Below are positions 1-64,000 of a stretch of DNA of 64,000 nt, one piece after another. The stretch is from Anaerobaca lacustris (GTDB lineage: Bacteria; Planctomycetota; Phycisphaerae; Sedimentisphaerales; Anaerobacaceae), in the NCBI RefSeq assembly GCF_030012215.1, contig NZ_JASCXX010000010.1, positions 1-64,000 on the forward strand, written 5' to 3'. The position numbers were made by a program, and so were the translations under genes. Numbering within the stretch: position 1 is the first letter of the stretch; every line of letters starts with the position of its first letter. The notes below the pieces were generated by a model that did no database searches, was not told where the DNA came from, and was given only the letters and a program-made list of their open reading frames with translations.

Positions 1-778
1 CTAGATAGAGTCCTCGCACAACGCTGTCGTCCATTCCGGGTCGCCTGCGGGCTTGACCACTTGCCGGATCGGCGTAGTATCCGTCGGTGAGGACAAGCCC
101 TTGTCTGGGAGGCCAACGGGAGCAGGCGGTAAGAAACACGCCGTCGCGAAAAGGACGCATGAAGCGCACGCTTATGCCCCTATGCGTCGGGATCTGCACC
201 ACCGGTACGTCCTGCTCCTCGAATCGCAGTCCCATCATCATGTAGCGCATCGCACCGTTCGACGCTCGGACGCGACTGTCTTGCTCAACTCGAAGCTGCT
301 GGTCGACCTCCACAGATCTCTTGGAGCGTCCAGCACGCGCCTCCAGGCGAAAATCCTGTCCGTGGCGCTTGCACCAGAAGGTCTTCAGAATCACGCCTGA
401 CATGATATCAGGGTGACTGAATCCCAGTTCCCTCATGTGCTGGGCCAGCGGCCCGCCCTTCCATAACCCCCAGCCATTGCGGATGTTCAGGCCCAAGCCG
501 AAATGATAAATCGCCATGCCATCTTCCGATGGCATGGCGTCGATCTTGGCCAACTCTTCAGCGGACAACATCTGCTCCAGGCGTGCATGGGCCTCCGCCA
601 GGGTCCTTGGGGCGTTCTCCTGCTCTTTCTTCAGCCGCTCCGTCTCCGCGCGGATACGAGCAAGGTGTTCCTCCGGCAGCGTCGGAGGCTTCTGCGAGGC
701 CGGATTCGTGGTGCCTGCCTCCTGCGCCGCGACCAGCGAAACCAACAGCAAGACCAACAGGAACGAAACGAGGCGCAT
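1..778 (-). CDS. DUF6794-domain secreted protein, cut by window edge
   Basis: The reading frame starts at ATG 778 and stays open to the left edge, giving 259 visible residues. A hydrophobic N-terminus (MRLVSFLLVLLLVSLVAA) looks like a signal peptide, followed by a charged linker. The core contains HFGLGLNIRNGWGLWKGG and then HPDIMSGVIL, the pattern I associate with DUF6794, a domain of unknown function. The stop of the upstream gene (780-778) shares one base with this ATG, so the two are translationally coupled and share the promoter at 2097-2125. An adjacent frame has a stop at 3-1, so a frameshift near the edge would change the C-terminus. Function is unknown; family recognition is from memory. 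Confidence 0.75.
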   Translation of the reverse strand, partial: MRLVSFLLVLLLVSLVAAQEAGTTNPASQKPPTLPEEHLARIRAETERLKKEQENAPRTLAEAHARLEQMLSAEELAKIDAMPSEDGMAIYHFGLGLNIRNGWGLWKGGPLAQHMRELGFSHPDIMSGVILKTFWCKRHGQDFRLEARAGRSKRSVEVDQQLRVEQDSRVRASNGAMRYMMMGLRFEEQDVPVVQIPTHRGISVRFMRPFRDGVFLTACSRWPPRQGLVLTDGYYADPASGQARRRPGMDDSVVRGLYL

Positions 779-1992
779 CATTCTCCTCCCTCCAGACTGC
801 TCTGTGCTTCATCCGCTTCTCCCTCGGTCGGGGCAGAGGGCGTGTCGAAGACCGACGGCAGCCGGTAATCCTCCACGATCCGTATCAGTCCCGGATCCGC
901 ATCGTCGGGCAACTTCGCAGGATTGAAGTCTTTCGGCACACTGTAGCTTTCTGTCAGTCGGCCTTGCTCGATTCGCACAAAGGTGTATCCCGTCACGTGG
1001 AAGACCGTGAACGTATAACCCGGCCAGCCGGCGTCTTGTTCCGTGGCGTATCCATGCTTGATCCGGTATACACCGCTGACCCAGTTGGCATCGACCACGC
1101 CGTCGATCACACGGTCGCCGAACAGCGTGGTCAGATTGAGTTCCTCCGTATCAATGCCGTAATAGCTCAGGCCGCTATACAGCTCGATGCCCGCGATACA
1201 GAGCTTGTCGTCTTCGATCCGCCACCGACAGTGAGGCGCACCACACTTGTCCAGGTTCTCCCAGTTGTAGGGCCAGTTGAGATGCCTGTCGCCATAGAAT
1301 CCGAACAGAGGGCTCAGCCTCTCGTACCCTGTCGCCAGACGAGAGTTCAGCCCCTCGTATTCAATCTCGTCGTCCTCGCTCAGGCGGTAGTAGTAGGTGA
1401 CGTAATTGTCACTGAGGATCAGCATGCGGTACTTGGCCTTCAGCGCTTCGGACCATAGGGGCCTCGTCGCCGGTTCCGACAGGATGTCATAGTCCTCGGA
1501 CGTGATGATCTGCGTATCGACCACGTTCCCGTCTCGTATCTGGAACAAGTATGAGACATAGGCGTCCCCAATCTTCACGTAGCAGTCGAGTATGCCGCTG
1601 AACCAATCGGCGAACACCTCGCCGCTCTCCGAGGCCGGTCTGGTCTTGGACACCACCCCATACTCATTGGGCTCATATGATTCGACGACATACTTGTATC
1701 CGCCAGTGGGATCGTGGATATAATCGCCTATCCGAATCTCCGACAGATAGAATTCGTCACTCTCTATCCTCCAAACGGCAACATGCCCCCGGTAGTTACC
1801 CGTTGAATGGGCCACAAACGGGTACTCCAGTCTGTTCTCGTGGTAGTACGTTTCCAGAGGAGAAAGATACACCCAGTCCGTACGCAATTTCGTCTCGATG
1901 TCGTCGTAGTGCAGCACATCAGGCACCTGCATCGTGGCGAGCCCCGTTCCCGACACAGCCAGCAGAATCAGAATGCGGAAGGTCAGTTTCAT
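778..1992 (-). CDS. secreted protein of unknown function, 404 aa
   Basis: The protein begins with a signal peptide (MKLTFRILILLAVSGTGLATM) and continues as a soluble, aromatic- and acid-rich chain with many Tyr/Trp/Asp positions. No family is recognised. The start is supported by a GGAGGAAA-type ribosome binding site just upstream and a 17-spaced promoter at 2097-2125. It overlaps the following DUF6794 gene by one base (TGATG), so the pair is probably one exported two-protein unit. Codon use is typical of a real gene, with strong third-position GC. The acidic C-terminal tail suggests a surface or extracellular location, which is inference. Confidence 0.8.
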   Translation of the reverse strand: MKLTFRILILLAVSGTGLATMQVPDVLHYDDIETKLRTDWVYLSPLETYYHENRLEYPFVAHSTGNYRGHVAVWRIESDEFYLSEIRIGDYIHDPTGGYKYVVESYEPNEYGVVSKTRPASESGEVFADWFSGILDCYVKIGDAYVSYLFQIRDGNVVDTQIITSEDYDILSEPATRPLWSEALKAKYRMLILSDNYVTYYYRLSEDDEIEYEGLNSRLATGYERLSPLFGFYGDRHLNWPYNWENLDKCGAPHCRWRIEDDKLCIAGIELYSGLSYYGIDTEELNLTTLFGDRVIDGVVDANWVSGVYRIKHGYATEQDAGWPGYTFTVFHVTGYTFVRIEQGRLTESYSVPKDFNPAKLPDDADPGLIRIVEDYRLPSVFDTPSAPTEGEADEAQSSLEGGE

Positions 1993-2096
1993 GAGTCTTT
2001 CCTCCGACAGGCCGGCCCCGTGACAATGCAGGAACCCGGCAGCGTCCTCGACAATCGTGCTTCCACGTTCGGCACCTCTTTTCGCCTACCAATATC

Positions 2097-2125
2097 ATTG
2101 TAGCATCGCGGGGCGGAGCGGTCAA
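2097..2125 (-). promoter_or_regulatory. sigma-70-type promoter for the 1992/778 gene pair
   Basis: On the minus strand TTGACC (2125-2120) is followed after 17 bases by TACAAT (2102-2097). The predicted transcript would begin near 2090, about 100 bases before the ATG at 1992. Confidence 0.7.
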
Positions 2126-2204
2126 TATGCGATTGGGGGCCGGCGCGCCGGCGGGGTGCACTTCACGTTTGTGGGTAGATCGTCACGGGGGCTCTGCAAT
2201 CGAC

Positions 2205-2345
2205 TTTGTCATTCCGACCGGAGCGCAGCGCAGTGGAGGAATCTGGCTGCGAATGGGACATTGCCTCATCCTCGGCCAGATTTCTCCGTGCGGGCTTCGC
2301 CCCATTCGACTTCGCTCAGGGCAAGCTCTTAGTCGAAAAGACAAG
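2205..2345. repeat. dispersed intergenic repeat of the PERSR/FAQG type
   Basis: This spacer (1993-2454 has no gene) carries a sequence whose translations give the strings FRPERSAVEESGC and FDFAQGKL, typical of a dispersed intergenic repeat that creates spurious ORFs. The segment GGAGGAATCTGG plus GCGAATGG (2232-2257) recurs at 48829-48851 and in degenerate form near 49006. It is not a gene. GC-rich palindromic sequence follows at 2392-2412. Confidence 0.65.
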
Positions 2346-2454
2346 ATTCCTTCCTGGACTTGGCAGGAACCTACATACAAACACGCAGTGCACCCGCGCC
2401 GGCGGCGCGGGGGGAGCGTCGCCCGTCTGGGGGTGGGTGCCGTGCGGTTCGGGG

Positions 2455-4803
2455 TCAGCGGCGGTCGGGGGTGGTGCCTCCGATGGGGTGGCCGAAGCCG
2501 ATGTCGTCGATGTAGATCAGTCCGGCGCCGCCGGGGACGGGATTGTCCCGGTCTCCGACGCCGAGGTAGATCTTCTGGACCCCCGCGAGTCCGGTGCCGC
2601 TGAACGCCGAATACGGGATGACCCACTCTTGCCAGGTGGCGGAGGTGAGGACGGCCGGATTCGAATGCGTCGCGACCGCGACCCGCCCGATCGTGTCCTC
2701 GATCGCGACGTAGAGCGAGCCGGGATCGTTGTCCGGATGCCCGCGTACGAACAGACGCAGCGCATCGGCCCCGTGCTCCATCCAGTTCTGCGCGGTCGCC
2801 ATCGGCCGGACCGCCTCCGAATAGAATGGCGACTCGGTGTTGTCGTAGGTGAAGGGCATCGACTGGCCGCCGCCGTGGACGATGGTCTGCTCGGCAAAGG
2901 GGGCCTCCATGTATCCGACGAGCGCGCCGGTGCCGTTGTCGTACCCATCTCTCCAGATTTGATAGATGCGCCGTCCGGACTCGTCCGTGTAGCTCTCGAA
3001 GTCGTCGATCACCGCATACTCGCGCGTGGTGAAGCTCCAGATCTCGCCCTGCCACAGGCTGGGGGTCCCGGCGTCGTTGCGTTCGTCGATCCGCCAGTAA
3101 TAGGTGGTGCCGAAGTCCAGCAAGCGGAGGGCATACTCGCTCGTGCTGACCGAACCGACCAGCGCCGCGCCGGTGGCCACCATCGGCGCGCTGTTGCTGA
3201 AGTGGACTTCGTGCATGGCCGCCTCGCGGCCCGCGCTCCAGCCCAGAATCAGGTTCACATCGACCTCGGATTCGCCGTCGGCCGGCCTGGGGTGACGTGC
3301 CCGCGTGGGAATGTGGCCGAAGCGGACTTCGCTGAGGCCGTACTGATCGGCCGTGCCCCAGTTGCTGTGGACGATCAGCCGGACGTATCGGGCCGTGATG
3401 CCGCCCAAGGCAATGACGGTGTTGGCGGTGTAGTCCGGCGTGCCCGTCGCCTGGGCCAGTTGGACGTCCTTCAAGGGGCTCCACGCGGCACCGTCGCTGG
3501 AGTACTCGACGCTGACGTCCTTGAGTCCAAGCCCCACTTCGGACGGCTCGTTGTAGTTCCAGATGAGCATCTCGTGCAGTTTGCAGGCCACGTCGAACCG
3601 GTATTGAATCCAGAGAGGCTCGTTCCCGTTCGGAGCGGCCAGCCACATATCGGCCGGGGCAACCGAATGCTCGTCCTTCTCGTTGAGGCCCGAGCCGTTG
3701 ACGGCATTTGCCGGCGTCTGGCCGTCGTTCGACACGCCGTTGGTGGTCGCGACGACCTTCTCGATGAAGGGCGCATACGGCTCGACCGTGAAGCTCCAGA
3801 CGTTGCCTTTGTAGATGACGGCCTCGAAGGCGTTGACCTCGTCGACCCGCCAGTAGTAGGTCTGCCCGAGTTCCAGTTCGCTGTCGGGGACGTAAACCGC
3901 CCGACTTCGCCCCTGCCCGACGAGCACCCCCCTCGGGCTGGTTCGGCTGGCGTCGTTGACATCGGCGGCGACGGTGCCGAAGTACACGTCGTGCGCCACG
4001 GCGAACGGCCCTTCCCGCCAGCTCAGGGTGATGTCACGCGGCACCCCGGTCGCCCCGTTCGGCGGCTGGGGCGATGAGCTGCAACCGACGTTGGCCCGCA
4101 TGATCTGCCAGATCTCCACCTGGGTGACGGCGCGGTCGTAGATTCGCACCTCGTCGATGCGCCCGTCGTAGCCCGAGCCGACCAGAACGGGCAGTCCGTT
4201 ATCGCTGAACTGGCTGTTCGGGACGCCGTCGATGGTCTCGGCCCGCATCAGACCGTCGATGTAGATCTCGACGGACTCACCCGGCCGATAGATGCCGACG
4301 ACGTGGACCCAACGATCGGTCGGCAACGGCTTGGTGTCCTCGACGCGGACATACTGCGAAAAACTCGCCGCCACCCGGAACGTGGCGGTGTGCGCGTCGC
4401 CGGCAGCATCGGCCTCGATGCTCAGGTCCCACGATTCGCTGTCGCCGCCGCCTCGCTTGGTGATGATGCACCCGTCGTTCTGATGGGACCCGTTCAGGAA
4501 GACCCAAGCGGCGACGGTCATCGCGCCGGTGATCTGAAAATCGCTCGGGTCGCCAAGGTCCACGTGGGCGTCCGCCTCTCCGGGAAAGCGCAGGGCCGCG
4601 TTGGACAAGCCGTAGCGATCGGGCACCGCTTTGACGTCGCCGACAATCGTGCCGTGGTTGCCGTTGCCGCTTGCATCGACCGCGTCGCCGTCCAGCGGCC
4701 AATACCCCGCCAGTCCCGCTTTCGCATCGGCGTGGACCGCCGGCGACCATATCACAACCACCACGAGCATCGGGAACAGAATGAGAAACGCTCTGTTCGA
4801 CAT
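2455..4803 (-). CDS. LamG / discoidin-like multidomain surface protein
   Basis: A 782-aa exported protein. I chose ATG 4803 because GGAGGTG precedes it and it opens a signal peptide (MSNRAFLILFPMLVVVVIW); the frame runs further upstream but without signal features. After the signal comes a LamG/concanavalin-like domain (about 28-240: GYWPLDGDAVDASGNGNHG, then IDEVRIYDRAV), two fibronectin-like segments ending in YYWRVDEVNA and YYWRIDERND, a discoidin-like segment between them (WIQYRF, ARYVRLIVHSNWG), and a C-terminal carbohydrate-binding-like domain (VIDDFESYTDESG to IYIDDIGFG). This layout is common in planctomycete surface proteins thought to bind glycans. No catalytic motif was seen. Confidence 0.85.
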   Translation of the reverse strand: MSNRAFLILFPMLVVVVIWSPAVHADAKAGLAGYWPLDGDAVDASGNGNHGTIVGDVKAVPDRYGLSNAALRFPGEADAHVDLGDPSDFQITGAMTVAAWVFLNGSHQNDGCIITKRGGGDSESWDLSIEADAAGDAHTATFRVAASFSQYVRVEDTKPLPTDRWVHVVGIYRPGESVEIYIDGLMRAETIDGVPNSQFSDNGLPVLVGSGYDGRIDEVRIYDRAVTQVEIWQIMRANVGCSSSPQPPNGATGVPRDITLSWREGPFAVAHDVYFGTVAADVNDASRTSPRGVLVGQGRSRAVYVPDSELELGQTYYWRVDEVNAFEAVIYKGNVWSFTVEPYAPFIEKVVATTNGVSNDGQTPANAVNGSGLNEKDEHSVAPADMWLAAPNGNEPLWIQYRFDVACKLHEMLIWNYNEPSEVGLGLKDVSVEYSSDGAAWSPLKDVQLAQATGTPDYTANTVIALGGITARYVRLIVHSNWGTADQYGLSEVRFGHIPTRARHPRPADGESEVDVNLILGWSAGREAAMHEVHFSNSAPMVATGAALVGSVSTSEYALRLLDFGTTYYWRIDERNDAGTPSLWQGEIWSFTTREYAVIDDFESYTDESGRRIYQIWRDGYDNGTGALVGYMEAPFAEQTIVHGGGQSMPFTYDNTESPFYSEAVRPMATAQNWMEHGADALRLFVRGHPDNDPGSLYVAIEDTIGRVAVATHSNPAVLTSATWQEWVIPYSAFSGTGLAGVQKIYLGVGDRDNPVPGGAGLIYIDDIGFGHPIGGTTPDRR

Positions 4804-5108
4804 GTCCGCACCTCCATACGAATGCAGCGACCGGGTGAGCAGGCCGTTCCACGCAGATCTGAGGAATCGACTCCACGACACACCACCGATGATATCATAA
4901 AACTGGGTTCGATTCCAACGTTTCCGGCCGGTCTGTTCGCCGCCGTCTGGGCCGGGGCCGGTCGGAATCGGGACAGAAGGGTCGAAATCCGGGGCCGGGC
5001 AGGGTATGCTGTGGGGGCCGGGCCGAGGGTAGGGCCCGGCGATCGGCCGGCCAAGACCGACCAACGTGGAGACAAGGAACGGATCGCGAAAGGAGTGGTG
5101 GCAGACAG
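4804..5108. other. divergent intergenic region
   Basis: The spacer lies between the minus-strand LamG gene and the plus-strand sulfatase. It contains the perfect palindrome ATGATATCAT (4889-4898), which could be an operator for the LamG gene, but no convincing -35/-10 pair was found for either gene. No ORF here has a good ribosome binding site. Confidence 0.4.
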
Positions 5109-6548
5109 ATGAACCGTCGCGCATTCTTGAAGGCCGCCGGAGCGGGCCTCTGCCTGGCCGGTATGAGAGGCCCGAGGGCGGCCGCCGACGTCGCCCCGAA
5201 GAAACCCAATATCGTACTGGTCATGGCCGACGACCAGGGCTGGGGCGACATGGCCTACAACGGCCACCCGACGCTCAAGACGCCGAACTTCGACGAGATG
5301 GCCCGCACCGCCCTGCGGTTCGACCGCTTCTACGCGGCGGCCCCGGTCTGCACGCCGACGCGCGGCAGCGTGATGACGGGCCGGCACCCGAACCGGTTCG
5401 GCTGCTTCAAGTGGGGCCATTCGCTGCGGCCGCAGGAAGTGACGATCGCCGAGGCGCTCCGCGTCGGCGGCTACACCACCGGCCATTTCGGCAAGTGGCA
5501 CCTCGGCTCGGTGGTCAAGGGCAGCCCCGTGAACCCCGGCGCCAGCGGGTTCGACGAGTGGCTGTCGGCGCCGAACTTCTTCGACAACGATCCGATCCTC
5601 AGCCGGGAAGGAACCGCGGTTCAGATGCACGGCGAAAGCTCGATGGTCACGGTCGACGCCGCCATCGAATTCATCCGCAAGCACGCCGACTCGCCCTGGC
5701 CGTTTCTGGCGGTGGTGTGGTTCGGCTCGCCGCACCTGCCGCACGAGGCCGTCGAGGAAGACCGCGCGATCTACGACGACCTGGACGAGAAGCTCCAGCA
5801 CTTCTACGGTGAGATCACCGGCATGGACCGCGCCTTCGGCAGGCTGCGAGCCGAGCTGCGCACCCTCGGCATCCACCAGAACACGATTCTGTGGTATTGC
5901 AGCGACAACGGCGGTCTGCCCGGCGTCGGCGCCACCGGCGGCCGGGGCAAGAAAGGCGACATCTACGAAGGCGGCTTGCGTGTCCCGGCTCTGCTCGAAT
6001 GGCCCGCCGCCCTACGGCAGCCACGTGCGACCGATGTCCCGTGCAACACGTCGGACATCTACCCGACCCTGCTGGAGATTGCGGGCGTCACGGTGGACAA
6101 CCAGCCGCCGCTGGACGGGGTCAGCCTGGTCCCGCTGATCCAGGGCAGGATGGCCTCGCGGCCCATGCCGATGGGGTTCTGGGACCATCCCACGCCCGGC
6201 GTGCGGACCCCGAGCAAGGAATGGATGGCGAGCCTGCTCCAAGCACAGAAGGAAGGCAGGGCCGTCGACGATCCATCCCGGCTGCGACTGGACGCCGGCG
6301 AGATCACCAGGAAGCACCCCGAGGAGCATTTCCCCGGCCACGCCGCCTGGCTCGACTGGCCCTGGAAGCTGCATCGAATGGAAAAGGACGACCGCGTGAC
6401 ATTCGAGTTGTACAACCTTGCCCGCGATCCGCAGGAAGACGACGACCTTCTCGAACGGGACCCCGAACTGGCATCGGTCATGAAGACGCGGCTTGAAGCG
6501 TGGCTCGCGTCCGTCGTGCGGAGCCTCAACGGCGCCGACTACAGATAA
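5109..6548 (+). CDS. sulfatase, formylglycine-dependent, exported
   Basis: A 479-aa sulfatase that should hydrolyse a sulfate ester, probably on an algal or other sulfated glycan. The N-terminus (MNRRAFLKAAGAG) is a Tat-like signal. Metal-binding DDQGWGD is at 41-47, and the C-x-P-x-R maturation motif is CTPTR at 81-85, so Cys81 would become formylglycine. GHFGKWHLG and the later CSDNGG complete the family signature. Length fits arylsulfatase-type enzymes. AGGAG lies 13 bases upstream of the ATG. The true substrate cannot be read from sequence. It stands alone, facing the divergent LamG gene. Confidence 0.93.
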   Translation: MNRRAFLKAAGAGLCLAGMRGPRAAADVAPKKPNIVLVMADDQGWGDMAYNGHPTLKTPNFDEMARTALRFDRFYAAAPVCTPTRGSVMTGRHPNRFGCFKWGHSLRPQEVTIAEALRVGGYTTGHFGKWHLGSVVKGSPVNPGASGFDEWLSAPNFFDNDPILSREGTAVQMHGESSMVTVDAAIEFIRKHADSPWPFLAVVWFGSPHLPHEAVEEDRAIYDDLDEKLQHFYGEITGMDRAFGRLRAELRTLGIHQNTILWYCSDNGGLPGVGATGGRGKKGDIYEGGLRVPALLEWPAALRQPRATDVPCNTSDIYPTLLEIAGVTVDNQPPLDGVSLVPLIQGRMASRPMPMGFWDHPTPGVRTPSKEWMASLLQAQKEGRAVDDPSRLRLDAGEITRKHPEEHFPGHAAWLDWPWKLHRMEKDDRVTFELYNLARDPQEDDDLLERDPELASVMKTRLEAWLASVVRSLNGADYR

Positions 6549-6883
6549 GCGGCCACGAGCGCGAGAAGGAGGAAAGATCCCAATAGAGGCGTCCACAGAC
6601 CCTCGGCCCGTATATAAGGCGTCCGTCACGACGTCGATGTGGACGAAAAAAAACGCCTCAGAGAAGAATTTTCCTCCTGCGTCCGGTGACGCCGCCGCAC
6701 TCCGAAGAAGGCCGCCCCCCGGACAGAGAGTTGAACCACCCCGTTTCTTTCGTGAAAAACGCGGTTTCTGGTGCGATCACGACCCGACACACCCTCAGGA
6801 CAACAGCCGGGTGACCGGGCAACGGCGCCGTGAAAGATTTCGTCGGTCCAAGTATTTTCTTTGTGGCATTGGCGCGGGCAAGG

Positions 6884-6968
6884 TGCTATTATAAGGCCAT
6901 TGGATTTGCCTCTTAGCCCCCGCATAGTCTCGCTTCCTCTCCCTCATCAAATTGCGGGGGCTCTTTTT
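6884..6968 (+). ncRNA. candidate small RNA or leader ending in an intrinsic terminator
   Basis: An extended -10 (TGC-TATTAT, 6884-6892) is followed by a perfect 10-bp stem: AGCCCCCGCA (6915-6924) pairs with TGCGGGGGCT (6953-6962), then CTTTTTG. The 28-base loop is pyrimidine-rich and includes TTCCTCTCCCTC, complementary to a strong Shine-Dalgarno sequence. No gene lies between 6549 and 7107, so this is either the sulfatase terminator or a roughly 70-nt stand-alone RNA. No -35 was recognised. Confidence 0.4.
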
Positions 6969-7030
6969 GTCCACAGTCGGACCCGTTCGTTCCTCGCGAT
7001 CCTGGCGGCAAAAATACGTAGTTCCCCCAA

Positions 7031-7058
7031 TTGACCGGGGCGGCGTGTGACCTATGGT
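7031..7058 (+). promoter_or_regulatory. promoter for the 30-aa membrane peptide
   Basis: TTGACC (7031-7036) is followed after 16 bases by TATGGT (7053-7058). The -10 sits in TATGGTTTATATAG (7053-7066), which recurs with one change at 35330-35343 ahead of another small membrane protein gene. Confidence 0.55.
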
Positions 7059-7107
7059 TTATATAGGAGCCCCAAGCTATGGACGGTATCGGCGAAGGAG
7101 TGACGGC

Positions 7108-7200
7108 ATGACTGTAAACCGAGTGGAACTGGCAATCATGGCGACGGTCCTGACCGTCGGCATCATCATCATACTGAGTTTCCTGCTCGCCGGCACATAG
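7108..7200 (+). CDS. 30-aa single-span membrane peptide
   Basis: A very short gene: ATG 7108 to TAG 7200. It has a strong ribosome binding site (GAAGGAG, 7094-7100) seven bases before the ATG and a promoter at 7031-7058. The peptide has a short polar N-terminus (MTVNRVELA), then one continuous hydrophobic segment (residues 9-27, with four Ile in a row) and a Gly-Thr end, so it should be a small transmembrane protein. An imperfect GC hairpin (7206-7245) follows the stop. No homologue is recognised. The combination of promoter, ribosome binding site and membrane span argues for a real small protein, but conservation has not been checked. Confidence 0.6.
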   Translation: MTVNRVELAIMATVLTVGIIIILSFLLAGT

Positions 7201-7330
7201 CCGCTGGGACGCCGGGAGGGTCTTCCACAAACCCCGGCGCGTCCCCCTGCCATTGCCTCACACGACGCAGTCGCCGTCCATCACGATTCGCTCGCACGCC
7301 GACAGAAAACTCGCAATCCCGCGGACGAGA

Positions 7331-7339
7331 TGCTATCCT
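7331..7339 (+). promoter_or_regulatory. possible extended -10 for the Gfo/Idh/MocA gene
   Basis: TGC-TATCCT (7331-7339) resembles an extended -10 element and lies about 80 bases before the start codon at 7421. The -35 position (TCGCAA) is poor, so this is tentative. Confidence 0.3.
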
Positions 7340-7420
7340 GTGAGAGGTCTGCCCGGCGGCTCGCCAGGGCGGGAAAGAGACTTCAGGTCGGGATTGACAG
7401 ATGCACCGAGGAGAGCAGCC

Positions 7421-8833
7421 ATGACCGCTCGAAAGACCGATGCCGACAACGTACGGAAATCCATGACGCGTCGAGACGTCCTGGGCGCAGCCGCGACGGT
7501 CGCCGCCTTCACCGTGGTCCCCCGCCACGTCCTGGGCGGGCCGGGCAACACGCCGCCCAGCGAGAAGGTCAGCGTCGCCATCATCGGCACCGGCGGCCAG
7601 GGCATCGTCAACATGAAGCAGTTGTTCAGCGAACCAGCCGCCCGTGTCACGGCCCTGTGCGACATCAACACCGAGAGCGACTACAGCATGTTCTACTACG
7701 GCGGCACCGCCGGACTCAAGCCGGCCGTCGATCTCGTCCGCCAGCAGTATGGCGAGCCCTGCCCGACCTACCACGACTACAACGAGATGCTCGACAAGGA
7801 AGACATCGATGCCGTCCTGCTCGCGACGCCCGACCATTCGCACGCCATCATCTCGCTGGCGGTGATCGCCAAGGGCAAGCACCTCTACTGCGAGAAGCCG
7901 CTCTGCCGTACCGTGTATGAGACCCGCGTCGTCACCGAGGCCGCCCGCAAGGCCGGCGTCGCCACCCAGCTCGGCAACTTCGGCCATTCCAGCGAAGACA
8001 TTCGTCTGACCTGCGAATGGATCTGGGACGGCGCGATCGGCGAGGTCCGCGAAGTCCACTCGTGGACCAGCACCGGGGCCAACCGCTGGACCCCGCTGAA
8101 GGAACGTCCGAAAGAAACGCCGCCGGTGCCGGCCGGCTTCGACTGGGACCGATGGCTCGAACCGGTTCCCGCGCGGCCGTACCATCCCGACTATGCGCCG
8201 GTTCGCTGGCGGGCCTGGTGGCAGTTTGGCTCCGGCACGATCGGCGATTTCGCCTGTCACCACCTGGACCCGGCCTTCTGGGCGTTGAAGCTGGACGAAT
8301 GCAAAGGGTTCAGCATCGAGGCCAGTTCTTCCGGCACGACGGAAGAGACGTGCCCGGCCGCTTCGCTGATCTATTTCGACGTCCCCGCCCGCGCGGGCAT
8401 GGGGCCGGTGCGCATCACGTGGTACGAGGGCGGCGTGATGCCTCCTCGTCCGGCCGAACTCGAAGCGGGCCGCAGCCTGGGCGAGCACGGCATTCTCTTC
8501 GTCGGCAGCAAGGGCTCCATTCTCGGCGAGGGTTGGGGCCGGTCGCCCCGCATCATCCCCGAATCGAAGATGCGCGCGTACAAGCGGCCGCCCAGAACGC
8601 TGCCGCGCGTCGCGGGCCATCACAGCAACTGGCTCGACGCCTGCCGGGGCAAGGCCAGGACGACCACGCACTTCGACTACGCCGGTCCGCTGACGGAATT
8701 CGTGCTGATGGGCAACGTCGCCCTGCGAGCGGGCAAGAAGCTCGACTTCGACTGGAAGGCCATGAACGTCACGAATGCCCCCGAGGTCAACGCGTTCATC
8801 CAGCCCGACTATCGCGAAGGACGCACTTTGTAG
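7421..8833 (+). CDS. Gfo/Idh/MocA family oxidoreductase, Tat-exported
   Basis: A 470-aa NAD(P)-dependent oxidoreductase of the Gfo/Idh/MocA family. ATG 7421 follows GAGGAG; an in-frame upstream start at 7253 lacks a ribosome binding site. The N-terminus carries a twin-arginine signal (MTRRDVLGAAATVAAF), then the Rossmann motif VAIIGTGGQG. LLATPDHSHA and CEKPLCRTVYE form the family's catalytic signature. C-terminal features (GGVMPPRPAEL, GSKGSILGEGWGRSPRIIPE) match the planctomycete exported subfamily, whose substrates are mostly unknown. The nitrilase gene begins 10 bases after the stop, so the two are co-transcribed. It is closely similar in design to the protein encoded at 51339-52757. Confidence 0.92.
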   Translation: MTARKTDADNVRKSMTRRDVLGAAATVAAFTVVPRHVLGGPGNTPPSEKVSVAIIGTGGQGIVNMKQLFSEPAARVTALCDINTESDYSMFYYGGTAGLKPAVDLVRQQYGEPCPTYHDYNEMLDKEDIDAVLLATPDHSHAIISLAVIAKGKHLYCEKPLCRTVYETRVVTEAARKAGVATQLGNFGHSSEDIRLTCEWIWDGAIGEVREVHSWTSTGANRWTPLKERPKETPPVPAGFDWDRWLEPVPARPYHPDYAPVRWRAWWQFGSGTIGDFACHHLDPAFWALKLDECKGFSIEASSSGTTEETCPAASLIYFDVPARAGMGPVRITWYEGGVMPPRPAELEAGRSLGEHGILFVGSKGSILGEGWGRSPRIIPESKMRAYKRPPRTLPRVAGHHSNWLDACRGKARTTTHFDYAGPLTEFVLMGNVALRAGKKLDFDWKAMNVTNAPEVNAFIQPDYREGRTL

Positions 8834-8843
8834 GAGGCACGCG

Positions 8844-9599
8844 ATGGGGACAGTGCGCGTCGCCATGTGTCAGACCGTCTGCCTGGATGGCGATCGGAAA
8901 GGCAATCTCGCGCGCGCCGAGCGGGCAGTCGCCGAGGCCGCAGCGGGCAAGGCCGAGATCGTCTGCCTGCCCGAGATGGCGATCTACGGCTGGGTCAACC
9001 CCGACGCCCACGAGAGGGCGCATCCGATCCCCGGGGCCGATTCGGACCGACTCTGCGAGCTGGCGGCCAGGTACGGCGTCTTCCTCTGCGCGGGACTGGC
9101 GGAGAAGGACGGCAAGCATCTGCACGACAGCGCCGTTCTCATCGGCTCGCAGGGGCAGATGCTGGCCAAACACCGCAAGATCAACATCCTGGCAGGATTG
9201 ATGACGCCCCCCTATACGCCGGGCCGCGACATCACCATAGCGGAGACGAAGTTCGGCAGAGTCGGTCTGCTGATCTGCGCCGATACGCACAGCGCCGATA
9301 TCCTGGCGAGCATGATGGAACTGCGTCCTGCGTTCGTCATCGTCCCCTACGGCTACGCCGCCGTCGAGGATGCGTGGCCCGAACACGGCAAGGCCCTCGA
9401 AGAGGTCGTCGTGACCGCCGCAAAGACCATCGGCGCACCGGTGGTCGGGACGAATCTGATCGGACAGATCACACACGGACCCTGGACCGGCAGAACCTAC
9501 GCCGGCCACAGCGTCGCCGCCGACAAGACCGGCAGGATCGTCGCAACCGCCAAAGACTTCGACCCCGACACCCTCGTCGTCGACCTGCCCCTCGACTGA
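8844..9599 (+). CDS. carbon-nitrogen hydrolase (nitrilase superfamily)
   Basis: A 251-aa amidase/nitrilase-superfamily enzyme that hydrolyses a C-N bond. The start ATG 8844 follows AGGAGG; the longer frame from 8775 lies inside the preceding gene. The catalytic triad is visible: Glu44 in LPEMAIYG, Lys112 in KHRKINIL, and Cys145 in GLLICADTH. There is no signal peptide, so it is cytoplasmic, unlike its operon partner. The actual substrate is unknown; the coupling to a Gfo/Idh/MocA protein suggests an amide or N-acyl group on a sugar derivative, which is inference. Confidence 0.9.
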   Translation: MGTVRVAMCQTVCLDGDRKGNLARAERAVAEAAAGKAEIVCLPEMAIYGWVNPDAHERAHPIPGADSDRLCELAARYGVFLCAGLAEKDGKHLHDSAVLIGSQGQMLAKHRKINILAGLMTPPYTPGRDITIAETKFGRVGLLICADTHSADILASMMELRPAFVIVPYGYAAVEDAWPEHGKALEEVVVTAAKTIGAPVVGTNLIGQITHGPWTGRTYAGHSVAADKTGRIVATAKDFDPDTLVVDLPLD

Positions 9600-9725
9600 T
9601 CGCGGCCTGCATCGCAGCGCCGGCCCTCGCACCTGCCAGGATGGCAGATAGAAACCGGCCGATCACGGAGCAAAACCAAGCCTATCTTCTTGTCCTGACT
9701 TGAATTAAGCCTGGCGAGGCCATGC

Positions 9726-9741
9726 TGGCACATCCTTTGCA
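9726..9741 (+). promoter_or_regulatory. sigma-54 (-24/-12) promoter ahead of htpX
   Basis: TGGCACA (9726-9732) and TTTGCA (9736-9741) match the -24/-12 consensus TGGCACg-N4-TTGCa, with GG and GC at exact spacing. It lies about 100 bases before the htpX start in the 240-base gap after the nitrilase gene. Confidence 0.65.
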
Positions 9742-9840
9742 TCCCGTGTGTACGACGACGGCCCAAACCACTTGCGCCGGCGTTCGTAGAGAACAACAGA
9801 ACGATGCAGATATGAACCGCTTTGGCTGAGGATGATCGAC

Positions 9841-10671
9841 ATGTATAAGATGATGAACAACTTCAAGACGACATTGCTGCTGTCCGGGCTGATGGGGTTG
9901 TGTCTGGCGGTGGGCTATCTGCTCGGCGGACAAGCGGCGCTGCTGCCGGCCCTGGTGATCGGGGCGGGCATGAACCTCCTGGCCTATTTCTTCAGCGACA
10001 AGATCGCACTGGCGACGATGCGGGCGGTCCAGATCGGGCCGAACGACGATCCGGCGCTCTGGCAGATCGTTCAGACGCTGGCCGGCCGCGCGGGTCTGCC
10101 CATGCCCAGGGTCTATATCTCCCCGGCGCCGGCGCCCAACGCCTTCGCCACCGGCCGTAATCCCAAGCACAGCGCCGTCTGCGTCACCCAGGGCCTGCGG
10201 CAAATGCTCTCGCGCGACGAGCTGGAAGGCGTTATCGCGCACGAGCTTTCGCACATCAAGCACCGAGACATTCTCATCAGCACGATTGCCGCCGTGATCG
10301 CCGGCGCGGTGACGTGGCTGACCTATCTGGTCTTCTGGGGCGGCAGTGGACGGCGGTCGAACCCGCTGGTCGCCCTGATCCTGATGCTCCTGGCCCCTCT
10401 GGCGGCCGGTCTGCTCCAGATGGCGATCAGCCGCAGCCGCGAGTTCGAAGCCGACCGCCTCGGCGCCGAACTGGCCGGCAGCGGACGGGGCCTCGCCCAG
10501 GCGCTTCAGAAACTCGACGCCATGAGTCGGCGCATCCCGCTGCCCGTGCCCGACGCCCAGAGCAACATGTTCATCGTCGCGCCCCTGACCGGCAGCGATA
10601 TGGCCAAGCTGTTCATGACGCACCCGCCCACGAACGAGCGCATCGAACGCCTGCTCCGCATGCGCCGCTGA
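9841..10671 (+). CDS. htpX: M48 family membrane metalloprotease HtpX
   Basis: A 276-aa zinc-dependent membrane protease involved in quality control of misfolded membrane proteins. Two N-terminal spans precede the cytosolic catalytic part with HELSH (134-138) as the zinc motif, two further hydrophobic segments, and the downstream REFEADRLGAEL glutamate region. HPPTNERIERL near the end is typical of HtpX. I prefer ATG 9841 because GAGGA sits eight bases before it; ATG 9832 is possible but has no spacing to the same site. Length matches the family. A sigma-54-type element lies upstream, which is unusual for htpX. Confidence 0.92.
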   Translation: MYKMMNNFKTTLLLSGLMGLCLAVGYLLGGQAALLPALVIGAGMNLLAYFFSDKIALATMRAVQIGPNDDPALWQIVQTLAGRAGLPMPRVYISPAPAPNAFATGRNPKHSAVCVTQGLRQMLSRDELEGVIAHELSHIKHRDILISTIAAVIAGAVTWLTYLVFWGGSGRRSNPLVALILMLLAPLAAGLLQMAISRSREFEADRLGAELAGSGRGLAQALQKLDAMSRRIPLPVPDAQSNMFIVAPLTGSDMAKLFMTHPPTNERIERLLRMRR

Positions 10672-10675
10672 GGCG

Positions 10676-10710
10676 GTCCATCGGTCCCATTCGTCCTATG
10701 CGTCCAATGG
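10676..10710. repeat. iterated 9-mer repeat (ATnnGTCCn)
   Basis: Directly after the htpX stop, a 9-base unit is repeated: ATCGGTCCC, ATTCGTCCT, ATGCGTCCA, then ATGG. A related array lies at 21191-21219 between two genes of the carbohydrate cluster. Confidence 0.5.
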
Positions 10711-10727
10711 AGCGCGCCGCCCGCTCA

Positions 10728-11744
10728 CTACTTGAGGACCGGCCTCAGGACCATGTTACGGTACTGAACCGCGGTGTGGTCGCCCTGAAGGTAGATCGGT
10801 CCGGGACGGAACTCGTCGGCCCACATCGCGCCGCCCGTACAGCCCAGCAGCGGCTCGTTGTCGATGATCGTCGTGCCGTTGAGCTTGACGGTGACGTGGC
10901 GATCCACAAGCGTGATGTCCATCGTCTGCCACTGGCCGGCGGGCTTTTCGGCGCTGACGCGCGGCGCGATCCGGCTGTAGATGCCGCCCATGTGGTGCGG
11001 ATCGAGCCCTCGGCCGTAGGTGTCGGCGACCTGGACCTCGTAGATGCCCCGCAGGTAGATGCCGCTGTTGCCGTTCTTCGGGACGTTGACTTCCAGCGTC
11101 AGGTTGAAGTCCTCGAACTCGGCCCTGGTGCGGAGATTGCCGTAGGAGATGCGGCGTTCGCCTCGGCGCTGAGCCGGGTCGTTGACGAGCAGTCCATCGG
11201 CGACCGACCAGCCGTTGGTCTGGCGCGGGTTGGTCAACTCCCATCCGTCGAGGTTCCTGCCGTTGAATAGCGTGATCGGATCGCCGAACTTCACCTTGGC
11301 CAGGTCGGGTTTGGCCGGCAGCGGCGCAATTCGCTTGCCCGTAAACTCGCGCTGATCGATGCCCGTGCCGTCACGTCGCGGCTGGATCTGTGTCAATTGC
11401 ATCGTGTCGCCGTAGACGTTGGCCACGATGGCCTCCGGGAAGGTCTGCGTGCGGACCACGTTGCCCTGCCCATCCTTGCGCTCGACCCGGTGCAGACGAA
11501 CCACGTACAGGCTGCCGTCGGCCAGGAAGACGCTGTCGACCGGAACCACGCTGCCGCCGCCCCAGAGGATGCTGGCGTCGAGATACCCGTCCTCCTGTGT
11601 GACGCCGAGCCACCCGGCGCCCCCGCCGGGAATGGTCAGGGCCCAGCGCCCGATATAGGGATCGGCCTCGCCCGCCTGCAAAACCGAAGTGCCAGTGAAC
11701 CATACGATCAGGAGGCCCAACGCCAAACGAATGCCCTTACCCAT
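10728..11744 (-). CDS. DUF1080 (3-keto-disaccharide hydrolase-like) secreted protein
   Basis: A 338-aa exported protein with signal peptide (MGKGIRLALGLLIVWFTG). The first half (about 28-140) is a small beta domain; the second half (about 150-338) is a concanavalin-like DUF1080 domain with LFNGRNLDGWE, NSGIYLRGIYEVQV and GPIYLQGDHTAVQYRN. Some DUF1080 proteins act on 3-keto-glycosides, often next to Gfo/Idh/MocA oxidoreductases, which fits the neighbourhood; activity here is inference. AGGTGG precedes the ATG and a promoter with perfect 17-base spacing lies at 11817-11845. Confidence 0.88.
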   Translation of the reverse strand: MGKGIRLALGLLIVWFTGTSVLQAGEADPYIGRWALTIPGGGAGWLGVTQEDGYLDASILWGGGSVVPVDSVFLADGSLYVVRLHRVERKDGQGNVVRTQTFPEAIVANVYGDTMQLTQIQPRRDGTGIDQREFTGKRIAPLPAKPDLAKVKFGDPITLFNGRNLDGWELTNPRQTNGWSVADGLLVNDPAQRRGERRISYGNLRTRAEFEDFNLTLEVNVPKNGNSGIYLRGIYEVQVADTYGRGLDPHHMGGIYSRIAPRVSAEKPAGQWQTMDITLVDRHVTVKLNGTTIIDNEPLLGCTGGAMWADEFRPGPIYLQGDHTAVQYRNMVLRPVLK

Positions 11745-11816
11745 GAGAATCCACCTTTCATCCTGTCTGAGAGTTGCCAGAAACGGACCTTACGCCCATG
11801 CGATTGCTATGGGGGC

Positions 11817-11845
11817 ATTCTACCACGTGACGCCATCGTCCGCAA
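11817..11845 (-). promoter_or_regulatory. promoter for the DUF1080 gene
   Basis: Minus strand TTGCGG (11845-11840), 17 bases, TAGAAT (11822-11817). The start codon is 73 bases further on. Confidence 0.65.
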
Positions 11846-11901
11846 TTGACACAGCAGATCAGCAACCCGGAAGCGAAACTTCATCGGCCGCCGTGAAAAG
11901 G

Positions 11902-11923
11902 GCGGGATTTCCCGCTGTTTTTT
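11902..11923. terminator. short hairpin with flanking A and T runs
   Basis: GCGGGA (11902-11907) pairs with TCCCGC (11910-11915), followed by TGTTTTTTG and preceded by GAAAAG, so it could work in either direction. The stem is short. No plus-strand gene ends just upstream, so its role is unclear. The rest of the 11745-12139 gap shows no ORF worth calling. Confidence 0.35.
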
Positions 11924-12139
11924 GTTTGAGCTGCCGTTCCATACCGTTGATACTGTAGTTTGTCGGCTCACGGAGGAAGGCACGCAGAATTGCCACGGAC
12001 GCAGGAGAGAGTATCACCAGGGAAGAGGCATCGGTGGACGGTTGATGGGTGTTCACATCTGGACTCACGGGGGCGTATCCTCCCGACCTTGACGTCTCAA
12101 CGGTCCGTTCTTGTCATCCCAATCTGTGGAGTCTCGAAG

Positions 12140-12424
12140 ATGGCGAAGTGTCTGGCGATCCGACACGGACAAGATGACAGCAGAGTCCATCAGAGCGGAG
12201 ACGATCGTTCCGCGCCATCGGCACAGGCGACGTCCGGCGTTCGCCGGTGCATCAGGATCGGTCGCTGGCTGATCGGTCTGTCGGCCGGTGCGGTATGGGT
12301 CTATCTTTCTTCTCGCTATTGGCTGCTCGGTGTTGTGACACTTTCAGTTGCGGTCGTGCTGTTCCTGCTTCTCTATTCCGTGGACGACTACGCGCCTCGG
12401 GAAACCCAGCCCGGCAAGCAATAG
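12140..12424 (+). CDS. small two-span membrane protein
   Basis: A 94-aa protein whose N-terminal half is polar and whose C-terminal half has two hydrophobic segments (RWLIGLSAGAVWVYL and LLGVVTLSVAVVLFLLLYS). GGAG (12128-12131) precedes ATG 12140; a longer frame from 11960 has no support. The pair of spans after an Arg-rich stretch is reminiscent of DUF2892-type small membrane proteins, but the match is weak. It converges with the endonuclease V gene. Function unknown. Confidence 0.5.
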   Translation: MAKCLAIRHGQDDSRVHQSGDDRSAPSAQATSGVRRCIRIGRWLIGLSAGAVWVYLSSRYWLLGVVTLSVAVVLFLLLYSVDDYAPRETQPGKQ

Positions 12425-12445
12425 CCCCCAAACGAACGGAACCCG

Positions 12446-13147
12446 TCACCGTTTCAATTGGCTGACAGCCTGGTGGGCCAAGCGGCTCGGCTCGGGCAGA
12501 CGGTATCTGGTCGTGCACGCCAGTGTCACGCGGATGGCGTCCTCCAATCGACAGCGATGCCCTACCGAGACGAACAGCGGCTTGACGTCTGCGCGCGTGC
12601 GGACGACGGCCCCGACCACCTCGTCGCCGTCATACAGCGGGCTGTGCGCCCCTTTCTCCGCTCCAGGCTCGTCGAACGTGCCGATCAAACGGCTCTTGGC
12701 GCAACCGATGGTGGGCTTGTCGAGGAACAGCCCCAGGTGCGACGCCAGTCCCAACCGACGGGGATGGGCGATGCCCTGCCCATCGACCAGAAACACGTCG
12801 GGCTCGCTCTCGAGCTTCGCGACGGCCGCCAGGCACACCGGGGCCTCGCGAAACGACAACAGGCCAGGAATATAGGGAAACGTCACGTCCATCGCCGCGC
12901 TGGCCGTCTCCACCAATTCGAACGACGCCATCCCCAACGCCTTCGGCGTTGAGGCTGCCACCCGCCGAAGGACCACCACAGCCGCGAAGACGCGCTTGCC
13001 GCCGTCGCCGAACGCACAGTCGAGACCTGCGATGATCTCCGGCTCCTTCCTCAGCCGCTCGAACCGCACCTCCCCCGCCAGACGCGACTGAACCGCTCGC
13101 GCCTCCGCATACGACAGGTGCCACTCATGCAACGTCCGTACTCGCAT
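12446..13147 (-). CDS. nfi: endonuclease V
   Basis: A 233-aa DNA repair nuclease that cleaves near deoxyinosine. The signature motifs are clear: GLDCAF with Asp43, FPYIPGLLSFREAP with Glu101, VDGQGIAHPRRLGLASHLG with Asp122, then GCAKSRLIG and RYRLPEPSRLAH. Length is typical. ATG 13147 was chosen over a GTG four codons upstream. It is the last gene of a compact minus-strand run beginning at 14502, following a small membrane protein gene with only a few bases between. Confidence 0.93.
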   Translation of the reverse strand: MRVRTLHEWHLSYAEARAVQSRLAGEVRFERLRKEPEIIAGLDCAFGDGGKRVFAAVVVLRRVAASTPKALGMASFELVETASAAMDVTFPYIPGLLSFREAPVCLAAVAKLESEPDVFLVDGQGIAHPRRLGLASHLGLFLDKPTIGCAKSRLIGTFDEPGAEKGAHSPLYDGDEVVGAVVRTRADVKPLFVSVGHRCRLEDAIRVTLACTTRYRLPEPSRLAHQAVSQLKR

Positions 13148-13151
13148 CGGC

Positions 13152-13457
13152 TCACACACTATTTAGAAGGCCTGCGAGAGCCATACTGCCGAGGATACCG
13201 AGAAGATTCGCCACAAGGACCATGAAGACGGCATGTGGCCAGAACTGCGCATTGGTCCACTTGCTGATCAGAACGAACATCACAATGATGCCCGCCAACC
13301 ATCCCACCACGGGAATGAGAGCAACCAGTGACGAGATGGCCGCAATGAGGAACATCCCCAGGAATGTGCCATCGATCCTCGTTAGCTTCATCGCGCCCCA
13401 GAAGCAAGCCGCCGAGAACACCGTCCCGACCAGAAAATGTACGACAGTTTCGATCAT
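13152..13457 (-). CDS. small membrane protein, three to four spans
   Basis: A 101-aa protein made almost entirely of hydrophobic segments separated by short loops (VVHFLVGTVFSAACFWG, FLGMFLIAAISSLVALIPVVG, AGIIVMFVLISKWT, VFMVLVANLLGILG). ATG 13457 has a modest GAGAG site; a GTG at 13511 would add 18 polar residues and starts one base after the previous stop, so coupling to the upstream gene is possible. It sits immediately before nfi. No family recognised. Confidence 0.6.
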   Translation of the reverse strand: MIETVVHFLVGTVFSAACFWGAMKLTRIDGTFLGMFLIAAISSLVALIPVVGWLAGIIVMFVLISKWTNAQFWPHAVFMVLVANLLGILGSMALAGLLNSV

Positions 13458-13512
13458 TGCGCTCTCACTCGGATCGTTTCTCGCACTCTTCCCGGCATTG
13501 AAGCACTCCACC

Positions 13513-14106
13513 TCAATCAGCTTGTTCGTCCTTTTCGCTTGGGTAGGTCGGCACTTCGAACCTCGGATCGGATTCCATCAGGGCAAAAGCTGTCGGCTCG
13601 TCGGCGATCACGTTCAACTGCGAGAAGACTAACTCCATCCAGATCGTGGAATCGCCCGCCAACAGACGCATGAGAAGTGAGGCGTGCGACTCGGGATCGT
13701 TGTCATCCTGCGGATCAAAACCATCAAGAGCTGGAGAGCTGTTGATTTCGGCATCAAGGAAAACAGCGGGATTCTCTCGAACGTCCGAAGAGCGATCAGG
13801 CGCTTCCGACCGAACAGTGAATATCCTGACATCTTCAAAGGTACAGGTAAACCCAACATCGACGTACTCATAGTCACCCTTGGACTTGAGTCGCTTGACG
13901 TTGGGGCAATCAAGTCTGACGAGGACCGTCTTCAGATCGGCGCACATTTTGATCGACTTGATCGGGCCGTCATGAAAAAAATCCCAAACAAAGAACTTCC
14001 ACAAATCCGTGTTGCAGTTCTTCCTGAATTGTCGCAGGTGCTCGCAATACGCTCTCTCGTGCTTCGTGAGATCTCTGGTATCGGGATTCCGTATTCGAAA
14101 CTTCAT
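13513..14106 (-). CDS. hypothetical cytoplasmic protein, 197 aa
   Basis: No family recognised. The protein has no signal or membrane segment and is acidic toward the C-terminus. ATG 14106 follows GGGAG at good spacing; an upstream in-frame start (14124) lacks one. GC content is visibly lower than that of uvrA next door, suggesting that the 13.1-14.5 kb run is accessory DNA. It follows the retropepsin-like gene by 18 bases in the same direction and probably shares its transcript. Confidence 0.6.
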   Translation of the reverse strand: MKFRIRNPDTRDLTKHERAYCEHLRQFRKNCNTDLWKFFVWDFFHDGPIKSIKMCADLKTVLVRLDCPNVKRLKSKGDYEYVDVGFTCTFEDVRIFTVRSEAPDRSSDVRENPAVFLDAEINSSPALDGFDPQDDNDPESHASLLMRLLAGDSTIWMELVFSQLNVIADEPTAFALMESDPRFEVPTYPSEKDEQAD

Positions 14107-14124
14107 TCCGCGCTCCCGATACAA

Positions 14125-14502
14125 TCAAAACTCAACAAAGTCTTCGGGGTAGTGGCTCAGATCGAGCCGTTCTTCGTCCCGGATCGGGCGGATGCCCCAC
14201 TGCTGCATGGCGAGGGCACCGAACAGGATCTCGATCCGCCGTCCGTCCTCGTCGGTCCCGATCTCATCGATCACCATGGCGTGGGTCGAAATGGAATGCC
14301 CCTCCACCTGGGCCTCAAGAAGCGCCGTTCGAGTCGTCTCCTTCACGCTGCCGCCCAGCGCGGTGCGAATCGGCCGAGCGGTCTCAGACGTGGTCAGAAC
14401 ACTTGCGACCGCGGGGATCACGTACGTGTTACGGGCCCCCGTGTCGAACAATGTCCAGCACTCTCGCCCATCCACTCGGATCATCTCTCGCACTCTTCCC
14501 AT
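14125..14502 (-). CDS. retropepsin-like aspartic protease domain protein
   Basis: A 125-aa single-domain protein with the aspartyl protease motif LFDTGARNTYV (Asp20 in the D-T-G-A core) and a matching ILFGALAMQQWGI segment toward the end, the arrangement seen in bacterial homodimeric retropepsin-like proteases. Such enzymes need two copies of the domain to build one active site. ATG 14502 follows GAAGGGA; starts at 14520 or TTG 14529 have no ribosome binding site. It heads the minus-strand run leading to nfi. Substrate unknown. Confidence 0.65.
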   Translation of the reverse strand: MGRVREMIRVDGRECWTLFDTGARNTYVIPAVASVLTTSETARPIRTALGGSVKETTRTALLEAQVEGHSISTHAMVIDEIGTDEDGRRIEILFGALAMQQWGIRPIRDEERLDLSHYPEDFVEF

Positions 14503-14688
14503 AACTGTCCCTTCGCTCATCAGGTCCAATCAGAGGGGGATCAGCACCCCCGCCGTCAGCGCACCAATCGGATCGTCCACGCAATCACAAGGCATTGTAG
14601 CACCCACCGTGCCCTTCGCAAAGGTGAAAACAACGCCAGGAGGCGGACGCCGCCGGGCGGAATGTGGGAAAATGGGCCGGGGGGAGGT

Positions 14689-14716
14689 TTGCGTTTTCGG
14701 GGCGAATCGGTACAAT
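14689..14716 (+). promoter_or_regulatory. promoter for uvrA
   Basis: TTGCGT (14689-14694), 16 bases, TACAAT (14711-14716). The start codon lies about 50 bases beyond the predicted start point. Confidence 0.6.
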
Positions 14717-14774
14717 GATTGGTTTGTGCCGTCCGAGAAAAGTCGGATGCACACCCCAGGAACGGGGGATTCGT

Positions 14775-17672
<2,898 letters not shown>

Positions 17673-17697
17673 GGCCAAGACAGGAGGTACTGCCGTT

Positions 17698-20370
17698 TTG
17701 AGCGTACACGCAGCCGCACAACCTCGTCAGTGGGAGTTCCAACTCGGCACGATCGAAGACCTCAGGAACCTCAGCCGGCGATTGGGGGTCAACGTCGAAG
17801 CGGTCGAGGATGTCTCCATTCTGGCGCAGCCCGTCGCGTTCGACGGCCTGACCATCCCGAATTCGCTGAGCGTCCATGCCATGGAAGGCTGCGACGGCGA
17901 CGCCCTGGGCCGACCGAGCAAGCTCACCGTCCGCCGCTACGAGCGATTCGGTGCCGGAGGGGTCGGACTGCTCTGGGCCGAGGCCATCGCCGTCGTGCCC
18001 GAGGCCCGGGCCAACCCGCGCCAATTGTGGCTGCACGAGGGCAGCAAGGACGCCTTCGCCGAGATGGTCCGCCAGGCGCGGGCGAAGGCCGCCGAGGCCA
18101 ACGGCAAAGACCACCGCCCGATCATGGTGGCACAACTGACCCATTCGGGCCGATACAGCAAGCCCGACGGGGTCGCCCGGCCGATCATCGGGCAGCGCGA
18201 TCCCTACCGCGACTGCCTCGTTCCGCAGTGGCCGCCCCACGCCAAGGGCAAGAGCAAGCTCCCCGACGACTATCCGCTCGCAACCGACGAGTATCTCGAC
18301 CGGCTCCAGGACGCCTACGTCGAGGCGGCCCGCATCGCGTTCGAGATCGGCTTCGACGCCGTCGATATCAAGGCCTGTCACGGCTATCTGATCAACGAGC
18401 TGCTGGCCTGTCGCAGTCGTCCGGGCAAGTACGGCGGCTCGTTCGAGAACCGCACGCGGCTGCTCGTCGAGACCGTCGAGCGGGTGCGCAGCGAACTGGG
18501 CGGCAAGGTCGTCACACGGCTGGGCATCTACGACGCCATCCCCTACCCCTACGGCTGGGCGGTGGACGAGAACGACTACACCCAACCCGATCTGGCCGAG
18601 CCGAAGAGGCTCATCGGCCTGCTCCGAGATCGCGGCGTCAAACTGATCGACATCACGATCGCCAATCCCTACTACAACCCCCACGTCGGTCGGCCGTTCA
18701 ACGAACCCATTGTGGGCGGCTACCCCGAGCCCGAGCACCCGCTGGCAGGCGTCGCGCGACTCGTCGATGTCACGAGTCAGATGCAGAAGGCCTATCCCGA
18801 CGTCGCGATGGTAGGCACCGGCTACAGTTGGCTGCGTACGCTGATGGCCAACGTCGGCGCCGCCAACAAGGCCGCCGGACGGGTCACCATCGTCGGCGGC
18901 GGACGCATGGCCTTCGCCTATCCCGATTTCGCCCGCGATATCGTCCGCAAGGGCAGGATGGACCCCGAGAAGGTCTGCATCGGGTGCAGCGCGTGCACGC
19001 AGATCATGCGGGACGGCGGCCGGACCGGCTGCGTCGTGCGGGACCATGCGGTCTACGGGCCGATCTTCCGGCACGGCCGCATGAGCGACAAGGACAATCT
19101 GCTTCGCCTGGCAGCCGATTGCCGCAAGTGCCAGGAGCCGACGTGCCAGCTCGCCTGCCCGGCGGGCATCGAGATTCCACGATTCATCGACCTGTTCCTC
19201 GACGGCAAGGAGCGCGAGGCCTACGAGGTCATCCGCCAGGCGAACGTCTTTCCGGAAGTCTGCGCGTGGCTTTGTCCGGTCGAGCAGCAATGCCAGGGCA
19301 ACTGCCTTCAGCATTTCATCGGCGACGGCCCCCTGCCGATCGCCGATATCCAGCGGTATCTGTCCGAGCAGGCCAACAAGCACGGCTGGTCGAAGCTGCG
19401 CGTTCCGCAGGAAGCCAGCGGCAGGAAGGTCGCGATCATCGGCGCCGGTCCGGCGGGCCTGGCCTGCGCCGCCCGGCTGCTCGAAGCCGGCCACGCCGTG
19501 ACGATCTTCGACAAGAGCACCGCCTTCGGCGGCATGGTCGAGTCCGTCATCCCCGCCGACCGACAAAGCCAGGCGTTGACGAACGAGTTAAAGGCGATCT
19601 TCGCCGACGTGCCCGCCGACCGCATGACGCTCGAACTGGGCAAGGAACTCGACGGCAACCACAATCTCGACGCGATCATGGCGCAGGGCTTCGACGCCGC
19701 CTTCATCGGCCTGGGCCTGCCCAACGCCACCAGCGTCACCGAGACGCAACTCGACGGCCTCTGGAACGCGATGGATTTCCTGTCCGAGGCCAAGCAGCCA
19801 GACGCGCTGGACCTGACCGGCCAGTCCGTCGGCGTCATCGGCGGCGGCAACACCGCGATGGACGTAGCCATGACCGCGAAACAGCTTGGAGCCAAGGACG
19901 TATACCTGATCTATCGCCGCTCGTTCAAGGAGATGCCCGCCTGGGGCGCCGAGCGACAGCGGGCGATCGACGAGGGCGTGCACTTCCTGATTCTGACGCA
20001 GCCCCTTGAGTACAACGGCGCCAACGGCAAGCTGACAGGCATCCGACTGTGCCCGACGCGCCTGGGCGACCCCGACGCCGGCGGGCGCCGCCGGCCCGAG
20101 TCCGTGACGTCGAGCGCGTACGATCTCGACATGGACCTCGTCGTCGAGGCCATCGGCCAGTCGGCTGCGGGCGACATCGAGCGGACCCTGCCCGGCGTGG
20201 AGATCGCCAACGGACTGATCCAAACGAATAAGGGAACGCTTGCGACCTCGCGCGCCGCCGTCTTCGCCGGCGGCGACCTCGTTCGCGGGCCGTCCACCGT
20301 GGTTGCGGCCGTCACCGACGGCATACAGGCCGCAAGACAAATCGACCGGTACCTGCAATCGCAAGGATAA
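17698..20370 (+). CDS. fusion reductase: old yellow enzyme + Fe-S + NAD(P)/FAD domain
   Basis: An 890-aa three-part flavoprotein. Residues 1 to about 410 form an FMN-binding TIM barrel of the NADH:flavin oxidoreductase (old yellow enzyme / 2,4-dienoyl-CoA reductase) family, with QLTHSGR and CHGYLINELL. A cysteine motif (CIGCSACTQIM, about 427-437) and a second cluster (CRKCQEPTCQLACPAG, about 475-490) suit iron-sulfur centres. A GltD-like module follows, with VAIIGAGPAGLACAARLL near 577 and VGVIGGGNTAMDVA near 710. The Fe-S/GltD half resembles the electron-input part of glutamate synthase or dihydropyrimidine dehydrogenase. The start is TTG 17698, 10 bases after AGGAGG. It opens a six-gene carbohydrate run and may reduce an activated C=C bond there. 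Confidence 0.85.
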   Translation: MSVHAAAQPRQWEFQLGTIEDLRNLSRRLGVNVEAVEDVSILAQPVAFDGLTIPNSLSVHAMEGCDGDALGRPSKLTVRRYERFGAGGVGLLWAEAIAVVPEARANPRQLWLHEGSKDAFAEMVRQARAKAAEANGKDHRPIMVAQLTHSGRYSKPDGVARPIIGQRDPYRDCLVPQWPPHAKGKSKLPDDYPLATDEYLDRLQDAYVEAARIAFEIGFDAVDIKACHGYLINELLACRSRPGKYGGSFENRTRLLVETVERVRSELGGKVVTRLGIYDAIPYPYGWAVDENDYTQPDLAEPKRLIGLLRDRGVKLIDITIANPYYNPHVGRPFNEPIVGGYPEPEHPLAGVARLVDVTSQMQKAYPDVAMVGTGYSWLRTLMANVGAANKAAGRVTIVGGGRMAFAYPDFARDIVRKGRMDPEKVCIGCSACTQIMRDGGRTGCVVRDHAVYGPIFRHGRMSDKDNLLRLAADCRKCQEPTCQLACPAGIEIPRFIDLFLDGKEREAYEVIRQANVFPEVCAWLCPVEQQCQGNCLQHFIGDGPLPIADIQRYLSEQANKHGWSKLRVPQEASGRKVAIIGAGPAGLACAARLLEAGHAVTIFDKSTAFGGMVESVIPADRQSQALTNELKAIFADVPADRMTLELGKELDGNHNLDAIMAQGFDAAFIGLGLPNATSVTETQLDGLWNAMDFLSEAKQPDALDLTGQSVGVIGGGNTAMDVAMTAKQLGAKDVYLIYRRSFKEMPAWGAERQRAIDEGVHFLILTQPLEYNGANGKLTGIRLCPTRLGDPDAGGRRRPESVTSSAYDLDMDLVVEAIGQSAAGDIERTLPGVEIANGLIQTNKGTLATSRAAVFAGGDLVRGPSTVVAAVTDGIQAARQIDRYLQSQG

Positions 20371-20387
20371 GAGAAGGAATGTCTATC

Positions 20388-21185
20388 ATGGCTGAACGAC
20401 CTGTAGCCATCATCACCGGGGGCAGCCGAGGGATCGGACGGGGCATCGCGCTGGAGCTGGCCCGATTGGGTTACGATCTGATGATCGCCCACTTCGATTT
20501 CGACGAGCAAGGCAAGCCCGACGAGAACAACGCCGTGGAGGCCCGCAAAAAGGCCCAGACGCTCGGAGCCAGGTGCGAGGCGATGCGAATCGACGTCAGC
20601 AGCGCCGCCGACCGCACGAAGCTCGTCGAGGCCACGAAGAGCGCATTCGGCTGCTGCCATCTGCTGGCCAACAACGCCGGCGTCGCGCCGACGAAGCGCC
20701 TCGATTTGCTGGAAGCCACCGAAGAGAGCTTCGACCGCGTGATGAACATCAACCTCAAGGGCCCCTACTTTCTGACGCAGACGGTCGCCAACTGGATGAT
20801 CGAGCAGAAGAAGAGCGATCCCGAAGGCAGCTACCGCATCGTCAACACCGGCTCGATCTCCGCCTACACCAGCAGCCCGGCGCGCGGCGAGTACTGCATC
20901 AGCAAGGCGGCCATCGGCATGATGACAATGCTCTATGCCGACCGGCTGGCCGAGTACGGCATCGGCGTCTTCGAGGTCCGTCCCGGCATCATCAAGACGG
21001 ACATGACCAAGGTCGTCACCGCCAAGTACGACAAACTGATCGCCGAGGGCATCACGCCCATCAAGCGCTGGGGCTACCCCGAGGACATCGGCAAGGCGGT
21101 CGGCGCGATCGCCGACGGCCGCCTCGATTTCTGCACCGGCCAGGTCATCAACGTCGACGGCGGCTTCCACCTGCGAAGACTGTGA
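20388..21185 (+). CDS. short-chain dehydrogenase/reductase
   Basis: A 265-aa SDR. TGGSRGIG (cofactor), NNAG, and the Ser / YCISK (Tyr-x-x-x-Lys) active site are present, as is the C-terminal TGQVINVDGGF. FabG-like in appearance. GAAGGA lies nine bases before ATG 20388; an ATG at 20379 abuts the same site and is less likely. In the context of a KDG kinase and KDPG-type aldolase, reduction of a keto-uronate (for example a 4-deoxy-5-keto-uronate to KDG) is plausible but is inference. Confidence 0.88.
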   Translation: MAERPVAIITGGSRGIGRGIALELARLGYDLMIAHFDFDEQGKPDENNAVEARKKAQTLGARCEAMRIDVSSAADRTKLVEATKSAFGCCHLLANNAGVAPTKRLDLLEATEESFDRVMNINLKGPYFLTQTVANWMIEQKKSDPEGSYRIVNTGSISAYTSSPARGEYCISKAAIGMMTMLYADRLAEYGIGVFEVRPGIIKTDMTKVVTAKYDKLIAEGITPIKRWGYPEDIGKAVGAIADGRLDFCTGQVINVDGGFHLRRL

Positions 21186-21190
21186 ACCAA

Positions 21191-21219
21191 ATAGATCCTA
21201 TAGGTCCAATAGGACCTAT
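21191..21219. repeat. iterated 9-mer with inverted repeat
   Basis: Three 9-base units (ATAGATCCT, ATAGGTCCA, ATAGGACCT) contain the perfect inverted repeat ATAGGTCC-AATA-GGACCTAT (21200-21219). It lies between the SDR and aldolase genes and is related to the array at 10676-10710. A role as operator or mRNA hairpin is possible. Confidence 0.5.
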
Positions 21220-21244
21220 TCACCGCCAGGAGGCAAAGAAGCCC

Positions 21245-22030
21245 ATGACCCTGCAAGCCACCATCGCCACGCTGCTCAAAGACGGCTTCATCCTCGTCTT
21301 CAACCAGGACAAGCTCGACATCGTCAAGACCGCCGAGGCGCTCATCGCCGCCGGCATCTACAACATGGAAGTGACCTGCCGGATCAAAAAGCCTCTGGAG
21401 AAGCTCTCGCGGCTTCGCAAGGAGCTGCCCGACTTCGTCGCGGGCGCCGCCAGTCTGATCGACTGGCCCGGCATGCTCGATGTCTACAACGCCGCCCACG
21501 CCGACGATCCGCTGCCGACGCTGCAACAGGTGGTCGACGCCGGGGCCACCTATCTTGTCTCGGCGGTGAACTTCAGCGACGCCGGCTTCGCCCAATTCTC
21601 CGGCAAGGTGCCCATGATCCCGGGCTGCGGCACGGCCACCGAGATCGTCAGCCAGTACGCCAAGGGTGCGAACCTCTGCAAGGTCTTCCCCGCCAAGGAG
21701 CTTGGCGGTCCGGCCTATGTCAAGGCCGTCGATCCCGCCATCCACAAGACGATCAGCCTGGTCCCCACAGGCGGCACGAACGCCGGGAACATCCCCGACT
21801 ACATCGGGGCCGGCGTCCTCGTGCTCGGCGGCTCGTTCAGCATGATCGAAAAGGCCACCCTCGCCAAGATCGTCGAGGAGCAGGACTACAAGCTGCTGGC
21901 CCAGGAATTGACGGTCGTCAAGGCGCTCATCGACCGACTCCGCAAGGAAAAGTATCCGGGCCTGGATTTCGGCGGCGCCTCGGTCGAACAGATCAGCCGG
22001 ACCACCGGACGGGATTTCAACGTCCGCTGA
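21245..22030 (+). CDS. KDPG/KHG aldolase family protein
   Basis: A 261-aa class I aldolase of the Eda family, which splits 2-keto-3-deoxy-sugar-acid phosphates into pyruvate and a triose. Family residues are visible: MEVTCR (Glu42, Arg46), PGCGTATE, Schiff-base Lys146 in LCKVFPA, and VPTGG at 173-177. AGGAGG precedes ATG 21245 by 11 bases. It is longer than E. coli Eda by about 45 residues, mainly at the C-terminus (KALIDRLRKEKYPGLDFGG). With the kinase at 25618 it gives a KDG to pyruvate route. Confidence 0.88.
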   Translation: MTLQATIATLLKDGFILVFNQDKLDIVKTAEALIAAGIYNMEVTCRIKKPLEKLSRLRKELPDFVAGAASLIDWPGMLDVYNAAHADDPLPTLQQVVDAGATYLVSAVNFSDAGFAQFSGKVPMIPGCGTATEIVSQYAKGANLCKVFPAKELGGPAYVKAVDPAIHKTISLVPTGGTNAGNIPDYIGAGVLVLGGSFSMIEKATLAKIVEEQDYKLLAQELTVVKALIDRLRKEKYPGLDFGGASVEQISRTTGRDFNVR

Positions 22031-22053
22031 GACCCCGAAGTCGGAGGTGCGTC

Positions 22054-23505
22054 ATGTCACAAATGAGAGTTGCCACACTGCTCGCGCTGCTGATCGCAAT
22101 GGTCGCATCGGCCGCCGAGGGCGCCGAGGGCGCCGAAACGACCCTGACGCTGAACGCCAAGGACACCGGCTATCGCGGCATCTGGTACATGAATCAGCCG
22201 CTCCAGAACGAATACCGCTACAAATACAGCGGCGGGCTCGGCACCTACTGCGCCAAGCATCGACCGTTCGCCGTCTACTGCAAGGAGGTTGAGAAGACGT
22301 TCTTCTGCTTCGGCGGCACGCCCGACGGCGAGAGGGCCAACAAGACGCTGCTGCACATGGTCTCCTACTACGACCATCGCACGGGCATGGTCCCCCGACC
22401 GACGATCCTACTGGACAAACGGACCACGGACGCCCACGACAATCCCGTCATCAGCGTGGACGACGAGGGCACCATCTGGATCTTCTCGACCTCGCACGGC
22501 ACCGGGCGGCCTTCGTACATCCATTGCAGCGCCCGCCCGTACGATGTCAACGAATTCGTCCTGGTCCGTGCGACGAAGATCGAGCAAGACAAACAGGTCG
22601 CCATGACGAACTTCTCGTACATGCAGGCCTGGCACGTGCGCGACAGCGGCTTTGCCGCCTTCTTCACGCGGTACAACTATCCGGCCGCCCGCACCGCCTG
22701 CTTCATGACCAGCCCCGACGGCGTCCACTGGTCGGCGTGGCAGAGACTGGGCGCCATCGACCAGGGGCATTACCAGATCGGCATCGCCAACGAATCCAAG
22801 GCCGGCACCGCCCTGAACTACCATCCGAGGGGCAAGGGACTCAACTGGCGGACGAATCTCTATTACCTTGAAACCCTCGATCTCGGTCGATCGTGGCGGG
22901 CCGCCGATGGGACGGATGTCGCGGTCCCGCTGACCGAACCCCAGAACGCCGCACTCGTTTATGACTACGAGAAGGAAGGCTCGCTCGTCTACCTGAAGGA
23001 CATTCGCTTCGACGGGTCGGGCCATCCCGTGATCCTCTTTCTCACCAGCAGAGGCTTTGAAGCCGGCCCCGAGAACGACCCGCGCACCTGGCACACGGCC
23101 CGCTGGACGGGACAGGCCTGGACGATCCGAACATGCTTCACCTCCGACAACAACTACGACATGGGCTCGCTCTATCTGGAAACCGACCGAGCCTGGCGTA
23201 TCGTCGCGCCGACCGAGACCGGCCCGCAGCCCTACAACCCAGGGGGCGAAATCGTCATGTGGCACACCACCGATCAGGGCGCCACATGGCGGAAGATCAG
23301 GCAACTGACGAAGGACAGCCCGTTCAACCACACCTATGCCCGCGAGCCGGTCAATGTGCACGACGATTTCTACGCGCTCTGGGCCGATGGGCACGGCCGC
23401 CGGCCTTCGGAGTCGTCGATCTACTTCTGCGACCGGGCGGGCAACGTCTATCGACTGCCCCGCGTGATGGCCGCCGAATTCGTGAAGCCGGAGAAGATCA
23501 ACTGA
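22054..23505 (+). CDS. BNR-4 repeat protein, exported beta-propeller
   Basis: A 483-aa secreted protein with signal peptide (MRVATLLALLIAMVASA). The opening GYRGIWYMNQPLQNEY and KYSGGLGTY are typical of the BNR-4 family, and later segments (DDEGTIWIFSTSHG, SPDGVHWSAW, WHTTDQGATW) are propeller blades. Relatives include polysaccharide lyases acting on uronate-containing polymers, so this may release the unsaturated sugar that the cluster consumes; the catalytic type cannot be read with certainty. GGAGGTG precedes ATG 22054, 23 bases after the aldolase stop. Confidence 0.82.
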   Translation: MSQMRVATLLALLIAMVASAAEGAEGAETTLTLNAKDTGYRGIWYMNQPLQNEYRYKYSGGLGTYCAKHRPFAVYCKEVEKTFFCFGGTPDGERANKTLLHMVSYYDHRTGMVPRPTILLDKRTTDAHDNPVISVDDEGTIWIFSTSHGTGRPSYIHCSARPYDVNEFVLVRATKIEQDKQVAMTNFSYMQAWHVRDSGFAAFFTRYNYPAARTACFMTSPDGVHWSAWQRLGAIDQGHYQIGIANESKAGTALNYHPRGKGLNWRTNLYYLETLDLGRSWRAADGTDVAVPLTEPQNAALVYDYEKEGSLVYLKDIRFDGSGHPVILFLTSRGFEAGPENDPRTWHTARWTGQAWTIRTCFTSDNNYDMGSLYLETDRAWRIVAPTETGPQPYNPGGEIVMWHTTDQGATWRKIRQLTKDSPFNHTYAREPVNVHDDFYALWADGHGRRPSESSIYFCDRAGNVYRLPRVMAAEFVKPEKIN

Positions 23506-23556
23506 CAGACAACCTCGCGCCCCGGATCGATGGGCATGGAAGGAGAATCAGCAATC

Positions 23557-25593
23557 GTGAAGACCAGGAAGATCGCCCGACAGACGATAGCCGTTCACAG
23601 CTACAATACGATTATCGTCGGCGCCGGCGCTGCGGGGATGAACTGCGCCGTTCATCTCTACGAGTTTCTGACGGGCAAAGGCGTCAAGGATGCACAGAAG
23701 CGGATCGCCGTCATCACCGGCGGCCTGAAGCTGGGCGCCTCGCGCATGAGCGGCTCCGACAAGCAGACGTACTACAAGCAAGGCACCAGTCCGGAGATCC
23801 CCGACTGCGCCGAGGAGTTCGCCAAGACCCTGCTGGCCGGCGGCTGCTGTCACGGCGATCTGGCCCTGGCCGAAGGGATCAGCTCGCTGCGCGAATTCTC
23901 GCACCTCGTCCAGGCCGGCGTGCCCTTCCCCACCGACGCGATGGGCACGTTCATCGGCTACAAGACCGACCACGACCCGGCCGAGCGGGCCACCAGCGCC
24001 GGTCCCAAGACCAGCAGGTTCATGAGCGAATGCCTCCAGAGGCAGGTCCAGGCCTGCGGCATCGAGATCTTCGACAAGCAGGAAGCGGCGCACCTGCTCA
24101 CGGTCGGCCAGGGCAAGGCGAAGCGCATCGCCGGGCTCGTAACGTTGCAGAGATCCAACGTCACGGACTCGGACTGGGGGCTCAGCGTCTTTCTCGCCGA
24201 GAACGTCGTGCTGGCGGCCGGCGGCCCCGGCGCGCTGTACAAGACGAGCGTCTATCCGGAGGGCCAGATCGGCATCCACGGCCTGGCGTTCCAGGCGGGA
24301 CTGGCAGCCGAGAACATCACCGAATCACAGTTCGGCCTGGCCAGCATCAAGTTCCGATGGAACGTCTCGGGCACGTACATGCAGGCGCTGCCGCGGCTGT
24401 TCAGCACCGACGCGAACGGCAAGGACGAACGCGAGTTCCTGGCCGATTTCTTCCCGACGATGAGCAAGATGGCCACCGACATCTTCCTGAAGGGCTATCA
24501 GTGGCCGTTCGATCCGCAGCGGATCGAGAACCACCAGTCGTCGTTGATCGACGTGCTGGTGTTCAACGAGACGCAGAAGGGCCGGCGGGTCTTCATGGAT
24601 TTCCGCAAGAACCCGATCGGCAACGCGTCGATGAAGCCGTTCGACATCAAGGACCTCGAACCCGAGGCATACGACTATCTCGACAAGGCCGGCGCGTTTC
24701 AGGCGACGCCGATCAAGCGGCTGGCCCACATGAATCCGCTGGCAATCGACATCTACAAAGAGAACGGGATCGACCTGTACAAGGAGCCGCTGGAAATCGC
24801 CGTCTGCGCCCAACACAACAACGGCGGCTTCGCGATCAACAAGTGGTGGGAGTCGAGCATCGCGCGCACGTTCGTAATCGGCGAGATGGCGGGCAGTCAC
24901 GGCGTCAAACGGCCCGGCGGCTCGGCATTGAACGCCGGACAGGCCGGCGGGCTCCGCGCCGCCGAGTACATCGCCAACGTCTACGGCGGCAACGTCCCCA
25001 ACTACAGCAAACAGCAAAAGGAAATCAACGACCAAGTGACGAGTCTCGTCCGCAAGCTCAACACCTGGAAGGAATCCTCCGGCGCCACGGCCAAGGCCGT
25101 GATCAGCGAGATCCAGAGCCGAATGACCACCTCCGGCGGGCACATCCGTGAGCTGGGCGATACGAGCAAGGCCTTGCAGGAGGCGATGGCCCTCTACAAG
25201 GCGATCCAAAAGGACGGCATCAGGCTGGCCGGGCTCAAATCGGTGATTGCGGCGATCCAGGCCGAGCACCTCGCGCTGGCCAGCATCGGCGTCCTGAAGG
25301 CCATCGTCGAACTGCTCGCCCAGGGCAGCGGCTCGCGCGGCTCGCACCTGGTCCTGGCCCCCGACGGTGTGGAAATCCACGCCGACGTAATCGACCAGGC
25401 GACCGGGGCCCCGCTGCGATTCAAGCCGGAGAACGAGAAACTCCGCAAGTCGATCCTGCGAATCGAGCTCGATCCGAAGGCCGGCGACCTGTTCAAGTGC
25501 ACCACGGTGACACCGCGACCGGTGCCGACCGAGCGCAAGGCGTTCGAGCCGGCATGGCAGGACTATCGCGAAGGCAAGATCTACCAGGCGTAA
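23557..25593 (+). CDS. FAD-dependent oxidoreductase, fumarate reductase flavoprotein-like
   Basis: A 678-aa flavoprotein of the succinate dehydrogenase / fumarate reductase / L-aspartate oxidase type. The FAD-binding motif is TIIVGAGAAGMNCAV near the N-terminus; NVVLAAGGPGALY, AGLAAENITESQFG and GGSALNAGQAGGLRAAEYI are also typical, and the C-terminal helical part (REL, LYKAIQKDGI) fits. I prefer GTG 23557, nine bases after AGGAGA; an ATG at 23530 is possible. No Fe-S or membrane partner is encoded nearby, so electrons must go elsewhere. Its consistent place in the carbohydrate run suggests oxidation or reduction of a sugar-acid intermediate, which is inference. Confidence 0.85.
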   Translation: MKTRKIARQTIAVHSYNTIIVGAGAAGMNCAVHLYEFLTGKGVKDAQKRIAVITGGLKLGASRMSGSDKQTYYKQGTSPEIPDCAEEFAKTLLAGGCCHGDLALAEGISSLREFSHLVQAGVPFPTDAMGTFIGYKTDHDPAERATSAGPKTSRFMSECLQRQVQACGIEIFDKQEAAHLLTVGQGKAKRIAGLVTLQRSNVTDSDWGLSVFLAENVVLAAGGPGALYKTSVYPEGQIGIHGLAFQAGLAAENITESQFGLASIKFRWNVSGTYMQALPRLFSTDANGKDEREFLADFFPTMSKMATDIFLKGYQWPFDPQRIENHQSSLIDVLVFNETQKGRRVFMDFRKNPIGNASMKPFDIKDLEPEAYDYLDKAGAFQATPIKRLAHMNPLAIDIYKENGIDLYKEPLEIAVCAQHNNGGFAINKWWESSIARTFVIGEMAGSHGVKRPGGSALNAGQAGGLRAAEYIANVYGGNVPNYSKQQKEINDQVTSLVRKLNTWKESSGATAKAVISEIQSRMTTSGGHIRELGDTSKALQEAMALYKAIQKDGIRLAGLKSVIAAIQAEHLALASIGVLKAIVELLAQGSGSRGSHLVLAPDGVEIHADVIDQATGAPLRFKPENEKLRKSILRIELDPKAGDLFKCTTVTPRPVPTERKAFEPAWQDYREGKIYQA

Positions 25594-25617
25594 CCAACCG
25601 GAGAAAGGAGCGGCCCG

Positions 25618-26718
25618 ATGGCTGGACTCGACCTGAGACCCGCATCCGAGTGCAAATACGACATCCTCTCGCTGGGCGAGATCATGATCCGCCTCGACCC
25701 GGGCGAGGAACGCATCCACACGACGCGCCACTTCCGCGTCTGGGAAGGCGGCGGCGAATACAACGTCGCCCGCGGCCTGAAACGCTGCTTCGGCAAGCGC
25801 GCCGCGGTCGTCACCGCCGCCGTGGACAACCCCGTCGGCCGCCTGCTCGAAGATCTGATCTTTCAGGGCGGCGTGAGCACCGAATACATTCGCTGGGTGC
25901 CGTACGATGGGATCGGACGCAAGGTGCGCGTGGGTCTGAACTTCACCGAGCGGGGCTTCGGCGTCCGCGCCGCCATCGGGTGCAGCGACCGCGCCCACAG
26001 CGCCGCGTCGCAGTTGACCAAGAGCGATATCGACTGGGACGCGATCTTCGGCCGCGACGGCATCCGCTGGTTCCATACCGGCGGCATCTTTGCCGGCCTT
26101 TCGGAGACGACGCGCGACGTGATCCTCGAAGCGGTCACCGCCGCCAAGAGGCATGGCACCATCGTCTCGTACGATCTGAACTTCCGCAACTCGCTGTGGA
26201 AGGACATCGGCGGACAGGCCAAGGCCCGCGAGGTGAACCGGGCCATCGCCTCGCACGTCGATGTGATGATCGGCAACGAGGAGGACTTCACCGCCGCGCT
26301 CGGCTTCGAGGTCAAGGGCCTGGACAAGAGCTTCAGCAAGCTCGATCCGACGAACTTCAAAAAGATGATCGAAGCGGCGGTCCAGGAGTTCCCCAACTTC
26401 AAGGCGGTCGCCACCACGCTGCGGAACGCCAGGACGGCCTCGGTCAACGACTGGGGGGCGGTGCTCTACATGGACGGGCAGTTCCACGACGCGATCCTGC
26501 GCGAGGGCCTGGAGATATACGACCGCGTCGGCGGCGGCGACAGTTTCGCCTCGGGCCTGATCTACGGCCTGATGGAAGGCAAGAGCCCGAGCGAGGCGGT
26601 CAACTACGGCGCCGCGCACGGGGCGCTGGCGATGACCACGCCGGGCGATACGACGACCGCCAGCCTGGCCGAAGTCGAGAAAGTCATGAAGGGCAGCGGC
26701 GCTCGCGTCGACCGATAA
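25618..26718 (+). CDS. PfkB family sugar kinase, KDG kinase-like
   Basis: A 366-aa ribokinase-family kinase. LSLGEIMIRLDPG at the start, EGGGEYNVARGLKRCFG, and GGGDSFASGLIYGLM with the catalytic Asp are visible. Overall it resembles 2-keto-3-deoxygluconate kinases. AAAGGAG precedes ATG 25618 by nine bases, 24 bases after the flavoprotein gene. With the upstream aldolase it would channel KDG to KDPG and then pyruvate. A few extra residues around FSKLDPTNFKKMIEAA make it slightly longer than typical KdgK. Confidence 0.87.
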   Translation: MAGLDLRPASECKYDILSLGEIMIRLDPGEERIHTTRHFRVWEGGGEYNVARGLKRCFGKRAAVVTAAVDNPVGRLLEDLIFQGGVSTEYIRWVPYDGIGRKVRVGLNFTERGFGVRAAIGCSDRAHSAASQLTKSDIDWDAIFGRDGIRWFHTGGIFAGLSETTRDVILEAVTAAKRHGTIVSYDLNFRNSLWKDIGGQAKAREVNRAIASHVDVMIGNEEDFTAALGFEVKGLDKSFSKLDPTNFKKMIEAAVQEFPNFKAVATTLRNARTASVNDWGAVLYMDGQFHDAILREGLEIYDRVGGGDSFASGLIYGLMEGKSPSEAVNYGAAHGALAMTTPGDTTTASLAEVEKVMKGSGARVDR

Positions 26719-26755
26719 GGAGAATCATCCTACGATCCCACAAGCAGTCAAATGG

Positions 26756-27796
26756 ATGGATGGCACCGACGGGGTGCTGGAACTGATCGATCAGCGGCGT
26801 CTGCCGGGTGAGTTCATCACGCTGCTGGTGCGCGACACGAGACGACTGCACGAAGCGATCCGAACGCTGGCCGTGCGGGGCGCGCCGGCCATCGGGGTCG
26901 CCGCCGCCTATGGACCGGTCCTGGCCCTCCAATCGCTCGGTGCGAATGCGACGACCGTGGACGGCCTGAAGGCCATCGTCGAGGCGTGCGACTTTCTGGC
27001 CACGTCGCGGCCGACGGCGGTGAATCTCTTCTGGGCCCTCGACCGCATCCGCCACAAGGCGCAGAAGGTCTGCCAGCATCCACAGCTTACACTGGGCGAG
27101 CTTCACGAGGCGATCCTGGCCGAGGCCAACGCGATTCGCGCCGAGGACATCGAGATGTGCCGGGCGATCGGCCGGCACGGCGAGGCGCTGATTCGCGAGG
27201 GGGCGGGCGTGCTGACGCACTGCAACGCGGGAGCCTTGGCCACCGCCGGACAGGGAACCGCGCTGTCCGTGATGTTCGAGGCGCAGAAGAAGGGCCGCTC
27301 GTTCAAGGTCTACGCCGACGAGACCCGGCCGCTCTTGCAGGGGGCCCGCCTGACCGCGTGGGAATTGCAGCAGGCCGGCATCGACGTGACGGTGATCTGC
27401 GACAACATGGCCGGATGGCTGATGAAGAAAGGCAGGATCGACCTGATCATCACCGGCGCCGACCGCATCGCCGCCAACGGCGATGCCGCCAACAAGATCG
27501 GCACCTACAGCCTCAGCGTCCTGGCCAAACAGCACGGGGTCCCGTTCTACATTGCGGCCCCATCGAGCACGTTCGACCTGAGCATCGCCGGCGGCGCCGA
27601 AATCCCTATCGAGCAGAGGGAATCCCGTGAAGTGACCCATCTCGGCGGCACGGCCACGGCCCCGGAAGGCGTCGCCGTCTACAATCCCGCTTTCGACGTG
27701 ACCGACGCGCAGAACATCACCGCCATCATCACGGAAAAAGGCGTAGTCGAGAACCCGGACACCGCGCGCATCCGGGAACTGCTGACGGAACGGTAG
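26756..27796 (+). CDS. mtnA: S-methyl-5-thioribose-1-phosphate isomerase
   Basis: A methionine salvage enzyme that isomerises methylthioribose-1-phosphate to the ribulose form. VRGAPAIGVAAAYG, LTHCNAGALAT (catalytic Cys) and GADRIAANGDAANKIGT (catalytic Asp) are present. From the first in-frame ATG the protein has 346 aa, but homologues start about eight residues earlier, and the in-frame codons before this ATG read TIPQAVKW, matching the family N-terminus. A good AAGGAG (26717-26722) lies 33 bases before the ATG but only nine before ACG 26732 and 12 before ATC 26735. A non-AUG start is therefore likely. It begins right after the sugar kinase, apparently in the same transcript. Confidence 0.9.
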   Translation: MDGTDGVLELIDQRRLPGEFITLLVRDTRRLHEAIRTLAVRGAPAIGVAAAYGPVLALQSLGANATTVDGLKAIVEACDFLATSRPTAVNLFWALDRIRHKAQKVCQHPQLTLGELHEAILAEANAIRAEDIEMCRAIGRHGEALIREGAGVLTHCNAGALATAGQGTALSVMFEAQKKGRSFKVYADETRPLLQGARLTAWELQQAGIDVTVICDNMAGWLMKKGRIDLIITGADRIAANGDAANKIGTYSLSVLAKQHGVPFYIAAPSSTFDLSIAGGAEIPIEQRESREVTHLGGTATAPEGVAVYNPAFDVTDAQNITAIITEKGVVENPDTARIRELLTER

Positions 27797-27825
27797 AGCC
27801 GAACGGCCCGCTCGCGACCGCCGCG

Positions 27826-28095
27826 CTACGCGACGGCTACGACTTCCTTGACCTCGGGCACCTTCTCTTTCAGGATGCGTTCGATGCCCATCTTCATCGT
27901 CATCGCCGCACCGGGACAACCCTGACAGGCCCCCTGCAAGCGGACCTGCACGGTCTTGTCGTCGTTGACGCCCACCAGTTGAACGTCGCCGCCGTGGCCC
28001 TGCAGGGCCGGACGAACCATTTCGATGACCTCGGTCACCTTCTCCTCGAAACTTTTTTCGGCGCCGGCGCTGCCGGACGGACTTTCTTGCGACAT
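27826..28095 (-). CDS. NifU C-terminal domain (Nfu-type) Fe-S scaffold protein
   Basis: An 89-aa protein consisting of the Nfu/NifU C-terminal domain: RPALQGHGGDVQLVGV, VQVRLQGACQGCPGA with the C-x-x-C cluster ligand, and GIERILKEKVPEV. It would carry or deliver Fe-S clusters in the cytoplasm. GGAG precedes ATG 28095, and an excellent promoter (28126-28154) is present, so it is transcribed alone. The gene converges with mtnA. Confidence 0.92.
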   Translation of the reverse strand: MSQESPSGSAGAEKSFEEKVTEVIEMVRPALQGHGGDVQLVGVNDDKTVQVRLQGACQGCPGAAMTMKMGIERILKEKVPEVKEVVAVA

Positions 28096-28125
28096 ATGAC
28101 ATCTCCATAGATAGAAGTTGCAGCC

Positions 28126-28154
28126 ATTATAGTGGCGTTTCCCGGACCGTCCAA
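28126..28154 (-). promoter_or_regulatory. promoter for the Nfu-type gene
   Basis: Minus strand TTGGAC (28154-28149), 17 bases, perfect TATAAT (28131-28126). The start codon is 31 bases beyond the -10. The remaining gap to 28448 shows no gene; a GATAAT near 28398 could serve the next plus-strand gene. Confidence 0.75.
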
Positions 28155-28448
28155 CGCCTTTTTCACCTTACTCGGCCTCCGACGGCGGCGTTCGCGCCTT
28201 TTGGCAGCCGAAGCGAGCATTTCGCTTGACGCATCCGTGCGAGCCCCGCCCGCCGACCACGTCGCCAGAGGCAAGGCCCCACAGATTATCAGACATGCCG
28301 CCAGGCCGATCCAATTCGCCGCCCCCGCGCCACAAGAAGAGGCCGGCGGGCACGCCGGAATCTGCGAGAAACGTTCAACTCGCCCACCGTTTCGTTCGAT
28401 AATAACTCCTGCTGTACAAGGAGATTCTCGGAACGACGGGATGGCATC

Positions 28449-29249
28449 ATGCAGATTCGATACGTGATCTCAACCATGGTTTTCTGGTGGCGCGAGCATC
28501 CCCTCTCGTTCGAGCAGGAGTGCGAGTACCTCCGTTCGCTCGGCTTCGGCATCGAGTTGTGGCCGAGTCTCCGGGGGCAGAACGAGTGTCGATACGAACG
28601 GCGCAACTGGCCGCGACTGAAGGCCGCCACCGAGGGCATGCTCGTTTCCATGCGTTCCCGAACCGACCATCCCACGCTGGAGCAGTGGGAAGAGCAGATC
28701 CAGTGCGCGACCCTGCTCGGCGCCAACATCGTCACCGAGCTTCGCAGCCTCGGTATCCCTGACGGCCCCGACCTCAACGGGACGGGTTTTGCCGCCGAGG
28801 TGGTCAGGATGGCCGATGCCAACGGCGTGACCCTGTGCCTCGAAACCGGCCCGCTGCCGACCATGCTGCACGTCGCGAGGCAATTCGATTCGCTGCGATA
28901 CTGCCTCGACACGGGGTTCGCCCACATCGATCGCAACCATTCGTTTGCGCAGTACGTCGATGCACTGGCGCCCCGGGTGATCCATCTGCACCTGACGGAC
29001 AACTACGGCAGGACGGACGACCATGAACCGCCGGGCCTGCACGGCGGCATTCCGCGAGAGAACTGGGACTATCTCCTGGACGTCCTGGGCCGATACGACA
29101 ACGACATCATCGGGTCGTTCGAGATGTGTCCCTGCATGCCGAGCGTCATGATTCGCCAGGCCAGCGAGTATGTCTTCGACGTCTTGAAGTGGCCGAATCG
29201 CCCGCAGAAGCAGGCGGGGCACGACCGTCTCACCTATCATCCGATGTAG
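28449..29249 (+). CDS. sugar phosphate isomerase/epimerase family protein
   Basis: A 266-aa xylose isomerase-like TIM barrel protein. Family features are FEQECEYLRSLGFGIELWP, VTLCLETGPL (metal-ligand Glu), LRYCLDTGFAHID (Asp), and VIHLHLTDNYGRTDDHEPPG (His-x-His). These match the metal-dependent isomerase/epimerase fold, whose substrates vary widely. No signal peptide. It stands alone between convergent or divergent neighbours, with GGGAT before ATG 28449. Confidence 0.87.
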   Translation: MQIRYVISTMVFWWREHPLSFEQECEYLRSLGFGIELWPSLRGQNECRYERRNWPRLKAATEGMLVSMRSRTDHPTLEQWEEQIQCATLLGANIVTELRSLGIPDGPDLNGTGFAAEVVRMADANGVTLCLETGPLPTMLHVARQFDSLRYCLDTGFAHIDRNHSFAQYVDALAPRVIHLHLTDNYGRTDDHEPPGLHGGIPRENWDYLLDVLGRYDNDIIGSFEMCPCMPSVMIRQASEYVFDVLKWPNRPQKQAGHDRLTYHPM

Positions 29250-29276
29250 CCGATCGCCTCCGAGCGACGGATCTGA

Positions 29277-29753
29277 CTACGCCATCGCGCGTACCGGACC
29301 GGAACAGAGGCGATCGATATCGCGGGCGACGATCTCCGCAACGAGCTGCTCCAATCGGGCGGCATCCAGGGCCGACGGCTCGACGGCGCGTTCCGCTCGC
29401 AGAGCGACAACAGGCGGCGCTTGAATCTCTTTCGGCTCGGCCTGCACACTGCCCGGCGCCTTTCTCTTGCGGGCGGTCATTCGACGCTGCTCGGCCAGGA
29501 TCTTTTCGCCGAGATCGAGAGTGGGGATATGGCCGGCCCCGTCAGCGACGAGGGTCGGAGGGCTCGCTTCCTTTCGAACGGCGTTTTGCTCGCGGGGCCG
29601 CTTCCACGGCTGAATCCGCGCCCCGGCCGGTTCGCCCGGCGCCGGTTCCCCGGCCGGCGGCGTCTTGCCGCGATCCTCATGGAACGGCGGAATCACGTCC
29701 ATCGCACGAAGCACCTTCTCCACGTTGCTTCTCATTTTCCCTGTTTCGTTCAC
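29277..29753 (-). CDS. hypothetical protein, Pro/Ala/charge-rich, 158 aa
   Basis: No family recognised. The start is GTG 29753, 11 bases after AAGGAGG; an ATG lies six codons in. Residues 20-125 are Pro-, Ala- and charge-rich and probably disordered; short ordered-looking helices flank this (MRSNVEKVLRAMDVI at the start and LEQLVAEIVARDIDRLC near the end). It follows the two M16 peptidase genes by 31 bases in the same direction, so it may be part of that unit. Confidence 0.6.
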   Translation of the reverse strand: MNETGKMRSNVEKVLRAMDVIPPFHEDRGKTPPAGEPAPGEPAGARIQPWKRPREQNAVRKEASPPTLVADGAGHIPTLDLGEKILAEQRRMTARKRKAPGSVQAEPKEIQAPPVVALRAERAVEPSALDAARLEQLVAEIVARDIDRLCSGPVRAMA

Positions 29754-29784
29754 GATTCGAACAACCTCCTTGTCGCCGCCCCTG

Positions 29785-31023
29785 TCAGGCAGCCGCCGGG
29801 CCCAGCGAGTATTGCGTGAACCGGCTCAAGTCCAGTTCGCGGATCAGCGTGTTGACCTCTTCGACGCGGACGGCCCGGACGGCCTCGACGTCGTCTTCGA
29901 CCGGGCGGTATTGCCCCAGGTACATCCAGTTGAAGCCCAGATCCACCAGGCGCCCCATCGGCAGTTCGTTCTTGATGACCAGCGAGCTGAGGACCTTGTT
30001 GCGGGCCTTGGTCAGCTCGTCCTCGGAGATCCCGTCGCGCAGCAGGTCCCGGAAGATGCCGGTGACGATTTCCATGACGCGCGGGACGCCGACACGGCTG
30101 CACCGCAGATAGTTGTAGAAAATGCCCGTCCCGTCGAGCGGCCCGAAGTGCATCGAGGCGGCCTCGGCGACCGCCTTGTCCACGAGGTCCCAGTAGAAGC
30201 GAGAGCCGAAGTCGTCGCCGACGATCAGCGACAGCAGCGACGCCGCAAAGCGCCTCGGGTCCTGCGCCGAGACGCCGGTGTGGACTAGGCAGATGTGCTC
30301 GCGATTCAGGCTTGGCTTGCCCAGCCGCTCGCTCGCCCGCGTACCTTCGAAGTCCTTCAACAGGCGATCCACCGTCTGCGGCTGCCAGCGGCCGCACCGC
30401 GCCTCCACCGTCGCGCAGAACCGGCCCCAGTCGAAGTTGCCCGAGCAGGCGACGACCATGTTGTTCGGCGCATAGCGCCGGGCGAAGTACTGCCGCATCT
30501 GATCGGCGGTCATGCCGTCGATGCTGGCGACCGTCCCCAGCACGCTGTTGCCGCACGGATGCGAACCGTAGTGCAGCGTCCGACACCGGTCGATCACGTC
30601 GAACGTCGGCGTATCTTCGTACATCGCGATCTCTTCTTTGATCACGTTCTTTTCCATGTCGAAGTCGTCGTCGCGCAACGCCGGACGCATCAGCTCGGCC
30701 CACAGATCGGTGATCTCCAGCAGATACTCCGGCAAGACCGATGCGTAATAGACCGTGTTCTCTTCGCTCGTGAACGCATTGAACTGCGCCCCCCGGCGGT
30801 CGAACGCCTCGTTGACTTCCAGCGCGCCGAGCGAGTCGGTGCCCTTGAACAGCATGTGTTCCAGGAAGTGCGAGACCCCGTTGATCTCGGGCGTTTCATC
30901 GCGCGAACCCGTTCGGACGAAGAACCCGACCGCTGCCGTTTTGGCCGACGGATTGATCTCACCGATCAGGACCAGACCGTTCGATAGCGTCATCTGCTCG
31001 AATTGCATAGGCTTACTCGACAC
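29785..31023 (-). CDS. M16 family zinc peptidase, catalytic subunit
   Basis: A 412-aa processing-peptidase-like protein. The inverted zinc motif H-x-x-E-H is HFLEH at 52-56, and the distal ligand region EEIAMYED is near 130-137. The C-terminal half has the second, non-catalytic M16 domain. The frame starts at GTG 31023, just after GGGAGG; ATG 31008 is an alternative. Its start overlaps the stop of the preceding M16 gene (31013-31015), so the two are translationally coupled and probably form a heterodimer like bacterial M16B pairs. No signal peptide is evident. Confidence 0.92.
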   Translation of the reverse strand: MSSKPMQFEQMTLSNGLVLIGEINPSAKTAAVGFFVRTGSRDETPEINGVSHFLEHMLFKGTDSLGALEVNEAFDRRGAQFNAFTSEENTVYYASVLPEYLLEITDLWAELMRPALRDDDFDMEKNVIKEEIAMYEDTPTFDVIDRCRTLHYGSHPCGNSVLGTVASIDGMTADQMRQYFARRYAPNNMVVACSGNFDWGRFCATVEARCGRWQPQTVDRLLKDFEGTRASERLGKPSLNREHICLVHTGVSAQDPRRFAASLLSLIVGDDFGSRFYWDLVDKAVAEAASMHFGPLDGTGIFYNYLRCSRVGVPRVMEIVTGIFRDLLRDGISEDELTKARNKVLSSLVIKNELPMGRLVDLGFNWMYLGQYRPVEDDVEAVRAVRVEEVNTLIRELDLSRFTQYSLGPAAA

Positions 31024-32245
31024 GAACCTCCCTGGGGCCGATGGTCACAACGGTGAAGCTCTCGAAGGGCTGTCGCTTCAGAGCCTCCACGATCGAATCG
31101 ACGGTAGTGCGATCGATCCTTTCCTTGATTTCCTCCAGAGGCCGGACCCGGCCCAGCATGTAGTAGTCGCTGCCGATCGCGCCGGCCCGGCTCCCGGACG
31201 ACTCGCTCTGCATAATGAGCGAACTCTTGAGCCCGACCTTGGCGCGTTCCAGCTCCTCGTCGCCAATCCCCTCGGCCAGGCGCCGGAACTCCGCGATGAT
31301 GACGTCCAGGGTCTCCTGGGCCTTGTCGGGTGTCGTCCCGGCGTAGCACATGATGCCGGCGGCGTCCTTGAGGCTGTGGTAGCGCGCCCCGATGGCGTAG
31401 CAGAGACCGCGTTTCTCCCGGACCTCGGTGAACAATCGCGCGCTCATCCCGCCGGACAGGACCGACGTGGCCACGCGGATGTCGTAATAGTCATCGCCGG
31501 TAAACGGTACGGCATCGGTCATCACGCCGATGTGGACCTGCGCACCCTCGTTGGGAATGTGCGTGTACCCGCCCGTCCGGGTCCCGACCCGAACGGCTCC
31601 CGAATCGAGGCTCTCACAGGCGCCAAACAGACTCTCCACCTGTCCACAAACAGCGTCGAAATCGTACTTTCCCGCCACCGACAGAATCGTCCGGCCGATA
31701 TCGAACCTCGTCCTGACAATCTCCCGGACCCGGCCGGCATCGAGCCGTTCGAGGTCCTCGATCACCCCCAGCGTGCTGCGGCCCAGCGGGGCCGGATAGA
31801 ACCGCTTCCGCAATTCCAGCATCACCTTCTGTCGCGGCTCGTCGTCAACGGCCAGAACGCCTTCCAGGGCCAGTTGCCGCGCCGGCGCAAACTCCTCATC
31901 GCTCAGATGGGCCCGCAGGATGGCGTCGGCATGCAGCGTCAGCGCCTCGGCCAGATTGCTCGACTCCAGCGCCGCGCCCACGCACAGGTGCGAGCTGCCG
32001 ACCGAGTCGGAGCGGTGCAGACCCAATCCGTCCAGCGCGTCGCCCAACTGCCGGTTGTCGCGGTCGCCGGCCCCCCGGAAGACCCAGTCCGAGATGACGT
32101 TGGCCGCACCGCAGGCCCCTTCGGGCATCCGGGCCGCCCCGGCCGGCAACATGAGCTCGAACGCCACCGACTCGACCCCGCCCATCGGCTCGCCCAACAG
32201 CACCATGCCGTTGCTCAATACGTATTTGTCCGTCTTCTGCTCCAT
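31013..32245 (-). CDS. M16 family peptidase-like, non-catalytic partner
   Basis: A 410-aa M16 protein in which the zinc motif is lost: where the partner has HFLEHMLFKG this one has NVISDWVFRG. The C-terminal domain keeps the Arg/Tyr region (RLFTEVREKRGLCYAIGARY) that grips substrate in M16B heterodimers. ATG 32245 was chosen; an upstream ATG (32266) has no ribosome binding site. It precedes and overlaps the catalytic subunit gene, as expected for a heterodimer. A 17-spaced promoter lies at 32279-32307. Confidence 0.9.
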   Translation of the reverse strand: MEQKTDKYVLSNGMVLLGEPMGGVESVAFELMLPAGAARMPEGACGAANVISDWVFRGAGDRDNRQLGDALDGLGLHRSDSVGSSHLCVGAALESSNLAEALTLHADAILRAHLSDEEFAPARQLALEGVLAVDDEPRQKVMLELRKRFYPAPLGRSTLGVIEDLERLDAGRVREIVRTRFDIGRTILSVAGKYDFDAVCGQVESLFGACESLDSGAVRVGTRTGGYTHIPNEGAQVHIGVMTDAVPFTGDDYYDIRVATSVLSGGMSARLFTEVREKRGLCYAIGARYHSLKDAAGIMCYAGTTPDKAQETLDVIIAEFRRLAEGIGDEELERAKVGLKSSLIMQSESSGSRAGAIGSDYYMLGRVRPLEEIKERIDRTTVDSIVEALKRQPFESFTVVTIGPREVRVE

Positions 32246-32278
32246 GCACGATTCCCAGCCATTCACAAAGGACGGCGG

Positions 32279-32307
32279 ATTCTACCACCTGCGTCGGCCC
32301 CTTTCAA
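32279..32307 (-). promoter_or_regulatory. promoter for the M16 pair
   Basis: Minus strand TTGAAA (32307-32302), 17 bases, TAGAAT (32284-32279). Confidence 0.7.
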
Positions 32308-32378
32308 CAACATCTCGCCGCCCAATCGAATCGCGTCCATGCAAACTCGTTTCAACCACAGAGAAGCGACAGCGGCGC

Positions 32379-32407
32379 TTGAATCGCGGGCCCTGAGGCG
32401 ATAAGAT
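32379..32407 (+). promoter_or_regulatory. possible promoter for the ABC-F gene
   Basis: TTGAAT (32379-32384), 17 bases, TAAGAT (32402-32407), leaving a leader of about 90 bases before ATG 32503. The ribosome binding site of that gene is weak. Confidence 0.45.
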
Positions 32408-32502
32408 GAGCCGTTCGTCCCGCGGAATGGGGATCGAGAGTTGCTTCGGGCGCCGCGCCCCACGCAGGAGATGTCCGCGTCAGCCTGCCGGATTCGTAAT
32501 TG

Positions 32503-34461
<1,959 letters not shown>

Positions 34462-34485
34462 AACACACGGAAAAGGAGAAAGAAC

Positions 34486-35280
34486 ATGGCAGAATCTGGT
34501 TCAACGAAAAAGGCGACTACGCGGCGTGAATTCATCAGCCAGGCCGCCGCCGGGTTAACCGCAACATCACTGTTGTCCGCATCAGGTTGCTCCCGCTCGA
34601 TGGCCAGGGTATCCGGCCGCGAGGGCGGGCTGATCGGGCCCGGCAACGTCGTCCTGTTCCAGGGCGATTCCATCACGGACGCCGGCCGCGACAGGAGAAG
34701 GGAAGACAACGCCAACGATACAAGGGCACTGGGGACCGGATACGCCTTCCTTGCGGCTGCCGCCCTGCTGGCCGATCACAGCGAAGCGAAGCTGACGGTC
34801 TACAATCGCGGCATCAGCGGGCACAAGGTCTTCCAGCTCGCCGAACGCTGGGACAAGGACTGCATCGCCCTGAAGCCCGACGTCGTCAGCATCCTGATCG
34901 GCGTCAACGACATCTGGCATACGCTCAACGGTCAGTACGACGGCACGATCGAGGTCTACGAACGAGACTATCGCGCCCTTCTCGAACGGACGAAGCGCGA
35001 ACTACCCGGCGTGAAACTGGTCGTCTGCGAACCGTTCGTGCTCCGCTGCGGCGCCGTGAACGACAAGTGGTTCCCCGAATTCGACGGCTATCGGGCGGCC
35101 GCCCGGCAGGTCGCGACGGCCTTCGATGCCGTGTTCGTGCCGTTCCAGACAATGTTCGACGAGGCCGTGCGAACGACGCCGCCCGACTACTGGGCCGGTG
35201 ACGGCGTGCACCCGACCATCGCCGGCGCCGCACGGATGGCCCAAACGTGGCTCCAGGCCGTCTCGACCGCCCGAACGTAA
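34486..35280 (+). CDS. SGNH/GDSL hydrolase, Tat lipoprotein
   Basis: A 264-aa esterase-type hydrolase. The N-terminus combines a twin-arginine motif (TTRREF) with a lipobox (LLSASGC, Cys35), so it is probably a Tat-exported lipoprotein. Catalytic blocks are GDSIT (Ser62), ISGHK, GVNDIW, and the Asp239/His242 pair in GDGVHPT. Such enzymes often remove acetyl groups from glycans. AAAAGGAG precedes the ATG. Confidence 0.9.
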   Translation: MAESGSTKKATTRREFISQAAAGLTATSLLSASGCSRSMARVSGREGGLIGPGNVVLFQGDSITDAGRDRRREDNANDTRALGTGYAFLAAAALLADHSEAKLTVYNRGISGHKVFQLAERWDKDCIALKPDVVSILIGVNDIWHTLNGQYDGTIEVYERDYRALLERTKRELPGVKLVVCEPFVLRCGAVNDKWFPEFDGYRAAARQVATAFDAVFVPFQTMFDEAVRTTPPDYWAGDGVHPTIAGAARMAQTWLQAVSTART

Positions 35281-35329
35281 GAGGTCTCGCCGGCGCCGAA
35301 TTTGCCCCTCCATCGCCTGCAAAATGGTG

Positions 35330-35343
35330 TATGGTTTGTATAG
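35330..35343 (+). promoter_or_regulatory. TATGGTTTGTATAG element upstream of a small membrane gene
   Basis: This 14-mer differs by one base from 7053-7066, which overlaps the -10 of the 30-aa peptide gene. Here it lies 22 bases before the start at 35365. A clear -35 was not found. Confidence 0.35.
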
Positions 35344-35364
35344 CAGGAATTGGGGGGTATGACC

Positions 35365-35727
35365 ATGAACCGACGGCACAACGTCAGGTCCGCGCCGGCG
35401 CCGTTCGCCGCGTGGGAAGAGCTTTGGTCCCGCTTCGACTCACGTGATTCTCGGACCGTGCGCAAGCGGTCCTGGGCCGGGCTCGTCCCGTCCGCGATCG
35501 CGGTGCTCTCGATGTCGGTCGTCACCGTATTTACCATCGTGCTGGTCGTGACCGCGGTGGCCGACGCCGGATCGCTGATCCACGCCCACGATGACACGTG
35601 GTCGCGCTGGGCCACGAGCCCGGACATCCGGTTCGGCGACAGCGACGCCGCACCCGCGAGCTACGCCGCAATCGCCGAAGAGTGGATGAACAACGAGTCC
35701 ACCATCGCCCCAACGGGGCCCAATTGA
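35365..35727 (+). CDS. single-span membrane protein, 120 aa
   Basis: A small protein with a basic N-terminus (MNRRHNVRSAP), one strong hydrophobic segment (about 45-68: AIAVLSMSVVTVFTIVLVVTAV) and a polar, acidic C-terminal part. GGGGGG lies seven bases before ATG 35365; ATG 35359 is an alternative. No family recognised. Topology suggests N-in with an exported tail of about 50 residues. Confidence 0.55.
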   Translation: MNRRHNVRSAPAPFAAWEELWSRFDSRDSRTVRKRSWAGLVPSAIAVLSMSVVTVFTIVLVVTAVADAGSLIHAHDDTWSRWATSPDIRFGDSDAAPASYAAIAEEWMNNESTIAPTGPN

Positions 35728-35786
35728 TCGGCCGATGGACCTGACACACCCCAAGGCCTCGTGTGTGTGAAAGGATCCTGGCATGG

Positions 35787-35915
35787 GTGTGGCAGCCTCA
35801 AACGGTAGCGCAGCGGACGTTTGGGGATGGTGGACTTGCCAGGCGAGGCGATGGCAAAAGGGGCCGCCCCTGCACGGAACCATCCCCAAGCTCTTCGAGC
35901 TTGAGGCTGCCACAC
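35787..35915. repeat. nested inverted repeat of the GGCAGCCTCAA family
   Basis: GTGTGGCAGCCTCAA (35787-35801) is perfectly inverted at 35901-35915, and inside it TTGGGGATGG (35821-35830) is inverted at 35880-35889. Shorter members with the same arms lie at 51171-51203 and 58460-58520. The region 35728-36072 has no gene. A further hairpin (CCGGTG-AAA-CACCGG, about 35970) lies nearer the next gene. Confidence 0.6.
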
Positions 35916-36072
35916 GCGCCTCTCTACCGCGGAATGGGGCTTGCCATGAAATCTGCACAGACACAAGGCCTCCCCGGTGAAACACCGGCCTTGCGGTGGC
36001 GGCCGATTGGTGGTATGAATGGGTGGATCGATCTGCGGAGGGCGACGAGGCGTCTCTGTGGATGAGAACGGC

Positions 36073-36660
36073 ATGGACAGGACACGCAGGACAACACAGC
36101 GGCTTCTGGCGACGGCGCTGCTGCTCTGCGCCGGCGTCCCGGCGGCCGTTCTTGCTGCGGCCGCCCCGCCGACGACGAAGGCGAACCTCGCGACGCTGAC
36201 GCGCGACACCACCTTCGGCGAGGCCATCGACACGCTGCGAAACGCGACCACACCCCCGCTGAACATCATCGTGCTCTGGCGACAGATCGGCGACGACGCG
36301 GACATCCATCGCGACACCGCGATCGGGTTCGACAGCATACCGGGTCTTCGTCTGCGTCAGGTTCTGGAGATCCTGCTGCTGTCGGTTTCGGCCGGGGCCG
36401 CCAACCGGCTCGCCTATGTCGTGGACGGCGGCGTAATCGTCGTCGCCACCGCCGACGCCCTGCCGAGGCGCAGAAGTGTGCCGCGCGTCTACGACGTCAC
36501 CGATCTCGTGGCCGCACCGTCGTACGCGCCCACCCCCGGCATGATGCGTATGATGATGGGCGGCGGCATGATGGGAGGCTACGGACAGGGTCTCGGCGGC
36601 TACAACGCAGGCGCCGGATTACAGGGCGTGGTGGGCTCCGTAGCAGGAAGCACCCGCTGA
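36073..36660 (+). CDS. secreted STN-like domain protein with Gly/Met-rich tail
   Basis: A 195-aa exported protein. Signal peptide at the start (RLLATALLLCAGVPAAVLA), then about 110 residues that look like a secretin/TonB short N-terminal (STN) domain: TFGEAIDTLRNATT, GLRLRQVLEILL, YVVDGGVIVVAT and a following RVYDVTDLV strand. The C-terminus is rich in Met and Gly (MMRMMMGGGMMGGYG). Similar proteins occur in planctomycetes with type II secretion-like parts; no secretin barrel is encoded here. ATG 36073 has only a weak ribosome binding site. Its start assignment is uncertain. Confidence 0.65.
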   Translation: MDRTRRTTQRLLATALLLCAGVPAAVLAAAAPPTTKANLATLTRDTTFGEAIDTLRNATTPPLNIIVLWRQIGDDADIHRDTAIGFDSIPGLRLRQVLEILLLSVSAGAANRLAYVVDGGVIVVATADALPRRRSVPRVYDVTDLVAAPSYAPTPGMMRMMMGGGMMGGYGQGLGGYNAGAGLQGVVGSVAGSTR

Positions 36661-36692
36661 ACCAGTACTCCCGCCTCCAGTCTCCAGCCTGC

Positions 36693-38549
36693 TCAGCCCG
36701 TGCGCCGGGCCGCACGGCGTCGGTCGGTTTCCTTGAGCAGGCGCTTGCGAACCCGGATTGACTTCGGGCAGACCTCCACCAGCTCGTCCTGCTGGATGTA
36801 CTCCAGACACACCTCCAGGCTCATCAGGCGAGGCGGACGCACGCGGGCGGCATCGTCCTTCGACGAGGTGCGAATGTTCGTGAGCTGCTTGGCCTTCGTC
36901 GCGTTCACGGGGATGTCGTTGTCCTTGCAATGCTCGCCGACGACCTGGCCTTCGTAGACCTCGTCGCCCGGCTTGACGAAGAACACGCCGCGATCGTACA
37001 GCGCATCGAGCGCGTAGGCCGTGACGATGCCCGTCTCGGTCGCGATCATCACGCCCGCCTGCCGCTGCGGGATCGACCCGCGCATCGGCTCATACCGCTC
37101 GAACGTATGGTGCATCACAGCGCGGCCCTGCGTCGCCGTCAGGATACGGGCGTTGAGGCCGAACAGCCCGCGCGACGGGATCATGAACTCCATGTGGACA
37201 TAGTCGCTGACGCCCCTCTTGGAGTCCATCTTCAGCATCTCGCTGCGGCGGTTGCCGATCAGGCTCATCACGGCGCTCTGGCACTCGGCGGGACATTCGA
37301 TCACCAGCCGCTCGATCGGCTCCTGCCGGAATCCGTTGACCATCTTGATGATGACCTCCGGCTTGCCCACGCAGACCTCATAGCCCTCGCGACGCATGTT
37401 CTCCAGCAGGATGCCAAGGTGCATCAGCCCGCGTCCCGAAACGATGTAGGCGTCCGCGTTCCCGCCCGGCTGGACCCGCAACGCCACATTGGTCTGAAGC
37501 TCCTTGTACAGGCGGTCGCGAAGGTTCAGCGACGTAACGTACTTGCCTTCCTTTCCGGCGAACGGGCCGTTGTTGACGTGGAACGTCATGCTCATCGTCG
37601 GCTCGTCGATCGCCACGATCGGCAGCGCGCTGGGCTCATCCGGGCAGGCGATCGTATCGCCGATATCGACCGGGTCCAGGCCCGCTACGGCGCAGATGTC
37701 GCCGGCTTGGGCGGTCAGCGACGGCTTCTTGCCCAGCCGTTCGAACTCGTACAACTGCACCACTTTCTGCTGCGTGTGGCGTCCGTCCTTGTCGATCACC
37801 GTCACCGGCTGGGCCTGCGTCAGCCGCCCGGCGAAGACCTTGCCGATCGCCACCCGCCCGACGTAATCCGAATACTCCAGCGTGGTCACCAGCATCTGGA
37901 GGGGACGGTCGGGATCGACCTTCGGGGCCGGAACGGAACGGATGATGGCGTCGTACACCGGCTTGAGATTGTCATTGGGTTTGGCCAGGTCCTTGGTGGC
38001 CCAGCCCTCCTTGGCCGAGGCGAATAGAACGGGAAAATCCAGCGCCTCATCGTCGGCGCCGAGATCGACGAACAGGTCGAAGACCTCGTTGACCACGTCG
38101 TCGGGCCGCGAGTCCAGACGGTCGGCCTTGTTGACCACGAGGATGGGCTTGAGTCCATGCTGGAGGGCCTTGCCCAGCACGAATCGCGTCTGCGGCATGG
38201 GCCCCTCGAAGGCATCGACCACCAGCAGGACACCGTCGGTCATCTTGAGGACGCGCTCGACCTCGCCGCCGAAATCGGCGTGGCCCGGCGTATCGACGAT
38301 GTTGATCTTGTACACGCTGCTGTCGGCGTCGATGTACTGGATCGCACAGTTCTTGCTTAGAATGGTGATCCCGCGCTCACGTTCGATCGGGTTGGAGTCC
38401 ATGATCAGGCCGTACTCGCCCCCGGCCAGTTTGTCCAGTTCCCCCTCGCGGAACATCCCCGATTGATACAGGAGCTGATCCACCAGCGTCGTTTTTCCAT
38501 GGTCCACGTGGGCAATGATCGCCACATTACGAACCGTCTCAGCGTACAT
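36693..38549 (-). CDS. typA: translational GTPase TypA/BipA
   Basis: A 618-aa ribosome-associated GTPase. G motifs: AHVDHGKTT, RERGITI, DTPGHADFGGEVERVL, NKADR. EF-G-like domains follow and the BipA-specific C-terminus (PRKMSLE-type: RPPRLMSLEVCLEYIQQDELVEVCP) is present. GAGGA precedes the ATG; the promoter is at 38645-38673. BipA assists 50S assembly and stress adaptation. Confidence 0.96.
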   Translation of the reverse strand: MYAETVRNVAIIAHVDHGKTTLVDQLLYQSGMFREGELDKLAGGEYGLIMDSNPIERERGITILSKNCAIQYIDADSSVYKINIVDTPGHADFGGEVERVLKMTDGVLLVVDAFEGPMPQTRFVLGKALQHGLKPILVVNKADRLDSRPDDVVNEVFDLFVDLGADDEALDFPVLFASAKEGWATKDLAKPNDNLKPVYDAIIRSVPAPKVDPDRPLQMLVTTLEYSDYVGRVAIGKVFAGRLTQAQPVTVIDKDGRHTQQKVVQLYEFERLGKKPSLTAQAGDICAVAGLDPVDIGDTIACPDEPSALPIVAIDEPTMSMTFHVNNGPFAGKEGKYVTSLNLRDRLYKELQTNVALRVQPGGNADAYIVSGRGLMHLGILLENMRREGYEVCVGKPEVIIKMVNGFRQEPIERLVIECPAECQSAVMSLIGNRRSEMLKMDSKRGVSDYVHMEFMIPSRGLFGLNARILTATQGRAVMHHTFERYEPMRGSIPQRQAGVMIATETGIVTAYALDALYDRGVFFVKPGDEVYEGQVVGEHCKDNDIPVNATKAKQLTNIRTSSKDDAARVRPPRLMSLEVCLEYIQQDELVEVCPKSIRVRKRLLKETDRRRAARRTG

Positions 38550-38644
38550 ACACCGTAATCCTCAGATTCACAACTTGCCTGAAATCCGCTAATGGCCGCC
38601 GACTCGCGACCGAGCCGGCCCCACCCCCACAAGATAAGCCCTGT

Positions 38645-38673
38645 AGTATACCCCGATCTGAGTCCGAAAGCAA
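38645..38673 (-). promoter_or_regulatory. promoter for typA
   Basis: Minus strand TTGCTT (38673-38668), 17 bases, TATACT (38650-38645). Confidence 0.65.
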
Positions 38674-38740
38674 TACGCCCCGTGCGAAAATTCGCCCCAC
38701 CGCACCGGGCAGATTCTCCCCGGCCGAACCGCAACCGTTC

Positions 38741-38787
38741 GTAGTGGCGTCGTCAGACGCTATCATATGTCCTGACGGACACACTAC
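38741..38787. repeat. REP doublet, GTAGTG 5-4-5 family
   Basis: GTAGTG (38741-38746), hairpin GCGTC-GTCA-GACGC (38747-38760), spacer, hairpin TGTCC-TGAC-GGACA (38768-38781), CACTAC (38782-38787). The two loops are reverse complements. A second copy with entirely different stems is at 58408-58453. Confidence 0.7.
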
Positions 38788-38893
38788 GAACAACCCAACC
38801 CCCCCGTTTGCAGAACTGGCGAATTCTCCCCGGCCGGACCGCGGCAGGTGGCGGTCCGGCCCTCCGCAACAAATGTGGCTTCCGCGCGGCCGA

Positions 38894-38968
38894 TCAGTTG
38901 ACGACCACGCACCCCTGCAGCAGAACCACCGCAACCGCCCATCCCAGAACCAACAGCACCTTGCCCAT
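38894..38968 (-). CDS. 24-aa lipoprotein, entericidin-like
   Basis: ATG 38968 to TGA 38894. The peptide is nearly all signal sequence (MGKVLLVLGWAVAVVLL) followed by a lipobox (LLQGC) and four residues (VVVN), so the mature product would be a five-residue lipopeptide anchored by Cys20. AAGGGAAGAG precedes the ATG, and the promoter at 39017-39045 is strong. The size and layout recall entericidin-type small lipoproteins, though sequence identity is not claimed. Confidence 0.55.
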   Translation of the reverse strand: MGKVLLVLGWAVAVVLLQGCVVVN

Positions 38969-39016
38969 ACTCTTCCCTTCCGAACGAAACGAGATTGGTC
39001 TTCCATCGAGCCGAAT

Positions 39017-39045
39017 ACCATAGCGGACCCCTGGGGTCCGGTCAA
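39017..39045 (-). promoter_or_regulatory. promoter with palindromic spacer for the tiny lipoprotein
   Basis: Minus strand TTGACC (39045-39040), 17 bases, TATGGT (39022-39017). The spacer is filled by the perfect inverted repeat CGGACCCC-T-GGGGTCCG (39024-39040), a natural site for a dimeric regulator. Confidence 0.65.
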
Positions 39046-39174
39046 TGCCCGTGCCGTTCCGCGTTTGGCCCTTGCGGCCTGCCCGATTCTGTGTCACCCT
39101 ATTGAGGCCGGACACATCGAAGGAGTAACGAACTTGTTCGAGGCCGACATCGACCTTGTTGAGACAGGAACGCG

Positions 39175-39804
39175 ATGATCACAGAACCGAATTGGCTGCG
39201 ATGGGCGAAGCAATTGGCCGCGTTGGCGCAGAACGGCCTGACCTTCTCCGACAATCCGTACGACATCGAACGCTACGAGCACCTTCGCGAGATCGCCGCC
39301 GAGATGATGGCCGAGGGGTTCGATCTCGACAGGAAGAGCTTCCTCGATCTGTTCGCGCGCGAAGAAGGATACGCCACGCCCAAGGTGGACGTGCGCGGCG
39401 CCGCCTTTCGCGACGGGAAGATCCTGCTGGTCCGCGAGGCCCTCGACGGCGGCTGGACGCTGCCCGGCGGCTGGGCCGACCCCTGCCAGAGCCCGTCGGA
39501 GGCGGTCGTCCGCGAGATCTTCGAAGAGTCCGGCTTCGAGGCCCGCGTCCGCAAGCTGGCCGCCGTCTACGACCGCAGCCGGCACCCGCACCTGCCCGCC
39601 ATCCCCTTCCACATCTACAAGCTGTTCTTCCTTTGCGAGATCACCGGCGGCGTCGCTGCGGAAAGCCACGAGACCACCGGCGTCGCCTTCTTCGCCGAGA
39701 ACGAGATCCCCCACAACCTGTCCATCTCGCGCACCCTGCCCTTCCAGATCGCCCGCATGTTCGACCACCTCCGCCACCCCGCCCTGCCCACCGACTGCGA
39801 TTGA
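39175..39804 (+). CDS. Nudix hydrolase with Nudix N-terminal helper domain
   Basis: A 209-aa hydrolase of a nucleoside diphosphate linked to another group. Residues 1-65 (WLRWAKQLAALAQNGLTFSDNP) match the small N-terminal domain seen in this Nudix subgroup. The Nudix box begins LPGGWADPCQSPSEAVV and ends REIFEESGF; the catalytic REIFEE is intact, but the earlier Glu of the box (usual GESPSE) is Gln. No partner genes. ATG 39175 follows ACAGGAA. Confidence 0.9.
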   Translation: MITEPNWLRWAKQLAALAQNGLTFSDNPYDIERYEHLREIAAEMMAEGFDLDRKSFLDLFAREEGYATPKVDVRGAAFRDGKILLVREALDGGWTLPGGWADPCQSPSEAVVREIFEESGFEARVRKLAAVYDRSRHPHLPAIPFHIYKLFFLCEITGGVAAESHETTGVAFFAENEIPHNLSISRTLPFQIARMFDHLRHPALPTDCD

Positions 39805-39831
39805 CCGCGCCGCAGGCGGGGACGGCTGGTC

Positions 39832-40302
39832 TCACTTGATGGGGGCGTAGATCTCGGTGAGCAGCTCGTCGGGGGAGACCTTTCGGGGGTCGTTGAGGTA
39901 GACCTCTCTCGTCGGGCCGATCACCTTTTTGTGATTGCCGGCGATCCAGGCGAACAGCTTCTTGTACGTCGGCGCGCACGTCTCATAGGGGCCCTTGTGG
40001 ACGATCCGGGCCATCTGCCCGCCGGGCAGCTCGTAGCAGGTCACGCGGTCGGTGCCGGTGACCTTCCTGGTGACCGGGACGACGACCTCGACGTCGGCAT
40101 TGCTCTGCTCGTTGGCTTTCATCGCTTCCTTGGGCGTCTCGTGGCAGATGAAGGTGGGACGTCCGACGATCTGCGCGCCGCTTCCGGCGGCAAAACGCCA
40201 CACGGTGGCGATCATCGTGCCGATCTCGGCGTAGGTGCCCTGTTTGCGCATCCCGACCACCAGTTGCGGTTCCACCTGACAGATACTCACCTCACTGTTC
40301 AT
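39832..40302 (-). CDS. GyrI-like small-molecule-binding domain protein
   Basis: A 156-aa protein of the SOUL/GyrI-like (AraC effector-binding) fold: QLVVGMRKQGTYAEIG, YELPGGQMARIVHKGPYE, and REVYLNDPRKVSPDELLTEIYAPI at the end. It has no DNA-binding domain. TGGAGG precedes ATG 40302, and its leader contains a tight hairpin (CGGGCG-CCTT-CGCCCG, 40322-40337). Stand-alone relatives bind or hydrolyse small cyclic ligands; the role here is unknown. Confidence 0.85.
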   Translation of the reverse strand: MNSEVSICQVEPQLVVGMRKQGTYAEIGTMIATVWRFAAGSGAQIVGRPTFICHETPKEAMKANEQSNADVEVVVPVTRKVTGTDRVTCYELPGGQMARIVHKGPYETCAPTYKKLFAWIAGNHKKVIGPTREVYLNDPRKVSPDELLTEIYAPIK

Positions 40303-40479
40303 AGCACGACCTCCAACACATCGGGCGCCTTCGCCCGGTTGACCTACGTGCCCGGCCGCTCCAGGGTTCTCGGCGCCACTCGCTCGATCCGGCGCGCCGC
40401 CGCTCTAAGTTGGTTGGCGGCCCCGACGCCTGCGTTACGCAGTTTCTGCCGGTATTCTCAAATTTCTATCGCAGAAGGC

Positions 40480-40508
40480 TTGACGAATCCAGCTTTTTGG
40501 GCCATAAT
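40480..40508 (+). promoter_or_regulatory. promoter for tRNA-Leu
   Basis: TTGACG (40480-40485), 17 bases, CATAAT (40503-40508); the tRNA starts 15 bases later. Confidence 0.75.
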
Positions 40509-40522
40509 CCACTCTTTGCTAC

Positions 40523-40606
40523 GCGGATGTGGCGGAATTGGCAGACGCGCAGGCTTCAGGTGCCTGTGGGCTTAGGCCCGTGGAGGTTCGACTCCTCTCA
40601 TCCGCA
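40523..40606 (+). tRNA. tRNA-Leu (anticodon CAG)
   Basis: Acceptor GCGGATG pairs with CATCCGC, discriminator A. D-loop GGCAGACG, anticodon stem CAGGC/GCCTG around loop TTCAGGT (anticodon CAG), long class II variable arm (TGGGCTTAGGCCCGT), and T-arm with GGTTCGACTCC. CCA is not encoded. It reads CUG, a favoured Leu codon at this GC. Confidence 0.95.
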
Positions 40607-40849
40607 TTCCTTTCGTGTGATCCGGGCCCGCGGGGGCGGTCCCTGCGGTCGGGGGCCAAGTCTTAACGAAATCCGACGTCATACGCCGATAAAGAACTAC
40701 ATATGCCCGGACCGGGGCCGTTTGGGCGGCGGACGGGGCCGATCGGTTCCGTCGTCGCCGATAAAACGGCGGACGGCACGGCTTGAAACGGGGTTCCAAC
40801 GACAGACTCGGGGGAGTGCTACGCTGCCGCCGATGAACGGGAGTAGACT

Positions 40850-41536
40850 ATGGGGACCGTGATGTGGATCGTGGTGATCGCGGCGGCGGGACAGGCTGCC
40901 GAGGAGGGGCAGGTCGTACCGTTCGACATGATGTGGAAGTACATCAGCTCCCTGGGGCTGGTCGAGGCGCTGACCTTCATCTCGTTCGGCTCGGTCTGTC
41001 TGTTCTATGGCTGGCGCGTGTTCCGGATTCTGGTGACCATCTGTTTCGGCCTTCTCGGCCTGGCCCTGGGCGTCTGGGCCAACGACCGGCTCATCGGCGG
41101 CGACGTGATCTGGCTGTCGCTGATCTGCTCGATCTTCTTCGCGGTGCTGTCGGTGCCGTTCATGCGGTGGGGTGTGACGATCCTCGGGGCGGTCTCTGGA
41201 GGCATCCTGACGGCCGGGGTCTGGCTGGCGGCCGGACTGCCCGAAGAGTACGTCTGGGCCGGCGGCCTGGTGGGCCTGATCGCCGGCGGCATGATCTCGT
41301 TCATCGTCTTCAAAATCGCCGTGATCCTCTTCACCGGCCTCGGCGGCAGTACGCTGATGGTGGTCGGCGTCCTGGCCATCATCTACCGATACATGGTCGA
41401 TGGCAAAAGCGAGGAATTCGAGTCGTTTGTCCACACCAACCACTGGTTCCTTCCGGTGCTGCTGCTGGCCCCGATGTTCGTGGGAATGTACTTCCAGAAC
41501 AAGCTCAGCAAGACCGACCCCGACTGGGCCGGCTGA
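40850..41536 (+). CDS. polytopic membrane protein, DUF4203-like
   Basis: A 228-aa membrane protein with about seven hydrophobic segments, Gly-rich (FGLLGLALGVWA, ILGAVSGGILTAGVWLAAG, LVGLIAGGMISFIVF). The Gly-motif helices and size suggest DUF4203/TMEM198-type proteins, but this is a loose match. GGGAG precedes ATG 40850. A short polar C-terminus (QNKLSKTDPDWAG) follows the last span. Confidence 0.7.
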   Translation: MGTVMWIVVIAAAGQAAEEGQVVPFDMMWKYISSLGLVEALTFISFGSVCLFYGWRVFRILVTICFGLLGLALGVWANDRLIGGDVIWLSLICSIFFAVLSVPFMRWGVTILGAVSGGILTAGVWLAAGLPEEYVWAGGLVGLIAGGMISFIVFKIAVILFTGLGGSTLMVVGVLAIIYRYMVDGKSEEFESFVHTNHWFLPVLLLAPMFVGMYFQNKLSKTDPDWAG

Positions 41537-41624
41537 CGGCTTTCGCGGCGGCGACCCACCCGGTCGGCCCCGTCGCCCATCGCACCGAATCACTCCCCTG
41601 GGCCGTGGCGGGGGCAATTTGGCC

Positions 41625-41653
41625 TTGCAAATGCCCCTGCCAGACCGTAGCAT
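41625..41653 (+). promoter_or_regulatory. promoter for the ffh-rpsP-trmD run
   Basis: TTGCAA (41625-41630), 17 bases, TAGCAT (41648-41653), about 75 bases before the GTG start of ffh. Confidence 0.65.
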
Positions 41654-41734
41654 GAAACGATTGCCGACCGGGCCGGATGGGAAGAGGTGTGACGCGGTCC
41701 CGGCGGCGTGGTCTTGACATTCAGGGGAACTCCC

Positions 41735-43165
<1,431 letters not shown>

Positions 43166-43182
43166 CCCCGGGGGTCGAGCCA

Positions 43183-43527
43183 ATGGCCGAAAAAGAGCCG
43201 AATTCCATCCCGAAGGTGAAATTATCTCTCGAAGAGTACCTCGAAGAGGTTGCTCGATTCTGCGAAAACGAGTATGGTAACATGTTTCGCGGCCAGTTCC
43301 AGGACATGGAGGGCACCAGCGAGCTGGCGATGCTGGCGGCCCCGACGGCCGCGGAGTTGACGGAGCTTCGCCGGGCGGTGGCGATCATGACGGCCGCCGA
43401 GAAGCACAACGCCGAGACGCTCTCGGACGAGCAGGTGGAACGAATCGCCGAGGACGCCAGGGTCGATCCGGCGAATTTCGCCATCTTTATCAACGGGTAT
43501 ACGTTGACCTGTAAACGCGTTTCGTGA
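43183..43527 (+). CDS. hypothetical protein between ffh and rpsP, 114 aa
   Basis: No family recognised. A soluble, helical, acidic protein: LSLEEYLEEVARFCENEYG, then TAAELTELRRAVAIMTAAEKHN and LSDEQVERIAEDARVDPANFAIFINGY. ATG 43183 follows GGGGG, 17 bases after ffh. Its place in a conserved translation operon suggests a ribosome- or SRP-related role in this lineage, which is inference. Confidence 0.7.
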   Translation: MAEKEPNSIPKVKLSLEEYLEEVARFCENEYGNMFRGQFQDMEGTSELAMLAAPTAAELTELRRAVAIMTAAEKHNAETLSDEQVERIAEDARVDPANFAIFINGYTLTCKRVS

Positions 43528-43582
43528 CCGGCACAGGGCCGCTCGCGGAAATTTGACATACGCTATCAGCGAAAGGGACAGC

Positions 43583-44143
43583 ATGGCAGTACGCATCAGA
43601 ATGACCCGCATGGGTCGCCGGCACAGGCCGTTTTTCCGTATCAACGCGATGGAGTCCCGCGCGCCCCGCGACGGGCGAATCCTTGAGAAGCTCGGGCATT
43701 ACGACCCGCTCGAAAAGGACGCCGCCAAGCAGATCGTCCTGAACCGCGAACGCGTCGAGTTCTGGCTCGGCCAGGGCGCCACGCCCAGCGATACCGTCGC
43801 CGAGGTGCTGCTGCGCCACGGGATCAAGACGAAATACGCCGAGGAGAAGGCCACCCGACGCGCCAAGGCCAGGGCCATTGCCCGCAAGCAGGGCAAGCTG
43901 TTCACCGCCACCGAGCGGATCGTAGCCGAGAAGAAGGCCAAGGCCGAAGCCGAGGCCAAGGAAGCCGAGGCGAAAGCCAAGGCCGAAGCCGCCAAGGCGG
44001 CCGAAGCCAAGGCCAAAGCGGAGGCGGAAGCCAAGGCCAAGGCGGAAGCGGAAGCCAAGGCTCAGGCGGAGGCCGAGGCGGCCAAGGCCGCTGAAGCAGA
44101 AGCGGCCGCCACCGGCGAAGCGGCCGAAGCGGCTGCCGAGTAG
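43583..44143 (+). CDS. rpsP: 30S ribosomal protein S16 with long Ala/Lys/Glu tail
   Basis: Residues 1 to about 85 are S16 (MAVRIRMTRMGRRHRPFFRI, LGHYDPL, LNRERVEFWLGQGATPSDTV). After about 115 the protein becomes a roughly 70-residue low-complexity tail built from AKAEAEAKA-type units, predicted as a highly charged helix. Total 186 aa, about twice the usual S16 length. ATG 43583 follows AAAGGGA. trmD begins 12 bases after the stop. Confidence 0.95.
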   Translation: MAVRIRMTRMGRRHRPFFRINAMESRAPRDGRILEKLGHYDPLEKDAAKQIVLNRERVEFWLGQGATPSDTVAEVLLRHGIKTKYAEEKATRRAKARAIARKQGKLFTATERIVAEKKAKAEAEAKEAEAKAKAEAAKAAEAKAKAEAEAKAKAEAEAKAQAEAEAAKAAEAEAAATGEAAEAAAE

Positions 44144-44155
44144 CGGCGAGGCGCG

Positions 44156-44851
44156 ATGCGAATCGATGTCCTCACGCTCTTTCCGGAGATGTTCGCCTCT
44201 CCGCTGGGCCACGGGATCATCCGGCGGGCGCAGGAGCAGGGCCTCGTCGAGATCGTTTTGACGAATATCCGCGACTTTGCGATCGGCGAGTATCGCAAGG
44301 TCGATGACAAACCGTATGGCGGGGGCCCCGGCATGGTCATGATGCCGGGCCCCGTCTTCGATTGTTTCGAGCACGTCCAATCCCTGTGCCCCCAGCCCGG
44401 CCGGGTCATTCTGCTGACGCCGCAGGGCGCCCCCTTCAAGCAGGCCAAAGCCACCGAACTCAGCGCCCAGGACCGGCTGATCCTCATCGCCGGACGCTAC
44501 GAAGGCTTCGACGAGCGCATCCGCATCGGCCTCGGCGCCGAGCAGATCTCCATCGGCGACTACGTCCTCAACGGCGGTGAACTGGCCGCGATGGTCGTTA
44601 TCGACGCGGTGGTGCGCCTCTTGCCCGGCGCCCTCGGCGACGAGGACTCGGCCAAAGACGACTCATTCAGCAACGGCCTGCTCGAATACCCCCACTACAC
44701 CCGCCCCGAGACCTATCGCGGCATGAAGGTCCCCGACATCCTCCTCTCCGGCGACCACGGCAAGATCGCCCAATGGCGACGCGACCAGTCCCTCGAACGC
44801 ACCCGCCAACACCGCCCCGACCTGCTTGACGACAGGGCCAGCCTCCGGTAG
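44156..44851 (+). CDS. trmD: tRNA (guanine-N1)-methyltransferase
   Basis: A 231-aa SPOUT-class enzyme that makes m1G37 in tRNAs. [33 protein letters not shown] and [15 protein letters not shown] (SAM knot) are present, as is the C-terminal LEYPHYTRP. The usual rimM and rplS are not next to it. Its 3' end carries the promoter of the next gene. Confidence 0.96.
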
Positions 44852-44854
44852 CAT
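44826..44854 (+). promoter_or_regulatory. promoter overlapping the trmD stop codon
   Basis: TTGACG (44826-44831), 17 bases, TAGCAT (44849-44854); serves the gene at 44929. Confidence 0.65.
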
Positions 44855-44928
44855 TGGTCCTGGTTGCTTTGCAGTCACACCCGGCCTCGGCCGGGAAGAC
44901 TCGAATCGCGGGATGTGGGAGAGTGCTC

Positions 44929-46110
44929 ATGCAATGTCCGACGTGCGGCAGAGAGAATGCAGATGGGGCAATGAAGTGTGCTTCGTGTGGCCAGCCGTGC
45001 CCCGTGTCCCAGGGCCCACCGACGACCGTCCAGATCAAACTCAGCGGTGCGGCTGTCGCCTCTGCCGTCCTGGCGGTTCTGGCCTGGCTCTGTTTCGTGC
45101 CGGCTGTGATTGCGGCGATGGATCGATACATTCTGAATCCCGAATCGTCCTTCGTCATCCTGACGGCTCTGGTGACCCTTTTCAGCATGCCCAGTGGGTT
45201 CATCCTGGGGATCGTCGGCCTGGTCGAAATCAGCCGAAGTGGTGGCCGCCGAACGGGATACGGGTTCGCGGCGATCGGTGCAAGTGCTCCAGCCGTCTTT
45301 GTGCTGACGCTGATGTATCTCCCATTTGTTGCCGGTAGAGAGCTGGCGCCGAGGACGACTTGCGGCACGAATCTGGCAATGATTGGCAAGGCGATGCTGA
45401 TCTATGCCAACGATTACGATGACAAGCTGCCCCTGGCAGGGGGGCGAGGCACAGTCTGGGGACCTGGATTGGCCGACTGGCGCAGCGAGCGCCAGGCCAA
45501 TGCCTTCGGGCTCGATCCCAACGGTTTCGGCGGGCAGGCGACGATCAGCTCGAGCCTGTACCTGCTCGTTCGGTATGGGGATGTGAGCCCGAAGTCCTTC
45601 GTTTGCCGAGGAGAGCGAGGCGTCAGGGAGTTCGATCCAACGAAGTACCGCGTCGACGGCAAGAGACTGACCGACGTCTGGGATTTTGGCCCAAACCCGG
45701 CCAAGCACTGCAGCTATGCCTATCATCAACCCTATGGCCCCTATGCCCTGACGACGTCCAGCGAGCCTGGAATCGCTGTCGCCGCCGATCACAATCCGTG
45801 GATCGACAGTGCCCGGTGGAAGGCCGACGACTTCGCTGCGTTCCGACCGGTTGTAGGGTCTGCCGCTACCGGTGATGAGATGGGGCTCGGCAACGCAAAG
45901 GCGCACGGGCGAGACGGCCAGAACGTTCTGTTCCTTGACTCGCATGTGGAGTTTGCGAAGCGTGCTTTCTGCGGTTTGGAGAACGACAACATCTACACCG
46001 CCTGGGACGGCGACGACAAGGCCCGCGGGCGGGCGCCGACGCCATACGACAGCCAACCGACCGATCCACGCGATTCGCTGCTTCTCAGCGATCCGCCGCT
46101 GAAGCGGTAG
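44929..46110 (+). CDS. zinc-ribbon membrane protein with H-X9-DG type domain
   Basis: A 393-aa protein. The N-terminus is a zinc ribbon (CPTCGRENADGAMKCASCG), followed by three hydrophobic segments (about 40-155) typical of DUF4190-like proteins, then an extracytoplasmic domain starting at TNLAMIGKAMLIYANDYDDKLP and ending with GNAKAHGRDGQNVLFLDSHV. The latter half matches the domain usually attached to planctomycete prepilin-like (DUF1559/H-X9-DG) proteins, but here it is joined to a cytosolic ribbon and several spans rather than a pilin-type N-terminus. ATG 44929 follows GGGAGAG. Confidence 0.78.
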   Translation: MQCPTCGRENADGAMKCASCGQPCPVSQGPPTTVQIKLSGAAVASAVLAVLAWLCFVPAVIAAMDRYILNPESSFVILTALVTLFSMPSGFILGIVGLVEISRSGGRRTGYGFAAIGASAPAVFVLTLMYLPFVAGRELAPRTTCGTNLAMIGKAMLIYANDYDDKLPLAGGRGTVWGPGLADWRSERQANAFGLDPNGFGGQATISSSLYLLVRYGDVSPKSFVCRGERGVREFDPTKYRVDGKRLTDVWDFGPNPAKHCSYAYHQPYGPYALTTSSEPGIAVAADHNPWIDSARWKADDFAAFRPVVGSAATGDEMGLGNAKAHGRDGQNVLFLDSHVEFAKRAFCGLENDNIYTAWDGDDKARGRAPTPYDSQPTDPRDSLLLSDPPLKR

Positions 46111-46125
46111 GGCATTCGATGTCGG

Positions 46126-46149
46126 GTAGGGGCGAGGCATGCCTCGCCC
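46126..46149. repeat. REP hairpin, GTAG 8-4-8 family
   Basis: GTAG foot (46126-46129) then GGGCGAGG-CATG-CCTCGCCC. It opens a repeat cluster filling the 46111-46440 spacer, which has no gene. Confidence 0.7.
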
Positions 46150-46151
46150 TC

Positions 46152-46230
46152 GTAGGTCGTGCGTCCCTTCGGCAAGCTCAGGGCAGGCTCTCGCACGACA
46201 CATGCCGGCGAGCGGGGACGCTCGCCCTAC
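46152..46230. repeat. REP doublet with insertion in the first loop
   Basis: GTAG (46152-46155), stem GTCGTGCG (46156-46163) and CGCACGAC (46192-46199) with an enlarged loop containing PERSR-type sequence, then the inverted partner GGCGAGCG-GGGA-CGCTCGCC (46207-46226) and CTAC (46227-46230). Confidence 0.65.
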
Positions 46231-46290
46231 GACGCGCCGTCCCGTGTGCAGGATGCGGCCGGGTCCGGCATCTGTGGCCGATCGACCGCC

Positions 46291-46314
46291 GTAGGGGCGA
46301 AGCATGCCTCGCCC
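46291..46314. repeat. REP hairpin, GTAG 8-4-8 family, one mismatch
   Basis: GTAG (46291-46294), GGGCGAAG-CATG-CCTCGCCC, nearly identical to the copy at 46126. Confidence 0.65.
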
Positions 46315-46433
46315 TTGGCGGGTTTCGGGGGCGGCGAGGAGGGATGTGGGCGTTTCTTTTTCCGGGGGCCGAACATTTTTTTTCGCTGGGGGTAGAAAAC
46401 GCGCCGTAGCATATTCCACCGGTCGGGGGTTGG

Positions 46434-46442
46434 TGCTATTTT
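46434..46442 (+). promoter_or_regulatory. possible extended -10
   Basis: TGC-TATTTT (46434-46442) resembles the extended -10 elements at 6884 and 53578. It lies just before the nested hairpin element and 240 bases before the methyltransferase fusion gene. Confidence 0.3.
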
Positions 46443-46462
46443 GATTGAAGGAATGGAATGCT

Positions 46463-46557
46463 GCAAAATGGAGTTTATCCTGATGAGGCGTACCGTCAGG
46501 GAGGAAGAATCGAGATACCGATTCTTCCTCCCTAAGTAGGCCTAACCTCCATTTTGC
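46463..46557. repeat. 95-bp nested inverted-repeat element
   Basis: The outer arms GCAAAATGGAGTTTA (46463-46477) and TAACCTCCATTTTGC (46543-46557) pair with one mismatch. The inner arms GGGAGGAAGAATCG (46499-46512) and CGATTCTTCCTCCC (46519-46532) form a perfect 14-bp stem with a 6-base loop. No T run follows. Either a structured RNA leader of the next gene or a miniature mobile element. Confidence 0.65.
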
Positions 46558-46679
46558 GGAATTGTCGTGAAGAAATCACCTCCCGTTTGCCGAAGGGTGC
46601 CGGCAGAGTCTAACGAATGCACCCAACCGTCCCAAACCTTCTGCATGAGGCAGACGACCTGTAAAGGAACGAACAAACG

Positions 46680-48713
46680 ATGGACGCAAAACCTGGATCC
46701 GCGAATCCAAGACCGCCCGACAAGGGCAAAGCGACCTCCGGCGGGACGAAATCCCTGGGGCCGGTCCCCAACCTCGAGGAGCACGTCAACAGCGAGTGGT
46801 GGCGGCAGATCTTCAACTCGACCTACCTCAAGACCGACGGCGACGTGGTGGACGATCTTGGCGTGACCGCCAAGGAAGTGGACGCGTTCTGCGAGATCCT
46901 CAAGCTCCAGAAGGACCAGCGTCTGCTCGACGTCTGCTGCGGGCAGGGTCCGGACGTGCTCGAACTGGCCCGTCGCGGCTTCGCCAACGTCGAGGGGCTC
47001 GACCGCTCGCACTATCTCGTGCAAAGGGCTCGGACGCAGGCCAAGAAGGAAGGCCTGAACGTCCGGTTCAAGGAGGGTGATGCGCGCAAACTACCTTACG
47101 CCACCGACACGTTCGACGTGGTGACGATCCTGGGCAACAGCTTCGGCTATTTCGAGACGATCGAAGACGATATGCGCGTGCTGAAAGAGGTGCGGCGCGT
47201 GCTCAAGCCGTGGGGCCGCCTGCTGATCGACGTCGCCGACGGCGAGTACCTGCGGCGCAAGTTCCAGCCCCGCAGTTGGGAGTGGATCGACAAGCACTAT
47301 TTCGTCTGCCGCGAGCGGTCGCTGTCGCTGGACAAGCAGCGTCTGATCTCGCGCGAAGTGGTCACCCACGTGGAGAAGGGTGTGGTGGCCGACCAGTTCT
47401 ACGCCGAGCGGCTCTACAGCCGCAAGGGCATCCAGGAGCTGCTGACCAAGGCGGGTTTCTCTGACGTCATCGTGCACGGGCAGATCTCCGGCGACTCCCA
47501 GCGCAACCAGGACCTGGGCATGATGGAGAAGCGCATCATGGTCACCGGGTCCGTGCGGAAGGAGTGGACGCCTCGAAAGCACAAGAAAGACTTCAAGACC
47601 GTCACCGTCCTGTTCGGCGACCCGGCCAAGCCCGATCCGCTCAAGCCGCTGTGTGTCTTCGACGACGACGATTTCTACACGATCGACCAACTCAAGAACG
47701 CCCTGCGCGAGCTGGAGGCCTATCGCTACACGTACCTGAGCAACCACGACACGCTGATCGACGACCTGCGAAAGCTGATCGGCAAGACCGATTTCGTCTT
47801 CAATCTCTGCGACGAAGGGTTCGGCAACGACCCACGCAAGGAGCTGCACGTGCCGAGCCTGCTGGAGGTGCTGGGCATCCCGTACACGGGGGGCGGGCCG
47901 CAGTGCCTGGCGTTTTGCTACGACAAGTCGCTGGTTCGCGGCGTCGCCAAGGAGATGCAGGTGCCGGTGCCCGAGGGGTTCTTCATCAAACCGGAGGACA
48001 GCACGTTCGAGCTGTCGTTTGCCTTTCCGGCGATCTGCAAGCCAAACTTCGGCGATTCCAGTTTCGGCATCACCCAGCGCAGCGTGACCAATACGGTCGA
48101 GGAGCTGGTCAACGCGATCACGGAGATTCGCGAGAAGTTCGGCTATGAGAAGCCGATCCTCGTCGAGGAGTTCCTGACGGGCAAGGACTTCACCGTCGGG
48201 ATCATCGGCAACCCGCCGGAGTCGTATACTGTGCTGCCGATTATCGAGGAAGACTACTCGATGCTGCCGCCCGAGCTGCCGCGACTGTGCGGCTACGAGG
48301 CCAAGTGGCAGCCGGACTCGCCGTACTGGCAGATCAAGTCGATTCCCGCCCAACTGCCCGAGGAGGCCGAGAAGCTCGTCGTCGAGTGCTGTCTGAAGCT
48401 GTTCGAGCGGCTCGAATGCCGCGATTACTGCCGCTTCGATTGGCGGCTCGACGCCCAGGGCACGCCCAAGCTGCTGGAAGTCAACCCCAACCCCGGCTGG
48501 TGCTGGGACGGACACATGGCCAAGATGTCCAAGATCGCCGGCATCTCCTATTCCGAGATGCTCGAAGCGATCCTCAAGGCCGCCGAGGACCGCCTCGGAC
48601 TCCAGGCCGCCCGCGCCAAGACCGCCAACGGCACTCGCAACGGCCAGGCCAACGGGATCGTCGCCGTCGACGCCGCCCGAACGCCAGCCGAAACGGAGTG
48701 CTCCAAGACATAA
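46680..48713 (+). CDS. fusion of SAM methyltransferase and ATP-grasp (D-Ala-D-Ala ligase-like) ligase
   Basis: A 677-aa two-domain protein. The N-terminal half (about 30-300) is a class I methyltransferase with motif I LLDVCCGQG at 82-90, DARKLPYATDTFDVV and LKEVRRVLKPWGRLLIDV. The C-terminal half (about 310-640) is an ATP-grasp ligase of the D-alanine-D-alanine ligase type: NLCDEGFGND, LLEVLGIPYTGGG, FPAICKPNFGDSSFGI, ILVEEFLTGKDFTVGI, and the metal-binding EVNPNPGWCWDG near 600. The tail is low complexity. AAAGGAA precedes the ATG. No Mur genes or biosynthetic partners flank it, so it is unlikely to be the housekeeping Ddl. Confidence 0.88.
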   Translation: MDAKPGSANPRPPDKGKATSGGTKSLGPVPNLEEHVNSEWWRQIFNSTYLKTDGDVVDDLGVTAKEVDAFCEILKLQKDQRLLDVCCGQGPDVLELARRGFANVEGLDRSHYLVQRARTQAKKEGLNVRFKEGDARKLPYATDTFDVVTILGNSFGYFETIEDDMRVLKEVRRVLKPWGRLLIDVADGEYLRRKFQPRSWEWIDKHYFVCRERSLSLDKQRLISREVVTHVEKGVVADQFYAERLYSRKGIQELLTKAGFSDVIVHGQISGDSQRNQDLGMMEKRIMVTGSVRKEWTPRKHKKDFKTVTVLFGDPAKPDPLKPLCVFDDDDFYTIDQLKNALRELEAYRYTYLSNHDTLIDDLRKLIGKTDFVFNLCDEGFGNDPRKELHVPSLLEVLGIPYTGGGPQCLAFCYDKSLVRGVAKEMQVPVPEGFFIKPEDSTFELSFAFPAICKPNFGDSSFGITQRSVTNTVEELVNAITEIREKFGYEKPILVEEFLTGKDFTVGIIGNPPESYTVLPIIEEDYSMLPPELPRLCGYEAKWQPDSPYWQIKSIPAQLPEEAEKLVVECCLKLFERLECRDYCRFDWRLDAQGTPKLLEVNPNPGWCWDGHMAKMSKIAGISYSEMLEAILKAAEDRLGLQAARAKTANGTRNGQANGIVAVDAARTPAETECSKT

Positions 48714-48728
48714 CCCGCCTGACGCATC

Positions 48729-48756
48729 GGAGAGGGGCGCCCCCGCGCCCCTCTCC
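48729..48756. terminator. strong GC hairpin after the fusion gene
   Basis: GGAGAGGGGCG (48729-48739) pairs perfectly with CGCCCCTCTCC (48746-48756), 15 bases after the stop. There is no T run, so termination is possible but unproven. Confidence 0.4.
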
Positions 48757-48804
48757 GCGTCGCTCCCATCTCGTCAGGGACACAGCCCGTCCGCACACCG
48801 CTCT

Positions 48805-49025
48805 GGCCCATGCCATCTCATCCAAAGCGGAGGAATCTGGTTGCGAATGGAACCGCTATGGTCTCTGGCCAGACCCTTCGACTTCGCTTCGCTTCGCTCA
48901 GGGTGACAAGAAGACGGCGGATCTGTCACCTGAGAATGGAATGGGCCCAGGACCGTGTCATCTCGACCAGAGCCTTGGCGCGAGCCAAGGCGCAGCGGAG
49001 AGATCTGGTCGCGAATGAAAAGCTG
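48805..49025. repeat. dispersed repeat of the PERSR/FAQG type, two units
   Basis: The 48714-49160 spacer has no gene. It carries GGAGGAATCTGG and GCGAATGG as at 2232-2257, then a second degenerate unit near 49000, with translations such as STSLRFAQGD and CHPERSEAKS that mark this repeat class. Confidence 0.6.
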
Positions 49026-49065
49026 CCCCTGTTGTGTGGCCCTTTCGCGCGAACCTCGTCCTCGC

Positions 49066-49094
49066 TTGACCGGTAGGACATGCCGGCATAGAAT
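49066..49094 (+). promoter_or_regulatory. promoter for the class II aldolase gene
   Basis: TTGACC (49066-49071), 17 bases, TAGAAT (49089-49094). Confidence 0.7.
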
Positions 49095-49160
49095 GCGTCG
49101 CGTGAGGTTGGGACGTGCTCTGTCCCGATCGTGCTTGGTTCTTGGGATTGGCAGGGGACT

Positions 49161-49796
49161 ATGGTGACAGGGATTTCGCAGGACGTGGTCGAGCGGTTTG
49201 TGGGGGCTTGTCGCGAGGCCCAGCGGCGCGGGCTTCTGCGGTGCAGCAGCGGGAACCTCTCGCAGCGGGTCGATGGCGGGCGGATGCTGGTGACGGCGAC
49301 GCGGAGCTGGCTGGGCCGGCTGACCGCCGACGACGTGGCGTTGTGCCGGATCGAGGACGGCGCGTGCCTCGACGGCCGACGGCCGACGGTGGAGGTGAAC
49401 CTGCACGCGGGCATCCTTCGCGCCCGGCCGGAGATCGACGTCGTGCTGCACTTTCAGTCGCCGCACGCCACGACGCTGGCCTGCTGCGAATCGCGCGACG
49501 TCAACTTCTTCGTCATTCCCGAAATCCCGTTCTACATCGGCCCGATCGGACGCGTGCCGTACCTGACGCCCGGCTCGCAGGAGCTGGCTGACGCCGTCGT
49601 CATGGTCATGCGGAGCCACAACCTGGCGCTGATGGCCAACCACGGCCAAGTGACGCTCGCGCGCGACCTCGACCACGCGATCCAGAATGCGATGTTCTTC
49701 GAGCTGGCCTGCCAGGTCATCGTTCAGGGAGGCGAGAAGGTGACGCCGCTGTCGGATGAAGCCGCCCGCAACCTGATGGCCCTCGGCGCCGTCTGA
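49161..49796 (+). CDS. class II aldolase/adducin family protein
   Basis: A 211-aa zinc-dependent aldolase-type protein (L-fuculose/L-rhamnulose-phosphate aldolase family). SSGNLSQRV near the start, VNLHAGILRARPEIDVVLHFQSPHA (His ligands) and LMANHGQVTLA are seen. ATG 49161 follows CAGGGGA. Stand-alone; could serve deoxy-sugar breakdown, consistent with the rhamnosidase in this window, but substrate is inference. Confidence 0.88.
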   Translation: MVTGISQDVVERFVGACREAQRRGLLRCSSGNLSQRVDGGRMLVTATRSWLGRLTADDVALCRIEDGACLDGRRPTVEVNLHAGILRARPEIDVVLHFQSPHATTLACCESRDVNFFVIPEIPFYIGPIGRVPYLTPGSQELADAVVMVMRSHNLALMANHGQVTLARDLDHAIQNAMFFELACQVIVQGGEKVTPLSDEAARNLMALGAV

Positions 49797-49821
49797 CCGA
49801 ACGCAACGCCGCATATGGCAT

Positions 49822-51096
49822 TCAGCGCACGGCGGCCGGGCGGGGGCAGGCGTCGGCCAGTTCGAGGATGCGCCTGACGAGGATCTCGCCGGTCCGCTCG
49901 CCGAGGCAGGTGCGGGTGATGTAGTTGTAGCGGTCGAAGCTGTCGAAGTCTTCCTTCGTGAGGATGTAGCCGAAGGCGTCGTTGGTCAGGCCGAAGAGGA
50001 AGTTGTGCCGGCCGTGCATCTTGCGTTTGAGGTAGTAGCCGATGTTGGGCATCGCCTCGCCCGGCATCGTCGCCATCTGGGCGTCGCCGAGGTTCACGAC
50101 GTGGAGCCGCGTGGCGATGTGCCCGTCGTCGTCCAGCTTGAATCCCAGGGGCGAACGCTGCACGACGGCCCGCAGCATGTCGTTCTCCACCGGCAGGCGC
50201 ACGATCGCGCTTTCGCAGACCAGCGCCGGGTTCTCCTGGATCATCGCATCGCCGATGATCCGCATCCCCTCATCGGCCAGCAGGTGGCCGATGCGAACAC
50301 ATTCGTCCCACGTCTGGATGTCTTTCCCATCAGGGCCGCGACAATCGGCGGTGACCATGCCGCCGAGCGCCGAGTTCATGAAGATGCCCACGCCGCCGCC
50401 CCGCGCCTCGATCCGCTCGTATAGAGGGCCGACGAAGTCGGGACTGAGGATGCCCTGATTCGAGCCGAGCACTTCGGGATGGCACGCGTAGTTGACGAGC
50501 GTGGCGATCGGTTTGCGGTCTCGATCCACGACCTGCAGGACGTGACATCGCGGGTCGTAGAGCCTCTCGGCGTAGTAGTTGTAGGCGATCTTGCCCTGGG
50601 CGTTTCCCGTGGCGATCTTCACCGCCGCCGGGCGGAGGTCGGCCGCCGCGGCGTCGATTGCCTCGGCCAGCGCCGCGCAGACGCTGTCGAGATAAGCCAG
50701 GTCGCACGAGGTCTTGCCCTGCCGGTCGGGAAAGCCATAGCAGTCCGGGGCGCTGTGTGTATGCGTGGCGCCGATCAGGATGTTGGCGGCCGGCACGCGC
50801 GACACCTGCGCGTGGACTTTCTCGCACAGCACGCCGGGGAAGCCGAGGAAGTCGGTGCTGCAAATCGCGATGCGGGTGTCGCCCTGCTCCAGCACGAGCG
50901 CCCGGACGGTCAGTTCGCCCATCTTCCTCGTCGTCGGGTTCGACGGCCCGACCCCGCCCGAGACGGGCAGCAGTGGCTCGGGCGTCACACAGCGCACGGC
51001 GATGGCCGCGCGAAACTCGGCCGACGCCGACCCTGCAAACAGCAGGCCCAACGCCGTAATGATACACGCCAGAGTGAGAAACGGTCTGCGTCCCAT
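49822..51096 (-). CDS. neutral/alkaline ceramidase N-terminal-like secreted protein
   Basis: A 424-aa exported hydrolase-like protein. Signal peptide RRPFLTLACIITALGLLFAG; then TRKMGELTVRALVLEQGDTRIAI, ILIGATHTHSAPDCYG (His ligands), and VNYACHPEVLGSNQ, all typical of the neutral ceramidase N-terminal domain. In planctomycetes such proteins are numerous and act on unknown amide or ester substrates. ATG 51096 follows AAGGAGAC; an in-frame upstream start at 51249 lies in repeat sequence. Confidence 0.85.
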   Translation of the reverse strand: MGRRPFLTLACIITALGLLFAGSASAEFRAAIAVRCVTPEPLLPVSGGVGPSNPTTRKMGELTVRALVLEQGDTRIAICSTDFLGFPGVLCEKVHAQVSRVPAANILIGATHTHSAPDCYGFPDRQGKTSCDLAYLDSVCAALAEAIDAAAADLRPAAVKIATGNAQGKIAYNYYAERLYDPRCHVLQVVDRDRKPIATLVNYACHPEVLGSNQGILSPDFVGPLYERIEARGGGVGIFMNSALGGMVTADCRGPDGKDIQTWDECVRIGHLLADEGMRIIGDAMIQENPALVCESAIVRLPVENDMLRAVVQRSPLGFKLDDDGHIATRLHVVNLGDAQMATMPGEAMPNIGYYLKRKMHGRHNFLFGLTNDAFGYILTKEDFDSFDRYNYITRTCLGERTGEILVRRILELADACPRPAAVR

Positions 51097-51140
51097 GCCT
51101 GTCTCCTTTGCTGTCCTTGTTGTTCGACCGACGCGGACCA

Positions 51141-51169
51141 TTGTAGATCGTACGTCCTCGCACGACAAG
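51141..51169 (-). promoter_or_regulatory. REP-derived promoter for the ceramidase-like gene
   Basis: Minus strand TTGTCG (51169-51164), 17 bases, TACAAT (51146-51141). Both hexamers fall on the ends of a degenerate REP hairpin. Confidence 0.55.
51144..51167. repeat. degenerate REP hairpin
   Basis: GTAG (51144-51147), then ATCGTACG-TCCT-CGCACGAC with two mismatched pairs. A GGCAGCCTCAA-family hairpin follows at 51171-51203. Confidence 0.55.
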
Positions 51170-51234
51170 GACGCCATCCCCAAGCTTCGCTTGAGGCTGC
51201 CACCCGCCGCATGACTTGGCGATGGCCCAGTGGC

Positions 51235-51316
51235 GTAGGGGCGAGGCATGCCTCGCCCTTACCATTGCGTGCGAAAACGGCGCAAGAGAAAGGACGAGCG
51301 GGGACGCTCGCCCTAC
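51235..51316. repeat. REP doublet, GTAG 8-4-8 family
   Basis: GTAG (51235-51238) with GGGCGAGG-CATG-CCTCGCCC (51239-51258); then the inverted partner GACGAGCG-GGGA-CGCTCGCC (51293-51312, one mismatch) and CTAC (51313-51316). It lies between two minus-strand genes. Confidence 0.7.
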
Positions 51317-51338
51317 GGGGGCAAATCGATGCTGTCGT

Positions 51339-52757
51339 TCAGACCTTGGTCAGGTCGAAGCCGTTGCGGTACTCGGCCTCGACGAACTTCTGGGCCTCGG
51401 GCGCGTTGGTGACCTTCATGTTGGGCCCGTCCCAGAGGATCTTCTTGCCGGCGCGAATGGCGACGTCGCCGAGCAGGACGAACTCGGTCAGGCGGGCGCC
51501 GTAGCTGAAATCGCTGCACGCCTTCGGCCCGCCCTTGCAGGCGTCGAGCCAGTCGCGATGGTGGCCCTTGCTTCGCGGCAGCACCCGCGGCGGCCGGCCG
51601 TAGTCGCGCATCTTCGACTCGGGGATAATGCGGGGCGACTGGCTCCAGCCGCCGCCCATGATCGTGCCCTTCTCGCCGATGAGCAGTACGCCGTTGCCGC
51701 CACCGCCCATCTGCCGGCCTTCCTCCAGCTCCGCCGGTCGCGGCGGCATTAGACCTCCGTCGTACCAGTGGATCGTCACCGGGCCCCGATCGCCTTCGGC
51801 GCCGAACTCCCAGACGACGTGGTTGTTGCCGCCGATGACTTCGGCATCGACGAAGTCGGTCTTGACCGCCTCGACGCTGATCGGGTGGCCCAGCTTCAAC
51901 GCGGCGAACGCCGGGTCGAGGTTGTGCACCGACATGTCGCCGACGGCGCCGGTGCCGAAAGCCCACCAGCCGCGCCAGTTGTACGGGGCGTACGCCGGGT
52001 GGTAGGGTCGATCGGGTTTGGGTCCGAGCCAGAGCTTCCAGTCGAAGCCGGCCGGCACGGGGGGCGTGTCGGTCGGGCGGCCGCGACCGCGCGACCAGCC
52101 GCCGGCACTGCTCCAGGCGTGGACCTCGCCGACCTTGCCGATCGCGCCGTCCCAGACCATTTCGCAGGTCAGCCGGTTGCCTTCGTCGCTGCGGCCCTGA
52201 TTGCCCATCTGCGTGGCGACGCCCGCCTCGGCGGCAATCTTGGCGACGACGCGGGCTTCGTGGACATTGAGCGTCAGGGGCTTTTCGCAATAGACGTGCT
52301 TGCCGCGATGCAGCGCCGCGACGCTGACGTAGGCGTGGGCGTGGTCCGGCGTCGCGCACAGCACGGCGTCGATGCCCTTCTCCTTGTCGAGCAGCTCACG
52401 GAAGTCGAGGTAGTCGTTGCATTGGAAGGCGGGGTTCTGCTGGCGGTAGTGCTTCTCGACCTCGGCCTTGACCGGCAGCCGGCCGGCGACGCCGCCGTAG
52501 TAGAAGCGGCTGTAGTCGTCCTGGTCCATCGGATCGGCCACCGCGACGATCTGCGCATCATCGTGGGCGAACAGCCCGCGCGCGTTGGTGCGGCCCTGCC
52601 CGCCGCAGCCGACGATGGCGATGTAAACCTTCTCGCTGGGGGCGACGAACTTCGGCCCGCCCAGCACGAATCGCGGCACGATGGTGAACCCCGCCGCTGC
52701 GCCCGCCGCCGAACTGAGGAACTGCCGCCGCGACAATCTCGAACTCCTGCTACTCAT
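51339..52757 (-). CDS. Gfo/Idh/MocA family oxidoreductase, Tat-exported (second copy)
   Basis: A 472-aa relative of the protein at 7421-8833. Tat signal SRRQFLSSAAGAAAGF, Rossmann motif IAIVGCGGQG, CATPDHAHA, CEKPLTLNVHEARV, and the shared C-terminal signatures GGLMPPRPAEL and SQSPRIIPESKMRDY. Its catalytic core is intact. It lacks the nitrilase partner of the first copy. GAGAGGG precedes the ATG and the promoter is at 52808-52836. Confidence 0.93.
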   Translation of the reverse strand: MSSRSSRLSRRQFLSSAAGAAAGFTIVPRFVLGGPKFVAPSEKVYIAIVGCGGQGRTNARGLFAHDDAQIVAVADPMDQDDYSRFYYGGVAGRLPVKAEVEKHYRQQNPAFQCNDYLDFRELLDKEKGIDAVLCATPDHAHAYVSVAALHRGKHVYCEKPLTLNVHEARVVAKIAAEAGVATQMGNQGRSDEGNRLTCEMVWDGAIGKVGEVHAWSSAGGWSRGRGRPTDTPPVPAGFDWKLWLGPKPDRPYHPAYAPYNWRGWWAFGTGAVGDMSVHNLDPAFAALKLGHPISVEAVKTDFVDAEVIGGNNHVVWEFGAEGDRGPVTIHWYDGGLMPPRPAELEEGRQMGGGGNGVLLIGEKGTIMGGGWSQSPRIIPESKMRDYGRPPRVLPRSKGHHRDWLDACKGGPKACSDFSYGARLTEFVLLGDVAIRAGKKILWDGPNMKVTNAPEAQKFVEAEYRNGFDLTKV

Positions 52758-52807
52758 GGTACCCTCTCATGCTTGAACGATTGAATGTGTTCCATCGACC
52801 TCGCCCC

Positions 52808-52836
52808 ATCATACCCCACCCGGCCCCCGCAGACAA
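52808..52836 (-). promoter_or_regulatory. promoter for the second Gfo/Idh/MocA gene
   Basis: Minus strand TTGTCT (52836-52831), 17 bases, TATGAT (52813-52808). Confidence 0.65.
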
Positions 52837-52949
52837 GCCGTGCGCGGCATCGCCCTGGAGAAGGGTTCAATACGCGTCTATGGGCGGCCGGTCGCATGCG
52901 TTGCCCCTTCCGCTTTGCGAAGGTCGTACACAGGTGACAGGTTGCGTTC

Positions 52950-53005
52950 GTAGGGCGAACGTCCTCGTTCGCCTTTGCCCTGTCGTGCGGGGACGCACGA
53001 CCTAC
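52950..53005. repeat. REP doublet, GTAG 8-4-8 family, copy 1
   Basis: GTAG, GGCGAACG-TCCT-CGTTCGCC (52954-52973), 8-base spacer, GTCGTGCG-GGGA-CGCACGAC (52982-53001), CTAC. A leader of about 35 bases from about 52914 is shared with copy 2 at 53448. Confidence 0.8.
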
Positions 53006-53068
53006 AGTTCAGGCGAAGCCCGAAGTAGGTCGGGCGTCTGTGGAATTGCCCGAAAGCCTGAGTTCCGT

Positions 53069-53239
53069 TTAGATCAGCACTCTGGCGAACTGAGACTGAG
53101 AAACCTGTACGGATTCCCTGAGCGTTCGCACGTCCACGGCATCATAGGTATATGTGCGGGAAGCGGGCCGTTCCCCTCGTCGAATCCGGCCCGCCTGTTT
53201 GATGCTCTTCGTCAAGTCGCTGAACAGTTTCTTATTCAT
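53069..53239 (-). pseudogene. truncated NadS/HigA-type antitoxin
   Basis: A 56-aa frame from ATG 53239 to TAA 53069. KKLFSDLTKSIKQAG, RGERPASRTY, and VRTLRESVQVSQSQFARVL closely follow the N-terminal two-thirds of NadS/HigA-family antitoxins, then stop in the middle of the helix-turn-helix, where intact proteins run on with GISVRTLQNWEQG-like sequence. The usual upstream RelE/HigB-type toxin is absent. A palindromic operator sits just upstream (53265-53285). A remnant of a type II toxin-antitoxin locus, probably broken by REP-associated rearrangement. Confidence 0.65.
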
Positions 53240-53264
53240 AGGAGTTGCTCCATAGGCTTTTATG

Positions 53265-53285
53265 CTATACGTCGCTGGCGTATAG
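53265..53285. promoter_or_regulatory. palindromic operator upstream of the antitoxin remnant
   Basis: CTATACG (53265-53271), 7 bases, CGTATAG (53279-53285). Placement 26 bases before the antitoxin ATG fits autoregulation by HigA/NadS-type proteins. Confidence 0.55.
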
Positions 53286-53447
53286 TGTCTATCAGGAAAT
53301 CCGGCCTTTTCTCCGATCTCCTGCGGGCTTCACGTGCGAAGCTGCTTGACGTTCCCATAGCCCTGCCCGCAAGGGCCTGGCCATGCACACCGCTTCCGAA
53401 CGATGCCGGACTTTGCGAAGGTCGTACACAGGCGACAGGTTGCGTTC

Positions 53448-53503
53448 GTAGGGCGAACGTCCTCGTTCGCCTTTGGGGTGTCGTGCGGGGACGCACGACC
53501 TAC
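53448..53503. repeat. REP doublet, GTAG 8-4-8 family, copy 2
   Basis: Same stems as copy 1 (GGCGAACG-TCCT-CGTTCGCC, GTCGTGCG-GGGA-CGCACGAC) within GTAG...CTAC; the 8-base spacer differs. With copy 1 it brackets the antitoxin remnant. Confidence 0.8.
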
Positions 53504-53557
53504 AGCATGCCGGAAACACGACCGGGCCGCCCTCGGAATTCGCCCTGGAGAACGACC

Positions 53558-53586
53558 TTGACGCATCCGACGCACCGTGCTATTGT
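53558..53586 (+). promoter_or_regulatory. promoter for the low-GC two-gene cassette
   Basis: TTGACG (53558-53563), 17 bases, TATTGT (53581-53586), with an extended -10 TGC. Confidence 0.7.
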
Positions 53587-53612
53587 CCGGATCGTATCCA
53601 AGGGAGAATTCG

Positions 53613-53696
53613 ATGCTGAGAGAACGCGAACGACGCTGGCTGGCCCGGCAGGAAATCGGTGTGCCGGGCACACCCTATGAGACTATAGAAACATAG
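53613..53696 (+). CDS. possible 27-aa leader peptide
   Basis: ATG 53613 follows AGGGAGA and encodes a basic peptide (MLRERERRWLARQEIG...) ending at TAG 53696, 12 bases before the next gene. The second half is made of a REP-like hairpin (GGTGTGC-CGG-GCACACC, 53658-53674). It may be a leader peptide or the stub of a gene truncated by the repeat. Confidence 0.3.
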   Translation: MLRERERRWLARQEIGVPGTPYETIET

Positions 53697-53708
53697 AAAG
53701 GGATCAAG

Positions 53709-54347
53709 ATGACGAAACCTAATGATGATTTGGAGGCCGTCCGGACTGTAGTCCAGGCGCTTGAGCCATTTGACTCTAAAGACCGAGACCGCATCATTCG
53801 GTGGTCTCGTGAGAAATTGGGAATGGGTAGCGTGACCACTCAAGGCGCATTGTCTGGTGCACCCGCTGGCGCTGCTCACGGGTCGACAACAAAGGCGGAT
53901 ACTGCAGGAACTGCACCTGTCGCAGCTATAGTGGGCGGCACGGACCTCCGCTCATTTGTTCTGGCTAAGAGTCCTAAGAATAATAATCACCTTGCGGCGG
54001 TTGTTGCATACTACTACCACTTCGAAGCCCCACACGCCGAGCGGCGCGAATATATCTCAAAGGAGGATTTGATTGATGCTTGCCGCAAGGCAGATCGGGA
54101 ACGCCCCGCTAGACCTGCGCAGGTATTGGTCAATGCCTACGGTTCTGGATTGCTCGATAAGGGCGAACGCGGCCAGTACAGACTCAACTCTGTTGGAGAG
54201 AATCTTGTGGCAATGGTCCTTCCAGAGGGAAATGACTCCACGTCTCGTGCGACTGCGCCGCGGAGCAGGAAAACCAAGGCGAAGAAGAAGGTGGGCACGA
54301 CAAAGAAACCGACGACTCGGACCAAGAAGCCTATGAGCAAAAGTTGA
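53709..54347 (+). CDS. hypothetical protein, winged-helix-like core and basic tail
   Basis: A 212-aa protein of lower GC than its neighbours. Residues 1-40 are helical and charged; 45-70 are Ala/Gly-rich; 75-170 look like a compact domain (LRSFVLAKSPKNNNHLAAVVAYYYHFEAPHAERREYI, VLVNAYGSGLLDKGERGQYRLNSVGENLVAMVLP), where the last part resembles a winged-helix recognition region; the C-terminus is Lys/Thr-rich (KTKAKKKVGTTKKP) and could bind nucleic acid. AAAGGGA precedes the ATG. It is followed at 14 bases by the second cassette gene. No function known. Confidence 0.6.
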   Translation: MTKPNDDLEAVRTVVQALEPFDSKDRDRIIRWSREKLGMGSVTTQGALSGAPAGAAHGSTTKADTAGTAPVAAIVGGTDLRSFVLAKSPKNNNHLAAVVAYYYHFEAPHAERREYISKEDLIDACRKADRERPARPAQVLVNAYGSGLLDKGERGQYRLNSVGENLVAMVLPEGNDSTSRATAPRSRKTKAKKKVGTTKKPTTRTKKPMSKS

Positions 54348-54361
54348 AGCGAGGTGGTAGT

Positions 54362-55168
54362 ATGGGTGCAGCCCTCGGCTCTCTCGATGAGATTCTCTCG
54401 TCTGTAGACCGGCTTCGCCGGTCAATCACAAAGAAGAAAAGCAAGCAGGTAACGGCTTCAGAAGAGCGCACTGTAGTCAAGGCGGTATCCTTGTCTTGGT
54501 TCAACACGCATAGGCCTATTCTGATGGCTCTCCATGATGATGCACTGCTGCAAGGTGTGGACCGATCATTTCAGGACATACTTGAGTCTTCCGACAGAGC
54601 AACATCGAGAACACGATATGGGCATGAACTAAAAGTACTAAGGACGAATCTGCTACATCTTCGGTCTCAGGCTGCCCTGCTTGGTAACGCAGCGGACGCC
54701 ACTGCCCTGACAACTGCGTGTGCACCCGATTTTTCGAAGCTCATATCTGACACGGGTATGCAGCAGATTCTGGTCCGCCGTTGGGCGGAGTCGCAGAAGT
54801 GTTTGGCAGGCCAAGCATATCTTGCGGCCACGGTAATGATGGGGTCGCTACTTGAGGCACTTCTACTCGCCAGAATGAACAGGCTTACGGAGAAGAGCCC
54901 TGCTTTCGGCTCCAAATGTGCGCCAAAGGACAAATCGGGGAAGACGAGGCCGCTTCAGGAGTGGACGCTAAGCTCCTTCATTGATGTGGCGCATGACCTT
55001 GGATGGATTCGGAAGGCGGCGCGAGATGTTGGCGTTGTGTTGCGTGACTATCGGAATTTCATCCACCCCGAAAAGGAATTCACACATGGCGTCACTCTTG
55101 AGGAGAATGATGCCAGGATGTTCTGGGTGATATTCACACAGCTATGCGAACAGATAGTCAAGTCATGA
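54362..55168 (+). CDS. hypothetical protein with HEPN-like RNxxHP motif
   Basis: A 268-aa all-helical protein with lower GC. The C-terminal half contains LAATVMMGSLLEALLLARM, SFIDVAHDLGWI, and VLRDYRNFIHPEKEF. The pattern of helices ending in RNFIHP resembles HEPN-like and DUF4145-like proteins seen in defence and toxin loci, though the spacing (R-x3-H) is one residue shorter than the classical Rx4-6H motif. ATG 54362 follows GAGGTGG. It forms a two-gene unit with the preceding gene. Function not known. Confidence 0.6.
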   Translation: MGAALGSLDEILSSVDRLRRSITKKKSKQVTASEERTVVKAVSLSWFNTHRPILMALHDDALLQGVDRSFQDILESSDRATSRTRYGHELKVLRTNLLHLRSQAALLGNAADATALTTACAPDFSKLISDTGMQQILVRRWAESQKCLAGQAYLAATVMMGSLLEALLLARMNRLTEKSPAFGSKCAPKDKSGKTRPLQEWTLSSFIDVAHDLGWIRKAARDVGVVLRDYRNFIHPEKEFTHGVTLEENDARMFWVIFTQLCEQIVKS

Positions 55169-55351
55169 GGCCTGATAGGACGGCCAACCAGAAAAAGCCA
55201 GGCTGGCTGCGTTCCGACGTCGCCTGATTCGCAGCATTTGGTGAAGGCTGTTCACCAAGGGGGCGTTGCTGGGGCCTGCCCTTAGAATACAAGTTAGCTT
55301 TCTCCGCAGGCTGCCACAGGGAGCGCTTTTATCGAGGGTGTGAGCCGGGTT

Positions 55352-55368
55352 GGTGTGCGGGGCACACT
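55352..55368. repeat. GGTGTGC hairpin repeat, copy 2
   Basis: GGTGTGC-GGG-GCACACT. The 55169-55444 gap has no convincing gene. Related hairpins are at 53658-53674 and 55713-55729. Confidence 0.45.
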
Positions 55369-55444
55369 GGACGAGACTTGGTGGGTCTTTGCTGGCGGGG
55401 CAGACCAATGAGTACGCGCGTCTGCCGGGGTTGGAGTAGGTGGA

Positions 55445-55705
55445 ATGATGAGTGCTCCCAGGATTCAGTCGGTCAGGCCTTTGGCGAACAGGCATCTGCG
55501 GGTGAAGTTCGTCAACGGGGTGGAGAAGGACTACGACTGTAACCCGCTGCTCGGCTTGGACATGTTCCAGTTCCTCAAGAGCGAGGCCCTCTTCAAAGCG
55601 GTCAAGGTGGACCCGGGCGGGTACGGCATCTCCTGGAATGACGACGCCGACTTGAGCGAATACGAGCTGTGGTCGAACGGCCAAGAACTCACATCCGCCG
55701 GGTAG
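55445..55705 (+). CDS. DUF2442 family protein
   Basis: An 86-aa protein: RIQSVRPLANRHLRVKFVNG, KDYDCNPLLGL, LFKAVKVDPGGYGISWNDDADLSEYELW. This is the DUF2442 pattern, a small domain often encoded next to DUF4160 in toxin-antitoxin-like pairs; no DUF4160 partner is seen here. ATG 55445 follows AGGTGGA. Confidence 0.85.
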   Translation: MMSAPRIQSVRPLANRHLRVKFVNGVEKDYDCNPLLGLDMFQFLKSEALFKAVKVDPGGYGISWNDDADLSEYELWSNGQELTSAG

Positions 55706-55712
55706 CTGGATT

Positions 55713-55733
55713 GGTGTGCGGGGCACACCCTAC
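55713..55733. repeat. GGTGTGC hairpin with CTAC foot, copy 3
   Basis: GGTGTGC-GGG-GCACACC (55713-55729) followed by CTAC (55730-55733), i.e. a GTAG-footed REP in reverse orientation, eight bases after the DUF2442 stop. Confidence 0.55.
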
Positions 55734-55817
55734 GAGATCATGTCTGGGTGGCGGAGCGGTGAACATGCCATTGGCTCTCTGCGCTGACACGTCGAATCGT
55801 GCACCTGTCTGAATCTG

Positions 55818-55846
55818 TTGCCATCGACGGCGGTGCGGGGTACGAT
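55818..55846 (+). promoter_or_regulatory. promoter for the DUF4056 / CinA-like pair
   Basis: TTGCCA (55818-55823), 17 bases, TACGAT (55841-55846). Confidence 0.65.
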
Positions 55847-55892
55847 ACGCGGGGTAATCGCAGTTGAACTGACTGATGGGTGGCGTGTGTCG

Positions 55893-57053
55893 ATGTCTCG
55901 TGGTCTGTGTGTGTTTTGGGTATGCCTGTTGTCGATGCTCTCGGCGGGCGTGTTCGGGTGCCGGCAGACGGTCCGGCTGGCCGGGTCGGCGGTGCGTCAG
56001 AATCCGCTTCGCCACATCGGGTCGTCCGGCGGTTGGACCTTCAACGGCCTGGACGCCCGCATTCCGCCGAGCTATCGGCCGGGCTCCTATGCCAGCGCCA
56101 CGCGCCGCGTCACGTTCCTCGATCCGGCCGACCTGGGCCCGCACGGCTACCGGTTCGACGGCACCGAGCGCAGCGGGATCGTGTACACCTGTCGGGCCGG
56201 GCATATCGACGTTGCCCACGTGCGCAAGGCCATCGACTGGACGGGGTACCTGGCCGCCGTTGCGCTCGAACACATGGAAGCCGGGCGGACCGCGTTTCAG
56301 TTCAAGCAGATCGAGCCGTCTCTGTACCACGTCGATCTGACATTTCCTGAAGACTGGACCGATCTCGACGATGGTCAACGCGAGCGAATCGCCAGGGAGG
56401 TCGCGTGCGATCTCGGAGCATATCTCGCCTGGACGGGGCTCACCTGGCACGAGATTCTCACGTGGTTCGGCTACCGCCCCCGGCCCTGGCAGTCGGAGTT
56501 CCCGTCGGCCTTCTCCTGGGAAGACAGCTACTCGAACCTGCTCGGCACGCACGTCGCCGTGGCCGCCCTCCGCGACGAGAGCCGGCCGTTCGATGAGGCG
56601 GTGACGGACTTGCTCGATGGATGGCTGGCGGACCTCGGGGCCCAGCCGGGCGAGGCGGCCGAGGAGATCACCGAGGCGATGCGAGATCGGTGGTTCTCGT
56701 CGCAGGGGTTCTTCACGGTGATTCACGAGCGGAACTTCGATATCGGGCTCGACGATGGATATGTCACACCCTCTCTGGCCTCGGCTGCGTCGGCCTGCGA
56801 AGGGGCCGGGCCCTGGCCGCTGGCCGTTCCGACGCTCGACCGTCCGGTTCGGCATGGGTTCTCGGTGCGGGTGGAGATTGAGCCGAGGGTGTGGGAGGAA
56901 CGTCGCATCCTTACGGTGGCGCTCGGTGAAAACGACGAGGCGACGGGACGGCTCGAACCGGCCGTACACTTCTCGCCGCTCATGGACCACATCGCGCAGG
57001 ATGCCGTGGCCCGGGGGATTCCCCGTGCCGACAGCGAGGTCGCAGGCAAGTGA
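55893..57053 (+). CDS. DUF4056 lipoprotein
   Basis: A 386-aa protein with a lipoprotein signal (LCVFWVCLLSMLSAGVFGC). The rest matches DUF4056: GYRFDGTERSGIVYTCRAGHIDVAHVRKAIDWTGYLA, LTWHEILTWFGYR, SAFSWEDSYSNLLGTHVA. The conserved His/Asp and Trp-His-Glu residues suggest an enzyme, but no activity is established to my knowledge. ATG 55893 was chosen because it directly precedes the signal peptide. The CinA-like gene follows by 17 bases in what is probably one transcript. Confidence 0.85.
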   Translation: MSRGLCVFWVCLLSMLSAGVFGCRQTVRLAGSAVRQNPLRHIGSSGGWTFNGLDARIPPSYRPGSYASATRRVTFLDPADLGPHGYRFDGTERSGIVYTCRAGHIDVAHVRKAIDWTGYLAAVALEHMEAGRTAFQFKQIEPSLYHVDLTFPEDWTDLDDGQRERIAREVACDLGAYLAWTGLTWHEILTWFGYRPRPWQSEFPSAFSWEDSYSNLLGTHVAVAALRDESRPFDEAVTDLLDGWLADLGAQPGEAAEEITEAMRDRWFSSQGFFTVIHERNFDIGLDDGYVTPSLASAASACEGAGPWPLAVPTLDRPVRHGFSVRVEIEPRVWEERRILTVALGENDEATGRLEPAVHFSPLMDHIAQDAVARGIPRADSEVAGK

Positions 57054-57070
57054 TAGTAAAGGGGCGCCAA

Positions 57071-58411
57071 ATGACGCGGACCGAGACGGTTCGGCAACTT
57101 GTGATGTCAATGCTGGCGGCATGGATGGGGCTGACGGGCACAGCGGGGGCCGAGGTCTCGCCGTCCGAGGCACCGTCCGAGTCGGTTCGTTACATGATCG
57201 TCGTGACCGGGGGCGAGCTGCTGGCGGGCGCCTACGCCGACGGGCATACCCACTTTCTCACACGGACGCTGTATCCCTTGGGTTTGCACTGTGTCGGCTC
57301 GATGTGCGTCGATGACACGCGGGCCGACATCCAGGCGGCTCTTCGCTTCGCTACGGACCGCGCGGCCCTGGTGATCGTCACCGGCGGGCTCGGCCCGACC
57401 GACAACGACGTGACGCGCGAGGCGATCAGTGAGTTCACGGGCACGCCGCTGCGCGAGCATCCGGAACTGCTGGAGGCGATGGCGCGGCGGTTCCGCGTGC
57501 CGCCCGATCAGCTTCGCACGAACCTGCGCCGCCAGATTCGGACGCCGGTGAGCGGGTCGTATCTTCCCAACCCCGCCGGCACGGCGGTCGGCCTGGTCTT
57601 CGAATCAGACCAGGGCGCGATCGTGGCGCTGCCGGGACCGCCGGGCGAATTGCAGGCGATCGTCCACAGCGAACTGGTGCCCTATCTGGCCCGGCGGTTC
57701 GGCACGCGGCTGCCCGGTCGCTCGCTGATGCTGCGTTTCGTCGGTCTGGGCCAATCGGAGATCGACCATCGGATCAAAGAGCGCATGACGCTCGACGCGG
57801 ATATCATCGTCGGCTCGCAGTTCGAGGGCGGTCGCGTCGATTTCACCTTCACGCTGCCCGACGACACGCCGCGAGAGAAACAGCGACTCGATGACCTCAA
57901 GCAGAAGATCGTCGGCATCTTCGGCGAGTCGATCTATGCCGCCGACGAGACGTCGCTGGAACGGCACGTCGTCAACCTGCTGCGGGCGCGCGGCGCGACG
58001 ATGGCGATGGCGGAGATCGGCAGCGGCGGGATGGTGGCGGCCGCATTGACCGGCGCCGACGGCACCGGCGAGGTCGTGCTCGGCGCCTACGTTGCGCCCA
58101 CGATGGAGCGATTGCACCATCTGCTCGACGTCCATGATGCGAACTGGGCAGAGAACGCATCGGGCGGCGAGGCGGTTCCTCAATTGGCGACGGCCGCCGC
58201 GCGCGCCGCCGAGAGCGGCTGGGCCGTCGCCGTCGGCCCGCTGCGTGACGACGGTACCGTGGAGGTGGCGTTCCGCCGCCCGTCCGGCGCCGTCGAAAGC
58301 GAGCGAATCGCCCTTCGCAGATATCCCGACGGACATCGGGACACCCGCTTCGTCACCACCCTTCTCGACCGCCTCCGCCGCAAACTCGCGCTCGTCGCCG
58401 AACGTTCGTAG
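57071..58411 (+). CDS. exported CinA-like protein (MoaB/Mog fold), degenerate C-terminal domain
   Basis: A 446-aa relative of CinA. Unusually it begins with a signal peptide (RQLVMSMLAAWMGLTGTAGA) before the CinA N-terminal domain (VTGGELLAGAYADGH, IVTGGLGPTDNDVTREAI, LPNPAGTAVGLVFE, LPGPPGELQAI). The C-terminal region aligns with the amidase domain, but the signature AESCTGG is replaced by AEIGSGG, so the catalytic Ser/Cys pair is missing. Cytoplasmic CinA acts in NAD repair; an exported version would not meet those substrates. ATG 57071 follows AAAGGGG; an upstream ATG (57050) would only add seven residues. Confidence 0.82.
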   Translation: MTRTETVRQLVMSMLAAWMGLTGTAGAEVSPSEAPSESVRYMIVVTGGELLAGAYADGHTHFLTRTLYPLGLHCVGSMCVDDTRADIQAALRFATDRAALVIVTGGLGPTDNDVTREAISEFTGTPLREHPELLEAMARRFRVPPDQLRTNLRRQIRTPVSGSYLPNPAGTAVGLVFESDQGAIVALPGPPGELQAIVHSELVPYLARRFGTRLPGRSLMLRFVGLGQSEIDHRIKERMTLDADIIVGSQFEGGRVDFTFTLPDDTPREKQRLDDLKQKIVGIFGESIYAADETSLERHVVNLLRARGATMAMAEIGSGGMVAAALTGADGTGEVVLGAYVAPTMERLHHLLDVHDANWAENASGGEAVPQLATAAARAAESGWAVAVGPLRDDGTVEVAFRRPSGAVESERIALRRYPDGHRDTRFVTTLLDRLRRKLALVAERS

Positions 58412-58453
58412 TGTGCCCGTGAGGGCATGAGTAACGCCTCACGGCGTCACTAC
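58408..58453. repeat. REP doublet, GTAGTG 5-4-5 family
   Basis: GTAGTG (58408-58413), TGCCC-GTGA-GGGCA (58414-58427), spacer, ACGCC-TCAC-GGCGT (58434-58447), CACTAC (58448-58453). A GGCAGCCTCAA-family repeat with a PERSR-type insert follows at 58460-58520. Confidence 0.7.
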
Positions 58454-58527
58454 AAACTGGGTGGCAGCCTCAAAGCCTGTCCTGAGCGCAGCCGAATGGG
58501 CTCGCAGAGCTTGGGGATGGTTTTTGG

Positions 58528-59130
58528 TCAGGGGGGCGGGATGTTCAGGAGGGTTCGGACGCCGGTGAAGATGATCTGGGCGGCGATGGCGGTGAGGATC
58601 AGGCCGGTGAGCTTCATCATCATGTGCAGGCCCTTCTGGCCGAGCAGGCGTCCGATGGGCACGGCCAGGAACAGGAACAGCGAGATCATCAGCACCGCCA
58701 GCAGGATGGCGGCGGCGGCGATGAGCTTCTCGTCCATCTCGCCGATCTCCATGCCGAGCACGAGGATCGTGCCGATCGTGCCGGGCCCGACGATCATCGG
58801 GATCGCCAGCGGCACGACCGCGAAATCGCTGTCCTTGTCGGGCCCGACCTCCGAGCGCTTGCCCGAGACCATGCCGATCGCGGTGAGGAACAGCAACGTG
58901 CCGGCGCCGACTTGAAAGGCGGGGACGGTGATGCCGAGGACCTTGAAGATCAGGTTGCCGAAGAAGTAGACCGCGAAGCAGATGACCAGGATCGCCACAC
59001 TGGTGCGAAGGGCGCAGTAGTTGCGGGTCCGCCGGTCCATGTCGCCCGAGAGCAGCAGGAACATCGAGATCGAGAAGAACGGCGAGAGGATGAAGAACAC
59101 CTTTGTGAAGATGTCGAGAAACAGGCCCAT
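58528..59130 (-). CDS. MarC family integral membrane protein
   Basis: A 200-aa protein with six predicted spans, matching the MarC/NAAT family: FTKVFFILSPFFSISMFLLL, LIFKVLGITVPAFQVGAGTLLFLTAIGM, VPLAIPMIVGPGTIGTILVL, and ILTAIAAQIIFTGV at the end. Function in the family is poorly defined. ATG 59130 follows GAAGGGA. The gene begins 26 bases after the stop of the upstream minus-strand gene. Confidence 0.93.
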   Translation of the reverse strand: MGLFLDIFTKVFFILSPFFSISMFLLLSGDMDRRTRNYCALRTSVAILVICFAVYFFGNLIFKVLGITVPAFQVGAGTLLFLTAIGMVSGKRSEVGPDKDSDFAVVPLAIPMIVGPGTIGTILVLGMEIGEMDEKLIAAAAILLAVLMISLFLFLAVPIGRLLGQKGLHMMMKLTGLILTAIAAQIIFTGVRTLLNIPPP

Positions 59131-59156
59131 GGGCGTCCCTTCGAGCGGGCGATGTG

Positions 59157-60533
59157 TCAATCGATTCGGATTCGCGCGTAGCTGATGGTATGGCCTCCGC
59201 CGTGTCTTGGTCCGAGCAGTTCGAGCGTCTTGGAGGGGGGCGATCCGGCGCGGACGGTGGCGGTGAAGAACTCGGTGAAGGGCTTCTGCAACGGCACGCG
59301 GACGGCGGGGCCGACGGTCGCGTCCGGTCCGACTTCCAGCAGGCGATTCTCCGAGACGCTTCGGCCGGTCGCATCGTGGCCGCTGACGTAGAAGAAGACG
59401 AACAGTCGCCGGTCCGGCGTGACGTGGAAGCGGCCTCGGCCGGGGCGCTCGTTCGAGATGTTCTCTTCGGCCGCCAGCAGCGTGCGACGCGTTCGCACCT
59501 CGCCTTCGCGCACGACGGCGTAGTTGAGCGAGTGGCTCTGTCGGGCGTCGGGGAAGAACCTGTCGCGGAGCCGCTCGTCGAGGGCCCGCTCGGTCCAGAG
59601 GATGTGGACGTCGCCGTCGGGAGCGATCCACAGGTCGCCCGGCGTGACCCAGCCGCAGGTCTTCTCCCGGCCGGCGATCTCGACCCACGGCCGGAAGGGC
59701 TCGCTCGTGACATCGGGCGTCCACGTGTAGAACAGCCGGCGGAAGTCGTAGTCCCACTCGCGGCCGGTCAGCTCCTTCTTGAACGCCCGCCACGTTTCGT
59801 TCGGCTCGATGATGTCGCTGACCCCGCAGAAGTGTACCGCCCGGTCCTTCATCGCGACGTTGGGATAGCAGATGCGGATCGGCTGCGGCTTGGTATACTC
59901 GGCGCCCCACGGCCACACAAGCCGGCCCTGCGCGCTCCATCGACCGTCGCGGTCGAGGAACGACCACTCGGCGTGGGTATAGCCGACGTTCTGCATCAGG
60001 ATCAGCTCCCGCCCGGGGCCGTCGGCGGCGAAGCTGCGATAGGAATGCTCGGTGAACTTGGGCTGGCCCGACCAGACGGGGCGCAGCGTTTGCGGCACCC
60101 GGGTCGGATCGCCGGCGTCGAATCGGAGGACCTTGGGCTGCGCGGGTCCGGCGTACGCGTTGGGCGCCAGCGTCGGATTGGCCGACAGGAACAGCGGGCC
60201 GTCCGCGAAGCCGGCCAACGGGCAGGGCTCGCGGGTCCGGCCGAACTCGTCGAAGCCAACCTTCTTCCAGCCGCGATCCGTGCGGGCGAACAGCATCCAG
60301 CGGCAGTTGTTCAACGGCTCGGCGTCGGCGAGCGTCTCCAGACCGCTGGCGAAGACCGTCTCGCCGATCCGCACCAGACAGGTGGACCCGTGGCACCACA
60401 TCGGCCCGGCCCCGTTGTCGGCGGGCCTGTAGCTGTAGACGTCCCCTTCGATCTCGACCACCGGCCGAGGAGTGTTCGCGGCCGCAACGGCGGCCAGAAT
60501 CAGACACAAAACGACGACAGGAAGTCTTCTCAT
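59157..60533 (-). CDS. secreted protein, sialidase/BNR-like propeller suspected
   Basis: A 458-aa exported protein (signal RRLPVVVLCLILAAVAAA). Repeated Trp/Asp-containing blocks (GRWSAQGRLVWPWG, GDLWIAPDGDVHILWTERAL, DRRLFVFFYVSGHDATG) resemble propeller blades of BNR/sialidase-like proteins, but no catalytic signature was found and no family is assigned. ATG 60533 follows GAGGACAG. It precedes marC in the same direction. Confidence 0.75.
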   Translation of the reverse strand: MRRLPVVVLCLILAAVAAANTPRPVVEIEGDVYSYRPADNGAGPMWCHGSTCLVRIGETVFASGLETLADAEPLNNCRWMLFARTDRGWKKVGFDEFGRTREPCPLAGFADGPLFLSANPTLAPNAYAGPAQPKVLRFDAGDPTRVPQTLRPVWSGQPKFTEHSYRSFAADGPGRELILMQNVGYTHAEWSFLDRDGRWSAQGRLVWPWGAEYTKPQPIRICYPNVAMKDRAVHFCGVSDIIEPNETWRAFKKELTGREWDYDFRRLFYTWTPDVTSEPFRPWVEIAGREKTCGWVTPGDLWIAPDGDVHILWTERALDERLRDRFFPDARQSHSLNYAVVREGEVRTRRTLLAAEENISNERPGRGRFHVTPDRRLFVFFYVSGHDATGRSVSENRLLEVGPDATVGPAVRVPLQKPFTEFFTATVRAGSPPSKTLELLGPRHGGGHTISYARIRID

Positions 60534-60578
60534 GGCAGGACTGTCCTCAAAAGGCTGCATACCACACATACGCTCAAC

Positions 60579-60607
60579 GCCCCCTGGTGTACCAGGGGGC
60601 TTTTTTT
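60579..60607 (+). terminator. intrinsic terminator, plus-strand orientation
   Basis: GCCCCCTGGT (60579-60588), GT, ACCAGGGGGC (60591-60600), then seven T. The structure works on the plus strand, yet both flanking genes are on the minus strand. Confidence 0.7.
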
Positions 60608-60642
60608 GCTTCCGCTTTGCGGTGCGTCGGTCCGGTCGCGTG

Positions 60643-63600
60643 TCAGGGCAGTTGGGACTTGAACGTGTAGGTGCCCGATCCGATTTCGAACTTGGCGCTG
60701 TCGCCTTCGGCGCCGATAAACAGGACGCCCTCTGCGTTCATCACGGGCCGTCCGCCTTCGGTAATCGCCGCGGCGTCGGCCGTCGGGATGTACACGGTGG
60801 CCGTCGTGTTGGCGGGAATCGTCACGTCGAGCGTGAACTGGGTGACGGAGTTCTGCCCGCTGATCAGCGGATGGCGCGCCAGGTCCCACCCGCCCCGGTC
60901 GGCTGTCTTGCGCACAGTCCAGGAGGTGGCGATCGGGCCGCGAATGGAATCGTAACTCGTTTTGGCCCAGGAGAGCCGCCCTTCCGGTCGCGGACGAATG
61001 ATGATGTGCTTGTAGCCGGGGCCGTGCGTATCGATCCCGCCGATCGTCTTGAACATCCACTCGGCCACGGCCCCGAAGGAATAGTGGGCGAACGAATTCA
61101 TGCCGGGGTCCTGGAAGCCCTTCTCCGGCGTCCAGCCGTCCCAACGTTCCCAGATGCTCGTGGCCCCATGCTGGATCGAGAAGCCCCACGACGGGAACGT
61201 CGTATTGTGGAACAGGGCATAGGCCACATTGGTCTGGCCGAAACGCGTCAGCGTCGCCATCAGGTCCTTGGTCCCTACGAACCCGGTGGACAGGTGCCAG
61301 TTGCGGGCGCGGATGTCGCCGACCAGATGCTCGACGGCCATCGCCTGCTTCTCCTCGCTCAAGAGATCGAACGCCAACGCCAGCACGTAGACGGTCTGCG
61401 TCTCGCCTTTGATCCGTCCATCGTGCTCCACGTAGGCCTCATTGAAGGCCCGTCTGACGGCCTCGAACAGCTCGCGGTACTTCTTCGCGTCCTCGCGCTT
61501 GCCGAGCACCTCCGCGGCCTGGGCCACGAGGCGGGTGCTGTTGGCGAAATACGCGGTGGCCAGTACGTCCTTGGGCGTGTCGGCCTCGATGCTGAGCCAG
61601 TCGCCATAGCCCTGGGCCGGACGCAGCAGATCCTTCGCGGTGCCCTTGCAGTAGTCGACCCACCCGGCCATCGCATCGTAGTGCCGGCTCAGGACGCGCT
61701 TGTCGCCATAAACCTGGTAAATCGTCCAGGGGCAGATCACGCCCGCGTCGCCCCAGGCGGCGGTGCCGCCCCCCTCGGCCACCAGGCGAGGCGCCACGTC
61801 GGGAAAGGCGCCGTTGGGAAGGCGCGCGTCTTCGAGGTCCACAAGCCACTTCGTGAAGAAGGCGGCCACGTCGGCGTTGTAGGTGGCGGTGCGAACGTAG
61901 ATCTGGGCGTCGCCGGTCCAGCCGAGCCGCTCGTCCCGCTGCGGGCAGTCCGTCGGGACCTCGATGAAATTGGCCCGCTGCGTCTGGCAGATGTTGCGAT
62001 AGAGCGTGTTGGCCGTGGCGTCGGAGCACTCAAACTTGCCGGCGACCGGCGTATCCGAGGTCAGTTCGATCCCCGTGATGTCGCTCAGTCGCGGCCGGCC
62101 CGGATAGCCGGTCACCTCGACGTACTGGAACCCGTGGAAGGTGAACTCCGGCTGCCACGTCTCTTTGCCCTGGCCTCTGCAGATGTAGGTATCGGTGGCG
62201 CGAGCGCCGCGCAGGTTGGTCGTGTAGATCGTGCCGTCGGGATTGAGACGCTCGGCGAAGCGCAGGACCACCTTCTGTCCCGCCTCGGCGCCGTTGACCT
62301 GCAAGCGGGCGAAGCCGGCGAAGTTGGTCCCCATATCGAAGACGAACGCGTCCGGCGTCGGCTCGGTCATGGCGACGGGCTTGATCTCCTTGAACCGGCG
62401 GACCGGGACGCCCGGATAGGCTTCGAGCCTGGCGTCAATGCGGTTGGTGACGTTGACGCCGGACCAAGGCGACTCGTCGAGGTCGGCCTCGCTCCAGGCG
62501 AGGACCTCTTTGCGGGCGTCGTACGTCTCGCCCATGAGGAAGTCGGCTTCGAGGACGGGCCCGCCCGTCGCTTTCCAGCTCCCGTCGGTTGTCACGACCC
62601 TCGCGGTCCCGTCGGTGAACTCGATCACCAGTTGTGCCGCGAAGCGCGGATCGGTCCCGTAGTGGTCGCGGGCGTGATACCATCCGATATAGCCACTGTA
62701 CCAGCCGTCGGCCAGCATGGCCCCCATCGCGTTGAAGCCCTTCTTGAGCTGCCGCGTGACGTCGAATGTATTGTAGTAGACGCGAATGCGGTAGTCGGTC
62801 CATCCGGGCGTGAAGTAGGCGTCGCCGACCGGCCGGCCGTTGAGGTAGAGCCGGTAGTCGCCGAGGGCCGAGGCGTACACCGTCGCCCGCCGGACCGGCT
62901 TGTCCAGCACGAAACGCGTGCGCAGCAGTTGGACCGGCGGCAGGAACAACTCGGCCGTATCCAGCGAGATCTCGCCCCAGGGGCCGGCGCCGTAAGCGGC
63001 GGCGATCGCGACATGCTCCCAATCGCCGGCGTCGAACGGCGGCATCATCCAGTCGGTCGGAGCCGACTGGGCGGTCCGCCACGAGCCGTCGGAGACAATG
63101 ACCGTCGCGCTGCCGTCGGCAAACCGCAGATTCAGCACGGCCAGGACGCCGGCGGGATTGGCCGCGTCGCCTTGATTGGCCGCATCGACCGCCAGCACGT
63201 TCCTGCCGGCCACGAGACTGTCCTTGATATCGACGACGCGGGCCTCTTTGAAGTTGCCGCCGTCGCGGACGGGCCGGCCGTTGACGTAGAGCTTGAACCA
63301 GTTGTCGGCGGTCACCGCGCACGCGGCCGAAACGATCTCGCGTCCTTCGGGAACGGTGAACTCCTTGCGGAACAGCCGGTGGCCCACGGGCACGGCGGCC
63401 GTCGCGTCGCCCTCGGGATACCAGATCCACGAGGCCTTCGACAGGTCCACCTTCTCGGCCGCCGCCTTACGCTGCCGCGAGGCGTCGAAGCCGATCCAGC
63501 GGGCCTTCCAGTCGTCCGGATCGAGCAGGCCCATCGACCAGGACGCGACCTTGCTCCAGGCCGACGGCTCGTCGTCCTTGTCCCAGACGCGGACCGTCCA

Positions 63601-63963
63601 GAAACATTGCATCTGCGACCTCAGCGGCTTGCCGGCGTAGACCACGTGAGTCGTCCGATCCGATACGACCATGCCGCTGTCCCAGAGGTCGCCGACCTTC
63701 TTGTCGATCAGCTCCCGGCTACTGGCGACCAGGACCCGATAGGCGCTCTGACGCTGGCCTCGCTGATTGGATCGCACGGTCCAGCTCAATCGCGGCTCGA
63801 CCACGTCGATGCCGAGCGGATCGACGAGGTATTCGCATCGCAGCTCGTCGGGCGTCAGACCGCCGCCCCGCGAGAAGAGCCGACCGCCAAACAGCCCCCC
63901 CGCCACGGGGACGCTCGGCCAGAGAATCACCGCCGCCAACAGAATGATCGTCCATGTCCTCAT
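60643..63963 (-). CDS. alpha-L-rhamnosidase, GH78
   Basis: An 1106-aa exported glycosidase that removes L-rhamnose from plant or algal glycans. Signal peptide RTWTIILLAAVILWPSVPVAG. Beta domains: an Ig-like N-terminal part (PRLSWTVRSNQRGQRQSAYRV, SVARW-type region) and a carbohydrate-binding-like insert (KLYVNGRPVRDGG). The catalytic (alpha/alpha)6 part carries CPQRDERLGWTGDAQIY and GATSIWERWDGWTPEKGF, both characteristic of GH78. C-terminal beta domain. ATG 63963 follows GGGAGGTG. The gene is complete. Confidence 0.95.
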   Translation of the reverse strand: MRTWTIILLAAVILWPSVPVAGGLFGGRLFSRGGGLTPDELRCEYLVDPLGIDVVEPRLSWTVRSNQRGQRQSAYRVLVASSRELIDKKVGDLWDSGMVVSDRTTHVVYAGKPLRSQMQCFWTVRVWDKDDEPSAWSKVASWSMGLLDPDDWKARWIGFDASRQRKAAAEKVDLSKASWIWYPEGDATAAVPVGHRLFRKEFTVPEGREIVSAACAVTADNWFKLYVNGRPVRDGGNFKEARVVDIKDSLVAGRNVLAVDAANQGDAANPAGVLAVLNLRFADGSATVIVSDGSWRTAQSAPTDWMMPPFDAGDWEHVAIAAAYGAGPWGEISLDTAELFLPPVQLLRTRFVLDKPVRRATVYASALGDYRLYLNGRPVGDAYFTPGWTDYRIRVYYNTFDVTRQLKKGFNAMGAMLADGWYSGYIGWYHARDHYGTDPRFAAQLVIEFTDGTARVVTTDGSWKATGGPVLEADFLMGETYDARKEVLAWSEADLDESPWSGVNVTNRIDARLEAYPGVPVRRFKEIKPVAMTEPTPDAFVFDMGTNFAGFARLQVNGAEAGQKVVLRFAERLNPDGTIYTTNLRGARATDTYICRGQGKETWQPEFTFHGFQYVEVTGYPGRPRLSDITGIELTSDTPVAGKFECSDATANTLYRNICQTQRANFIEVPTDCPQRDERLGWTGDAQIYVRTATYNADVAAFFTKWLVDLEDARLPNGAFPDVAPRLVAEGGGTAAWGDAGVICPWTIYQVYGDKRVLSRHYDAMAGWVDYCKGTAKDLLRPAQGYGDWLSIEADTPKDVLATAYFANSTRLVAQAAEVLGKREDAKKYRELFEAVRRAFNEAYVEHDGRIKGETQTVYVLALAFDLLSEEKQAMAVEHLVGDIRARNWHLSTGFVGTKDLMATLTRFGQTNVAYALFHNTTFPSWGFSIQHGATSIWERWDGWTPEKGFQDPGMNSFAHYSFGAVAEWMFKTIGGIDTHGPGYKHIIIRPRPEGRLSWAKTSYDSIRGPIATSWTVRKTADRGGWDLARHPLISGQNSVTQFTLDVTIPANTTATVYIPTADAAAITEGGRPVMNAEGVLFIGAEGDSAKFEIGSGTYTFKSQLP

Positions 63964-64000
63964 TCCCGTTCACCTCCCAAATGATATGCCTGGCATGACC

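Follow-up and report, generated by a model that had tools for sequence, protein, structure and literature searches.

The window analysed here, a stretch of 64,000 nucleotides, carries at positions 46680..48713 on the forward strand a coding sequence of 677 amino acids in which a methyltransferase is joined to an ATP-grasp ligase. The gene starts with ATG, its last codon is the stop, and a putative ribosome-binding site read from the sequence (AGGA, 46665..46668, forward strand) lies 11 nucleotides 5' of the start. It stands alone, 569 nucleotides after the previous coding sequence (44854–46110) and 417 nucleotides before the next, which begins at 49131. Upstream are ffh-, rpsP- and trmD-like genes, as read from the sequence, and downstream is a gene for a class II aldolase. 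The coding sequence between trmD and the fusion (44854–46110) specifies a membrane-type protein with an N-terminal zinc-ribbon, homologues of which recur next to the fusion or close to it in related Phycisphaerae (loci L013, L041 and L042). Two other genes of the window are on the reverse strand, one for a neutral-ceramidase-like protein (49825–51249, a weak match) and, next to it, one for a GFO/IDH/MocA oxidoreductase (51342–52757) that resembles glycoside 3-dehydrogenase BT_2158 with a score under the model cut-off.

The protein begins with a class I SAM methyltransferase domain (residues ~28–292, 46761..47555, forward strand like all features of the gene), which is recognized by Pfam and has PDB matches to 9ri2, 3d2l and 1wzn. 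Within it, Methyltransf_25 covers residues 83–179 with an E-value of 1.7e-21. A short linker (residues 293–305, 47556..47594), which is the gap between the domain limits set for the trees, leads to an ATP-grasp ligase domain with the Ddl fold (residues ~306–640, 47595..48599, Pfam; structure match at Z ~28 to 1ehi and 8evy). Here Dala_Dala_lig_C covers residues 444–632 with an E-value of 1.3e-25, and both Pfam matches are far over the cut-off. The C-terminal tail (residues 644–677, 48609..48710) is not conserved, is modelled with a pLDDT below 50 and is probably disordered. About 100 full-length homologues are co-linear with the protein, with the same domain order and span, which is far beyond chance; together with the single reading frame and the two Pfam domains they establish the genuine fusion that had been proposed from the sequence alone. 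Strong purifying selection acts on both domains, with dN/dS values against close relatives of 0.064–0.12 in the methyltransferase and 0.041–0.085 in the ligase. Local confidence is good in the structure models of the fusion, whose mean pLDDT values are 84 and 87. Since the pTM is 0.55–0.56 in two models, with and without tails, and the relative placement of the domains is therefore not predicted confidently, the idea of substrate channelling between them was set aside and we do not claim it.

For the methyltransferase half, class I membership was taken to mean a Rossmann-like fold, a glycine-rich SAM motif and the acidic residue of motif II. The domain has the Pfam match, aligns structurally with 3d2l at a Z-score of 25.3 and carries G88, G90 and D108 without exception, and it is by these features a class I SAM-dependent methyltransferase. 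An alignment of 53 members places the SAM-binding motif I region at residues 83–90 (LDVCCGQG, 46926..46949), and D84, C87, G88, G90 and D108 of the SAM motif are invariant among them. The same alignment contains a family-specific invariant set consisting of W200-E201-W202, R211-E212-R213, D238-FYAERLY and R275-x-QDLGMM. Stand-alone class I methyltransferases of Phycisphaerae (L101–L105) and PDB entry 9ri2 are 32–41% identical to the domain and share with it the SxGYF and R-x-W features. However, none of the five aligned stand-alone Phycisphaerae proteins has the RNQDLGMM block, and their genes do not adjoin an ATP-grasp gene.

In the ligase half, the ATP-grasp residues K416, K454, S461, R585, D587, E600 and N602 are invariant in 53/53 members. 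Cofactor-binding residues are therefore present in both domains, with the SAM motif and the ATP-grasp residues kept in every aligned member, and both catalytic cores are intact, as the sequence-only reading had held; a domain stripped of such residues, which that reading had named as evidence against itself, was not found. The fold of the ligase is that of Ddl (Z 28.2 to 1ehi and 27.9 to 8evy, with Dala_Dala_lig_C over the Pfam cut-off), and Ddl and VanA are the closest enzymes of solved structure, although the fold search speaks for its listed families and unlisted families may match too. The earlier description of the ligase as being of the Ddl type is correct for the fold but not for the function, given that the NCBIfam Ddl cut-offs are missed and the substrate-side residues are replaced. 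The best scores against these Ddl models are only about half of the cut-offs (129.8 bits versus 243 for NF002378, and 119.7 versus 245.65 for TIGR01205), and the fusion falls under every one of them.

The differences from Ddl are concentrated on the substrate side of the active site. The family signature LEVNPNPGWCWDGH (residues 599–612, 48474..48515) keeps the Mg ligands E600 and N602, and the D-Ala-binding serine of Ddl is replaced in it by G611, which is invariant among the 53 members and lies inside NPNPGWCWDG. With Ddl positions that we take to follow E. coli DdlB numbering, S281, H280 and Y216 correspond to G611, D610 and W543 of the fusion. The N-terminal E15 of Ddl aligns to P318, in a region where a 12-residue insertion makes the alignment unsure. 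W543, D610, G611 and H612 are all invariant and stand in place of the Ddl residues. What Ddl shares with the fusion is the fold and the residues for ATP, Mg and the acyl phosphate, whereas it lacks the N-terminal methyltransferase domain. Because the Ddl substrate residues have been exchanged for other residues that are themselves invariant, the comparison points to a ligase substrate that is defined but different from that of Ddl. Judged by these residue tests, the fusion is not a D-Ala-D-Ala ligase.

A search of the whole source genome (5.7 Mb, 117 contigs) gave six matches to Dala_Dala_lig_C. A separate Ddl is encoded at C10:127455–128030 on the reverse strand and scores 147 bits against this model versus 94 for the fusion. 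It keeps the HEREVSL, LHGEFGEDG, GSSVG, YQAKY and NTIPGFTTHS motifs and adjoins an ORF that we called MurB-like by eye. The better score, the standard motifs and the MurB-like neighbour of this ordinary Ddl indicate that the fusion is not the housekeeping enzyme; a genome with no other Ddl, mentioned earlier as a second point against the reading, is not the situation here. The source genome also contains a related single-gene Ddl-like ATP-grasp outside the fusion (G000:C12:90150–90728, L002). The nearest unfused ATP-grasps that carry the EVNPNP and YxAKW motifs of the fusion are encoded by tandem Ddl-like genes of Phycisphaerae (L026, L028, L029, L032 and L035). These proteins form clades separate from the fusion (100/100), have no methyltransferase domain, and end in NPDISPDAG rather than NPGWCWDG. 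A GNAT-like sequence follows the tandem pairs or is fused to them.

A scan with one genome per species yielded 56 loci of the fusion family, nearly all of them end-to-end fusions and 50–98% identical. The bacterial carriers belong to Planctomycetota, Spirochaetota, Chloroflexota, Bacteroidota (Cyclobacterium), Nitrospirota, Omnitrophota, Atribacterota and Calescibacteriota, and further include one cyanobacterium (Waterburya) and Myxococcota/Desulfobacteria-type bins. The archaeal carriers are Lokiarchaeota, Jordarchaeum, Methanolobus, Methanomethylovorans and Methanophagales. In whole-genome samples, many of whose genomes are incomplete, a match was present in 8 of 294 Planctomycetota, 33 of 195 Asgard, 9 of 245 Nitrospirota-phylum (7 of them full length) and 1 of 244 cyanobacterial genomes, and in 45 of 295 genomes from the phylum of Methanolobus (methanogen-type archaea), where Methanoculleus-like genomes are among the carriers. 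Archaeal and distant bacterial fusions are 60–70% identical, and the mean column identity of the alignment is 70%. Carriage by mobile elements was considered and rejected, as there was no match in plasmids, nor in viral contigs when these were searched by close-relative patterns.

A separate phylogeny of each domain, which had been suggested as a check, was run. The methyltransferase and ligase trees share well-supported clades (Methanosarcinaceae, Lokiarchaeota, a mixed clade of nine members and a divergent clade of five) and, at lower support, a clade of Cyclobacterium with a lambdaproteobacterium. This agreement of the main clades suggests that the halves were inherited and transferred together, and on these trees the fusion looks old and passed on as one unit. 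Two stand-alone ATP-grasp copies, L142 and L143, group within the fusion clade. We tentatively regard them as later losses of the methyltransferase or as divergent copies, with a weaker placement for L142 owing to its long branch. L143 (L143:6317–7435) is a paralogue with 54% identity to the fused ATP-grasp domain, has a changed glycine-aspartate signature (WCWDS), and shares a short Asgard-sampled contig with a full fusion. The sole methyltransferase-only copy of the subfamily, L141, was considered as an unfused ancestor and rejected, since IS-like transposase ORFs flank it on both sides and it looks like a broken fusion.

No conserved operon was recovered, as all-against-all clustering revealed no family of neighbouring genes shared across the loci. 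The genes that adjoin the fusion on the same strand in distant lineages are nevertheless often ion or osmotic transporters, unrelated to one another and in many cases within 50 nucleotides. These include Na_H_Exchanger (L060, L072 and L144, with gaps of 7, 27 and 38 nucleotides), CorA (L075, gap 6; L083, overlap 7), Na_Ca_ex (L018, overlap 32; L090, gap 136) and CNNM (L091, gap 33). CitMHS lies downstream in the Asgard loci L163, L165 and L150 (gaps of 15, 34 and 191) and upstream in the Methanosarcina-like loci L230, L235 and L239, while MscS adjoins the fusion at L146 and an MS-channel-helix protein at L211. Ion or osmotic genes account for 12 of 87 adjacent same-strand genes and for 18 of 467 genes at a greater distance (Fisher p = 0.0008), in a rough post hoc count whose significance is inflated by noticing the enrichment first and then testing it on the same loci, which are partly related and so not fully independent, and whose similarity-based tally is biased by exemplars drawn in part from the adjacent position. 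A less biased but weak test compared multi-TM genes, of which there are 14 among the 87 adjacent same-strand genes and 42 among the 467 more distant ones (p = 0.04). P-type cation ATPases and CitMHS permeases also occur among the genes further from the fusion, genes for ion transport are common in general, and none neighbours the fusion in the window. Overall, we consider that the neighbour bias moderately favours a possible role in osmotic or ionic homeostasis.

Some archaeal lineages have constant neighbours of another kind. A proteasomal (proteasome-activating) ATPase gene is directly downstream on the same strand in six Asgard loci, in most cases 27–45 nucleotides away (L085, L153, L159, L164, L168 and other Asgard loci). 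DinB (IMS) is a neighbour in Methanolobus-like genomes, and an ORF that appears NifB-like by eye is a neighbour in Methanoculleus-like genomes. Citrate synthase is found 12 and 39 nucleotides downstream at L067 and L081, which belong to two different phyla. Control by a riboswitch (c-di-AMP, SAM, M-box or others) was rejected, in that tRNAs and a single distant TPP element were all that Rfam scans brought up in the window and in 47 loci (the short ones in full, some over as much as 18 kb).

The methyltransferase and ligase cores are intact, there are, as had been stated earlier, no peptidoglycan genes among the scanned genes flanking the fusion, and a role on amino acids, peptides or small molecules is the most sensible functional class among those first proposed. 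The presence of much the same fusion in distant bacteria and in archaea that have no bacterial-type cell wall likewise suggests that the protein probably makes a methylated small molecule and not cell-wall building blocks. From the families to which the domains belong, the N-terminal methyltransferase would methylate a small, amino-acid-like substrate with SAM as the donor, and the Ddl-like ATP-grasp domain, acting on substrates other than those of Ddl, would convert a carboxylate to an acyl phosphate that is then joined to an amine. The product would most likely be a methylated dipeptide-like or amide metabolite. As a rule the gene occurs singly, with no constant pathway partners, and the enzyme therefore probably draws its substrates from common metabolites; the recurrent transport neighbours suggest a product that serves osmotic or ionic homeostasis, perhaps as a compatible solute or ion-buffering metabolite. 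Our main reading is accordingly of a self-contained synthase of such a metabolite, with osmotic or ionic homeostasis as its plausible purpose, to which we assign a probability of roughly 0.4. In a bolder form, put forward only as a doubtful conjecture, the fusion would by itself synthesize an osmolyte or ion-stress metabolite of a new, methylated dipeptide-like class, and horizontal transfer would have spread it among Asgard archaea, methanogens and many phyla of bacteria. A methanogen osmolyte built by SAM methyltransferases is known from Methanohalophilus, where betaine is synthesized by GSMT and SDMT (PMC3176816). The likeness is by analogy only, as this system has no ligase and the fused methyltransferase domain resembles GSMT at the superfamily level only (E-value of 5e-11).

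The transport neighbours can also be understood differently. CorA, CNNM and the Na/Ca exchangers may reflect the handling of divalent metals, and several of the neighbours do move divalent cations; the fusion would then make a specialised metabolite or metal-binding molecule, such as a methylated dipeptide used in signalling, as an antibiotic or as a metallophore, instead of an osmolyte. Its patchy distribution and apparent transfer across phyla would fit, and natural-product pathways often contain Ddl-like ATP-grasp enzymes. In the mycosporine pathway, MysB is an O-methyltransferase and MysD a Ddl-like ligase, and the pathway is marked by the co-located MysA and MysC core genes. However, no NRPS, PKS, tailoring enzyme or dedicated exporter was seen among the neighbours examined, and bacterial and archaeal copies, at 60–70% identity, are more alike than one would expect of a gene of this kind, so that we view this explanation as unlikely.

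Very strong conservation (70% mean column identity) and the many carriers that are anaerobic, going by record titles, might instead indicate a protein that makes or modifies a cofactor or a redox or thiol metabolite, methylated and ligated to an amino acid, for mostly anaerobic lineages. Unlike core cofactors, however, the fusion is lacking from most genomes even inside one order or phylum, and its carriers include a cyanobacterium and Cyclobacterium, which makes this decidedly unlikely. The proteasomal ATPase beside it in six Asgard loci could hint at a modifier of macromolecules, in which the methyltransferase would methylate a protein, tRNA or lipid and the ligase would attach residues to it. 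This is hard to credit, in that ATP-grasp enzymes of the Ddl type use small molecules as substrates, the fusion has no predicted domain for binding macromolecules, and the proteasome link is limited to Asgard loci. Finally, a role in a variant peptidoglycan or cell wall, with a methylated D-Ala-type dipeptide as the product, an option that the sequence-only reading had left standing and that the kinship to Ddl and VanA could evoke, is very unlikely and close to untenable, because Asgard archaea and methanogens carry the fusion and have no peptidoglycan, the Ddl signature residues are replaced, the source genome has its own Ddl beside a MurB-like ORF, and the scanned flanking genes include none for the cell wall.

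Table 5 of PMC2613160 already listed the combination of domains in 2008, as the OMT-Dala_Dala_lig_C architecture, for Methanoculleus marisnigri JR1 and three further proteins. That listing, one row among methyltransferase domain combinations, has the two domains in the order found here, a likeness drawn from the domain order; it is in-silico only and gives no function, residues, phylogeny or neighbours. Beyond this row, we found no paper on the fusion in the open-access literature, a scope that most subscription papers fall outside. The architecture is thus known since 2008 but unstudied, and the present analysis describes its spread, its invariant residues, its distinctness from Ddl and its genomic context.

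The sequence alone invites annotation as a D-Ala-D-Ala ligase, a misleading label that would wrongly imply cell-wall functions in archaea and that is corrected here. The family includes culturable carriers, namely Methanolobus, Methanosarcina, Cyclobacterium and Waterburya. The fusion is present in 15–17% of the sampled Asgard and methanogen-type genomes, seemingly without fixed pathway partners, and very probably makes a metabolite that is yet to be assigned. If the link to its neighbours holds, it would represent a new compatible-solute or ion-buffer pathway.
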